Shown here in pieces: positions 1 through 42,667 of a stretch of DNA of 42,667 nt (position 1 is the stretch's first letter; the number at the start of each line of letters is the position of its first letter). The DNA lies in contig JACZYU010000004.1 in NCBI GenBank assembly GCA_022570935.1, positions 1-42,667 on the forward strand, read 5' to 3'. Source of the stretch: Planctomycetota bacterium (GTDB taxonomy: Bacteria; Planctomycetota; Brocadiia; Brocadiales; Scalinduaceae). Under the pieces are notes generated by a model, which was not told the origin of the DNA, ran no database searches, and was given only the letters and a program-made list of their open reading frames with translations. Position numbers and translations under genes: made by a program.

Positions 1-157
1 GGATTACTTCGTTGACTTGTGAAGGTTCTACTTTTGATAGCTTAAGCACATGCTCAATAACCTTAGAGCAGAGTTGAGGAGCGGTTAGAGATGATAATTG
101 TCCCTGCAGTTTTCCAACTGGCGACCTGCAGGCACTGACAATTACAACGTTTTTCAT
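1..157 (-). CDS. Thiolase (acetyl-CoA acetyltransferase), N-terminal part only
   Basis: Reverse-strand gene running off the left edge; only the first 52 codons are present. The peptide begins MKNVVIVSACRSPVGKLQGQ, the characteristic start of thiolases, where a beta strand leads into the (T/S)P(I/V)GK turn. A later VEPSQVNEVI stretch matches the family's '(I/V)xPxxVDEVI' segment. Thiolases split 3-ketoacyl-CoA to acetyl-CoA at the end of beta-oxidation, or condense two acetyl-CoA. An AGGA sits about 8 nt before the ATG. The catalytic cysteine lies outside the window, so degradative and biosynthetic types cannot be separated. The gene shares its strand with the downstream-lying enoyl-CoA hydratase, from which it is separated by repeats. 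Confidence 0.85.
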   Translation of the reverse strand, partial: MKNVVIVSACRSPVGKLQGQLSSLTAPQLCSKVIEHVLKLSKVEPSQVNEVI

Positions 158-609
158 TATATTAATCCTAACCCGAACGAGTCGGAATTCTCCGAGGCGT
201 AGTCTCTACGAGACGGAGTCCAAACAGGAGTTAATAAATTACAAATCTCAAGTCACAAACTACAAACAAATTACAAATTCCAATTTATGAAATGATAAAC
301 TACATTCTATGTTAGAACCTAAATTTAAAGATTATTAAGCGATTTTGTCATTCCCGTGGAAACAGGAATGTTCGCTTTTCTAAATCATATTGTTTGGACA
401 TTTTGAACTTTATTCATTGGAATTTGTTTGTTATTTGGATTTTATTATTTGGTGCTTATCAGACATCCCGACTGAGTCGGATCTGTGAGCAGCCCACAGG
501 GTCGTCCTCAGGCGACCTGAAAATCTGTATAAATAATTATTTTGCCAAAATTGGATAAAATATTATTACTAAGGAACTAATAGTGCGAATCGGATTTTAA
601 TATGCGAAA
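158..609. other. Gene-free stretch rich in dispersed repeats
   Basis: This 450-bp gap holds no credible gene. It contains the palindromic motif CCCGAACGAGTCGG (about 172-185), AT-rich ACAAATTACAAATTCC-type sequence (about 237-290), a segment at 405-470 found inverted at 13818-13890, a GC-rich repeat at 467-519 found inverted at 13977-14030, and a TTTTGCCAAAATTGG block (541-588) that resembles the one just upstream of prpD. Confidence 0.7.
467..519. repeat. Dispersed GC-rich repeat, inverted copy at 13977-14030
   Basis: Starts CCCGACTGAGTCGGATCTGT and ends with a CCTCAGGCGACC motif. The reverse complement of 13977-14030 has the same order of blocks: CCCGACCGAGATCGGATC, then ACAGGGTCG, then CCTCAGGCGAC. 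Related partial copies are seen around 3107-3180 and 23068-23115. Confidence 0.75.
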
Positions 610-1356
610 TTATTTTTTAATAAATTTATTCATAAGTCTTTTTTGATCATCGGTGGAAAACATCTTGCTGAATTCCTCTATCTCTTTATCCATTGATCCG
701 GAATTAATCAGATATTTAGCGGCCTCAAGGCAATGCGAAGGTTTTGATGCGATGGTATTCGCCAGAGACATTGCTTCATCGAGAAGTTTATTTTTTGAAA
801 TAATCTTATTAACCAGTCCTATAGAGAGTGCTTCATCTGCGGAAACTTTTCTTCCGGTAAATATCAGTTCCTTTGCCTTTAGTTTTCCAACTCTACCCCT
901 CAGTCTCTGTGTCCCACCGGCTCCCGGAATGATACCCAGATCTATCTCAGGCTGGCCAAATACTGCCTCATCGGACGCCACTACCAGATCACATGCAAGG
1001 ATAAGTTCACAACCGCCTCCCAGGGCAAAACCGTTTACGGCGGCAATAACAGGCCTTGAGAAACTTTCAACCATATTCAGTGCCCGGTGAAAAAGTTTGG
1101 AAAACTTTTCGGCATCGTCCGGTGAATATGCTGCCATCTCTTTAATATTTGCCCCTGCTATAAAGGTCTTTCCTTCGCCTGTGATTACGAGTACTTTTAC
1201 ATCTCTTGATTGCCCCAGCATTTCCAGGGCACGGATAAAATCCTCCAGGATCTCCGTTGAGAATATATTTACCTTGGGTTGATTAAAGGTCAGAATTGAG
1301 ACTTTGCCGGAATTCAGCTTAAAACCATTATAATTAGTTTCGTCAGCCATTTTCAT
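610..1356 (-). CDS. Enoyl-CoA hydratase (crotonase family)
   Basis: A 248-residue crotonase-fold enzyme, the usual length for a single-domain hydratase. It adds water to the double bond of trans-2-enoyl-CoA in beta-oxidation. Motifs visible: the oxyanion-hole segment FIAGANIKEM (about 65-74), NGFALGGGCEL (109-118) and GQPEIDLGIIPGAGGTQRL (134-152). Glu117 and Glu137 correspond by alignment to the two catalytic glutamates of rat mitochondrial hydratase (144 and 164), with the same 20-residue spacing. ATG 1356 or 1350 is more likely than a TTG at 1362; no clear Shine-Dalgarno decides. With a thiolase, an acyl-CoA dehydrogenase and methylcitrate genes nearby, a role in fatty-acid or acrylyl-CoA/propionyl-CoA metabolism is likely, but chain-length preference cannot be read from sequence. 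Confidence 0.93.
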   Translation of the reverse strand: MKMADETNYNGFKLNSGKVSILTFNQPKVNIFSTEILEDFIRALEMLGQSRDVKVLVITGEGKTFIAGANIKEMAAYSPDDAEKFSKLFHRALNMVESFSRPVIAAVNGFALGGGCELILACDLVVASDEAVFGQPEIDLGIIPGAGGTQRLRGRVGKLKAKELIFTGRKVSADEALSIGLVNKIISKNKLLDEAMSLANTIASKPSHCLEAAKYLINSGSMDKEIEEFSKMFSTDDQKRLMNKFIKK

Positions 1357-1392
1357 TTGCAAGAGTTCAGCGGATAAACATAAACTTTGGTG

Positions 1393-1428
1393 GGCAGCCT
1401 GCCCGACTGCGTCGTTCGGGCGGGTGCC
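1393..1428. repeat. REP-like GC-rich hairpin
   Basis: GGCAGCCTGCCCGAC and GTTCGGGCGGGTGCC form an imperfect stem around a 6-nt loop. The same family (GCCTGCCCG ... CGGGCGGG) recurs at 3209-3236 and 30530-30558, always between genes. Confidence 0.7.
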
Positions 1429-1556
1429 TACCCTGCTTTTATTAGAATTGTCTACTTTTGATTGTTAGATAACATTACTCTAACCCTATTTTAAGCTTAT
1501 GACAACTAAAAATAAATTGATTCCTGCTTAAAACTTTACTATACAATACATTTCAT

Positions 1557-1680
1557 CCTAACCCGAACTAGTCGGAATTATAATATTGAGGAATTGAGGG
1601 ATTAAGGAATTCCTGAATTATTCAATTCCTAAATTCTTAAATTTTGCCAAAAATGGTCAAAATATTTTTACTAAGAGACT
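1557..1680. repeat. Long AT-rich dispersed repeat, inverted copy at 14125-14241
   Basis: Starts CCTAACCCGAACTAGTCGG, continues through TATTGAGGAATTGAGGGATT and ends in a TTTGCCA...ATATTTTTA block that abuts the prpD start. The reverse complement of 14125-14241 aligns nearly end to end, with scattered mismatches and small indels. The two copies bracket the prpD-prpC region. Confidence 0.75.
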
Positions 1681-1681
1681 A

Positions 1682-3082
1682 ATGGCAAATATCATGAATA
1701 ATAAAAAGAAAAGTATTTCCCGTGGAATTGCTGAATACGCACTTTCGCTTGACTATAATGACCTGTCACCGGAAGTAATACATGAGGCTGAGAGAAGGGT
1801 CCTTGACAGCTTTGCCTGTGCACTGGGTGCATTCACAAGCATTCCGGGGCAAATCGCAAGAAATATGGGGCGACAGGTTCAAAGTGATTATGGTGCTACT
1901 ATCTTTGGGACCGGGGATAGAACAACTCCTGAATTGGCCACATTTGCAAATGGCATCCTCTTCCGTTATTTAGATTATAATGATACTTACCTTTCTAAAG
2001 AGCCCGCTCATCCCAGTGATAATATACCGGCAGCAATTGCTGTTACCGAAGCCGAAGGTGGAAGTGGGAGGGACTTGATTACGGCGATAGTCCTGGGGTA
2101 TGAGATTCAGTGCAGGCTTTGTGATTCTGCATCGCTCAGATCAAGGGGATGGGATCATGTCGGTTATGTCTCAATATCAAGTTCCGTCCTTGCATCCAGA
2201 CTTATGAATATGGAATTGCAAGAAATTGAACATGCAATCGCCTTGAGTATTGCGCCGAATATTCCTTTGAGACAAACAAGGGTGGGAGAGCTATCCATGT
2301 GGAAAGGTGCCGCCGCCGCTAACGCTGCAAGAAACGGTGTCTTTGCTGCTCTGCTTGCGAGAGGAGGGATGACTGGGCCATGTGAAATCTTTGAGGGGGA
2401 GAAAGGATTCTTTAAACAGGTTACGGGACCTTTTGATCTGAAGGTTGAAGACTTTGGAGGCAAGGGAGAGAATTTCAAGATCCTTGATACCTATATAAAA
2501 TACTATCCTTCAGAGTATCATTCACAGGCAGGAGTTGAAGCTGCATTGTCTTTACGTGACAAAGTAGATATTGAGGATATAAAAGAGATTAATATCGAAA
2601 CCTATGACGCATGTGTGGATATCATTGCAGGGGAAAAAGAGAAGTGGCATCCTATGACGAGAGAAACAGCCGATCACAGCCTGCCATACTGTGTTGCCGT
2701 TGCCCTTTGCGACGGGACGGTGGGACTCGAACAGTTTACGGAAGAGAGGATTAAAGACCCTGATTTACAGAAGATTATGTCAAAGATAAAGGTTATGCGT
2801 AATCCCGAACACAACAAACAGTATCCCGATGCCTTTCCCTGCCTTATAGAGATAAAGAGCAAATCGGGTGAAACCTTTACCAAGACAGTTACATACCCCA
2901 AAGGCCATCCCAAAAATGCTCTAACAGACAGTGAACTGGAGGAAAAATTCAATACCCTGAACTCAGGACTTATTAAGGATAATACAGTAAAAGAAATTGT
3001 TGATAATATATGGCGATTGGAATCTTTGACGGATATCGGTTGTTTTATGAAGCTTTTTAAAGTAGACACAAGTATTTATTAG
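1682..3082 (+). CDS. prpD: 2-methylcitrate dehydratase, MmgE/PrpD family
   Basis: A 466-residue MmgE/PrpD-family protein, close to the family's usual 450-480. It would dehydrate 2-methylcitrate towards 2-methylaconitate in the methylcitrate cycle. Family hallmarks: LDYNDTYLSKEPAHPSDNIPA (about 98-118), RGWDHVGYVSIS (about 154-165), KYYPSEYHSQAGVEAAL (about 274-290) and DHSLPYCVAVALCDG (about 331-345). No strong ribosome site precedes the ATG; MNNKKK, 4 codons in, is an alternative start. prpB follows 249 bp downstream, across a repeat-rich gap with a hairpin, and prpC lies 9.5 kb away beyond a toxin-antitoxin island. MmgE/PrpD proteins also include iminodisuccinate-epimerase-like and itaconate enzymes, but the prpB/prpC neighbourhood supports the methylcitrate role. 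Confidence 0.9.
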   Translation: MANIMNNKKKSISRGIAEYALSLDYNDLSPEVIHEAERRVLDSFACALGAFTSIPGQIARNMGRQVQSDYGATIFGTGDRTTPELATFANGILFRYLDYNDTYLSKEPAHPSDNIPAAIAVTEAEGGSGRDLITAIVLGYEIQCRLCDSASLRSRGWDHVGYVSISSSVLASRLMNMELQEIEHAIALSIAPNIPLRQTRVGELSMWKGAAAANAARNGVFAALLARGGMTGPCEIFEGEKGFFKQVTGPFDLKVEDFGGKGENFKILDTYIKYYPSEYHSQAGVEAALSLRDKVDIEDIKEINIETYDACVDIIAGEKEKWHPMTRETADHSLPYCVAVALCDGTVGLEQFTEERIKDPDLQKIMSKIKVMRNPEHNKQYPDAFPCLIEIKSKSGETFTKTVTYPKGHPKNALTDSELEEKFNTLNSGLIKDNTVKEIVDNIWRLESLTDIGCFMKLFKVDTSIY

Positions 3083-3208
3083 GTAGAAATATTTTTGACA
3101 GGATAACCCGCCTGCGGCGGACCTAGAAGTTGCACACAGGGGCGCCTCCTCACCTGAGGCGGACGTGTACGCTGGCGGCAGGATAAACAAGATCTATTAT
3201 TCAATTTT

Positions 3209-3236
3209 GCCTGCCCGAATGGCTAGCCGGGCGGGG
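3209..3236. repeat. REP-like GC-rich hairpin
   Basis: GCCTGCCCG and CGGGCGGGG flank a short loop, in the prpD-prpB gap. Just upstream (3107-3180) lies a GC-rich repeat with CCCGCCTGCGGCGGAC and CCTCACCTGAGGCGG, related to the 467-519 family. Confidence 0.65.
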
Positions 3237-3331
3237 TAAACCAATTATTTGCTTGTGTTTTATAGAGCTATTTTTATCATCTATCTTTGTTGATCCAGTA
3301 AATCCTGTCAAAAAAGTAGTTGTATTAGAAT

Positions 3332-4192
3332 ATGAAGCCAAAAATTAAAGATCTTATGAAAGATGGCATTGTTGTAATGCCGGGGGCCTTTAACGCAATA
3401 TCGGCAAAGCTTGTAGAGAGGGCTGGTTTTAAGGCCGTTTATATATCAGGGGCGGGTCTGGCAAACGGTGTTGCCGCCATGCCTGATATAGGGCTTCTTA
3501 CTATGACAGAGGTTTTGACTCAGTCAAAGTACATCATAGATGCCGTAGATATACCATGCATAATTGATGGAGACACCGGTTTTGGAGAGGCCATAAACGT
3601 AATGATGATGATTAAGGAGATGGAAGGTTTGGGTGCCGGTGGTGTGCATATAGAAGATCAGGAGATGCCTAAAAAGTGCGGTCACCTTGCGGGAAAGAGA
3701 TTGGTTCCACCTGCAGCCATGGCAGTGAAGATTGCTGCTGCAGTAGAGGCGAGAACAGACCCTGACTTTCTCATAATAGCAAGGACAGATGCGAGGGCTG
3801 TAGAAGGAATAGATGAGGCAATCAAAAGGGCAGCCGTTTATTTAGAAGCAGGGGCAGATGCGATATTTCCTGAAGCGCTTGAATCTAAGGAAGAGTTTGC
3901 TTTGTTCAGAAAAGAAGTCAGCGCTCCACTCTTAGCCAATATGACAGAGTTCGGTAAGAGCCCGTATACGAGTGTCAAAGAGTTTGAAGAGATGGGCTAC
4001 AATATGGTAATCTTCCCACTAACGGCCTTCAGGGTGATGCTCAAGTCTGTTGCAGATACATTAAGTAAGCTGAAGGCAGAAGGGAGCCAGGAAACATTTA
4101 TTGAAGAAATGATGACAAGGGAAGAACTATATGAAATTATTGGATATGAAGATTACGAAGTAATTGATAAAAAAATAAGTGAAAAGGGGTGA
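3332..4192 (+). CDS. prpB: 2-methylisocitrate lyase, PrpB
   Basis: A 286-residue isocitrate-lyase/PEP-mutase-superfamily enzyme, the normal length for PrpB (about 290). It cleaves 2-methylisocitrate to pyruvate and succinate, the last step of the methylcitrate cycle. Seen: PGAFNAISAKLVERAGFKAVY (17-37), IDGDTGFG with metal-binding aspartates (Asp79, Asp81), VHIEDQ (105-110) and the KKCGH signature with catalytic Cys116. ARTDAR (about 151-156) and FPEALES (about 176-182) are further superfamily motifs. No clear Shine-Dalgarno is seen. The last 245 bp (3942-4186) recur at 7757-8001 with about 8 differences and again, damaged, at 10663-10903. The gene itself is intact. Confidence 0.95.
   Translation: MKPKIKDLMKDGIVVMPGAFNAISAKLVERAGFKAVYISGAGLANGVAAMPDIGLLTMTEVLTQSKYIIDAVDIPCIIDGDTGFGEAINVMMMIKEMEGLGAGGVHIEDQEMPKKCGHLAGKRLVPPAAMAVKIAAAVEARTDPDFLIIARTDARAVEGIDEAIKRAAVYLEAGADAIFPEALESKEEFALFRKEVSAPLLANMTEFGKSPYTSVKEFEEMGYNMVIFPLTAFRVMLKSVADTLSKLKAEGSQETFIEEMMTREELYEIIGYEDYEVIDKKISEKG
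3942..4186. repeat. prpB 3'-end repeat, parent copy (copies at 7757 and 10663)
   Basis: From TGACAGAGTTCGG to ATAAGTGAAAAG this segment aligns without gaps to 7757-8001, and with a frameshift and an end deletion to 10663-10903. The left boundary is sharp: the bases before TGACAGAG differ here from those before both copies, which share their own upstream sequence. Confidence 0.9.
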
Positions 4193-4324
4193 ATATTATA
4201 AAAGAAGATAGGGTCAAGTCCTTCCTTGACTGCAATTGACAAAGACCAAAACAATCATTATTAACAAAGAGTGATCCTTCAATTCCTTTTCGTAAATTAT
4301 TTGAAATATATTTGTGAAGAAAAA

Positions 4325-6091
4325 ATGAAAAATCCTACATATACACAATTTCTGAATGAAGTAAATAATTTTATAGCTAAACTTTCAAAAGATCAGTTAA
4401 AAGAGGTAATTACTGGTTTGGCTGAAAATAGCCCAGCTTCAAACAGGAACAATTTCTTGCATATATTCGAGAGTACTATCAGTCCTAAAAAACATTCCCA
4501 GGATACTGATATCGAGCTTAGCCTTACCCATGATGAATTCATGGAACAGATTCAAGATTATTATGATCGTATGAAAGAAGGTGAATTTTATGATGTAGAA
4601 AAGGATTATGATGCTTATCATAGAAGTGAAAGGTGGTATTGGGACACCGACGGTTATTATGATAACGAGCCGGAAGATTATTCATCGGAAAATTACGTTA
4701 TCGAGGTTTTGGAAATGCTTGAAACCGCAAAATGTTTTTTCAGAAAAGAGGATATAGACACTGCTTATGAAGCTTATAAAAAACTGTTCGAGATAATAAA
4801 CTACCCTGACAAGATGGGACATGACGAAATCTTTATATCAGATTTTTCTTTTGAAACTGCTATAGGCAACGATATTGTAAAAGAGCACAAGTGTATATAT
4901 TATAGATTATTTTATTTAAAGATAATCGATATCGGCAAGTTTGAAGATCTATTCCTCACCATCAAAGACGAAAGTAATATTCTTCTAACTGATATTATAG
5001 AAATAGATCGTAAGCCTCTGCCTAAATTTGATAAATTTTTAACAGATTATATTGGATTTCTATGCGACAATCCAAAAAACGACAAACATTTGATTGACGC
5101 ATTATTTATAAAGGGTGGAATGAATGAGATAAAAAGGTTCGGCTATAAGAATGGGGAAAAGCACCCTTCTGCATTTTTGTATTATTATAGCAATGCTAAA
5201 GAAGAAGGTTTGCCTAAAGACAATATATTACAACTTTTGCTAGACGGTATAAAAATAATACCTGAAAAATATAAATCAAGATCATATTTAAGCCTGGATT
5301 TAATTGATTTTGCCAAAAAGGAAAACGACAGAAAAAATCTTTTACTTGGCTATTCAACGGCGTTCTACAGTCATAAATCACTTAAGAATCTGGCATACCT
5401 TCTAGATTTTATTATTTCAGAAAAGAAAGACAAAGAGATAAAAAAACTAAAGAACTATTTTAAAGGAATAGATGTCAAAGAGTTGCAAAGTAATAGATAT
5501 TATTTTACAGAAATTAGCGGTTGTGGCGATATTTTTTCTCTGGACTCTTCGGAAATAGAACCTGTAACATTGATTATCGGACAATACATTTTAAACGGCA
5601 TTGAACCAATATTGAATTTTATAGATACAAACAATTACAAGGGGTTCAGCGACAAGTTACGCTATATTGCAGCAACCGTATCGTTAGCTTTAAAAACAAT
5701 TGCCGGTTCTGAAAAAACGGTTCTTATCGATTTGCTGCTTGATTATTATTGCCTGGATAAAAGTTCAGAAGAGTACTCTATACTTAAAAATATGGTCAAC
5801 AATACAGCAGAAGAATCTTCAGACAAAGAAAATGAAGTCTTATTAAAAAAATTGAAAGAGATGGAAAAGATATCAATAAGCAGAGTATCGTATATTTTGG
5901 ACAACAAATATAGAAAAGGGTATGAACGAGGTTGCCTTCTTTTAACTGCCTGTGCAGAAGCCCTGCAAATTATCTCTTCGGATGGCGATGTGCTTATATC
6001 CAAAATAGATACTGAATTTAAGCGGTATTCAGCATTTAGAAGTTATTTAAAAAAATATACTGCAAAAAGCAGTCTTCTGAAATCGGTATAG
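4325..6091 (+). CDS. Hypothetical protein, 588 residues, helical, acidic N-terminal third
   Basis: I do not recognise the family. The start at 4325 is chosen over a GTG at 4271 because GAAG sits about 6 nt before the ATG, and the extra residues look unlike the rest. The N-terminal part (about 1-70) is helical. An acidic and aromatic segment follows (about 75-135, many D/E/Y, for example YYDRMKEGEFYDVEKDYDAY), then a helix-pair-like piece ETAKCFFRKEDIDTAYEAYKKLFEI (about 143-167) reminiscent of TPR-like repeats. The rest is alpha-helical and lysine-rich. No signal peptide, membrane segment or catalytic motif is seen. It is the first gene of the island downstream of prpB, next to MazEF, and is AT-rich, so horizontal origin and a defence or regulatory role are possible but unproven. 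Confidence 0.7.
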   Translation: MKNPTYTQFLNEVNNFIAKLSKDQLKEVITGLAENSPASNRNNFLHIFESTISPKKHSQDTDIELSLTHDEFMEQIQDYYDRMKEGEFYDVEKDYDAYHRSERWYWDTDGYYDNEPEDYSSENYVIEVLEMLETAKCFFRKEDIDTAYEAYKKLFEIINYPDKMGHDEIFISDFSFETAIGNDIVKEHKCIYYRLFYLKIIDIGKFEDLFLTIKDESNILLTDIIEIDRKPLPKFDKFLTDYIGFLCDNPKNDKHLIDALFIKGGMNEIKRFGYKNGEKHPSAFLYYYSNAKEEGLPKDNILQLLLDGIKIIPEKYKSRSYLSLDLIDFAKKENDRKNLLLGYSTAFYSHKSLKNLAYLLDFIISEKKDKEIKKLKNYFKGIDVKELQSNRYYFTEISGCGDIFSLDSSEIEPVTLIIGQYILNGIEPILNFIDTNNYKGFSDKLRYIAATVSLALKTIAGSEKTVLIDLLLDYYCLDKSSEEYSILKNMVNNTAEESSDKENEVLLKKLKEMEKISISRVSYILDNKYRKGYERGCLLLTACAEALQIISSDGDVLISKIDTEFKRYSAFRSYLKKYTAKSSLLKSV

Positions 6092-6299
6092 TTAAAAGAT
6101 TTACGAGCAAGCAAAAGAAAGTTTTAGACAAACAGAAACCTTTCTAACTTGAGAAGAAAGAGGAACATCTTGCCATTTGACACAACATTTCCAATCAATC
6201 ACATTCTGTCAATTTCTGATACTACTAATTTTAAAAAAACAAGTTGATTTATCCTATCTCATGGTGTATACATTGTAGAAACATTCAGGGAGAGACTTT

Positions 6300-6542
6300 A
6301 TGAAAGTTCAAATTCAAAAATGGGGTAACAGCCTTGCGCTTCGTATTCCAAAATCCTTTGCTATGGAAGCAAAAGTTAAAGAAGGTTCAGCGGTAGACAT
6401 TTCATTAAAAAAAGGTAAGATTGTTTTGACACCTTTAAATGAAAAAGAATACACCCTGGAAGGCCTTTTATCCAAAGTAAACGACCAAAATATTCATGCA
6501 GAAATCTTTACCGGCAAGCCCGTAGGGCGTGAAATATGGTAA
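6300..6542 (+). CDS. mazE: MazE-type antitoxin (SpoVT/AbrB fold)
   Basis: An 80-residue swapped-hairpin DNA-binding antitoxin. The N-terminus MKVQIQKWGNSLALRIPKSF is the classic MazE motif; VKEGSAVDISLKKGKIVLTPL completes the AbrB domain (to about residue 48). The acidic/aromatic tail (about 50-80) would bind and block the toxin. GGGAGAG lies about 8 nt before the ATG. The last codons overlap the mazF start by 7 bp, so the two genes are translated together. Autoregulation of the operon is expected from the family. Confidence 0.93.
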   Translation: MKVQIQKWGNSLALRIPKSFAMEAKVKEGSAVDISLKKGKIVLTPLNEKEYTLEGLLSKVNDQNIHAEIFTGKPVGREIW

Positions 6543-6901
6543 AATCGGAAAGTTATGTCCCAAGTTGTGGAGACATAGTTTGGATCAATTTTGATCCTCA
6601 ATCCGGCCATGAACATGCTGGAAGACGGCCTGCTTTGGTCTTATCTCCGCAAAAATACAACTTCAAAGTTGGACTGGCTATTTTTTGCCCTATCACCAAA
6701 AATGTAAAAGGTTATCCATTTGAAGTCTTAGTTCCAAAAGGTTTTAAAGTTTCCGGTTCTATTTTATCAGACCATGTCAAGAATCTTGATTGGCGAGCAA
6801 GGGAAACGGAGTTTATTGGCAAATTGCCAGATAATGTGATTAAAGATGTGTTAAAAAAACTTGGTACTTTATTGTCTTTTCCAGGTATCCCAATCCAATA
6901 A
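6536..6901 (+). CDS. mazF: MazF-type endoribonuclease toxin (PemK family)
   Basis: A 121-residue MazF/PemK toxin that would cut mRNA at short specific sequences. Compared with E. coli MazF it keeps YVPSCGDIVWINFDPQSGHE (6-25), AGRRPALVLSP (28-38), the KGYPFEV segment and SDHVKNLDWRAR (about 78-89); the family's catalytic Arg and Thr regions (RRPALVL, CPITKN) are present. It starts inside the mazE stop region. It looks intact and probably functional. Neighbours downstream are a short higA-like fragment and the duplicated DUF4258/YgiT unit. Confidence 0.94.
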   Translation: MVKSESYVPSCGDIVWINFDPQSGHEHAGRRPALVLSPQKYNFKVGLAIFCPITKNVKGYPFEVLVPKGFKVSGSILSDHVKNLDWRARETEFIGKLPDNVIKDVLKKLGTLLSFPGIPIQ

Positions 6902-6913
6902 TGCCGTTTAGCA

Positions 6914-6936
6914 TTTTACAACGAAATTACGAAGAA
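6914..6936 (+). pseudogene. Short higA-like fragment
   Basis: TTTACAACGAAATTACGAAGAA here is identical to the stretch in the intact higA gene at about 8649-8670 encoding LQRNYEE. It has no reading frame of its own and sits immediately left of the duplicated unit that starts at 6935, suggesting a leftover from an earlier rearrangement. Confidence 0.5.
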
Positions 6937-7187
6937 GAGTTTATTGACAAAATGATGACGGTCAAAATAATTAACATCAAAAGAATTGGTATGTAAATAG
7001 ATTCCAACCTCTGCTTTTGATCACCAGTTAAGGTGGGCGTTAGCAACAGTTTGTTAAACAGGCAAATCGGGTTCAATATTATTCTGGCCTTATCAGTTAA
7101 ATTTGTAAAATGCGATATAATACAGAAGCTATATAGGTATTATATTTTTTATAAGGGAATTCAATCAGATGATTATTAAGAATCTGT

Positions 7188-7487
7188 ATGGAAATTGAAC
7201 CAATTAAAGATAAAATATTAGAAGGTGAGTATCGAGTTTCTGACCATGCGGTAAAGCAAATGATCAAAAGGTCAATAACCAGGTTAGAGATTGAAAATGC
7301 AGTGATCAATGGTGAAATTATTGAAAAATATCCAGATGATAAATATTCTCCAAGCTGCTTAATATATGGGAGAACTGAAAACGGGAGAGATTTACATGTT
7401 CAATTATCAATTCCACCATTAGTTGTAATTATTACAACATACTATCCTGATCCAGAAGAATGGATTGATTTTAAGATAAGGAGGTAG
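7188..7487 (+). CDS. DUF4258 protein, probable toxin partner of YgiT
   Basis: A 99-residue protein with the DUF4258 pattern: YRVSDHAVKQMIKRSITRLEIENAVINGEIIEKYPDDKYSPSCLIYGRT, then DLHVQLSIP and VVIITTYYPDPEEWIDF near the end. The family's basic helix (SDHAVKQMIKR) and the TTYYPDP strand are intact. DUF4258 proteins are regularly encoded just before a YgiT-type zinc-finger antitoxin, and that is the arrangement here, 6 bp apart, with an AAGGAGG in the last codons serving the next gene. A toxin role, probably an RNA-targeting one, is an inference from that pairing. The gene is deleted to its first codons in the second copy at 10358-10382. Confidence 0.85.
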   Translation: MEIEPIKDKILEGEYRVSDHAVKQMIKRSITRLEIENAVINGEIIEKYPDDKYSPSCLIYGRTENGRDLHVQLSIPPLVVIITTYYPDPEEWIDFKIRR

Positions 7488-7493
7488 ATTTTT

Positions 7494-7718
7494 ATGAAAT
7501 GTGTGTTTTGTGGAGGCAAATTAGAAAGAAGAAATGTCGCATTTCGTTATGAAGAAGATAATAATTACTTTTTTGTAGAGGAAGTTCCTGCCGAGGTTTG
7601 TACCTCTTGTGGTGAAAAAACATATTCTCCTGAAGTCACAGATAAACTCCTAAAGTATGCAACAGAGGAGCATAAACCTACAAAGACAATTGAAGTACCG
7701 GTTTTCAGTTTCGAATAA
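7494..7718 (+). CDS. YgiT-type zinc-finger antitoxin, copy 1
   Basis: A 74-residue protein with two CxxC pairs, CVFC near residues 3-6 and CTSC near 36-39, as in the N-terminal zinc domain of MqsA/YgiT antitoxins. It lacks the C-terminal helix-turn-helix of full MqsA, the usual short form found with DUF4258 partners. A very strong ribosome site, AAGGAGG, lies 8-9 nt before the ATG. It would neutralise the DUF4258 protein. A second copy with the same protein sequence lies at 10397-10621. Confidence 0.9.
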   Translation: MKCVFCGGKLERRNVAFRYEEDNNYFFVEEVPAEVCTSCGEKTYSPEVTDKLLKYATEEHKPTKTIEVPVFSFE

Positions 7719-7756
7719 AGTAGAGGGAAATAATAATAAAAATTTCCTTTGCTTTG

Positions 7757-8010
7757 TGACAGAGTTCGGCAAGAGCCCGTATACGAACGTCAAAGAGTTT
7801 GAAGACATGGGCTACAATATGGTAATCTTCCCACTAACGGCCTTCAGGGTGATGCTCAAGTCCGTTGCAGATACATTAAGTAAGCTTAAGGCAGAAGGGA
7901 GCCAGGAAACGTTTATTGAAGAAATGATGACAAGGAAAGAACTATATGAAATTATTGGATATGAAGATTACGAAGTAATTGATAAAAAAATAAGTGAAAA
8001 GATAAAATAA
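7757..8010 (+). pseudogene. prpB 3'-terminal fragment, copy 1
   Basis: Encodes TEFGKSPYTNVKEFEDMGYN and onward, the last 81 or so residues of PrpB, without gaps and with about 8 nucleotide differences from the intact gene in 245 bp. The frame is open and ends at a TAA at 8008-8010. It has no start of its own: the open frame runs back into the YgiT gene in another frame. It lacks the whole catalytic part, so an enzyme role is excluded. It may act only as a recombination substrate. Confidence 0.9.
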
Positions 8011-8107
8011 ACATCCTTCTTAGATTTGTAATTAATAAATGTTAACCTGATGGGTTAATAATTATATTGATATTTCGAATAAACGTTCTATACTAAAGTT
8101 ATTATGA

Positions 8108-8422
8108 ATGAAAACAAATTTTAAGTCAAAAAAGCTAAAAAAGAAGTTTGAAACCAGAAAAGAGCTCGAAAGGACTTATGGTACTCGTCAGGCCAAAAAA
8201 ATAACTCAGCGTATGAATGAACTATATGCGGCTGAATCATTGCATGATATTAAAAGCAACCCTTCTTCAAGGCTACATCAGTTATCGGGTAATTATAAAG
8301 ACTATTTAGCTGTCGATTTAGTACACCCTTACAGGCTTATTTTCAGACCTGAAGATGGAGAAATAAAAAACTATAGAACTATAACAATTGTAGAAATAAT
8401 TAAAGTGGAAGATTATCATTAA
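8108..8422 (+). CDS. higB: HigB/RelE-type toxin
   Basis: A 104-residue 'plasmid maintenance killer' protein of the RelE/HigB fold, which would be a ribosome-dependent mRNA interferase. Seen: a basic N-terminal helix FKSKKLKKKFETRKELERTYG, then TRQAKKITQRMNELYAAESLHDI, RLHQLSGNYKDYLAVDLVHPYRLIFRP (about 57-83, the beta core with its conserved Arg) and the C-terminal ITIVEIIKVEDYH, a recurrent ending of HigB toxins. TAATG links its stop to the start of the antitoxin gene, indicating translational coupling. Confidence 0.9.
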   Translation: MKTNFKSKKLKKKFETRKELERTYGTRQAKKITQRMNELYAAESLHDIKSNPSSRLHQLSGNYKDYLAVDLVHPYRLIFRPEDGEIKNYRTITIVEIIKVEDYH

Positions 8423-9513
8423 TGGGAAACATTATGAGCTACTACAAAGCCCCAATTGCCATACATCCGGGAGAAACGTTAAAAGATATCTTAGATGAAA
8501 TGAAGCTGTCACAAGCTCAGTTGTCAGGACGTACGGGTCTGCATGTCAAAACGATAAACGAAATTATAAAAGGTAAAAACCCAATTACGTCGGAAACAGC
8601 GCTTAAACTTTCGATTGTCTTTGGCATGTCTGAAAGTTTTTGGAATAATTTACAACGAAATTACGAAGAAACGATTGCCAGGATTGCTTTAGAAAAAGAG
8701 ATAGAAAAAGAGTCGAAGATAGCTGCAGGATTTACATGTTATAATGAACTGGTAAAACATAAATATGTTGAAAAAGCTACTGACCTAAGAGAAAAAGCAA
8801 GGTTTTTGCTGAATTTTCTAGGCTTGACATCCTTTAAATATCTTGAAAGGAATTATAGCGTTGCCTTTCGTAAATCATCAGCAGGTAAAGTATCAAAAGA
8901 AAACCTGATTGCATGGTTACGTTGTGGTGAACTTGCGGCTTCGAATATTGAAACAAGACCTTTTAATAAAACCAAATTAAAACAGATGTTACCCCAAATC
9001 AGAAAATTAAATTTACTTAAACCTGATGAGTATTCACTAAAATTGAGAACTTCGCTTGCAGAATGCGGTGTTGCCGTTGCATATGTGCCATATTTAAAAA
9101 ATACATACGTAAATGGGGCAACTCGTTGGTTAAACCCATTAAAAGTGTTAATTCAATTGACGCCAAGGAATAAAAGCGAAGATATTTTATGGTTCACGTT
9201 ATTTCATGAATTGTGTCATGTCTTGAAGCATGGGAGGAAAGAAGGATATATCTCTTTTTGGGAAGATGATTATCTAAACAAGAATTACAAGGAACTCGAA
9301 CATGAAGCCGATTCCTTTGCCTCAGAAACACTCATTTCTGGAAAAGAGTGGGACAGATTTTTTGGAAAAGGTTCGTTTAAACACTCTGAAATAATTAATT
9401 TTGCCAGGAAAACAGGCGTAAAGCCTGGAATTATTGCAGGAAGATTGGCTAAAGAAACAGGCAACTGGGCACGATATTCCAGGTTTAGAGAAAAAGTTGA
9501 TGTTGGTGTGTGA
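8422..9513 (+). CDS. higA: HigA antitoxin fused to ImmA/IrrE-type metallopeptidase
   Basis: A 363-residue, two-domain protein. Residues about 13-85 are a HigA-type HTH: HPGETLKDILDEMKLSQAQL, then LHVKTINEIIKGKNPIT and the SESFWNNLQRNYEE ending typical of HigA. Residues about 150-330 are an ImmA/IrrE (COG2856) peptidase with HELCH (262-266) and a second zinc-ligand segment EHEAD (293-297). The fold would let the protein repress its operon and cleave a regulator, possibly itself. Plain HigA antitoxins are about 100 residues, so the fusion is the long variety. MSYYK, 4 codons in, is an alternative start. It overlaps the higB stop by one base. Confidence 0.92.
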   Translation: MGNIMSYYKAPIAIHPGETLKDILDEMKLSQAQLSGRTGLHVKTINEIIKGKNPITSETALKLSIVFGMSESFWNNLQRNYEETIARIALEKEIEKESKIAAGFTCYNELVKHKYVEKATDLREKARFLLNFLGLTSFKYLERNYSVAFRKSSAGKVSKENLIAWLRCGELAASNIETRPFNKTKLKQMLPQIRKLNLLKPDEYSLKLRTSLAECGVAVAYVPYLKNTYVNGATRWLNPLKVLIQLTPRNKSEDILWFTLFHELCHVLKHGRKEGYISFWEDDYLNKNYKELEHEADSFASETLISGKEWDRFFGKGSFKHSEIINFARKTGVKPGIIAGRLAKETGNWARYSRFREKVDVGV

Positions 9514-9842
9514 TACAAATAAGAATAAGTTGTCTACAGTAGGGTGGATTAAGAACGACAGGACGAATCCACCAAAATTAGATTGATTCGACGAATGAAA
9601 AATAAAGGTGGGTTCACTATCGCTTAACCCACCCTACAATATTTCTAGCAAACTTTGAATCCCAGATACAGGAAAACATCTTATTATTGTAGAAGATGAG
9701 ACCATAAGAGTTTATTAACAAAATGATGACGGTCAAAACAATTAACATCAAAAAAATTGGTATGTAAATAGATTTCAACCTCTTCTTTTAATTATTTTGT
9801 CATTAATCTTCTTGTCAAATGGATTATTTTTTTTGAGACATT
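9514..9842. other. Gene-free stretch: MITE-like element plus left end of duplicated unit
   Basis: Contains the inverted-repeat element 9539-9637 and the first 78 bp of duplication copy 2 (9706-9783). No reading frame with support is seen. Confidence 0.7.
9539..9637. repeat. MITE-like inverted-repeat element
   Basis: GTAGGGTGGATTAAG at the left and CTTAACCCACCCTAC at the right form 15-bp terminal inverted repeats with one mismatch. Internal motifs CGAATCCACC and GGTGGGTT form a nested stem. About 100 bp, with no coding capacity. A shorter relative lies at 32703-32755. Confidence 0.75.
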
Positions 9843-10085
9843 ATGAAAACCGTAGATATATCATCCAATATCCTATCTATTAAGGAACTTTTAGACATGG
9901 CCAAAGAAGAATCACTTCTTGTTAAAACAAAAGACGGGGAATCTTTTGTTATTAGTTCAGCAGATGAATTTGATTCTGAAGTAGAGCTTTTACGAAAAAA
10001 TCATAAGTTTCTTTCTATGCTTGATAGATTTAAGAGTAGTGATAAAACTATTCCTATTGAGGAAGTAGAGAAAAATTTACGCTGA
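9843..10085 (+). CDS. Small antitoxin-like protein (Phd/YefM-like), orphan
   Basis: An 80-residue protein starting MKTVDISSNILSIKELLDMA, followed by EESLLVKTKDGESFVISSADEFDSEVELLR. That order (short strand, helix, '(P/S)xxLTKxGxPxxV(L/I)'-like strand, acidic helix) resembles Phd/YefM-fold antitoxins, and the acidic tail IPIEEVEKNLR fits a toxin-binding arm. The match is by pattern only. No toxin gene follows; the next 311 bp are duplicated spacer. The gene sits in a 391-bp segment absent from the otherwise matching copy 1, flanked by CCTCT on both sides, so it arrived as an insert or was lost from copy 1. Confidence 0.55.
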   Translation: MKTVDISSNILSIKELLDMAKEESLLVKTKDGESFVISSADEFDSEVELLRKNHKFLSMLDRFKSSDKTIPIEEVEKNLR

Positions 10086-10396
10086 TTATGTTTACTATTT
10101 ATGTTATGGCATAGTCGTTGTTTATTATATGTAATAGCTTTAACACAGAAGACAAAAAGCTCCACTCGTTCCTTCCTCTGCTTTTGATCACCAGTTAAGG
10201 AGGGCGTTAGCAACAGTTTGTTAAACAGGCAAATCGGGTTCAATATTATTCTGGTCTTATCAGTTAAATTTGTAAAATGCGATATTATACAGAAACTATA
10301 TAGTTGTATTATATTTTTTATAAGGAAATTCAATCAGATGATTATTAAGAATCTGTATGGAAATTAAACCAATTAAAGATAAGGAGGTAGATTTTT

Positions 10397-10621
10397 ATGA
10401 AATGTGTGTTTTGTGGAGGCAAATTAGAAAGAAGAAATGTCGCATTTCGTTATGAAGAAGATAATAATTACTTTTTTGTAGAGGAAGTTCCTGCCGAGGT
10501 TTGTACCTCTTGTGGTGAAAAAACATATTCTCCTGAAGTCACAGATAAACTCCTAAAGTATGCAACAGAGGAGCATAAACCTACAAAGACAATTGAAGTA
10601 CCGGTTTTCAGTTTCGAATAA
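10397..10621 (+). CDS. YgiT-type zinc-finger antitoxin, copy 2 (partner deleted)
   Basis: The 74-residue protein is identical to the one at 7494-7718, and the coding DNA appears identical as well. It keeps both CxxC pairs and the AAGGAGG ribosome site. Its DUF4258 partner is gone apart from the first codons (10358-10382), now fused in sequence to the ribosome site. An antitoxin without its toxin could act as an anti-addiction gene against copy 1. The lack of differences points to a recent duplication or gene conversion. Confidence 0.88.
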   Translation: MKCVFCGGKLERRNVAFRYEEDNNYFFVEEVPAEVCTSCGEKTYSPEVTDKLLKYATEEHKPTKTIEVPVFSFE

Positions 10622-10662
10622 AAAAGTATAGGGAAATAATAATAAAAATCTCCTTTGCTTTG

Positions 10663-10903
10663 TGACAGAGTTCGGCAAGAGCCCGTATACGAACGTTAAA
10701 GAGTTTGAAGAGATGGGCTACAATATGGTAATCTTCCCGCTGACGGCCTTCAGGGTGATGCTTAAGTCCGTTGAGAATCATTAAGTGTGCTGAAGGCAGA
10801 AGGGAGCCAGGAAACATTTATTGAAGAAATGATGACAAGGGAAGAACTATATGAAATTATTGGATATGAAGATTATGAGGAAATTGATAAGAAGATAAAA
10901 TAG
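10663..10903 (+). pseudogene. prpB 3'-terminal fragment, copy 2, frameshifted
   Basis: Matches the end of prpB but is broken: GTTGAGAATCATT replaces GTTGCAGATACATT (one base lost), and about 15 bp are missing near the end, where GATAAGAAGATAAAATAG replaces the longer A-rich tail. It shares some variants with copy 1 (GGCAAG, ACGAACGT, GTCCGTT) and others with intact prpB (GAAGAG, CTGAAG, AACATT), a mosaic that suggests gene conversion or derivation from another prpB paralogue. Confidence 0.88.
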
Positions 10904-10947
10904 AAAGTAAATAATATTGTTGTGTGAAAAGAATAGGAGAAATGGAG

Positions 10948-11379
10948 ATGCCTGATTTATGGACAATAATTGGAATAGCTGTAACTATAACTAGTTTAAT
11001 CTATGCAATTTACCATGGCATAAAAAGCAGACAACTTAAGAAGTTGGTTCATTCACAAACGTGGGATTTACATTCTAGGGCAAACAACGCTACAGGCGCT
11101 GTCCAAAAGGCATTTCTCTTATATAAAGAAAAATATAAAGACAATCTTGACACAGAGGTGTTAGAGGTATTTTCCAAAAGTGCCGCTTTCAGTCAAGATT
11201 TATTCTTAGATACTATCCGCCATGTTTATTTATCAGAGCCATTTGATTACAAAACTGTTCAAAAGTGGGTTCAAGCGAGGAAAGTGAGTGAAGAACATAA
11301 AATTAATTTTGAACTTATTGCAAATTTGGAAGAAAAACCAAAATCACTATATGAAAAATTTAAATATATTTTTGGTTAA
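10948..11379 (+). CDS. Hypothetical protein with one N-terminal membrane segment
   Basis: 143 residues from the ATG at 10948, chosen because AGGAG lies 8 nt upstream; GTG 10924 and ATG 10942 are alternatives with worse spacing. Residues about 4-22 (LWTIIGIAVTITSLIYAIY) form a membrane helix followed by a basic stretch (HGIKSRQLKKL), so the rest should be cytoplasmic. The soluble part is helical, with a tryptophan-rich piece VQKWVQARKVSEEHKINFEL. I do not recognise the family. An attC-like site starts 8 bp after its stop, as expected for an integron gene cassette. Confidence 0.65.
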   Translation: MPDLWTIIGIAVTITSLIYAIYHGIKSRQLKKLVHSQTWDLHSRANNATGAVQKAFLLYKEKYKDNLDTEVLEVFSKSAAFSQDLFLDTIRHVYLSEPFDYKTVQKWVQARKVSEEHKINFELIANLEEKPKSLYEKFKYIFG

Positions 11380-11386
11380 TCAAAAT

Positions 11387-11472
11387 ACATAACAAAACCA
11401 CGAACACCAGATGCCATTACGTTGCGCTCATGGCGGCAGATTATTGCTATGGTTGGCGACTGTTTGTTAAAC
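11387..11472 (+). other. Candidate integron attC site after the 143-residue gene
   Basis: Begins ACATAAC (one mismatch to the RYYYAAC end) and finishes GTTAAAC, an exact match to GTTRRRY. The outer arms TAACAAA and TTTGTTA pair, and GCCAT/ATGGC form an inner stem. The size (86 bp) and position just after a stop codon fit a gene cassette. The right end plus about 25 bp beyond is repeated at 7048-7086 and 10215-10253, which an attC alone would not explain. Confidence 0.45.
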
Positions 11473-11567
11473 AAGTAAATCGGGTTCAAGATTATTCTTT
11501 AACTTAAAGTTTATGTGCTTTAATTTTTAGCCACTTATCTCAAAAGTTTTTGAGGATAAAAACTAGT

Positions 11568-12467
11568 ATGGAAGAAAAGGCAGAGGAATTATCAAATGAA
11601 TATCAAGAAAGTATTGCAGAAATAGACGGAAGGATAAATCTACAAGCAAAATTATTAATGCCAGATGGTAATTATCCTGAAATTAGTAAAATTATAAAAA
11701 TCTTATTAAATGATGTTGAACATAAATTAAGAGGTATGCTCTACCATAAATACAATTATGAAAATATAGAAAGTAAAATTATAGCAGAAGCTTTAAAAGT
11801 TTATAAAGAAGATTCAAACAAAATAAATGTACCTGATGCTTTGTTATTCGAATTTGAAGCATTTCTATTTCAAACTAAAAGCTCTTTAGATTTAGCTATA
11901 AAAATATTAGAAGTATTCTTCCCTGGTGAATTTAGAGTCCATACATTTGAGAAACAAGGGGAAAGGCTTATGAAGAATTTAGAACGTTATAAAACGACTA
12001 TAATGAAAAAAGAAAGGGATCAGATTAAGGACATTAAGAGGCTAGAAAAAGTAAAAGATATTAGACACGAAACAATTGATAATATCATAAATATGCTTAA
12101 AAATGATAAAACTGTATGGTTAGATAAAGCGATTAATATACGAGATACAGTTTCTCATTACAGCGGTAGTGGTATTCTGAGTTTACATCAATATACTTTT
12201 GAAGTTAAGGATAAAGATAAGTGCATTATTAAAAGTCCAATGATATTAAATGTATATCCAAGAGAATTCATTGACATTACATATCAGAACTGCATAGAAT
12301 TTATACAAGACTTTCTTTGTTTATCTATTGAATTATGGTTGCCACCTTTATTTGTTGTCACGATGGCCAATGATTTACATCCTACTTTAAAAGAATGGCA
12401 TAAGACCAATTTTACTCCAGCAAAATACATAAAATATACTTTAGGAACAAGAACAGATTTAAAGTAA
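11568..12467 (+). CDS. Hypothetical protein with HEPN-like RxxxxH motif
   Basis: 299 residues from the ATG at 11568 (a TTG at 11550 would add six); TGAGGA lies about 11 nt upstream. Mostly alpha-helical and lysine-rich, with no signal peptide. Near residue 195 WLDKAINIRDTVSHYSG has R-x4-H, the spacing of the HEPN ribonuclease/nucleic-acid-binding motif, followed by a serine and tyrosine. The C-terminal part (PREFIDITYQNCIEFIQDFLCLSIELWLPPLFVV) is hydrophobic. Related proteins with a 'RxxxxHYS' segment occur in mobile regions, but I cannot name the family with certainty. It is the last island gene before prpC and could be a defence or toxin component. Confidence 0.65.
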   Translation: MEEKAEELSNEYQESIAEIDGRINLQAKLLMPDGNYPEISKIIKILLNDVEHKLRGMLYHKYNYENIESKIIAEALKVYKEDSNKINVPDALLFEFEAFLFQTKSSLDLAIKILEVFFPGEFRVHTFEKQGERLMKNLERYKTTIMKKERDQIKDIKRLEKVKDIRHETIDNIINMLKNDKTVWLDKAINIRDTVSHYSGSGILSLHQYTFEVKDKDKCIIKSPMILNVYPREFIDITYQNCIEFIQDFLCLSIELWLPPLFVVTMANDLHPTLKEWHKTNFTPAKYIKYTLGTRTDLK

Positions 12468-12592
12468 AGAGAAAGAGAATCACATCTCGCAACTTGACAC
12501 AATATTTCAATACTAAGTCGTATATTACTAAAAGGGCCTTGCCGCTTTATAAATAAACATTTAATTTACTCATCTGAATTTGGGAGTATAAA

Positions 12593-13723
12593 ATGAACGA
12601 CAAATCCAAAATCGCTTCCGGTCTTGAAGGGGTTGTAGCGGGAAGAACATCTATCTGCAAAATAGATTCAGATCAATGCGAACTCTTTTACGGTGGATAT
12701 TCCATTAATGATCTTGCCTTAAACTCAAGTTTTGAAGAAGTGGCATATCTGTTGTTGCACGGCGAGCTTCCTGATAAAAAGAGTCTGGAGGATTTTTGCA
12801 GTGAATTGGCAAACGAAAGAGAAATACCTGCTGAATTGATAAATATTATTAAAGAACTTCCAAGTGGAACCGACCCTATGGACGTCTTAAAGATTGCCGT
12901 TGGAATCCTTCATACATCAGACCCTGACGGGACGTCAAATACAAATGATGCAAATATGAGAAAGGCAATAAGGCTTATAGCAAAGATTCCAACAATTATT
13001 ACATACGATTATAGAATAGCAAATGACATGGAACCGATCAAACCCGATGCCCGGCTCTCTTCTGCGTCAAACTTTTTGTACATGTTGAACGGGGAGGAAC
13101 CTGAAAGCTATAAGTCTGATGTCCTTGATAAATCATTAATCCTTTATGCCGAGCATGGATTAAATGCTTCGACCTTTACGGCAAGGGTAGTTGCCTCGAC
13201 CCTGTCAGACCTTCATTCTGCAGTTATGGCGGCTATTGGAGCCTTAAAGGGTCCATTACACGGCGGCGCAAATGAGAGGGTGATGGAGATGCTTCTTGAA
13301 ATAGGTGATGTGGAAAAAGTAGAACCATGGATCAAACAAGCCCTTTCTGAAAAAAAGCTCATAATGGGTTTTGGCCACAGGGTCTATAAAAAGCAGGATC
13401 CAAGGGGTATCATAATAAAAGAAATAGTAAAGGAATTAGGAGAAAGGCTTGGAAATAATAAGTGGTTTGAGATGTCTCAAAAGATGGAAGATATCGTTAC
13501 TGCGGAAAAGGGGCTTCATCCTAATCTGGACTTTTACTCTTCTTCAGCCTATTACCTTTTAGGTATACCAATTTCCCTTTATACACCTATATTTGTTGTT
13601 TCAAGGATTACAGGCTGGATAGCCCATGTCACGGAACAGTATAATGACAACAGACTCATAAGGCCCAGAAGTGAATATGTAGGACATGAAAAAAGGGAGT
13701 ACGTTCCAATTGAAGACAGATGA
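12593..13723 (+). CDS. prpC: 2-methylcitrate synthase / citrate synthase, PrpC
   Basis: A 376-residue type II citrate-synthase-fold enzyme, the short (about 375) form typical of PrpC and bacterial dimeric citrate synthases. It condenses propionyl-CoA (or acetyl-CoA) with oxaloacetate. Catalytic residues: His223 in GPLHGGANE, His262 in GFGHRVYKKQDPR and Asp313 in HPNLDFYS. Also present are AEHGLNASTFTARV (186-199) and the C-terminal signature VSRITGWIAHVTEQYNDNRLI. GGGAG sits about 6 nt before the ATG. The presence of prpD and prpB on the same strand favours methylcitrate synthase, but citrate synthase activity cannot be excluded. The accessory island separates it from prpB. Confidence 0.92.
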   Translation: MNDKSKIASGLEGVVAGRTSICKIDSDQCELFYGGYSINDLALNSSFEEVAYLLLHGELPDKKSLEDFCSELANEREIPAELINIIKELPSGTDPMDVLKIAVGILHTSDPDGTSNTNDANMRKAIRLIAKIPTIITYDYRIANDMEPIKPDARLSSASNFLYMLNGEEPESYKSDVLDKSLILYAEHGLNASTFTARVVASTLSDLHSAVMAAIGALKGPLHGGANERVMEMLLEIGDVEKVEPWIKQALSEKKLIMGFGHRVYKKQDPRGIIIKEIVKELGERLGNNKWFEMSQKMEDIVTAEKGLHPNLDFYSSSAYYLLGIPISLYTPIFVVSRITGWIAHVTEQYNDNRLIRPRSEYVGHEKREYVPIEDR

Positions 13724-14250
13724 TAAACGCAACTACTTTTTTTGACAGGATTTACAGGATATACAAGATAATTTACGTTTGAAATTTTGACCAGCCCGAC
13801 ATAGTCTTTCTGGCGGGTAAGCACCAAATAACAAATTTTAAATAACAAGTAAATTCCAATGAATAAATACAAAATTCAAAACAAACTGGTTTTAACCATT
13901 TGGATATTGTAATTTGATATTTATTTGGGATTTGTTGGTTGAGATTTGGAATTTATTAAATCCTGTTTAGTTCCCACCTGTCGCCTGAGGCGACCCTGTT
14001 GGCAGCTACACAGATCCGATCTCGGTCGGGAGTGGTGACCTTTAGTTATTCATATGGGTGGCATTAGCTATTGGCTTGTACAGTTTATCCTGTTATCCTG
14101 TCTAAAGAATTAACTGGATGTCTAGTATCTTTATAAAAATAATTTAACCAATTCTGGCAAAAAATTCAAGAATTTAGGAATTGGGGAATTCCTTAATCCC
14201 TTAATTCCTCAATATTATAATTCCGACTCGTTCGGGTCAGGTTTCTCCTG
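13724..14250. other. Repeat-filled convergent gap between prpC and acuI
   Basis: About 525 bp between two gene ends. It holds TTGACAGGATTTACAGGATA (13743-13762), a segment (13818-13890) inverted relative to 405-470, a GC-rich repeat (13977-14030) inverted relative to 467-519, TTATCCTGTTATCCTGTC (about 14086-14103) and a long AT-rich repeat (14125-14241) inverted relative to 1557-1680. No gene is credible. Confidence 0.7.
14125..14241. repeat. Inverted copy of the 1557-1680 repeat
   Basis: Reads on the reverse strand as CCTGACCCGAACGAGTCGG, then TATTGAGGAATTAAGGGATT, then TTTTGCCAGAATTGG. The same blocks occur in the same order at 1557-1680. Confidence 0.75.
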
Positions 14251-15255
14251 TCAAATATTCCCCTCCAGGTTAACAAGAATTCGACCGGAACTTTTCCCAT
14301 CAAGCATCAGGTCAATCTTATTATCTAGCTCTTCAAGAGAACATTCGGTATAAATATCCGCAAGGTTTTCCACACTCCATTCATTCGCTATTTTATTCCA
14401 TATCTTAACTCTATCTGACATTGGACACTCAGCCGAGTCAATGCCTATCAGGCAAACTTCACGCAGTAAGAAGGGAAAGACAGTTGTGTTAAATTCAGGA
14501 GACATCGTCAATCCGCATACGGCAATCAAACCGTGTCGTTTAGTAGACTTGATTGCCGTGGCAAGGATGTTTCCACCGACCGTATCTATGACGGCCTGCC
14601 ATCTGCCCTTGAGCATGGGCTTGCCTCCGGTATCGTTTACGTCATCTCTATGTATTACACTCTTTGCTCCAAGTTTTTTAAAATACTCCTCTTTGCCGGA
14701 CTTCCCGGTAGCAGCAACTACGTTATATCCGGCTTTAGAAAGGATAGCTACGGCCATTGAGCCTACACCACCGCTGGCGCCGGTAACTAATACCTCATTG
14801 CCAGGAGGTGTAAGTCCCAATGATTCCATTTTATAAAGTGATAATGACGCCGTAAATCCTGCAGTTCCGTATATCATGCTCTCTTTTAATGTTAACTCCT
14901 CTGGCAGTTTAACAACCCACTCTGCAGGAACCCTTATATACTGCCCGAAACCACCTGATGTATTCATGCCAAGGTCATATCCCGTTACGACAACTTGATC
15001 GCCTGCCTTAAGCAAAGGGTTATCAGATGATTTCACAACTCCGGCAGCGTCTACTCCGGGTGTATGGGGATAATTCCTTGTTATGCCTTTGTTCCCAATA
15101 GCGGAAAGCGCATCTTTGTAATTAAGCGAAGAGTATTTGACTTTTATTAACACCTCACCTTCAGGAAGGTCTGCTATATTCTTATTGCCAATTTCACGTA
15201 TATACTTGCCGTCATCCTCTTTGACAATCATAGCCTTAAAAGTGTTTGTATTCAT
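14251..15255 (-). CDS. acuI: Acrylyl-CoA reductase (NADPH), AcuI/YhdH family
   Basis: A 334-residue zinc-free medium-chain dehydrogenase/reductase of the YhdH/AcuI group, normal length about 325-335. It would reduce acrylyl-CoA to propionyl-CoA with NADPH. Seen: SSLNYKDALSAIGNKGITRNYPHTPGVDAAG (about 47-77, YhdH/AcuI-specific), FGQYIRVP, the Rossmann motif VTGASGGVGSMAVAIL (about 156-171), FPFLLREVCLIGIDS and the terminal GKSSGRILV. No zinc-ligand cysteines are present. In this neighbourhood it would feed propionyl-CoA into PrpC-PrpD-PrpB, detoxifying acrylyl-CoA. The substrate is inferred from the subgroup; general quinone-oxidoreductase activity is the alternative. Confidence 0.88.
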   Translation of the reverse strand: MNTNTFKAMIVKEDDGKYIREIGNKNIADLPEGEVLIKVKYSSLNYKDALSAIGNKGITRNYPHTPGVDAAGVVKSSDNPLLKAGDQVVVTGYDLGMNTSGGFGQYIRVPAEWVVKLPEELTLKESMIYGTAGFTASLSLYKMESLGLTPPGNEVLVTGASGGVGSMAVAILSKAGYNVVAATGKSGKEEYFKKLGAKSVIHRDDVNDTGGKPMLKGRWQAVIDTVGGNILATAIKSTKRHGLIAVCGLTMSPEFNTTVFPFLLREVCLIGIDSAECPMSDRVKIWNKIANEWSVENLADIYTECSLEELDNKIDLMLDGKSSGRILVNLEGNI

Positions 15256-15316
15256 TAGTATCTCTTTAGTTGGTTAATGAATTAACGTCTGGCTGTTTTT
15301 GTTATGTTATCAATAT

Positions 15317-15664
15317 TTACAAGTCGTTTATTACTTTATGCGATTTGCCGCTATTACATTCTGAGCACGCAGTCACTAAATTACTAAATGAATCATCGCC
15401 ACCATCAACATATGGTATTTTATGGTCTATAGTAAGATGTATGCCAGGAGGCAATTCATCTTTATGTCTTTTACCGTAATAGCAACGAGATTTATCACGA
15501 TCAAATATCTCAAATTTTAAAGTACTGCTAAAAGGTGATCGTTTTCTCTTTCCTTTCCCTTTCCCTATATTGTGAAAACAATACTCTGAATATTCAGCAC
15601 ATTCACTATAATGTTTGGCCTCCGCTTCAAAACGGTGCGTATCCTTGGAATAAGAACCATTCAT
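15317..15664 (-). CDS. HNH endonuclease-like protein
   Basis: A 115-residue protein with a C-terminal HNH domain: LTIDHKIPYVDGGDDSFSNLV gives the DH pair and the asparagine, and TACSECNSGKSH gives the second CxxC pair and the last histidine. The first zinc pair is incomplete: RCYYGKRH has one cysteine where HNH proteins normally read CxxC, as if one codon (C in CYYCGK) had been lost. The N-terminal 45 residues are basic and unassigned. It starts at an ATGA overlap with the stop of the DUF6557-like gene, so the two form one operon. Loss of a structural cysteine may weaken or abolish activity. Confidence 0.82.
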   Translation of the reverse strand: MNGSYSKDTHRFEAEAKHYSECAEYSEYCFHNIGKGKGKRKRSPFSSTLKFEIFDRDKSRCYYGKRHKDELPPGIHLTIDHKIPYVDGGDDSFSNLVTACSECNSGKSHKVINDL

Positions 15665-16338
15665 TTAAAATACTTCAGTATCTTACGCTTTTTGTTTTTT
15701 GTTGTGATTTTGGCTATTATGTTTGATTTATCTTTCTTACTATTTAAGGTCTTTAAAATAGCTAATGCGTGGCCCTCGCGCTTAAAAATAGTTGCTGAAT
15801 CGATTTCACTACACCATGTTTCATCTGAAACATTGAAATAATGCTGCCATTTGGTTTTGGAAAACAAATCTGACACGATAACATATCTTATTGGATCTTC
15901 GGAATCCTTCACTATTATATCTAATTCCTTTTTAGCTTTTTTTATGTCCGCTTCAGAAAAACCATGAAACGTCATGTCGAATAGGCAATGAGATATAATT
16001 TCTTCTTTTGTGTAATTGTTTAATATATTTTCTGATAGTGAAGAACCAAGCCATTGTGACCATGGAGTGAGGCTTAATGAAAATTTCTCCAATTCTCCGT
16101 CTTCTCTTTTTGTTCCGTCAATACCATATATATCATGAAATTGGTCATCCCCTTTTAGAATAGGTTCACTTTTATTACAATATAATACCATTGAAGAAAT
16201 TGTTGGAGACTTGGCGCGTAATTTTTTATATACGAATTCATATCCAAGGATTGATTTCTTTTGACTTGGATAATTGCGCAGGAATATTTTACGTATTATT
16301 TCCCAATCTGAAGTTGCAATAATCTCTTTTAATTTCAT
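15661..16338 (-). CDS. DUF6557-like protein
   Basis: A 225-residue protein. Its N-terminal two-thirds recall the uncharacterised DUF6557 family: WEIIRKIFLRNYPSQKKSILGYEFVYKKL (about 12-40), then SLSLTPWSQWLGSSLSENILNNYTKEEIISHCLFDMTFHGFSEADI (about 108-153). The function of the family is unknown. The C-terminal tail (about 180-225) is lysine-rich (KKDKSNIIAKITTKNKKRK), fitting nucleic-acid contact. It overlaps the HNH gene by 4 bp, suggesting a two-gene module. The family assignment rests on remembered pattern, not a search. Confidence 0.7.
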   Translation of the reverse strand: MKLKEIIATSDWEIIRKIFLRNYPSQKKSILGYEFVYKKLRAKSPTISSMVLYCNKSEPILKGDDQFHDIYGIDGTKREDGELEKFSLSLTPWSQWLGSSLSENILNNYTKEEIISHCLFDMTFHGFSEADIKKAKKELDIIVKDSEDPIRYVIVSDLFSKTKWQHYFNVSDETWCSEIDSATIFKREGHALAILKTLNSKKDKSNIIAKITTKNKKRKILKYFK

Positions 16339-16608
16339 TTAAAAGGAAATTATTGTGAAATAGAGCAGTAATGTCAAGAGTAAATCACATCCCGGGAATT
16401 CTACAACTTACAAATCTTGATTAAGATATTTAAACATCACAAAATATACCAGAATTGATTTTATCAATGATTGTTCATTCAACTATCTTGCCCTTGGTAA
16501 ACGTAGCTATTTCCTTTCCGAAACATAAATCCTCATACTCTTTTATCCGGAAAATATTAACTTCAGGGAAAAGGATAATTTAGTGATTAAGGTTATCAAC
16601 TATGTTTC

Positions 16609-18594
16609 TTAACTTTTAGCCTGATTACCGACAACACTATCTCCGGGAAACTGCTTTATGTTTTCTTGCGGGGGAACCCGTCCTGTGCCTTTGGCATTTG
16701 GCGAGCTTTCTGGAATTATAAAATCTGCATTTGGAAGAGTATCATTGTGTTTAAGTGCAGCAGAGGCTGCTGTTCGCATACTGTCATCAGCATTTTTATT
16801 CAGCCTTGAGGTATTAGTGTTAATAGCTAATTCAGCCATATCAACAAAGTGTAAGGCCGCCGCCTTATCACGTTCAAATTGAGGGCCTGATTCATTGGCC
16901 TTTAACTGTTGATCCAGCTTTGAGAGTGTACACGCAACTGCGTACAGCCACATGGCATTTTCGCTGATTCGTGCCTGAATAGTTTGTTTATTTAATATTT
17001 CTTCTCTATATTTTTTGCTTATCAATTTGAATTGATGACTATGGTCTTGTACGAGTTTGGCCAGTCGTAATCCCTCATTCGCAATAGAAGAATGCAATTT
17101 CGGGGCCTGTGGTAGTTTTCTTTTAATCCCAAAGATCATCTCAAGTCCAAGGGGAACAGCATACGAAATTATACCGGGTTTGAAAATGTTTCCAATTATT
17201 CGTCTGGTATTTGCCGCAAAGGTTTCTTCGTTATTCCAAAACAACGCTTCCTGTATTGAAATAAGCTGTTCAATCAGTTGCTTGCCGCCGTAACCGAACA
17301 CAAAAGTATGCATTACTTCATTAGCCCCTTCAACAATCAAATTAATGCGGCTGTCACGAAATGCGCGTTCAACCTCATTCTCTGTCATATAACCTTCTCC
17401 TCCCATTATCTGCATGGCGTCGTTAATTACTTGCCAACCCATTTCGGAACAGAAAATCTTGCAGATAGCAGTCTCAAGCATCACGTCTTTGTCATGGCGG
17501 TCAAGCATACCCGTAGTCATGTAAAGAACTGCGTCCATTGCGTAAGTTAAGGCGGCCATGTGTGCGATCTTCTGTTTTATAAGATCAAAAGCAGAGAGAG
17601 GTTGTTTAAACTGATAACGGGTCTTAGACCATTTTATCGCCTGATCCATGCACTGTTTTGCAGAGCCCAGCATACCGGCAGCTAATGTGCATCTTCCAAA
17701 ATCCAGGCATGTAAGGGCCACAGTAAGTCCCTTGCCTTCTTGATATAGTAAGTTTTCACGCGGTACCTTGACATTGTTAAATCTTATTCTGGCCTGCCAC
17801 GTGCCACGTATACCACACTTACTGCGGTTTTTCTGATAAATATCGACTCCCTCCATGTCAGGAGTACAAACCAGAGCCGTCACACGGTCTACTGTTTTGC
17901 CACGCTTGCTGTCGTATAAGGAATGTTTCGCCGTGACCGTAAACAATCCGCAATAAGCACCTGAAGTTGCCCATTTCTTCTCACCGTTGAGAATATAAAA
18001 TTTGCCGTCTTTGCTGAGTTCACAATAGGTCTCCTGACCTCCGGCATCACAACCGACATTAGACTCTGACAGACAAAACGCCGACATCTCTGAAGTTGCC
18101 ATTTTGGGAAGCCATCGACGTTTCTGCTCTTCATTTCCAAACAGTAAAAGTGCCTTGCAGCCTATTGACTGATGGGCAGAGACCAGCACGGCTGTTGAAG
18201 CGCATGTGCGGCCAATTCTTTCCAGCACCCTGTTATAACTTGTTGTTGACATACCCAGCCCGCCGTATTCTTTGGGAATAGCCATTCCCAGGACGCCGAG
18301 TCCAAATAGACGATCTATCACCCATCGTGGGATCTCTTCTTCCTGGTCGATCCGGATTGACGGATGTTCATCACAAAGATATTTATCCAGTTTCTCCAAA
18401 AGACGGTCGCACTCAAGCCTTTCTTCATTACTAACCTGAGGATAAGGAAGAACCAGTTCATCACGGATGTTGCCCCAAAACATATTTTTAACAAACCCCA
18501 TCTCTGCAGGTTCAGGGCCAAGCATCATTTCAGCGGCTTGAATAAGTTTGCGGTCTTCTTCCGAAAGTTTTTTAAAGTCTTTTAGATCAGACAT
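16609..18594 (-). CDS. Acyl-CoA dehydrogenase, large (VLCAD/ACAD9-like)
   Basis: A 661-residue FAD-dependent acyl-CoA dehydrogenase, longer than the usual 380-400. Residues about 70-470 hold the ACAD core: AIPKEYGGLGMS, AFCLSESNVGCDAGG (the FAD-stacking loop region), LNGEKKWATSGAY, FNNVKVPRENLL, MLGSAKQCMDQAIKWSKTRYQF and MQIMGGEGYMTENEVERAFRD, followed by IVEGANEV, whose Glu is the likely catalytic base. The C-terminal 190 residues form a helical extension like that of very-long-chain or ACAD9 enzymes, which associate with membranes. It performs the first beta-oxidation step, upstream of the hydratase and thiolase encoded at the left edge. No clear ribosome site is seen. Confidence 0.92.
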   Translation of the reverse strand: MSDLKDFKKLSEEDRKLIQAAEMMLGPEPAEMGFVKNMFWGNIRDELVLPYPQVSNEERLECDRLLEKLDKYLCDEHPSIRIDQEEEIPRWVIDRLFGLGVLGMAIPKEYGGLGMSTTSYNRVLERIGRTCASTAVLVSAHQSIGCKALLLFGNEEQKRRWLPKMATSEMSAFCLSESNVGCDAGGQETYCELSKDGKFYILNGEKKWATSGAYCGLFTVTAKHSLYDSKRGKTVDRVTALVCTPDMEGVDIYQKNRSKCGIRGTWQARIRFNNVKVPRENLLYQEGKGLTVALTCLDFGRCTLAAGMLGSAKQCMDQAIKWSKTRYQFKQPLSAFDLIKQKIAHMAALTYAMDAVLYMTTGMLDRHDKDVMLETAICKIFCSEMGWQVINDAMQIMGGEGYMTENEVERAFRDSRINLIVEGANEVMHTFVFGYGGKQLIEQLISIQEALFWNNEETFAANTRRIIGNIFKPGIISYAVPLGLEMIFGIKRKLPQAPKLHSSIANEGLRLAKLVQDHSHQFKLISKKYREEILNKQTIQARISENAMWLYAVACTLSKLDQQLKANESGPQFERDKAAALHFVDMAELAINTNTSRLNKNADDSMRTAASAALKHNDTLPNADFIIPESSPNAKGTGRVPPQENIKQFPGDSVVGNQAKS

Positions 18595-18938
18595 TTGTTT
18601 TATCCAAATTGAATAAAAATATTTTTAATTCTCTAAAAATAATAGTAATCTACAATCATAAAAATTGCAAATCTATTTAAACTGTTTCGTTACAATTGTC
18701 ATAATGCGGTAAAGCCGCAGTCAGATAAAACCAATTTAAGGATTGAGGAATTGAGGGATTTCTTACTTCCGGAACCTTACAATTTTGTAAGCCTGTTTTT
18801 CCTGCTCTTTCGGGACATTCTATTTCCTTGATTTATGAGGGCTTTAGACTTATTCTTATTTCGTCTTATTTATATAAAGAGGTAATCTTAAAAGATTTTA
18901 TATTTTTTTCACCATCATGTAATATCAGAGCATAAACC
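18595..18938. promoter_or_regulatory. Divergent gap between acyl-CoA dehydrogenase and acyl-CoA ligase genes
   Basis: About 340 bp that must carry promoters for both directions. It contains an AT-rich AAATTGAATAAAAATATTTTTAA segment resembling the prpD leader, and a GATTGAGGAATTGAGGGATT repeat (about 18740). No specific promoter boxes stand out. Confidence 0.4.
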
Positions 18939-20315
18939 ATGGCTTTAGATAAGTTCTTTAATCCTGAATCTGTAGCCGTAATAGGTGCAACAGAAGACCC
19001 CAAAAATATCACATCGATGATTATGAAAAATCTCATTGAAATGGGATTTGAAGGAAGGCTTGTGCCGGTCAATCCTCATCATGACGAAGTGTTTGGGCAT
19101 AAGTGCTATCCTTCGCTCCTTGAAATCAAGGAGAAGATAGACCTGACCGTAATTTCAATACCTGCCAGATTTGTGCCGGAAGTTCTTCGTCAACAGGCCA
19201 CGTGTGGAATAAAAAATGCGATAGTAGTAAGTGGGGGATTTGCTGAATCAGGGTATAAGGGAGCGATATTGGAAGAGGAAGTCATGAAGATATGCAAGGA
19301 AGAGGGCATACGCTTAATGGGACCGAATTGCATTGGTGTTTTAGACAATTATTCGAACTTCAGTTCATCGTTCCTGCCCTGGACAAAGGTTAAAAGGCCA
19401 GCTAAAGGAAACTTGAGCATACTATCACAAAGTGGTTCCTTTGCCATTTGTGTACTGGACATGTTGTCTGAAGAAGGTATGGGTGTATCAAAGGTTATAA
19501 ATTATGGAAATAGAGCTGATGTAGGTGAATCAGAAATGATTGAATATCTTACGGATGATGATTCAACGCACGTAATAGGAATTTATATGGAATCTGTTGA
19601 TGATGGCAGAAGGTTTATAGATGCCTCCAGTAGTTGTTCAAAGTCTAAGCCTATAGTTGCATTAAAGGTTGGCAGGCGGGATTCAGGGATTGAGGCAGTA
19701 AAGTCACATACTGGAACCATTGCCGGTAAATATGAAATTTACAAAGCAGCTTTCAAGAAATCCGGGATAGTCGAAGTTAATGGTTTCACAGAGTTTCTGG
19801 ATGCATGTAAGGTACTCTCAATGCAAAAACCGGCAAAAGGGGAAAAAATCCTCGTCTTGACCAATGGTGGAGGATTTGGTGTTGCAACGTCAGATATGTG
19901 TAGCGATACCGGACTTGATGTTGCAAACACACCTGAGAGTGTCAGGAAAGTGCTGTCGGAAAAGTTTCCGGGGTATTTTATACTAAGTAACCCGATTGAC
20001 CTGACGGGTAGTTCGGGGGATGAAGATTATGGTATAGCGATGAAGGCTGCATTGGTTGATAATGATTTCTTCGATGCTGCAATTATAATTCCGCTGATGC
20101 CACCTGAGACAATGACGGAGGGGGTAGTTGAAATTATTTCACAAATGGCAAGGGAATCTGGAAAACCTGTCGTTATCTGCGTGGCTAGCGGTGTGTATAC
20201 AGGGGGGGTCAAAACGAAGTTTGAAGAAAAAGGCCTTCCTGTCTTTCCAACACCTGAAAGATGTGTGAAAGCTATGAGTGTATTAGTAGAAAGAGGAAGA
20301 ATGAATGGCTGTTAA
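18939..20315 (+). CDS. acdA: ADP-forming acyl-CoA (acetate-CoA) ligase, alpha subunit
   Basis: A 458-residue alpha subunit of NDP-forming acyl-CoA synthetase. The N-terminal CoA-binding Rossmann domain (PESVAVIGATEDPKNI, about 9-24; VPVNPHHDEVFGHKCYPSL) leads to VVSGGFAES and MGPNCIGV (127-134). Succinyl-CoA-synthetase-type ligase domains follow: SQSGSFAICVLDML, NYGNRADVGE and KSHTGTIAG with His257, the probable phosphohistidine. The enzyme interconverts acyl-CoA + ADP + Pi and acid + ATP + CoA. It overlaps the beta subunit gene by 11 bp. In context it may activate propionate or acetate, or make ATP from acyl-CoA; substrate is undetermined. Confidence 0.9.
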   Translation: MALDKFFNPESVAVIGATEDPKNITSMIMKNLIEMGFEGRLVPVNPHHDEVFGHKCYPSLLEIKEKIDLTVISIPARFVPEVLRQQATCGIKNAIVVSGGFAESGYKGAILEEEVMKICKEEGIRLMGPNCIGVLDNYSNFSSSFLPWTKVKRPAKGNLSILSQSGSFAICVLDMLSEEGMGVSKVINYGNRADVGESEMIEYLTDDDSTHVIGIYMESVDDGRRFIDASSSCSKSKPIVALKVGRRDSGIEAVKSHTGTIAGKYEIYKAAFKKSGIVEVNGFTEFLDACKVLSMQKPAKGEKILVLTNGGGFGVATSDMCSDTGLDVANTPESVRKVLSEKFPGYFILSNPIDLTGSSGDEDYGIAMKAALVDNDFFDAAIIIPLMPPETMTEGVVEIISQMARESGKPVVICVASGVYTGGVKTKFEEKGLPVFPTPERCVKAMSVLVERGRMNGC

Positions 20316-21021
20316 AAATACAAAATTCAAGGATGCCGGGGAGATTATAGAAAATGCACTGGCTTCAGGACGGAAAATATTGCTTCCTGATGAAGCCATG
20401 GATATTATTAAATCATCAGGAATTTCCACTCCTGCTTATGCTCTGGCTAAGACAGCCAACGAAGCAGTAACGGCGGCAAAGTCCATGGGATTTCCGGTTG
20501 TCTTAAAGATAGTTTCACCGGACGTACTGCATAAAAGTGATGTAGGGGGTGTTGTCGTTGGTGTAGAGAACGATAAAGAAATTGAGAGGAATTATAATGA
20601 GATTATGAATAATCTAACCAAAAAGGTTCAGGATGCTGATATAATGGGAATGTTGGTTGAGAAACAGGTGCCTACAACAACTGAGGTGATTGTAGGTGGC
20701 ATAAGGGACGAACAGTTTGGGCCAACCGTTATGTTTGGCCTGGGAGGAATTTTTGTTGAACTCTTTAAAGATGTGGTATTCAGGATTGCACCTGTTACAG
20801 AGACAGAAGCATTGGAGATGATAGGTGAGATTAAGGGTTATTCAGTATTAAACGGTTACAGGGGCACAGAGAAGCTTGATATACAAAAACTTTCAAAGAC
20901 AGTAGTTACCGTTTCTGAATTAATCTCGGATATTGACGAAATAAAAGAAGTTGAACTGAACCCTCTGCTTGTTTATACAGAAGGAGTAACAGCCGTTGAT
21001 GCAAGAATCATTATAAATTAA
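20305..21021 (+). CDS. acdB: ADP-forming acyl-CoA (acetate-CoA) ligase, beta subunit (ATP-grasp)
   Basis: A 238-residue ATP-grasp beta subunit, the usual length of the separate form. Seen: ILLPDEAMDIIKSSGISTPAYALAKTANEAVTAAKSMGFPVVLKIVSPDVLHKSDVGGVVVGV (about 25-87, the ATP-binding lysine in VLKIVSP and the KSDVGGV loop), MLVEKQVP, FGPTVMFGLGGIFVELFKDVVFRIAP and the metal-binding end VELNPLLVY. It overlaps the alpha gene, so the pair forms an operon and a heteromeric enzyme. Confidence 0.9.
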   Translation: MAVKNTKFKDAGEIIENALASGRKILLPDEAMDIIKSSGISTPAYALAKTANEAVTAAKSMGFPVVLKIVSPDVLHKSDVGGVVVGVENDKEIERNYNEIMNNLTKKVQDADIMGMLVEKQVPTTTEVIVGGIRDEQFGPTVMFGLGGIFVELFKDVVFRIAPVTETEALEMIGEIKGYSVLNGYRGTEKLDIQKLSKTVVTVSELISDIDEIKEVELNPLLVYTEGVTAVDARIIIN

Positions 21022-21144
21022 AAGTACAATTGACTTACTGTATAACATTATATATAAATATACCTGACCCGAGCGAGTAGAAACAGGATTTTAGATTTAC
21101 GAATTGCGATTTGGGATTTGTTTCTTGGTATTTAAATCGTACTT

Positions 21145-21179
21145 CCCTGGCCCAGACCGCAGAGCGGGTCGCACCAGGG
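21145..21179. repeat. GC-rich nested hairpin
   Basis: CCCTGG/CCAGGG and GACC/GGTC form a nested stem between the ligase operon and the cysteine-rich genes. It could work as a terminator-like structure, but no T-run follows. Confidence 0.5.
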
Positions 21180-21293
21180 CGGGCTAAAATCGTAAATCGT
21201 AATTTTTTATCATCAGCGGCCTTACTTTTTAAAAGTGTTAGATATTCGTTATTCGATACTAAAAAATTTTGCTGAGAAAAGGAGGTGATACAA

Positions 21294-21614
21294 ATGTTTA
21301 GAAAACTGTATTTATGCATCATTATGATACTCGTAGTATTTTCTATGGGTTACCTTCTACATTTTTCGGACGTAAATGCCGGCAAAAAGAAGATTTTTGT
21401 CTGCTATTATTGTAAAGACTGCGAGTGTAATTTCGAGGCTGACAAATTTGGCAAATGTGTATGTGGTGAACTACTATTACCATCTGACAGAAGACCAGCA
21501 GAAACATCTAAGTATGTATGCGGTTGTGGTGAAGAATGCAAGTGCGGTTCCATATCAGATAAAGAGGGAAATTGCGTGTGTGACAAACCTATGAAGGAAA
21601 GGAAAGGGGCATAG
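21294..21614 (+). CDS. Exported 12-cysteine small protein, first of tandem pair
   Basis: 106 residues from ATG 21294. AAGGAGGTGA (21279-21288) is a near-perfect ribosome site about 8 nt upstream, and a GTG lying inside it is not the start. Residues 1-29 are a signal peptide ending VNA. The mature part has 12 cysteines in two repeats of C-x2-C-x2-C-x-C-x9-C-x-C type: Cys 37, 40, 43, 45, 55, 57, then 76, 78, 82, 84, 94, 96. Each repeat ends GKCVCG or GNCVCD. The family is not recognised. The spacing suggests metal or Fe-S binding, or a dense disulfide knot outside the cytoplasm. The next gene encodes a clear paralogue 3 bp downstream. Confidence 0.82.
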   Translation: MFRKLYLCIIMILVVFSMGYLLHFSDVNAGKKKIFVCYYCKDCECNFEADKFGKCVCGELLLPSDRRPAETSKYVCGCGEECKCGSISDKEGNCVCDKPMKERKGA

Positions 21615-21617
21615 ATA

Positions 21618-21959
21618 GTGTTGAAAAGTTTGAGGAGTAGCATAGTTACAATTATGGCAATCAGCATGATAACCTTTGGAGGGCTCTTTTACTCTGGCCA
21701 GAATACAGGGGCAGAGGAGGGCAAGAAGAAGACTATTTATATCTGCTACTGTGCAGGAGGCTGTTTATGCGCCTATGAGACGTACGAATCCGGCGGCAGA
21801 TGCGTCTGCGGCCTGGCCACTATCCCGTCAGACAGGGAAGAGATGAGCGATGAATATGAATACGAGTGTGATTGTGGTACCATGTGTGAGTGCGGGACAG
21901 TGGCCGATGAACCGGGTCTATGTCATTGCGGTATACTGGAAATGAAGGAAGTGGAATAG
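21618..21959 (+). CDS. Exported 12-cysteine small protein, second of tandem pair
   Basis: 113 residues from a GTG start. The N-terminus has a positively charged start and a hydrophobic core (IVTIMAISMITFGGLFY), a signal peptide or anchor. The 12 cysteines (43, 45, 49, 51, 62, 64, 84, 86, 90, 92, 102, 104) repeat the two-module layout of the gene before it: KKTIYICYCAGGCLCAYE parallels KKKIFVCYYCKDCECNFE, and ATIPSDREE parallels LLPSDRRP. The tail is more acidic. The gene lies 3 bp after the first, so both are co-transcribed, and the pair arose by tandem duplication. Confidence 0.8.
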   Translation: MLKSLRSSIVTIMAISMITFGGLFYSGQNTGAEEGKKKTIYICYCAGGCLCAYETYESGGRCVCGLATIPSDREEMSDEYEYECDCGTMCECGTVADEPGLCHCGILEMKEVE

Positions 21960-22339
21960 TTCTGCCTTAGTTGAATTGTAAAATTAAAGGACAAAAGAAG
22001 AAATACGGATTATTCTTTTCTAAGGATTATGTTGAGCGTTATGTACATTTGAGCGATTCGTAAATAGTAGTATTTTTAATTGTATTTACAATTCCGACTT
22101 GTTCGGGATAGGTATTGGTTTTAAATTTGATCCCCTAAAGCCCCTTCGGAGGAGTTACGTATTCTGCTTTCAGGGTCTGACCCCAATTTTTTTTCACCGA
22201 ACCAGCCAAAACACTCGTCGGACGGAGAGGCTTGCAAAGTCCGCGAAGCAGGAAACCTCAAAAAAACAATCCCCATTAGTTTCTCACCTTTGGAAAAGGT
22301 AGAATGTTAAGGGGATTTATTAAATGTATTCTTCAGAGA
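21960..22339. other. Gap holding a hepT scar and short repeats
   Basis: About 380 bp. Positions 22022-22092 are a remnant of a hepT 3' end, followed by the ATTCCGACTTGTTCGGGA repeat (22091-22108). The rest shows no structure that I can name. Confidence 0.6.
22022..22092 (+). pseudogene. Scar of a hepT 3' end
   Basis: AAGGATTATGTTGAGCGTTA and onward matches 26599-26672, the last 14 codons of the intact hepT and its downstream ATTTTAATTGTATTTACAAT, with a few substitutions and one 3-bp gap. The reading frame KDYVERYVHLSDS ends in the same TAA. The rest of the gene is missing. Confidence 0.8.
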
Positions 22340-22948
22340 CTACTGCGATTTCTGCGTCCATTTTCCGTTTTCATCATGATGCCAGTGGCCTGGCTTGGCC
22401 TTTGATATACGGGCCTTTGCAAAGACAGTCTTTATTCTGTTGATTTCTGACAGTGATATCTTGTTTGCCGTTGCCAGTTCCTTGTACAATGTTTCACGGT
22501 CATTGTTTTCTGCTCTTAACAATCGTTTAACAGTCCTGATCTCTTCTCCACCAAGATCATTCATATCTCGAATAGCAAGCATACCGTCGTTAGTTTCACC
22601 GATAACGCCCTTATCCTTAAAGTTCATAATTTCAGTATTGCGCGCCTTCATGGAGTCGATCAATTTGCGGATAGCGGGAGTTGTCAGATCCAGGTCTATA
22701 TCATCTGCATAAACCGTTGAATTTCCGAAAAAGTTAAAAGGTACAGTCCTTTGGAAAAAGCTTTGTTGCCCACTATTGCCCGGATTACTTTGTGCATCCT
22801 CTCCACTCTCAATTTCGTCAATGATTTTCTCGGCAGCCTTTTCAACAGCTTCGGTTGGAAAGTAGATGTTGACGGTGATCACGGCACAATTAATGGCTAC
22901 AAAAACTAATAATGGAAGTCCCAAAAATTTTGCAATTTGTTTTTTCAT
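22340..22948 (-). CDS. DUF1318/YdbL-like periplasmic protein with YnbE-like N-terminus
   Basis: 202 residues from ATG 22948, chosen because AAAGGAGC sits 7-8 nt upstream. Residues 1-20 are a hydrophobic export signal, and Cys21 in AINCAVITVNIYFP suggests a lipid-modified N-terminus with a weak lipobox. NIYFPTEAVEKAAEKIIDEI recalls the YnbE lipoprotein/DUF1318 start. The C-terminal 110 residues match the YdbL pattern: IMNFKDKGVIGETNDGML, ETLYKELATANKISLSEI and AKARISKAKPGHWHHDENGKW. In E. coli ydbH-ynbE-ydbL serve outer-membrane lipid transport. Here the AsmA/YdbH-like gene lies directly upstream on the same strand, so YnbE- and YdbL-like parts seem fused. The linker is rich in S, Q and N. Confidence 0.8.
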   Translation of the reverse strand: MKKQIAKFLGLPLLVFVAINCAVITVNIYFPTEAVEKAAEKIIDEIESGEDAQSNPGNSGQQSFFQRTVPFNFFGNSTVYADDIDLDLTTPAIRKLIDSMKARNTEIMNFKDKGVIGETNDGMLAIRDMNDLGGEEIRTVKRLLRAENNDRETLYKELATANKISLSEINRIKTVFAKARISKAKPGHWHHDENGKWTQKSQ

Positions 22949-23247
22949 AAATTCGCTCCTTTCAATTTGCATGTGCGTATACACACGTGGACAGATTTAA
23001 AATTTAAACTTTGGCAGAAAAGCCAAATCATTAACAGGCAAAGAAATAACACCTCTTAAGAAAGCAGGCCGCCCGAGGCGCCCCTTGAAGCAACTTTCAG
23101 GTCCGACTCAGTTGGGAATTACAGGAAGAAATGTCGAGTAAGAAACCTGCTCTACAAAACATTATATTTTTATGAATAGGACGGGTTTCTTACCTGCTTC
23201 TTTCACTCCGCATTCCGAAATCCGAAATCTACAATCCAATAAAGGCT
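22949..23247. other. Gap between YdbH-like and YdbL-like genes, with repeats
   Basis: About 300 bp. It holds a GC-rich repeat (about 23068-23115, with CCGCCCGAGGCGCC and GGTCCGACTCAG) and a 10-bp inverted repeat GTAAGAAACC...GGTTTCTTAC (about 23139-23193). No small lipoprotein gene (ynbE) is seen. Confidence 0.5.
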
Positions 23248-25671
23248 TTATTTAAACTGTATTTGTGTGTCCTCGAAATCTGTGTCCAGTATTCCTTTGA
23301 ATGAATTCAAAAACGTTCTGAATCGGATTCTCCTGTTGGCATCGGGAAAAACAATATCGAGTTTTTTAAGCCCTGCCCCTTTCATAAAAAGTTCTTTTCC
23401 TCCTTCACTGACGGCGCCCCGCAGTTTGATATAGTCGTTTTCCAGTCTGGCGTGTAACCCCATAATAGCGTATTTATAATTTGTTAATCCGACTTTGTCC
23501 AATACTTTTCCAATACCCGGAACAAAATTTTTGAGGAATTTAGTACTGACGATTTGTTTGGCTTTAGGATAATGTACTGTCATCATTTCAATCTCAAAGC
23601 TGGAAGGTTCTCCGGCGACTAATTTGAAATCCCTTATGCTTCCATTTATGATACCGGTAATATTTCCCCACTCGCGATAGGTATTGGACATTTGTCCTAA
23701 ATCCAGATGATTAACTTCTGCCGAGAATCCGATTGCCATCATAGGCTCTAGAAAATTGTTTAATGTTAAATCACTTATGGTAATGTCTCCTCCGAAAAGC
23801 TTGATTTTTATTTCATCTTTTGAATAAAGTTTTTGCTCTTGCTGTTGGAAGGACATAATCGAGCTGCTCAAGGTGCCCTCAAAGGGTGTCATCTTATAAG
23901 TGGTTGTCATGCTTTTGAGGTTAATATCATTCAACCGGAACGCAAATTTAATTTCTCTGTCACGGTTTATGATGTTTTTCACGGATACGTAATTAACGTC
24001 TATTGTTCCGTCAAAGACTGGAATTTTAAAAGGATCTTTAATGAAAAGATTATTTGAGATAACTATGGGATTGATTTGGATACCCTTTATTTCAAGTGGA
24101 CCGTAAGAAAGTTTTCTAAATTGAATGATTCCGTATTGTGAATCTGGAATATCCGATTTTCGTATCAGAGTTTTGGAACGTGGATATGCTATAGAAATGG
24201 GAAGGTCAATGTCAATGCCTTCAATATTGATATTTCCATATCTAAAGTTTAATTCTTTTGTGCTGATATGCCCGTCGACAGCTAAGGCATTTATAGCGCC
24301 GGTAATATTGAACCGTGCATGTGATTCTCCGTCAATACGGGAATTAAATAATACAGGATGGGAGTATTTTACCATGTCTTCTACGAAGGTTTCGAAAAAG
24401 GCCGCATTGGAAAGAATTTTCATTTCTATATTCATGTCAATATGAGGGTTGTCGGCTAGGCTCAGGGTTCCTCCGGTTACTGTGATTTCTCCTAAATTGT
24501 CCCAGAACAAAGAACCCTTAATTCCACTTAGAAGCCTCTTGTTGGCATCATAATCACAGTTGAGGTAGAGGTGTGTTTTCCTGTTTTTCATATCGGTAGT
24601 AAATTCTCCAAGTTGAATGAGGAATGGTTCGAGTGTACCATCAGTGTGAAAAGTAAATCTCTTGAAATCATTGTCGGTATTTGTATTTATTTTAATGTGT
24701 CCATTTATTCCTTCTCCAAAATAATCATAGTCGGGTGATGCAAATTTGAGTTTATAAAGGGATACGTCGATGATAACTTTCATTTTCTGGGATCTGTCTA
24801 CATAGTCTATGGCCGCGTCTATGGAAATATTGCCATTGAAGGACCACTCTTTATAATCCTCCGGGATAAGAGATTTAAAAGTTTCTGAGAAAGATTTACA
24901 GCTTATATTACAATTTATTTCAGGTGAGGAGAGAATTGAATATGCTTTACCGTTAATAGAAAATTTTTCTAAATCGTTTACTATAAAGTAAGAGCTTTCC
25001 TGGATTGTTAATTCGTCATCAGATAGACTATATTTTGTGTTAATGCCAATCTCTCCAGACAGGTTTAAAGGAGTGCCATTCTGGCGCTTTGATATTGCAA
25101 AATTTCCCTTTATTGAAATATCAAAAGGTTTTGTAGGCTGAATTTCTTTTACCTGCACATTCATTTCAGTTGAGATGAACACATAATCATCTGTCGTAAT
25201 CTGTATCTTTGTGTTGTTGATGGAGAGGGCTTCAATAAATAAGGATGCCGGATAAAAGTCTTTGATGTTGAAAACCGGGATTTCAACATCTGCCGAAGGA
25301 GCAGATGGGATTGTATCCTTTTTCTCTGCATTGAGATTGATTTGGACATCTGAAACATCTATTTTTTTAATACGTCTTTTCAGAAGATCAATGGGTTTAT
25401 AAGAAATAGTAATGGAGTCACATCCAAGCGAAAAGTGTTGCTGGTTCTTCAAGCCTTGTAAACTAATCCGTTTCAACTTAAGACCAGAAAAGATGTCCAG
25501 GTGAATATCTTCTATACTAACATCAAAATCTGTTTTTCTGTTAATCTGGCGTTCAATGAATGATGTTAGTTTTCCGTTGTTAATTAGCAGGATAAGGAGA
25601 GATATGGCAGCTATTACGGTAATAAAGACAGCGAAAAATACAATGATAATTTTGACTGTAAGCTTTCGCAT
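23248..25671 (-). CDS. AsmA/YdbH-like intermembrane lipid-transport protein
   Basis: An 807-residue protein with one N-terminal membrane helix (about 7-31) and a large periplasmic region of beta-strand repeats typical of AsmA-like bridge proteins (YdbH, TamB, YhdP). Seen: the start RKTDFDVSIEDIHLDIFSGLKLKRISLQGL (about 45-74, AsmA N-domain pattern 'V..i.l....l.i..i.l'), SITISYKPIDLLKRRIKKIDVSDVQINL, many alternating strands, and a C-terminal part with GNITGIINGSIRDFKL. E. coli YdbH is 879 residues. With a YdbL-like gene downstream, a phospholipid path between inner and outer membranes is the best guess. A DUF748-type protein is the alternative. Confidence 0.8.
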   Translation of the reverse strand: MRKLTVKIIIVFFAVFITVIAAISLLILLINNGKLTSFIERQINRKTDFDVSIEDIHLDIFSGLKLKRISLQGLKNQQHFSLGCDSITISYKPIDLLKRRIKKIDVSDVQINLNAEKKDTIPSAPSADVEIPVFNIKDFYPASLFIEALSINNTKIQITTDDYVFISTEMNVQVKEIQPTKPFDISIKGNFAISKRQNGTPLNLSGEIGINTKYSLSDDELTIQESSYFIVNDLEKFSINGKAYSILSSPEINCNISCKSFSETFKSLIPEDYKEWSFNGNISIDAAIDYVDRSQKMKVIIDVSLYKLKFASPDYDYFGEGINGHIKINTNTDNDFKRFTFHTDGTLEPFLIQLGEFTTDMKNRKTHLYLNCDYDANKRLLSGIKGSLFWDNLGEITVTGGTLSLADNPHIDMNIEMKILSNAAFFETFVEDMVKYSHPVLFNSRIDGESHARFNITGAINALAVDGHISTKELNFRYGNINIEGIDIDLPISIAYPRSKTLIRKSDIPDSQYGIIQFRKLSYGPLEIKGIQINPIVISNNLFIKDPFKIPVFDGTIDVNYVSVKNIINRDREIKFAFRLNDINLKSMTTTYKMTPFEGTLSSSIMSFQQQEQKLYSKDEIKIKLFGGDITISDLTLNNFLEPMMAIGFSAEVNHLDLGQMSNTYREWGNITGIINGSIRDFKLVAGEPSSFEIEMMTVHYPKAKQIVSTKFLKNFVPGIGKVLDKVGLTNYKYAIMGLHARLENDYIKLRGAVSEGGKELFMKGAGLKKLDIVFPDANRRIRFRTFLNSFKGILDTDFEDTQIQFK

Positions 25672-25897
25672 TTATATATTTGATGTTGGATGTAGATTTT
25701 GGTTTTCGATTTCATTATAACAAGTTTCATTTGCTCTTTAATGTGATTTTTAATATTTTTTCGGAGTCTAAACAAGAAACCTTTCTTTCAAATTATTCTT
25801 TCTTGATTACGCAAAAGACAGGTGCTACAATTCACTCACGAGTTGACAAGATAAATATGCCCAATTAAATGGCAGATTCTTTTTCCGGTGAAACATT

Positions 25898-26182
25898 ATG
25901 CGACTTAGCGAATCTGAACAACAAGTCATCAAACAGAGTGTTTCTGTTTTTGATAAACAAGCAAAAATTGTCCTATTTGGATCACGAGCCAATGATGCTG
26001 CACGGGGTGGAGACATTGACCTGTTAATTATCTCTGATAACATAAAACAACAGCATCTGGGACAGATACGATGGAAACTCTGGGAAAAGCTGGGTGAGCA
26101 GAAAATTGACATTATACTTTCTAAAAGGCAATTGTCAGATACGTTTGCGCGTATAGCTTTTGAACAAGGTGAGGTGCTGTGA
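25898..26182 (+). CDS. mntA: MntA-type nucleotidyltransferase antitoxin
   Basis: A 94-residue minimal nucleotidyltransferase. LFGSRANDAARGGDIDLLI (26-44) carries the GS-x9-DxD signature with Asp39 and Asp41 binding metal; a third acidic residue is expected in KIDIIL (about 70-75). In characterised HepT-MntA systems this enzyme adds AMP residues to a tyrosine near the HEPN active site of the toxin, switching it off. The stop overlaps the hepT start as GTGA, so the two genes are translationally coupled. Confidence 0.92.
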   Translation: MRLSESEQQVIKQSVSVFDKQAKIVLFGSRANDAARGGDIDLLIISDNIKQQHLGQIRWKLWEKLGEQKIDIILSKRQLSDTFARIAFEQGEVL

Positions 26183-26640
26183 CGGATTCAAATAACATTC
26201 AATTACTCAAAGAAAACCTGGAGGCAATGGACAGTGCGATTTATTGGCTGGAACGTTCAATAGGGATTTGCAATCAGATTGGGATTAAAATGGACTATGC
26301 GGAGGAAGAATATGATGCTTTTGAAACATTGTCAAGTCGATATGCAAGAGCGATTGATTTGATTGTACGCAAGGTCTTGAGGACGATTGATCTGGTGGAG
26401 TTCGAACAACCCGGCACATTGATAGATACTGTAAATCGTGCAGAAAGGCGAGGTTTGATAGACAATGTAAATGAGTTACGCACCATGACTGATTTACGGA
26501 ATGAAATCGCTCACGATTATATCAAGGCAGAATTGGTTGAAACCTTTGAAAATATACTCAATCAAACTCCACAAGTCATTGCACTGGCTAAGCGTATTAA
26601 GGATTATGTTAAGCAAAATGTACATTTGAGTGATTCGTAA
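26179..26640 (+). CDS. hepT: HepT-type HEPN ribonuclease toxin
   Basis: A 153-residue all-helical HEPN protein (DUF86/HI0074 type), GTG start. The catalytic motif R-x4-H-x-Y is seen as RNEIAHDY: Arg107, His112, Tyr114. Tyr114 is the residue that MntA partners AMPylate. YARAIDLIVRKVLRTIDL (about 55-72) and NELRTMTDLRNEIAHDY match the family. The last 14 codons plus 31 bp downstream recur as a scar at 22022-22092, so a related gene once stood about 4.5 kb away. Confidence 0.92.
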   Translation: MTDSNNIQLLKENLEAMDSAIYWLERSIGICNQIGIKMDYAEEEYDAFETLSSRYARAIDLIVRKVLRTIDLVEFEQPGTLIDTVNRAERRGLIDNVNELRTMTDLRNEIAHDYIKAELVETFENILNQTPQVIALAKRIKDYVKQNVHLSDS

Positions 26641-26764
26641 ATAGCAGCAAGTATTTTAATTGTATTTACAATAAAGACTGCGTAATCGATTTGATCTTAA
26701 TGAATCATAGTTAAGATTACACCTCAACCCAGAATTAACTTATGCATTTCCACCATTCCCTATA

Positions 26765-26908
26765 TCAAGGTATTCTTCCGCGAGGAGCGGATTGTGTCAA
26801 GTGGCGAGATGTGACGCTATTTTCTTTTCTTATCTGGAAAGAGTTTGTATTCATTCTGGTAATTACATTTTGAATGAATTCCAAATGCTTTATTTTCTCA
26901 GGTGACAT
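26765..26908 (-). pseudogene. Truncated N-terminus of a small membrane-protein gene
   Basis: Begins with a strong ribosome site (AAGGAGG about 5 nt before ATG 26908) and encodes MSPEKIKHLEFIQNVITRMN, then TNSFQIRKENSV. 'LEFIQ..I.RM..NSFQ(I/L)KGW' is, from memory, the start of a widespread uncharacterised membrane protein. Here the frame leaves that pattern after NSFQI, where the expected membrane helices should begin, and enters a repeat (ACATCTCGCCACTTGACACA) also found downstream of the accessory genes at 6164 and 12481. It ends after 47 codons. I read it as a 5' remnant. Confidence 0.5.
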
Positions 26909-26958
26909 ACTTCCTCCTTACGCATAATACATATTATCGATTCTACTCATGAATGCTA

Positions 26959-27195
26959 CTAAATTTCACCGCGTTTTCTTCTGTTGGAATGTATTTTTTT
27001 ATGCTTCGCTTTTGAAACAACTCTAGTATTTTTAGGAGTGGTTTTTCCACCTTCTGCAACTGGCTTTACATGATGCAATTCTTTACCTTTTGGCAACTTT
27101 CCGCTTGGATGCCATTTAGATTTGATAACTTTCTCAACTTTTTTAGGCGATCTTTCTTTTTTCACCCGTGTTTTTGTTACTTTACCTTTTTTCAT
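26959..27195 (-). CDS. Small basic HNH-type protein
   Basis: A 78-residue, lysine/arginine-rich protein. The first 30 residues are strongly basic (MKKGKVTKTRVKKERSPKKV). Residues 39-72 hold an HNH-like core: KELHHVKPVAEGGKTTPKN gives the HH pair and Asn, and KHKKIHSNRR gives the final His. It lacks the two CxxC zinc pairs, as some short HNH proteins do. AAAGGAG sits about 8 nt before the ATG. It lies beside the attC-like site at 27231-27350 in the decayed-integron region, so it may be a former cassette gene. Nuclease activity is an inference. Confidence 0.72.
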   Translation of the reverse strand: MKKGKVTKTRVKKERSPKKVEKVIKSKWHPSGKLPKGKELHHVKPVAEGGKTTPKNTRVVSKAKHKKIHSNRRKRGEI

Positions 27196-27230
27196 CCCTT
27201 TGCTCCTTTCTATTTTTTTTATTCAATACA

Positions 27231-27350
27231 CATAACGCCCCGCATAAGCAACCACCACCTGTGCGGTGACGTTAGCATGTGAGGCTTGGAGCGGTGGCCT
27301 CGATAAATATTAAATCGCTAATGTATTGGTGGTTGGCTTCATGCGATTGA
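27231..27350 (-). other. Structured attC-like site A
   Basis: CGCATAAGCAACCACC (27241-27256) pairs with GGTGGTTGGCTTCATGCG (27328-27345). Inside, GTTAGC pairs with GCTAAT, and GAGGC with GCCTC. The outer end CATAACGCC reads GGCGTTATG on the minus strand, close to a GTTRRRY core. A 110-bp nested hairpin between genes, beside an integron-type integrase remnant, fits a large attC such as the VCR type. The core boxes are degenerate. Confidence 0.5.
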
Positions 27351-27415
27351 TACTTTTTTATTTCCTATTTGTCAAAGATAAAGAATTGACCCCATCTCCA
27401 CCATCTCCATCCTAA

Positions 27416-27488
27416 GCTAACCCGCCGCCCCGCGACTTGGTCTAAAATCGCGAATATTATGCGGTCGGGTTGAGCGACTTGTTATGCC
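27416..27488 (-). other. Structured attC-like site B, downstream of SNase gene
   Basis: On the minus strand it runs GGCATAACAAGTCGCTCAAC to GCGGCGGGTTAGC. AACCCGACCGC pairs with GCGGCGGGTT, one bulge. The opening GCATAAC and closing GTTAGC resemble attC end boxes (one mismatch each). It lies 78 bp after the stop of the SNase-ComEA gene on the same strand, the place where a cassette attC belongs. Confidence 0.5.
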
Positions 27489-27565
27489 TTTTCTGGCGAT
27501 AATACTTTTCCTTAGCAAGTTGGTCGTTTTTCTGGCCTATCCCTCTCCAATAGTAAGGTACCTTT

Positions 27566-28468
27566 TTACTCCCTCAATTGTTTTCCGGCAACAAAATAAG
27601 AGCGAAATTTTTCAAACTTTTTAGAACCGATTCCTTTGACCCCAAGTAAATCATCTACCGTTTTGTATGGACGTTTGGCAATAATTCTTGCGGCAAGAAC
27701 AGGGCCAATCCCTTTGATAGATTGAAGCTCTTCTGTCGTGGCTGTATTTAGGTTGAGCGGATGACTTGTGAGTTGGGTTTCTACCTGCCTTTGGAATGCT
27801 TGTAATTCAGCCTCATCTTTCCGTTGCTTTGCCCGATACTCTGCAATTCGATCCGGGTCGCTTTCTGACCAAATACCGAGGCGCTTCAATTTGGCAGAGT
27901 CTTCAAAATCTCGGAGCCTCTCAACCATTTCGTTCCGTAAGATGCCGTTTGGTGTTTCCCTGCCTATCCCGTGGGTACGTGCAAATCCATTCTTTACAAG
28001 TAAGGCTGCCAGGTCGTCCCCTTCGGCTGTTGTAATGAAGCCATAAACACGGCCCTTTCTTGATCTTCCGAGTGCGTTTGCAAAAGCGGTGTGAACAGTG
28101 AAAGGTTGAGCAAGGATATTTTTTACAAAAATTTTCGCTTCAGTGCCAAAGTGAATCGTACGTCCTGCTTCGGATAAACCAAAATAACGTGTTTGTTCTC
28201 TGACGCGGCGCACACCACTTTTAAAAGACATGGAGGTTTCAGGGCAGTCTACAAAATAAAGTCTCAGATGGATGCGTTTCCCCCCGGCATCCACTAGAAA
28301 GCTGTCTCCATCATTTGCCGGATTATCTGTTAATCTCACATTGGTAAACTTTTCCAACTCAGCGGCATGTGGTTGTGAAACCGCAATAAACAGGATAAGC
28401 ACCGAAATAAAAACAGGGCGAATAATTTTGACCCCTCCGCCATTACGATTTGGTATTAACATTGGCAT
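27566..28468 (-). CDS. Secreted SNase-like nuclease fused to ComEA-type helix-hairpin-helix
   Basis: A 300-residue protein. Residues about 13-36 form an export signal (KIIRPVFISVLILFIAVSQPHA). The staphylococcal-nuclease-like domain follows (about 42-205): DNPANDGDSFLV with the DGD turn, HLRLYFVDCPET (68-78), GRVYGFITTAEGDDLAALLVKNGFAR and LRDFEDSAKLKRLGIW. After a Gln-rich helix, residues about 238-292 form a ComEA-type double HhH: LNLNTATTEELQSIKGIGPV and VKGIGSKKFEKF. It would cut or bind DNA outside the cytoplasm, perhaps for DNA uptake or nutrient scavenging. ATG 28468 or 28462 may be the start. Downstream lies attC-like site B. Confidence 0.88.
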   Translation of the reverse strand: MPMLIPNRNGGGVKIIRPVFISVLILFIAVSQPHAAELEKFTNVRLTDNPANDGDSFLVDAGGKRIHLRLYFVDCPETSMSFKSGVRRVREQTRYFGLSEAGRTIHFGTEAKIFVKNILAQPFTVHTAFANALGRSRKGRVYGFITTAEGDDLAALLVKNGFARTHGIGRETPNGILRNEMVERLRDFEDSAKLKRLGIWSESDPDRIAEYRAKQRKDEAELQAFQRQVETQLTSHPLNLNTATTEELQSIKGIGPVLAARIIAKRPYKTVDDLLGVKGIGSKKFEKFRSYFVAGKQLRE

Positions 28469-28555
28469 AACTCGTTACTCTTGTGCGATAACGCACGATA
28501 ATAACAGTATATTGTAATATCATGCAAAATCGCAATATAATAATACTATATACTT

Positions 28556-28927
28556 CTATTCATTCTCCAGTTCCAACAAAGGACTTTTTAGGCCACTGAA
28601 ATCCTTGTTCATTACATGCGTATAAATTTCTGTTGTAGTAACATCTTTGTACAGAAATAGAATGGCGTTAAAAGCCTGATTTTGAGTGGAAACCGCTACT
28701 TTTCTGTTTATGGCAAGGTGGGACAGGAATCGTTCAATCTCTTTTTTCCCCATTTCTTTAGGATGCCTTGTTCCATTGAATTTGATGAACTTCAGAATCC
28801 AGTTAACATACGCTTCTTCTGTTCGGATAGCGTAATGATGATACCTGAGGACTTCGTGCACTTGATCCATTAATTTGACCGATTTCGGTACGTACTTTGA
28901 ATTCACTTTTGCGCGTTTGTAAGGCAT
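28556..28927 (-). pseudogene. Integron-type tyrosine integrase, internally deleted
   Basis: A 123-codon open remnant. Residues 1-94 match the SAM-like N-terminal domain of integron integrases: LMDQVHEVLRYHHYAIRTEE, AYVNWILKFIKFNGTRHPKE, SHLAINRKVAVSTQNQAFNA, ILFLYK. From residue 95 the sequence jumps to the extreme C-terminus, DVTTTEIYTHVMNK and LKSPLLELENE, equal to the IntI ending 'DVSTTMIYTHV...GVRSPLD'. About 200 residues are missing, with the catalytic Arg, Lys, HxxR box and any IntI-specific insert. Tyr102 is the former nucleophile. The frame stays open across the junction. It cannot catalyse recombination. Confidence 0.85.
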
Positions 28928-29198
28928 TTTGCACTCAGATCTATTTTTTCAATTTAAATTAATGCCATGGCTTAAATATTATGTCTCTGGAATTACCTCT
29001 ACTTTATTTAAAAAGATATTGCGATTTGAGAACGACTATATTTGGCAAGAGAGTTCATGATTCTACATCCTTGTAAATAAGAACTTTAAGATAACTTATT
29101 ATACTGGTAAAACAGAGTGAGATGAAATGGCATGATAAAGCTACACGTTATTGAAGTCAAGGGAAAATGGCGGCCAAACGTAAGCATCTTTATTAAGT

Positions 29199-29363
29199 CT
29201 AATAATCCTTTTCCAAAGCGGATAGGCATCCTTTTATAGCATCCTTGATGTTTTCAATTGCCTCTTCGATTGTATTTCCCTGGGAATGACAACCAGGAAC
29301 TGCAGGACAGTGAACTACATAGCCAAAATCTTCACCCTTTTCAACAACGACTCTATAAACCAT
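29199..29363 (-). CDS. HicB-type antitoxin-like protein, orphan
   Basis: A 54-residue protein, too short for many gene callers. It starts MVYRVVVEKGEDFGYVVHCP and continues AVPGCHSQGNTIEEAIENIKDAI: the HicB/UPF0150 fold, a partially degraded RNase-H-like sheet with the 'PxxPGCxSxGxTxEEAxxNIxEAI' signature. GGAGG lies about 8 nt before the ATG. HicB proteins normally neutralise a HicA dsRNA-binding toxin encoded next door. No HicA-like frame is seen on either side, and there is no C-terminal DNA-binding domain. It may be a lone anti-toxin or a small regulator. Confidence 0.8.
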   Translation of the reverse strand: MVYRVVVEKGEDFGYVVHCPAVPGCHSQGNTIEEAIENIKDAIKGCLSALEKDY

Positions 29364-29499
29364 AATAATGCCTCCAATAAGATATTGTGCCTTAATGCCA
29401 ATTTATAAAAATTCTCGTAATCTCTGACCCCGTCCTATGACGAATGTCATTGCAGGAGTAAGCTTTTTTCCTGTACCTTAACCATGAACGTGGAAACCT

Positions 29500-29537
29500 C
29501 AAGGCATCGGCGTGAGCTCAGCCGAACGGTTTCCGCT
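29500..29537. repeat. Palindromic repeat TCGGCGTGAGCTCAGCCGA
   Basis: TCGGC and GCCGA flank GTGAGCTCA; followed by ACGGTTTCCGC. A near copy (TCGGCGTGAACTCAGCCGA then ACGGTTGC) lies at about 40397-40422. Both lie after gene ends on the minus strand. Confidence 0.6.
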
Positions 29538-29577
29538 ACAGTTGTAATTATAGTCCGCCCAGAGGGCGTAAATTTGA

Positions 29578-30492
29578 TTATTTTGCTCCTATCAATCCTC
29601 TATATATAGTCATCTCACGCATGGCTTTATCTTTAATGCCTTTATTCCAGTAAGCATTTGCCAGGTTATTGTGAGCGTCAGGTAAGGAGGGGTTTATTTC
29701 TATGGCTTTCTTGAGTATGGTAATAGCATCGTCAAACATTTCCTTCTGACAATAAACAAGTCCCATATTGCTGTATGCGTCTGCGAATTTCGGGTCTATA
29801 CCAATAGCAATTTCATATTCTTCAATTGCCTCATCAAACCTGCCTTGTTCATAATAGACAAACCCGAGATTAAGGTGAGCCACCTTAAATTGCGGATCGA
29901 TTTTAATTGCCTTCTTGAGTTCTGCTACGGCCTCATCAAGTCGCCCCATACTGAAATAAACGCTTTCAAGGTAGCAGTAAATTTCGGGATCATTGGACTC
30001 GATCTCCAGGGCTTTTTTGAATTCCACAAGTGCATCTTCCAGCAAGCCTGTTTTATAATAGGAGCGTCCAATATACTTATGAGCAGCTACGTTTTGCGGA
30101 TCTATCTTCAGTACTTGCTTTAGTTCATTGACACTCTCTCCATACATATTGCGTTCTGTATAGACGAGGGACAGGTTGATGCGTGCATCTATAAAATCCG
30201 GTTTCAGATTAATTGCTTTCTGGTATTCTAATATCGCACCGTTGAATTTCATCTTCTTTTCGTAAAGGATGCCGAGATTAAAGTGTACGTCTGCATCTTC
30301 AGGATTAGATTTAATTGCTTCGTTGTATGCAATAATCTTCTTGTCTATCTCTTTCAGCTCTGATTCTGATTTTCCTATTTGACTCGCAAGTTCTTTTGTT
30401 GAAAGATCACCCCCCTCATGTGCGGAACTCGTGGTAGTGACAATGAACATGATTGTCAGAGCCAGGGAAAATATTGATAAGTATTTATTCAT
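29578..30492 (-). CDS. Exported TPR-repeat protein
   Basis: 304 residues: a signal peptide (about 1-24, ending SSA), then a short helical linker and about seven TPR units (about 52-290) in the 34-residue rhythm, for example AIKSNPEDADVHFNLGILYE, FKKALEIESNDPEIYCYLES and AIEINPSLPDAHNNLANAYW. TPR arrays bind other proteins; no enzyme motif is seen. GGGAG about 7 nt before the ATG supports the start. It lies downstream of a second TPR protein on the same strand, 249 bp apart, with hairpin repeats between. The signal peptide puts it in the periplasm or similar compartment. Its partner is unknown. Confidence 0.88.
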   Translation of the reverse strand: MNKYLSIFSLALTIMFIVTTTSSAHEGGDLSTKELASQIGKSESELKEIDKKIIAYNEAIKSNPEDADVHFNLGILYEKKMKFNGAILEYQKAINLKPDFIDARINLSLVYTERNMYGESVNELKQVLKIDPQNVAAHKYIGRSYYKTGLLEDALVEFKKALEIESNDPEIYCYLESVYFSMGRLDEAVAELKKAIKIDPQFKVAHLNLGFVYYEQGRFDEAIEEYEIAIGIDPKFADAYSNMGLVYCQKEMFDDAITILKKAIEINPSLPDAHNNLANAYWNKGIKDKAMREMTIYRGLIGAK

Positions 30493-30529
30493 AAATTATC
30501 TCCCTTTGGTCGCTAATTTATTGCATTTT

Positions 30530-30558
30530 GCCCGCCTGAAAGACTTTGTCGGGCAGGC
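30530..30558. repeat. REP-like GC-rich hairpin
   Basis: GCCCGCCTG and CGGGCAGGC pair around an 11-nt loop. Same family as 1393-1428 and 3209-3236. A further related piece (CCGCCTGCCCAG) is at about 30671. Confidence 0.65.
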
Positions 30559-30741
30559 TTCGCAAAATAAAACATAGCTACGCAAATTGATTAATGAAAT
30601 TTAGTATGGGTAATTCATGAATTACCCTAAATATAAATTAAGAAACACCCTTACTTGCCGGTTAAATCTTACCCGCCTGCCCAGCACCTCCGTTCTGACG
30701 GACAGGCCTCTCTTTCGAGAGGAACATGTTCATATGGAATA

Positions 30742-31476
30742 TCAGTGCGGCGGACCGCCCATTATTTTTGCCTGTTCTGCTTTCTTCTCTTTCGTCAGTT
30801 CTTCGTACGATTTGAATTCCGCATCAGCCTCTTTTGTTCTCCCCTGCATCAGGTAAACAACTCCGAGATGGTTGTGTGGTTGTGGAAATTTTGAGTCGAT
30901 AGCAACTGCATTCTTGTACGCAGAGATGGCTTCATCCATTTTCTTCATTTTTAACAATGCCATTCCAATTTCGTCGTATGCAAGCGCAGAAAGAGGGTTT
31001 AATTCGATTGCCTTATTGAGTTCATTAATTGCCGCTTCAAACTCTTCGTAGTATCTATAGGCAATACCAAGATTTATATAAGCTTTCGGATTGGTGGGTT
31101 CGAGTTCTACGGCTTTTTTGTAAGCCACGATTGCTTCTTCTATCATGCCCTGTGTATAGTAGGCACGGCCAAGATAATTGTATGCCTTGACCATAGTCGG
31201 GTCTATTTCTATTGCCCTCTCCCATGCCTGAACTGCCATGCCAAAATCACCATCCTTAATTGCTCCAATACCGTACTTATAATAAGCTTCAGCGTCTGCA
31301 CTCAGGTTTGGAAGTTTTTGAACCGGGGGTTTTTCAACTTTTGTTTCTGTTTTTGCCTCTTCTGAAACAACTGCCACCTCCGGCGTTTCTTGCTTACCGC
31401 ATCCATAAATTAAGAACGCTGTCAGAATGAGGCAAAATAATAGATTATAACTTGTCGATTTACAGATATTTTTCAT
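30742..31476 (-). CDS. TPR-repeat lipoprotein
   Basis: 244 residues from ATG 31476, picked because AAGGA lies about 8 nt upstream; the longer frame to 31515 lacks a signal. A hydrophobic stretch (about 11-25) ends in LIYGC, a lipobox-like site with Cys26 as the lipid-bearing residue. An acidic, proline-rich linker follows (about 27-52), then five TPR units (about 53-225), for example AWERAIEIDPTMVKAYNYLG and ELNKAIELNPLSALAYDEIG. The tail is charged and ends MGGPPH. It probably anchors a protein complex in the envelope. The neighbouring TPR gene suggests a shared role. Lgt, which modifies such proteins, is encoded at 40436-41293. Confidence 0.87.
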   Translation of the reverse strand: MKNICKSTSYNLLFCLILTAFLIYGCGKQETPEVAVVSEEAKTETKVEKPPVQKLPNLSADAEAYYKYGIGAIKDGDFGMAVQAWERAIEIDPTMVKAYNYLGRAYYTQGMIEEAIVAYKKAVELEPTNPKAYINLGIAYRYYEEFEAAINELNKAIELNPLSALAYDEIGMALLKMKKMDEAISAYKNAVAIDSKFPQPHNHLGVVYLMQGRTKEADAEFKSYEELTKEKKAEQAKIMGGPPH

Positions 31477-31515
31477 GTGTTGTCCTTTTGTAAAAAAAAT
31501 TATTTCATAATCCAT

Positions 31516-31595
31516 CGCAAAGGCGCAGAGTACGCAAAGTTGTTATTTTCTCTCATTTCTTAAAGCTTCTTCTTTGCGTACTCTGCGCCTTTGCG
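31516..31595. repeat. Perfect 24-bp inverted repeat (hairpin)
   Basis: Arms 31516-31539 (starting CGCAAAGGCGCAGAGTACGC) and 31572-31595 are exact reverse complements around a 32-nt AT-rich loop. It lies between the polyprenyl synthase stop and the TPR-lipoprotein gene, both minus strand, so it could end or stabilise the upstream transcript. No T-run follows on either strand. Confidence 0.9.
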
Positions 31596-31635
31596 GTGAA
31601 CTAAATTGTTATAAATTATTAATAAACCTATAGTT

Positions 31636-32625
31636 CTATGTCATACGTTGAGTCATAAAGTTTGCAATATCTCTAAAGACGGTTTTGTTGTCCGTCGGTA
31701 TGTCATCAATTATCTTGTAAGTTTGTTTTATTAAATCATCTGCATACTCTTGTGCATGATCAATAGCTCCATATCTATTATAAATATCCAGGACACATTT
31801 CACATCGTTCTCGGTTGTCTTCTCTCTTTGTTTAGTCATTATTTCGATGAGTACTTTTATGTCATCTGCATTTGCAACCTCTGATGTATATGCATATAAG
31901 AAACTGGCTTTTCCCTCTTTAATATCAGAACCGATAACTCCTCCACGCCCCTTGCCTACCGTTAAATCAATTAAATCATCCTTAATCTGAAATGCCGGTC
32001 CCATGAGTTTGCCCAAATCCCAAATCTTATCTATTGTGCCATTTGAGTTTCCCGACGCTACGGCGCCACCAACCATTCCGCAGGCGAGGTAATAACCTGT
32101 CTTCAGTTTCACCAGTTCAATATATTTTTCTACAGTAAAGTCCTTGACTCCTCTTGCATTGATATCCAGCGCCTGTCCTTCAACAGTTTTTTCGTATGTT
32201 AATGTAAAGATCTCTAAAAACTTCAATTTTCTGTCCGGTGGTGCCGGGCTTGTAAGGATGCTTGTGTATGCACGCGCCAGTAGATAGTCACCGGAATTAA
32301 TGGCATTGGCGATTCCGTATTTTACCCATACGGTTGGTTGATCGCGTCTCATGGTGTCTCCATCTTCTATATCATCATGCAACAGGAACATATTATGTAA
32401 GATTTCTATAGCTAGTGCAAAATGGAGCGCATCATCTGGGTTGCCGCCAAGTTCCTTACACGTAATCAGACATATCGCAGGCCTTATGCGTTTTCCACCT
32501 GTTCTAAGATGATGCCATATAGGCTCACTTAAATAATCATCTCTATCCGGGGGAATAATTTCTTTAAGTAGATCGTCTATCTTTTTCCCGTATATCTTTA
32601 TAGACTCTTCTATGTTTGTTTCCAT
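31636..32625 (-). CDS. Polyprenyl diphosphate synthase (IspA/IspB family)
   Basis: A 329-residue trans-isoprenyl diphosphate synthase, which builds prenyl chains from IPP and an allylic diphosphate. The first aspartate-rich motif is LLHDDIEDGDTMRRDQPT (about 77-94, DDxxD) and the second is FQIKDDLIDLT (about 218-228). GGKRIRPAICL (about 43-53) binds IPP. Chain length depends on residues before the first motif (EILHNMFLLHDD), and cannot be fixed by eye; quinone side chains or other prenyl lipids are candidates. It is followed by the 24-bp inverted repeat. EF-P lies upstream with a 190-bp repeat-rich gap. Confidence 0.92.
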   Translation of the reverse strand: METNIEESIKIYGKKIDDLLKEIIPPDRDDYLSEPIWHHLRTGGKRIRPAICLITCKELGGNPDDALHFALAIEILHNMFLLHDDIEDGDTMRRDQPTVWVKYGIANAINSGDYLLARAYTSILTSPAPPDRKLKFLEIFTLTYEKTVEGQALDINARGVKDFTVEKYIELVKLKTGYYLACGMVGGAVASGNSNGTIDKIWDLGKLMGPAFQIKDDLIDLTVGKGRGGVIGSDIKEGKASFLYAYTSEVANADDIKVLIEIMTKQREKTTENDVKCVLDIYNRYGAIDHAQEYADDLIKQTYKIIDDIPTDNKTVFRDIANFMTQRMT

Positions 32626-32702
32626 CTTCTTTTCTCTTGCCTTTTAGTGGAGAGTTTGGAGATCGGAATAATAAAATCCTTATTCCTTTAATTCCTTTTT
32701 AT

Positions 32703-32755
32703 GGTGGATTCGTCCTTCCCGGACAAAAACGTCGAGGACTTTAATCCACCCTACA
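32703..32755. repeat. Short inverted-repeat element related to 9539-9637
   Basis: GGTGGATT (32703-32710) and AATCCACC (32743-32750) form the arms, followed by CTAC; CGTCC and GGAC pair inside. It is non-coding, between ispA-like and efp genes. Confidence 0.6.
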
Positions 32756-32815
32756 GTTCCGCATTCCGAAATCCCTGAATTCCTCAATTCTCAAATACTT
32801 TAAACTTGGCAGATC

Positions 32816-33373
32816 CTAGGCCCTGCTCATAAATTCGCCTGTACGTGTATCGATCTTTATAATTTCACCTGTGTTGATAAAGAGCGGTACTTTGGTCACA
32901 TAGCCGGTTTCCAGTTTTGCCGGTTTGAATACATTAGTTACCGTATCTCCCTTCGTACCGGGGTCGGTTTCAATGATTTTCAATGTAACTGATGATGGGA
33001 GTTCTACTCCAATGGCATTATTTTCATGAAGTGAAACTGTAACTTTGGCGTTTGGAGCTATATAAGACATCGCATCTCCAAGGATATCCTTTGAGAGAAA
33101 AACCTGCTCATAGTTCTCCGTATCCATAAAGCAATAGTTGTCTCCTTCCTGATATAGATATTCCATATCTCTGTGGTCCAGGAATACATCTTCCACCTTG
33201 TCTGATGGCCTGTAACGTTTTTGTATGACATTCCCCTGTTTTAAACTTTTTATACTTACCTGCATATGTGCGCGTCCCTTGCCAGGAGTGACATGGTTGA
33301 AGCCGGTTACCGTATAGAGTTCTCCGTCAATCTTTATAACCAGCCCTTTTCTTAAATCTATTGCACTTATCAA
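32816..33373 (-). CDS. efp: Elongation factor P
   Basis: A 185-residue three-domain EF-P, normal length. It relieves ribosome stalling at polyproline. The tip loop HVTPGKGRAHMQ (27-38) carries Lys32, equivalent to E. coli Lys34 that is beta-lysylated; surrounding PGKG is the lysine type. YRPSDKVEDVFLDHRDMEYLYQEGDNYCFMDTENYEQ (about 55-91) is the domain II signature, and the C-terminal GYVTKVPLFINTGEIIKIDTRTGEFMSR is diagnostic. The modification enzyme is not in the window. It precedes the prenyl synthase gene and follows the HemW-like gene by 24 bp. Confidence 0.97.
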   Translation of the reverse strand: MISAIDLRKGLVIKIDGELYTVTGFNHVTPGKGRAHMQVSIKSLKQGNVIQKRYRPSDKVEDVFLDHRDMEYLYQEGDNYCFMDTENYEQVFLSKDILGDAMSYIAPNAKVTVSLHENNAIGVELPSSVTLKIIETDPGTKGDTVTNVFKPAKLETGYVTKVPLFINTGEIIKIDTRTGEFMSRA

Positions 33374-33397
33374 CTTTATAGCTCCTTAATAAAACTG

Positions 33398-34534
33398 CTA
33401 CACAAATTCCATCATTACTGAATCTGCTACAGACAGACCCCTCCTGGTTAACTTTATTCTTTCATCATCGAAATTTATTAAACCTGCCTGCGTAAGAATG
33501 CTTAATTGTGTGCCGAATAATTCGGTTAAATTATAACCGGACCTGTCAAAAAATTCATTTTTTGAAATACCGGATGTCATTCTCAACGCCATAATAAGGA
33601 TCTCTGATGCACGTTTCTCTTGAAGTAATTTCTCAGAGAAACATATTAAATTCTTTTTTGATCTTACCGCAGATATATATTCTTTTACATTTTTTATACT
33701 ACAGTACCGTTCACCATTAATATAAGAAAATGCTCCGGCACCTATACCGATGTATTCTCTATTTTCCCAGTAGACGGTATTATGCTGACACTCCTTACCC
33801 GGCTTTGCAAAATTTGATATCTCGTAGTGGTTATAACCGTTATTGCCGAGGAAATCATTTGTGTGCTCATACATATCAAGTTCTTCTTCCTCGCTGAGTT
33901 TATTAAGCTTTCCGGAATCCATCATTTCAACAAGTGGTGTTCCACTTTCATACGTAAGGCAATAAGCAGAGATGTGTTCGGGGCTCAACTTAAAACACTC
34001 TCTTAAATCCGTTTTCCATTCGTTCAAGTGTTGGGAAGAATAACCGTAAATCAGGTCAATATTAATATTTTCGAACCCTTTTTCTCTTAAGTTAGAAAAA
34101 ATATCTTTTGCTTCCTTTGCGGTATGAATGCGTCCCAGGAACTTCAGATATTTATCGTTAAAAGATTGAATACCAATACTGATCCGGCTAATATAACTAT
34201 CCTTTAGAGCAAGAATTTTTTCCTCAGTCAGCGTGCCGGGATTTACTTCAATTGTATATTCATTGAGATTGAAGACGTCAACGTGTTTAGAGATTATGTT
34301 CAACAGTTTGATTAGTTGGATCTCACTTAAAACAGTGGGTGTGCCGCCACCTATATAGACTGTTGTAAAAGAATATTTTCCGTTTATTGCCTGGAGTTCA
34401 TTTTCAATAGCATTGAGATATTCATCCACTATTTGTGATTTCATTACAATTGAGTTGAAATCACAATATATGCATTTGCTTATGCAAAATGGTATATGAA
34501 TATATAAAGAAGGTATATGTGTTTGAATACTCAT
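33398..34534 (-). CDS. hemW: HemW-like radical SAM protein (HemN family)
   Basis: A 378-residue radical-SAM protein. HIPFCISKCIYCDF (about 13-26) carries C-x3-C-x2-C for the 4Fe-4S cluster, followed by F rather than the fourth cysteine of true HemN, which marks HemW-type proteins. TVYIGGGTPTVL (about 59-70), RISIGIQSFND and GFENINIDLIYG are typical, as is the C-terminal HemN domain with EISNFAKPGKECQHN and YWENREYIGIGAGAFSY. HemW is thought to be a heme chaperone; it is often misnamed coproporphyrinogen dehydrogenase. Nothing in the neighbourhood suggests heme synthesis. Confidence 0.9.
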   Translation of the reverse strand: MSIQTHIPSLYIHIPFCISKCIYCDFNSIVMKSQIVDEYLNAIENELQAINGKYSFTTVYIGGGTPTVLSEIQLIKLLNIISKHVDVFNLNEYTIEVNPGTLTEEKILALKDSYISRISIGIQSFNDKYLKFLGRIHTAKEAKDIFSNLREKGFENINIDLIYGYSSQHLNEWKTDLRECFKLSPEHISAYCLTYESGTPLVEMMDSGKLNKLSEEEELDMYEHTNDFLGNNGYNHYEISNFAKPGKECQHNTVYWENREYIGIGAGAFSYINGERYCSIKNVKEYISAVRSKKNLICFSEKLLQEKRASEILIMALRMTSGISKNEFFDRSGYNLTELFGTQLSILTQAGLINFDDERIKLTRRGLSVADSVMMEFV

Positions 34535-34601
34535 TACTATTCTATTTATTAATGCCCTCCTTGTGGGCTACGATTGCCAACTGTAACGTCTGGCCATAAA
34601 T

Positions 34602-35312
34602 CTAATTATTATTTTCGAACTCTTTCCTTACCAATGGAACAAACATACATTTAAAGAGTTCTTCCTCTGTTAATTTCCCATTTATTTTTGTTGCCCGGAC
34701 CAGGGTTTGTAATTCCTTGCCACCTATCGGTATTATAATCTTTCCTTTTTCTGCAAGTTGATCAATAAGTGGCTCAGGTATATTAAAAGTAGCTGCCGCC
34801 ACTATTATTCCATCAAAAGGGGCTTCCTCTTCATATCCTAAACTGCCATTAGCAATATGAATCTTTACCCTGTCGCCGTAACCCAATTCGGTTAACTTTG
34901 CCAACGCCTTCCGTGCAAGTTGTGGCCTGACTTCAACAGTGTAAATTTCCTCGTATATCTCTGCAAGAAGTGCAGCCTGATAGCCGGAACCAGTACCTAC
35001 TTCCAAAACCCTGTCTCCCTTCTTAAGCGAGAGAGCCTGGATCATATATGCAACTATATAAGGTTGAGAAATAGTTTGATTTTCCCCGATAGGCAATGGT
35101 GTATCATCGTAAGCCCTGTTCCAAAGTTCTGCAGGCAGGAATTCATGCCGGGGTACTTTTGCCATAGCACGGAGTACTTTTTCATCTACGATGTCTCTGG
35201 ACATTAATTGAGTCCGTACCATTTGTCTTCGTTTTTCTTCGAAAGTTTGTTTTTCTTCAGAAGATGGGTTTACAGAAATCATATTCTTTAAGAATTTCTT
35301 GATTGTGTACAT
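34602..35312 (-). CDS. pcm: Protein-L-isoaspartate O-methyltransferase
   Basis: A 236-residue SAM-dependent methyltransferase that repairs isoaspartyl residues. Seen: MVRTQLMSRDIVDEKVLRAM (31-50), PRHEFLPAELWNRAYDDTPLPIGENQTISQPYIVAYM (about 54-90, the Pcm signature), VLEVGTGSGYQAALLAE (SAM motif I, about 101-117), VKIHIANGSLGYEEEAPFDGIIVAAA and LIDQLAEKGKIIIPIG. The N-terminal 30 residues are a little longer than usual. The glycosyltransferase gene ends 5 bp upstream, so the two are probably co-transcribed. Confidence 0.95.
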   Translation of the reverse strand: MYTIKKFLKNMISVNPSSEEKQTFEEKRRQMVRTQLMSRDIVDEKVLRAMAKVPRHEFLPAELWNRAYDDTPLPIGENQTISQPYIVAYMIQALSLKKGDRVLEVGTGSGYQAALLAEIYEEIYTVEVRPQLARKALAKLTELGYGDRVKIHIANGSLGYEEEAPFDGIIVAAATFNIPEPLIDQLAEKGKIIIPIGGKELQTLVRATKINGKLTEEELFKCMFVPLVRKEFENNN

Positions 35313-35317
35313 CAGTT

Positions 35318-36031
35318 TTATACTGTTATCCTGCTTCTTATGTCTTTATTCATTTCATTTCTAATTATCTCTTTATAATAACTTAATCTTATTGCAGGTT
35401 TATCTAACTCTCCATTAAAACGCCTTGAAGTATCATTGTATATAAGTTTAACCGGTATTTCCTTAATACGTAGCCCTAATTTCCATACCTGCATCCACAA
35501 TTGCAGAGGCATGCCGTAACCATTCTCTGTCAGCTTCATTTTCTTTAAGGCATCAATTTTATATGCTTTAAAACCGCAAAATGAATCTGTTAGATTAAGT
35601 CCTGTAATTTTGTTTAACATTTGGGTCATTTCCATGTTTATTGTGTATCTATCGGGTGGTATCTGCGGATCATGCTTGTTGTCTTCTATTAAATATCTTG
35701 ATCCTGATACAATATCATAGTCTGATATCTGTGTGAGAAAAACCTGTACTTCATCCGGTATATGCTGACCGTCACAATCCATTGTAATTATATTGTCATA
35801 GTTGTTTGAAATTCCATATTCGAAGGCATCAATGATGGTCTGTCCGTAACCAAGATTATCTTCGTGTACAATGGTATTTATATTGTCTATTTTTGACAAT
35901 TGCTCTTGTGTGCCATCAGTGGACCCATCGTCTATTACCAGGATATCCAGATCATACTTCTTTATTTGTGAGATTATAAAGCCAATGTCTTTTTTTTCGT
36001 TGAAAGCTGGCAGTGCAATTAATGTGTTCAT
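35318..36031 (-). CDS. Family 2 glycosyltransferase (dolichyl-phosphate-mannose-synthase-like)
   Basis: 237 residues from ATG 36031; a TTG 45 bp upstream is less likely. A GT-A fold is seen: LIALPAFNEKKDIGFIISQI (4-23), LVIDDGSTDGTQEQL (about 36-50, nucleotide-binding), GYGQTIIDAFEYG, ITMDCDGQHIPDE (DxD-type motif DCDGQ, about 88-100), SGSRYL and a C-terminal region with SFCGFKAYK and RIKEIPVKLIY. It transfers a sugar from a nucleotide sugar to a lipid or polysaccharide; the acceptor is unknown. No membrane segments are seen, unlike some relatives. It is the first gene of the run glycosyltransferase-pcm-hemW-efp. Confidence 0.88.
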   Translation of the reverse strand: MNTLIALPAFNEKKDIGFIISQIKKYDLDILVIDDGSTDGTQEQLSKIDNINTIVHEDNLGYGQTIIDAFEYGISNNYDNIITMDCDGQHIPDEVQVFLTQISDYDIVSGSRYLIEDNKHDPQIPPDRYTINMEMTQMLNKITGLNLTDSFCGFKAYKIDALKKMKLTENGYGMPLQLWMQVWKLGLRIKEIPVKLIYNDTSRRFNGELDKPAIRLSYYKEIIRNEMNKDIRSRITV

Positions 36032-36182
36032 AGTTCTATAATAAACTTGTTTTCTAGTTAACAAAGTTGAATTCAAGTGAATAATTTATATTATATGGAT
36101 AATGTTTTAAATCAAGAAAAATATACTTACATGAAACCGTGCTGCAGTAGTAATTAAAGTGTTCTCAGTCCATATTTTTCTC

Positions 36183-36211
36183 TTGACAATAATTAAGTCT
36201 CATGATACAAG
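36183..36211 (+). promoter_or_regulatory. Possible sigma-70 promoter for the histone-like/HflX genes
   Basis: TTGACA (36183-36188), then 17 bp, then TACAAG (36206-36211; 4 of 6 to TATAAT). It lies about 95 bp upstream of the plus-strand operon. Only sequence similarity supports it. Confidence 0.4.
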
Positions 36212-36305
36212 CCACTTATAGTGTGGGAGAGAAGGTGCGTAAAAAACAAAAATAACAACTTAAAGAATATCCTAATTTTTGTAACTTTTACAGGAGGTAC
36301 GTAAA

Positions 36306-36614
36306 ATGGCTGCTAAAAAAACAGCTAAAAAGAAAGCTAAGGAAACTGTAAAGAAGGCAGTTAAAAAGACTGCGAAAAAGGCTGTCAAATTATGGACAAA
36401 GGCAGAATTAAGTACGCTGAAGAAGGAATATCCAAATACGGATACACAAAAACTTGCAGGGAAGCTTAAGAGGACCCTGGAAGCTGTTCGTTTCCAGGCA
36501 AAGAAACATGGCCTGAAAAAGACAAAGAGTTATATGCAGTCTTTATATAAAGCAGCAAGTAAGCCGGCAACCAAGAAAGCTACAAACAAAAAGGCCGGCA
36601 AGAAAAGACGTTAA
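36306..36614 (+). CDS. Lysine-rich histone-H1-like protein with Myb/SANT-like core
   Basis: A 102-residue, very basic protein. Residues 1-28 are AAKKTAKKKAKETVKKAVKK-type repeats and 84-102 are KPATKKATNKKAGKKRR, both like bacterial H1/HU-tail domains. The middle (29-73) is LWTKAELSTLKKEYPNTDTQ, then KLAGKLKRTLEAVRFQAKKHGLKK, a Myb/SANT-like helix-turn-helix with Trp30 and the 'R(T/S)xxAVRxxAxxxGLKK' end. A tail-core-tail DNA-binding protein is the inference. AGGAGG about 9 nt before the ATG predicts strong translation. hflX starts 13 bp downstream, so the genes are probably co-transcribed. Confidence 0.85.
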   Translation: MAAKKTAKKKAKETVKKAVKKTAKKAVKLWTKAELSTLKKEYPNTDTQKLAGKLKRTLEAVRFQAKKHGLKKTKSYMQSLYKAASKPATKKATNKKAGKKRR

Positions 36615-36627
36615 TTTTAACTAGTAT

Positions 36628-37920
36628 ATGGTAGAGCTAAAGAGAACAGACTTATCTGTTAGAGCAGAGCGTGCAATATTGCTTCATACAATATTGCGTA
36701 AAGACAAAAACAGTGAAGATTCCCTTGCCGAGCTTATGAGTTTGGCTAAAACGGCGGGAGCGAAGGTGTTAGGTACTGTTGTACAGAAAAGAAAAAAAAT
36801 TGATCCTTCTTTATACCTGGGCAAGGGAAAAGCATCTCAATTAGCTGAGTTGTGTAAAGAAAAAGAAATAGACGTTGTAATCTGCGACGACGACCTTGCT
36901 CCCGCACAGGTCAGTAATCTGGAAGAGGTCATAGACACAAAAGTAATTGACAGAAGTGAGCTCATCCTGGACATCTTTGCGGCAAGGGCAAAGACAGCGC
37001 AGGCAAAACTGCAAGTAGAACTGGCACAGTTAGAATACACAAAACCACGCCTGAAGAGAATGTGGACACACCTTTCCAGGATAGAGGGAGGCATCGGAAC
37101 CAGAGGTCCCGGTGAAAAGCAATTAGAAGTAGATAAGCGGCTGCTGTCAAAAAGAGTGCATACTCTGAAGAAGCGACTCGAACGGATTGAGAAACGCAGA
37201 AAACATCAGGCAAAGTCAAGAAAAGATTACACTACTGTTTCCCTGGTAGGATATACAAATTCCGGCAAGTCAACATTAATGAACAGGTTGACAGATGCCG
37301 GGGTATTTGTTGAAGACAAACTTTTTGCTACTCTTGACACAAAGACAAGTTTGTGTGAGTTGGGAAATGGCAAGAAGGTTATATTAAGTGATACCGTAGG
37401 ATTTATCAAAAAACTCCCCCACCACCTAATCACATCTTTTGAAGCTACTCTTGAAGAAGTAAGATGGGCTGATTTCTTGTTGCATGTTGTTGATCTCAGC
37501 GCTTCTGACGTTATTGGACAGGTTAAAGCTGTTAATAATGTTCTTAAGGAACTGGAGTGTAACAAGAAACCCATAATCATGGTTCTCAATAAAGTAGACG
37601 TCTTAGAAGATTCATCAGTCATCACTTTTTTTAAAAGTAAATATGACAACATTGTGACGATTTCTGCACTTACCGGGCAAGATATGGAAGAGCTGAAACA
37701 GGAGATGGTTAACTTTGCAGATAAGGGTAGCACAGAGATTAAGCTTGAATGCGGTGTCAGTAACGGAAAGTTGTTAGCTTACATCTACGAAAACAGCAGA
37801 GTTATCAATCGCACCTTCACAAATTCAAATGTTCATTTCCATATTGTAATTGAAGAGAAACATCTGTCGAAATTGTATCAGCTTGGTGGAGAGGATTTGA
37901 CCGTAACTCATCTTTTGTAA
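36628..37920 (+). CDS. hflX: Ribosome-associated GTPase HflX
   Basis: A 430-residue HflX. The N-terminal domain (about 10-190) has YLGKGKASQLAELC and DLAPAQVSNLEE, with the hallmark RIEGGIGTRGPGEKQLEVDKR (about 151-171), then a coiled helix RVHTLKKRLERIEKRRKHQ. G1 is GYTNSGKSTLMNRL (about 208-221), G2 lies in LFATLDTKT, G3 is DTVGFIKKLPHHL, G4 NKVD and G5 near SALTG. In bacteria HflX splits stalled ribosomes under heat stress. The ATG is 13 bp after the histone-like gene; no separate promoter is obvious. Confidence 0.95.
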   Translation: MVELKRTDLSVRAERAILLHTILRKDKNSEDSLAELMSLAKTAGAKVLGTVVQKRKKIDPSLYLGKGKASQLAELCKEKEIDVVICDDDLAPAQVSNLEEVIDTKVIDRSELILDIFAARAKTAQAKLQVELAQLEYTKPRLKRMWTHLSRIEGGIGTRGPGEKQLEVDKRLLSKRVHTLKKRLERIEKRRKHQAKSRKDYTTVSLVGYTNSGKSTLMNRLTDAGVFVEDKLFATLDTKTSLCELGNGKKVILSDTVGFIKKLPHHLITSFEATLEEVRWADFLLHVVDLSASDVIGQVKAVNNVLKELECNKKPIIMVLNKVDVLEDSSVITFFKSKYDNIVTISALTGQDMEELKQEMVNFADKGSTEIKLECGVSNGKLLAYIYENSRVINRTFTNSNVHFHIVIEEKHLSKLYQLGGEDLTVTHLL

Positions 37921-38063
37921 TGATACAAATCCTACAGTTTTAAATCACGTCGAAAAAATATAATGCCCCATTCTCTTATTTTAGTAGAAACAAGAGGGAA
38001 TGTTTTGACAAATCATATCGATCAATGTATCGTAATGCTATAATTATATCGATGGAAACAATT

Positions 38064-38270
38064 ATGAAAACAGTAAAGGTCTCTCCTAAATTTCAAGTAG
38101 TTATTCCACATCAAATCAGGAAATCATTGGGAATTAAACCAGGTACGAAAGTTCACGTTTTGCAGTATGAAGATCGTATTGAGTACATACCCGTTAAGAA
38201 GGCGAAGCAAATGCGCGGTTTTCTGAAAGGAATCAATACTACTGTGAAAAGAGAAAAGGACAGAATATGA
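38064..38270 (+). CDS. vapB: VapB-type antitoxin (SpoVT/AbrB fold)
   Basis: 68 residues from ATG 38064 (an ATG at 38052 would add four). The AbrB swapped hairpin is complete: MKTVKVSPKFQVVIPHQIRK, then SLGIKPGTKVHVLQYEDRIEYIPVK. A basic tail (KAKQMRGFLKGINTTVKREKDRI) would contact the toxin; 'MRGFLKG' is common in VapB proteins that pair with PIN toxins. Its stop overlaps the vapC start as ATGA. Confidence 0.9.
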   Translation: MKTVKVSPKFQVVIPHQIRKSLGIKPGTKVHVLQYEDRIEYIPVKKAKQMRGFLKGINTTVKREKDRI

Positions 38271-38644
38271 ACCTCGTAGACTCCAGTGGCTGGCTTGAAT
38301 ACTTTGCAGATGCGCCTAATGCCAATTATTTTGCAAAACCCATTGAAGATGTCAATGATCTTGTTGTACCTTCTTTATGTGTGTTTGAGGTATTTAAGAA
38401 TATTCTTAGGCAAAGAGATGAGAATTCAGCTCTTCATGCAATAGCCCTGATGGAACAAGGTTTGGTCATAAATTTAGATACACCCATTACATTAAGCGCT
38501 GCCAGACTTGGTTTGGAATTTAAGCTTCCATTAGCTGATAGCGTTATACTGGCAACGGCCAGAACAAATGATGCAATAATATGGACTCAAGATGCAGACT
38601 TTAAAAGCATTCCTGGCGTTAATTTTGTTCCTAAAAAGAAATAG
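38267..38644 (+). CDS. vapC: VapC-type PIN-domain ribonuclease toxin
   Basis: A 125-residue PIN protein with the acidic metal site: Asp5 (MNLVDSSGWLEYF), Glu41 (VPSLCVFEVFKNIL), Asp91 (LPLADSVILATAR) and Asp109 or Asp111 (WTQDADF). VapC toxins cut RNA, often tRNA or rRNA. Start and stop overlap VapB by 4 bp. The pair lies between hflX and the inositol-phosphatase gene, whose end is on the opposite strand, in an otherwise housekeeping stretch, so it was probably acquired. Confidence 0.93.
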   Translation: MNLVDSSGWLEYFADAPNANYFAKPIEDVNDLVVPSLCVFEVFKNILRQRDENSALHAIALMEQGLVINLDTPITLSAARLGLEFKLPLADSVILATARTNDAIIWTQDADFKSIPGVNFVPKKK

Positions 38645-38740
38645 GTACTTTATGCAAGAGACCTCCAATTTCACAAAATAACCAGACGACTATTTGCTTT
38701 TATACATTTGCTTTCTTAAGACTCTAACGCGACTGCCTTT

Positions 38741-38759
38741 TGTAGAGCGCGCTCCTACA
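38741..38759. repeat. REP-like palindrome
   Basis: TGTAGAGCGCGCTCCTACA is a near-perfect palindrome (one-base bulge) between convergent vapC and the phosphatase gene. Similar 'TGTAGGAGCGCGCTCTACA' units are common REP elements in other bacteria. Confidence 0.7.
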
Positions 38760-38761
38760 GT

Positions 38762-39529
38762 TTATTTCTTCAAAATCCTAATCATATCTTTATGGATTTT
38801 CCCATTTGAGGCAACAATGTTTTTCATCATCAGGTTGTACTTCTGTCCATGCGTGTCCGTAACCCTTCCTCCTGCTTCCATTGCTATTAAACTGCCGGCT
38901 GCATAATCCCAAGGCTTCAAACGTAGTTCCCAGTATCCATCAAATCTGCCGCAGGCTGTATAACAGATGTCCAATGCTGCTGAACCTGCCCTCCTGATCC
39001 CATGAACATCTTCGTAGAAAAATCTTTTCATCTGGCCAAGGGTTTTTCTCATCAATGAACCCCTCTCATAATAAAATCCTAAAGCCAGTAATGATTCACT
39101 TAGCCTGGTTGTGTTTGAAACCTTGATTTTTTTATTGTTGAGAAATGCGCCTTTGTTCTTCTCAGCATAAAATAATTCTTTTCCCAGCGGGTCGAATACT
39201 ACACCAATCAGGGGGTTACCTTTTTTGTACAATGCGATTGATACACAAAACATTGGAAATTTATGATAAAAATTATTTGTGCCGTCCAGCGGATCTATTA
39301 TCCAGCAATAATCAGACTTGTGTATCTCTTCTCCGGATTCTTCTGCCAGGATGGAATGATCTGGAAATTTATCTTTTATTATACTGATGATTTTGTTTTC
39401 AGAAGCAATATCAGCCTTTGTAACCAGGTTATACGTACTTCCCTTACTGATGGCCTTTACGTTTTTAGAATAATAACTCAGTATTATTTTCCCTGCTTCC
39501 TTAGCGGCCTTTATAGCTGTTCTTTTCAT
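38762..39529 (-). CDS. Inositol monophosphatase family protein (SuhB-like)
   Basis: A 255-residue Li-sensitive phosphatase-fold enzyme. Metal sites: the Glu in LAEESGEEI (about 61-69), WIIDPLDGTNNFYHKFPMF (about 75-93) and WDYAAGSLIAMEAGGRVTD (about 202-220). It hydrolyses inositol monophosphate or related sugar phosphates and nucleotides; the substrate is not readable. The gene starts 2 bp after the transaldolase-like gene, so both are co-translated. An unusually basic N-terminus (MKRTAIKAAKEAGKIIL) is normal for SuhB relatives. Confidence 0.93.
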   Translation of the reverse strand: MKRTAIKAAKEAGKIILSYYSKNVKAISKGSTYNLVTKADIASENKIISIIKDKFPDHSILAEESGEEIHKSDYCWIIDPLDGTNNFYHKFPMFCVSIALYKKGNPLIGVVFDPLGKELFYAEKNKGAFLNNKKIKVSNTTRLSESLLALGFYYERGSLMRKTLGQMKRFFYEDVHGIRRAGSAALDICYTACGRFDGYWELRLKPWDYAAGSLIAMEAGGRVTDTHGQKYNLMMKNIVASNGKIHKDMIRILKK

Positions 39530-39531
39530 AG

Positions 39532-40167
39532 TTAAAGTTGAAGACCTGAACCATCAGAATTAAATTGGTTAACCGCTTCCTCTGAATTTTCATGATATGT
39601 CAACTTATTTAAGACATCAAATGGCAGGGTTAAATGGTCAGCGCCGGAGAGAATTGCTGCACTTGCCTCCAGTGGCGACTTGAGACTTGCAGCGAGTATC
39701 TGAGTCTGACTTCCCTTGAGTACACCGGCCATGTCCGTTATGAGTGATAACCCGTCTCCCAGCAATTTTGTCGCCCTGTTGACATAAACAGCGATGTATC
39801 GCACTCCTGACTCACGAGCAACAATGGCTTGTGCAACACTATATAATGCCGTAATGCAACATGGAATTTCCGGTGGAAGATGCGGGATTATTTTAAATCC
39901 CTGTTCCGAGGGAGGGATTTTCAGTACCAATTGATCTCCTGCAATCTCCTTTGCAAGATTGGCCTCTTTCAGCATATCCTCTTTGGATGAGGAAACAAGC
40001 TGGTAAAACAATAAACCCATGTTTAGCCCTGCAAGCTGTTGCAGTGTATCGGCAGCAGAATTACATTTTGCAAGAAGGATTGGATTGGTGGTGATTCCAC
40101 GAACCCAGCCGAATTCCTTTGCAGCTTTTGCCTGCTCAATATCTGCCGTATCCACGAATATTGACAT
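39532..40167 (-). CDS. Transaldolase / fructose-6-phosphate aldolase (TalC/FSA type)
   Basis: A 211-residue small transaldolase-family protein, normal for FSA/TalC (about 215-220). MSIFVDTADIEQAKAAKEFG (1-20), GITTNPILL (24-32), the Schiff-base lysine in LVLKIPPSEQG (about 80-90), CCITALYSVAQAIVA (about 104-118) and YIAVYVNRATKLLGDG are the expected blocks. In FSA the equivalent of the CCITA motif reads N(V)T..F/Y. It would act on seven- and six-carbon sugar phosphates (pentose phosphate pathway) or cleave fructose 6-phosphate. It precedes the phosphatase gene by 2 bp. Confidence 0.9.
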   Translation of the reverse strand: MSIFVDTADIEQAKAAKEFGWVRGITTNPILLAKCNSAADTLQQLAGLNMGLLFYQLVSSSKEDMLKEANLAKEIAGDQLVLKIPPSEQGFKIIPHLPPEIPCCITALYSVAQAIVARESGVRYIAVYVNRATKLLGDGLSLITDMAGVLKGSQTQILAASLKSPLEASAAILSGADHLTLPFDVLNKLTYHENSEEAVNQFNSDGSGLQL

Positions 40168-40435
40168 CTAAAAGTTCCTAAAGTTTGAAGTGAGCTAAAG
40201 TTGTGGTAAAGAACACTCTCTTCAAAGGTGACAGTTCCTGGTTATAATTTAGGAATTCAAGGATTCAAGAATTTAGGGATTAATTGATTTATCACTCAAT
40301 TCCCCAATTCCTTAATTCCTTAATTCTTCAATTTCTTCAAATATTTAACTTCCCGCCTAACAAACTGGCGGACATGTAGACACTTCAAACCTGGCTTCGG
40401 CGTGAACTCAGCCGAACGGTTGCAGCTTTACCGCA
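40168..40435. other. Repeat-rich gap between lgt and transaldolase genes
   Basis: About 270 bp with an AT-rich TTCAAGGATTCAAGAATTTA block (40257-40276), CAATTCCCCAATTCCTTAAT (40300-40319) and the TCGGCGTGAACTCAGCCGA palindrome (about 40397-40415). No gene is seen. Confidence 0.6.
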
Positions 40436-41293
40436 CTATGATATTGCCCTTCTCAACTTAACCCTTCCAATTATGAAAAGTGTAACCGCAGCCGTAAGGA
40501 CTAATATACTGACATTTTGCGAGATTGTCATGCCATCAAAGAGTGGTGGATTATCATCTCTGAAGATCTCTACAGTAAAGCGCATTACGGAATATAGTGC
40601 ACAGAACATTAAAGTGATTTCCCCATCTCTCCTGCGATGTTTAAAGAAGGCGTTTATTATGAAAAATATCGAAAGATTGCCTAATGCCGAATATATCTGT
40701 GTAGGATGAATGGGGAGTGAGCGGCTGTCTGACACACTTACCAGTCCCTTACCAAGATGGTGAAGGAAAGCGGGGCTGCCGTCAATCATGGAGTGTGCGT
40801 CAACTGATTTGGGGAAGGTAACCGCCCATGGTAAATCCGGACTGCAGACATCACCCCAGCAGCATCCGTTAAGAAAACATCCAATCCGTCCAAAGATTAT
40901 TCCGAGTGCAAAAGCATATGCGATAATATCAATTGTCTTTAGTACGGGTAGTTTCTTAATTTTTGTGTAAACAATTATAGCTGCAATAGAGGCCATCAGG
41001 CCCCCATAAAAAACCAGTCCTCCCTCATAAATCTTAAAGATGTCCAGGATGTTGTGTTTATATGAATCGAAATTCTGGATCACATAAAATGTCCTACCTC
41101 CCAGAATACCCGCAAAGATTGTGTATATTCCCAGGTTGGATATGACTTCCGGGTTTAAGCCTTCACTCTTTGCCTTTATTCGTGCAACGAAGACGATCAC
41201 CAGGAAACCGACCATAAGCATGAAGCCATATGCGTAAACAGGAATTGATATGCCGATGAACGGGATTGGTATTTCAAAAAGAGTTCTAATCAT
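40436..41293 (-). CDS. lgt: Prolipoprotein diacylglyceryl transferase
   Basis: A 285-residue integral membrane enzyme with about seven hydrophobic segments. It attaches diacylglycerol to the lipobox cysteine of lipoproteins such as the TPR lipoprotein of this window. Seen: YAYGFMLMVGFL (about 20-31), ILGGRTFYVI (about 63-72), EGGLVFYGGLMAS (about 89-101), the Lgt signature GRIGCFLNGCCWGD (about 135-148) and HPTQIYSALGNL (about 196-207). The gene follows panD by 5 bp, so panC-panD-lgt form one cluster. Confidence 0.94.
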   Translation of the reverse strand: MIRTLFEIPIPFIGISIPVYAYGFMLMVGFLVIVFVARIKAKSEGLNPEVISNLGIYTIFAGILGGRTFYVIQNFDSYKHNILDIFKIYEGGLVFYGGLMASIAAIIVYTKIKKLPVLKTIDIIAYAFALGIIFGRIGCFLNGCCWGDVCSPDLPWAVTFPKSVDAHSMIDGSPAFLHHLGKGLVSVSDSRSLPIHPTQIYSALGNLSIFFIINAFFKHRRRDGEITLMFCALYSVMRFTVEIFRDDNPPLFDGMTISQNVSILVLTAAVTLFIIGRVKLRRAIS

Positions 41294-41298
41294 TGAAG

Positions 41299-41670
41299 TC
41301 AGGAATGGGGATCGGAGAGAACCTCCTTAATCTTATTCTTTTCGTCCATCAAGACTATTTTCGGTTTCCAGTTGCGTGCCTTGTCATCATCAATAAGGCA
41401 ATATGATATTATTATTACCTTGTCCCCCGGAACTGCCCACCTCGCAGCCGCTCCGTTAAGGCATATAATCCCTGAGTCAGGTTCTCCCTCTATTACATAG
41501 GTCTCAACCCTTGTACCATTATTGATGTTTAATACCTGTACCCTTTCGTAGTGCAGGATATCTGTCTCCTGCATCAACGTCTTGTCGATTGTTATACTGC
41601 CGGTATAGTTTATATTTGCTTCTGTAACCGTTGCAGCATGAATCTTCGATTTGCACATTTCTCTAAGCAT
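41299..41670 (-). CDS. panD: Aspartate 1-decarboxylase precursor
   Basis: A 123-residue PanD zymogen that makes beta-alanine for pantothenate and Co[21 protein letters not shown] leads to YTGSITID: Gly-Ser is the self-cleavage site that turns the serine into a pyruvoyl group. [30 protein letters not shown] (about 62-91) is the conserved core. AAAGGAG sits 9 nt before the ATG. It precedes lgt by 5 bp and follows panC, 149 bp upstream, completing two steps of pantothenate synthesis. Confidence 0.96.
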
Positions 41671-41819
41671 ATAAATTAGCTCCTTTCAGCCCGCCAATTT
41701 ATGGCTTTTTGCTTTCGCAAAATTAAAACTGCAACTGAAATTGAGTATTATTTTTGTGAAGTAATTAATAAATTTTGCCAACTGTAGCGGAAACCTGGTT
41801 TCCATACTATACAATTTAT

Positions 41820-42662
41820 TCACTCTAAGATTAAGTTATCTATTAATCTTGTATTTCCTATCCACACAGCCACAGCAGCTACAGCCTTTCCATTAATAGA
41901 CGAAATATCTTCAAGCGTATGAGCATTAACTATGGATATATAATCTATCCTTGTATGTTTTACCTTCTTAATGATGGATGTCATTTCTTCTATAATTTCC
42001 TTTGAGTCTTTTATATTGGAAGCAAACATGGATTCGGCTTTTAATAACGAGCCATAAATACAAAGTGCACTCTGACGTTCATCAGGATTTAACCGTTTAT
42101 TCCTTGAACTAAGGGCAAGGCCGTCTTCATCACGCACTGTTGGAAGCACCTTGACATCAATTTCCATATTCAGGTCTGTAACCAGCTTTTTTACTACCAG
42201 GCTTTGTTGGTAGTCCTTCTGGCCAAAGTATGCCCGGTCAGGTTTAATTATATTGAAAAGTTTCGTTACAATTGTAGTTACACCATTAAAGTGTCCGGGC
42301 CTTAATCTGCCGCACAGAGAATCTATTAGTTTTCCCTGTGTTACGTAAGTGCGAAATCCTTCCGGATACAATTCATCAGTACAGGGTGCAAAAACTACAT
42401 CCGCATTCTCTCTCTCTATAATCTCGATATCCTTGTCTAACTGGCGAGGATAATTATCAAAATCGTCTTTATTATCAAACTGCGTGGGGTTCAGATATAT
42501 GCTGACAATAAGCTCATCATTCTCATTCCTTGCACTACGTATCAAACTCACGTGGCCTTCATGGAGTGCACCCATTGTAGGTACAAATCCTATAGATTTT
42601 TTTCTGTCCTTGATCGAAAGTACCCTTGTTTGCATCTCATTAACCTTTGTTATGACGTCCAT
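41820..42662 (-). CDS. panC: Pantoate--beta-alanine ligase
   Basis: A 280-residue PanC, full length. It joins pantoate and beta-alanine with ATP. GFVPTMGALHEGHVSLI (about 25-41) is the HIGH-containing N-motif, VSIYLNPTQFDNKDDF (about 53-68) the second, VTKLFNIIKPDRAYFGQKDYQQSLVVKKLV (about 130-159) the pantoate/ATP site and SSRNKRLNPDERQ (about 185-197) the KMSKS-like loop. ATG 42662 is 5 bp from the window edge, so a slightly longer start cannot be excluded. Confidence 0.95.
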   Translation of the reverse strand: MDVITKVNEMQTRVLSIKDRKKSIGFVPTMGALHEGHVSLIRSARNENDELIVSIYLNPTQFDNKDDFDNYPRQLDKDIEIIERENADVVFAPCTDELYPEGFRTYVTQGKLIDSLCGRLRPGHFNGVTTIVTKLFNIIKPDRAYFGQKDYQQSLVVKKLVTDLNMEIDVKVLPTVRDEDGLALSSRNKRLNPDERQSALCIYGSLLKAESMFASNIKDSKEIIEEMTSIIKKVKHTRIDYISIVNAHTLEDISSINGKAVAAVAVWIGNTRLIDNLILE

Positions 42663-42667
42663 TTAAA

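Follow-up and report, generated by a model that had tools for sequence, protein, structure and literature searches.

The type A and type B gene pair

The window, that is, the whole stretch of 42,667 nucleotides analysed here, contains two adjacent small genes, designated type A and type B. They lie head to tail on the same strand with 3 nt between them, and their products share 37% sequence identity. The features of the pair are as follows (positions in the window):

21280-21290, + strand: Shine-Dalgarno region of the type A gene (AAGGAGGTGAT), read from the sequence
21294-21614, + strand: type A gene, 106 aa, ATG start; predicted signal peptide and two six-cysteine modules (open reading frame and sequence)
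21294-21383, + strand: predicted type A signal peptide, probably cleaved after VNA (residue 29) or beside it (inspection and AlphaFold helix)
21390-21485, + strand: type A module 1, C-x2-C-x2-C-x-C-x9-C-x-C; matches the family profile
21507-21599, + strand: type A module 2, CxCxxxCxC-x9-CxC; matches the family profile
21618-21959, + strand: type B gene, 113 aa, GTG start; predicted signal peptide and two six-cysteine modules
21732-21821, + strand: type B module 1, CxCxxxCxC-x10-CxC; matches the family profile
21858-21950, + strand: type B module 2, CxCxxxCxC-x9-CxC; matches the family profile

The initial annotation had described tandem signal-peptide genes with two six-cysteine repeats each, and the motif search bears this out. 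A scan of all six frames of the window for C-x(1-2)-C-x(2-3)-C-x-C-x(8-11)-C-x-C gave exactly four matches, all within the type A and type B genes (CYYCKDCECNFEADKFGKCVC, CGCGEECKCGSISDKEGNCVC, CYCAGGCLCAYETYESGGRCVC, and CDCGTMCECGTVADEPGLCHC); 200 simulated order-3 Markov windows gave none. The CxCxxxCxC spacing is present in the N-terminal half of three of the four modules. Among the surrounding residues previously described as conserved, PSDR is kept; KKK.I..C is exact in type B, but only KK-I--C is found in type A. The start had been placed at 21279, which belongs to the ribosome site of type A; the gene itself starts at 21294. The near-perfect Shine-Dalgarno sequence that had been noted is present (AAAAGGAGGTGATACAAATG), and is shared by two of the three other type A orthologues. 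The ribosome site of type B is weaker. An abundant type A protein might be expected from such a site.

The signal peptides were called by eye from the K/R residues, the hydrophobic stretch, and the A-x-A-like end. AlphaFold places a helix over the signal region of both proteins (residues 2-20 in type A and 2-23 in type B). The models, built from an alignment of 27 sequences, have a mean pLDDT of 81 for type A and 76 for type B. In the type A model the module region has block pLDDT values of 77-96, and both modules have the same strand pattern. The Foldseek search of this model against the PDB identified no similar solved structure, and the Rfam search of the window gave no match.

An ADP-forming acyl-CoA synthetase-like gene pair (18939-21021, named from sequence) lies about 270 bp ahead of the type A gene. 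The host assembly has 2.5 Mb in 270 contigs and encodes the hydrazine synthase alpha subunit (PF18582, E 8.5e-23), which is absent from 14 control genomes. The host genome is of the marine anammox type, Candidatus Scalindua-type.

Several other genes were observed in the window. PrpD-like, PrpB-like, and citrate-synthase-like genes were named from their translations (1682-3082, 3332-4192, and 12593-13723), which suggests a 2-methylcitrate (propionate) cycle in this anammox genome. The methylisocitrate-lyase-like gene at 3332-4192 (+) is repeated in truncated form some 3.5 kb downstream (7657-8010, +). The duplicated part is the C-terminal 89 residues, with 89% identity in protein and 97% in DNA over 245 nt; the copy is either a partial gene duplication or an assembly scar. 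Toxin-antitoxin-like genes were recognized by eye at 6536-6901, 8108-9513, 25898-26640, and 38267-38644, and include a MazF-like type, a HigB/HigA-like type with an extra C-terminal domain, an MNT/HEPN pair, and a PIN-domain protein.

Conservation in the anammox families

The search covered 17 Scalinduaceae genomes (the host and 12 more of its genus, plus 4 others), and each encodes at least one protein of the pair, type B being present in all 17; the Scalinduaceae are taken here to be family f1 of the genome searches. The relatives with matching contigs include Candidatus Scalindua rubra, S. sediminis, and S. arabica. Such a protein also turned up in a single f2 genome out of nine; none was found in the 30 genomes of f5, the sister anammox family, which is probably the Brocadiaceae. 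Type A is limited to the host genome and three other Scalinduaceae genomes (G002, G013, and G014), where it is always upstream of type B; the orthologues in these three share 72-84% identity with it. Most Scalindua genomes contain type B without type A.

All 12 cysteines of type B are invariant across 15 sequences, and 11 cysteine columns are invariant among the four type A sequences. The dN/dS ratio is 0.08 for the mature part and 0.32 for the signal part of type B, and 0.14 for the mature part of type A, ratios that are only rough because dS is near 1. Strong purifying selection on both proteins is supported.

In Scalindua, the gene found most regularly beside type B (12 of 16 loci) encodes an exported CarboxypepD_reg protein of some 260 aa; it lies upstream of type B, either directly or ahead of the acyl-CoA synthetase-like pair (loci L024-L037). 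This ADP-forming pair is the other recurrent neighbour. None of the genes conserved around the Scalindua loci is a metal gene.

The wider homologue family

Profile searches identified exported homologues with the same plan in 17 of 395 genomes of the phylum to which G333, a Desulfobulbaceae genome, belongs, and in 17 of 258 genomes of its class; G333 alone contains three copies. About 4% of the sampled Desulfobacterota have homologues with two or three modules, and homologues were also found by profile in a few Planctomycetota outside the order. The family alignments share the plan of an export signal, judged by eye, followed by tandem modules. Two forms can be distinguished. One has two modules joined by a linker of 30-40 residues (KVGDxLYVCxCG...KAKVTKVEKG...GKYxCxC); the other has three modules and consists mostly of lipoproteins.

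Some homologues contain additional stretches rich in His and Met, such as HHGGMHHGM in L108. A three-module lipoprotein at L220:6552-7136 (-) has an added CPCTCKC and a HGQHQHGQGMMM stretch, which suggests extra metal sites. Met/His-rich stretches of this kind are typical of extracytoplasmic copper sites.

A few candidates were set aside. The apparent domain fusion in L046/L066 (a frame of 599-680 aa) is an upstream open frame in GC-rich DNA, and the real start is at the internal signal peptide. L041, L057, and L058 are doubtful relatives, as no gene with the cysteine motif was seen in any of the three; L122 is doubtful as well. The tblastn search of plasmids with two homologues gave no match.

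Cysteine richness was controlled for by scoring the window modules, each with 1000 shuffles in which every cysteine was fixed, against a module profile built from Desulfobacterota only. For type A module 1 (z 7.6), type A module 2 (z 10.3), and type B module 2 (z 7.4), no shuffle reached the real score. By this measure, three of the four window modules resemble the Desulfobacterota modules far beyond cysteine spacing. Type B module 1 has a z of only 2.0, with 41 of 1000 shuffles reaching its score, and is therefore tied to the family mainly via the adjoining module and the corresponding module of type A.

The initial annotation knew of no family with this pattern. This holds for curated models, since the sequence searches of Pfam, NCBIfam, PHROGs, and the PDB found no entry covering the six-cysteine module; but a Desulfobacterota/Planctomycetota family does exist, and a distant kinship to the heavy-metal-binding domain HMBD (PF19335) is likely. 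As there is no Pfam or NCBIfam model for the family, many copies are likely annotated as hypothetical. A match to a known metallothionein, EGF-like, or ferredoxin family had been named as evidence against a new pattern. No EGF-like or ferredoxin Pfam family matched the type A/B proteins at E up to 10, nor did the metallothionein models of Pfam and NCBIfam. Sub-threshold metallothionein-like scores were seen in relatives only: the MymT model (NF052418) gave at best 18 bits (L074; cut-off 80), and Metallothio_PEC gave E 0.0035-0.0058 (0.0035 in L038) and at best 18.1 bits (cut-off 31.8).

The HMBD kinship concerns the C-terminal half of the module. HHalign aligned this half (SDKPGxC-CGxxM) with the end of HMBD over 18 columns (probability 86%, E 5e-6). 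The third module of the Desulfobacterota lipoprotein type scored 28.3 bits against the HMBD profile, with a maximum of 9.4 among the cysteine-fixed shuffles. For the window, type A module 2 scored 8.4 bits, which 3 of 500 such shuffles reached; 9 of 500 reached the score of type B module 2, and type A module 1 was not distinct from its shuffles. At the curated Pfam cut-off (23.6 bits), no HMBD match was found for type A, type B, or the aligned family members. The C-terminal knuckle PG-x-C-x(1-2)-C-G-[ML] is present, and the N-terminal C-P-M-H-P is absent, with a CxCxxxCxC-type half instead in all modules. Since the scores are strong for the family and weak for the window modules, the HMBD link is solid for the family as a whole and indirect for type A and type B. 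The six-cysteine module is likely a distant relative of HMBD, and probably derived from it or shares ancestry with it.

Gene neighbourhoods and the copper question

Copper genes adjoin several homologues. The gene for NosL (PF05573), a Cu(I)-binding assembly factor (PMC6530538), directly adjoins two of them (L067 and L072, E 1e-20 and 5e-27). The homologue in L068 has two multicopper oxidases as direct neighbours, and the one in L111 lies between CusB/CusA and a multicopper oxidase. The CusB-type protein beside the L111 homologue (L111:348-2411, -) combines a single HMBD with three YHS stretches and a TRASH domain.

None of 40 control stretches from the same genomes as the first locus set contained copper genes (phmmer, E 1e-4). 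In an independent replication set, 0 of 15 Desulfobulbia loci had copper neighbours and 2 of 17 controls had copper genes; a copper operon is not a general rule for the homologues. In the pooled data, 4 of 34 loci have a copper gene within two genes, compared with 1.7% of control genes (binomial p 0.002), and the region-level Fisher p is 0.14; these p-values flatter the case, because the copper-gene categories and query proteins were picked after the first locus set was seen. The copper neighbours did not replicate, and copper is therefore only favoured, in a suggestive way, as the metal that these proteins may bind.

Proposed function and alternative explanations

Metal binding is supported as the best reading of the type A/B modules. 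The proteins are most likely extracytoplasmic metallothionein-like metal-thiolate proteins with HMBD-related modules, which would most likely bind Cu(I) and act as a buffer or carrier (probability about 0.6). Export and metal binding are predicted from sequence; we also infer copper as the metal and the buffering role. Both proteins would cross the cytoplasmic membrane in the apo form and reach a compartment exposed to metals, which may be a periplasm-like space or the anammoxosome side. In each module, the CxCxxxCxC half and the C-terminal PG-x-CxCG knuckle would fold round a metal-thiolate cluster, with an estimated 3-4 Cu(I) per six thiols. The metal would be held safely outside the cytoplasm, and might be handed to cuproenzymes or efflux systems. 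The module itself may have arisen from HMBD, or from shared ancestry, with the CPMHP half swapped for the CxCxxxCxC half.

CxC-rich proteins can also bind Zn or Fe, or form disulfides. An exported metal-thiolate protein for zinc, iron, mixed, or toxic metals (Cd, Hg, As) is a rather unlikely reading. The HMBD-like half and the CxC clusters are not metal-specific, CopY itself takes Zn(II) when copper is low (PMC7558416), and the copper neighbours are sparse; but wherever a homologue has a metal-related neighbour, it is a copper gene, and some homologues contain the Met/His-rich stretches. The modules might instead act in thiol redox, with CxC pairs cycling between thiol and disulfide, or be merely stabilised by disulfides. 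Exported cysteine-rich proteins often form disulfides, metal binding is itself read from sequence, and an AhpC/TSA-type gene lies in the region of one homologue (L113). The CxCxxxCxC and CxC spacing is, however, the pattern of metallothioneins and CopY, the module shows HMBD kinship, and no Dsb-like gene was seen recurring beside the homologues, all of which makes this explanation improbable. Thiol storage, which had been suggested earlier, is at best a possible role.

It appears very improbable that the proteins serve, as ExtJ does in Geobacter, as small periplasmic accessories to electron transfer or oxyanion reduction. The L038, L068, and L112 loci lie near cytochromes or CxxCH-rich proteins, but no cytochrome operon recurs. 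The NCBIfam ExtJ model (NF040942) gave 22.8 bits for the full-length L073 protein, but this score comes mainly from the signal peptide; the mature part reaches 12.3 bits (E 0.17, cut-off 52.5). ExtJ kinship was rejected on this ground, and the model did not match the type A/B proteins.

The copper-buffer reading can be extended to the whole family. The homologues may form an undescribed extracytoplasmic Cu(I)-thiolate family, in which HMBD gave rise to a six-thiol module, which is fixed in the Scalinduaceae and scattered in the Desulfobacterota, and which buffers or delivers copper in anaerobes. This wider proposal is tentative, and we place it below even odds. If true, such a family of exported cluster proteins would reveal how anaerobic cells keep hold of copper on the outside. 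Copper transport genes are strongly expressed in Scalindua profunda (PMC3655542). Every Scalinduaceae genome searched has the gene, which is strongly conserved, and the 30 genomes of the sister family lack it; it may therefore be relevant to how marine anammox bacteria manage copper.

Comparison with known systems

ExtJ is a small periplasmic protein of Geobacteraceae from a selenite/tellurite operon (PMC5877670, PMC6148476). NosL is encoded beside two homologues, but is unrelated in sequence. The copper-sulfide protein of Desulfamplus (PMC9534983), considered as a relative, is a different, CpxP-like protein.

The bacterial metallothioneins (MymT and SmtA types) and the plant Metallothio_PEC proteins are likewise small and CxC-rich, but contain no tandem HMBD-like knuckle. 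Known bacterial metallothioneins are cytoplasmic. Metallothioneins and thiolate-cluster copper storage have mostly been described as intracellular (PMC7558416). Judged by title, six of eight papers naming CxCxxxCxC concern metallothioneins or plant cadmium-binding proteins.

The C-terminal copper site of CopY has the identical CxCxxxCxC cysteine spacing, as found in three of the four window modules, and binds two Cu(I) through it (PMC3817396, PMC7558416) or Zn(II) at low copper (PMC7558416). However, CopY is a cytoplasmic repressor, and the two were compared here by cysteine motif alone.

In module design there is a likeness to HMBD, found in the CusB N-terminus and related proteins. Both have about 30 residues, an aromatic residue before the first cysteine, and the end S-D-K-P-G-x-C-(x-x)-C-G-M-x-L. 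The module differs in having CxCxxxCxC in place of CPMHP and CxC in place of the longer CPxC, with six cysteines compared with three in HMBD, and it stands free, in tandem, in small proteins predicted to be exported.
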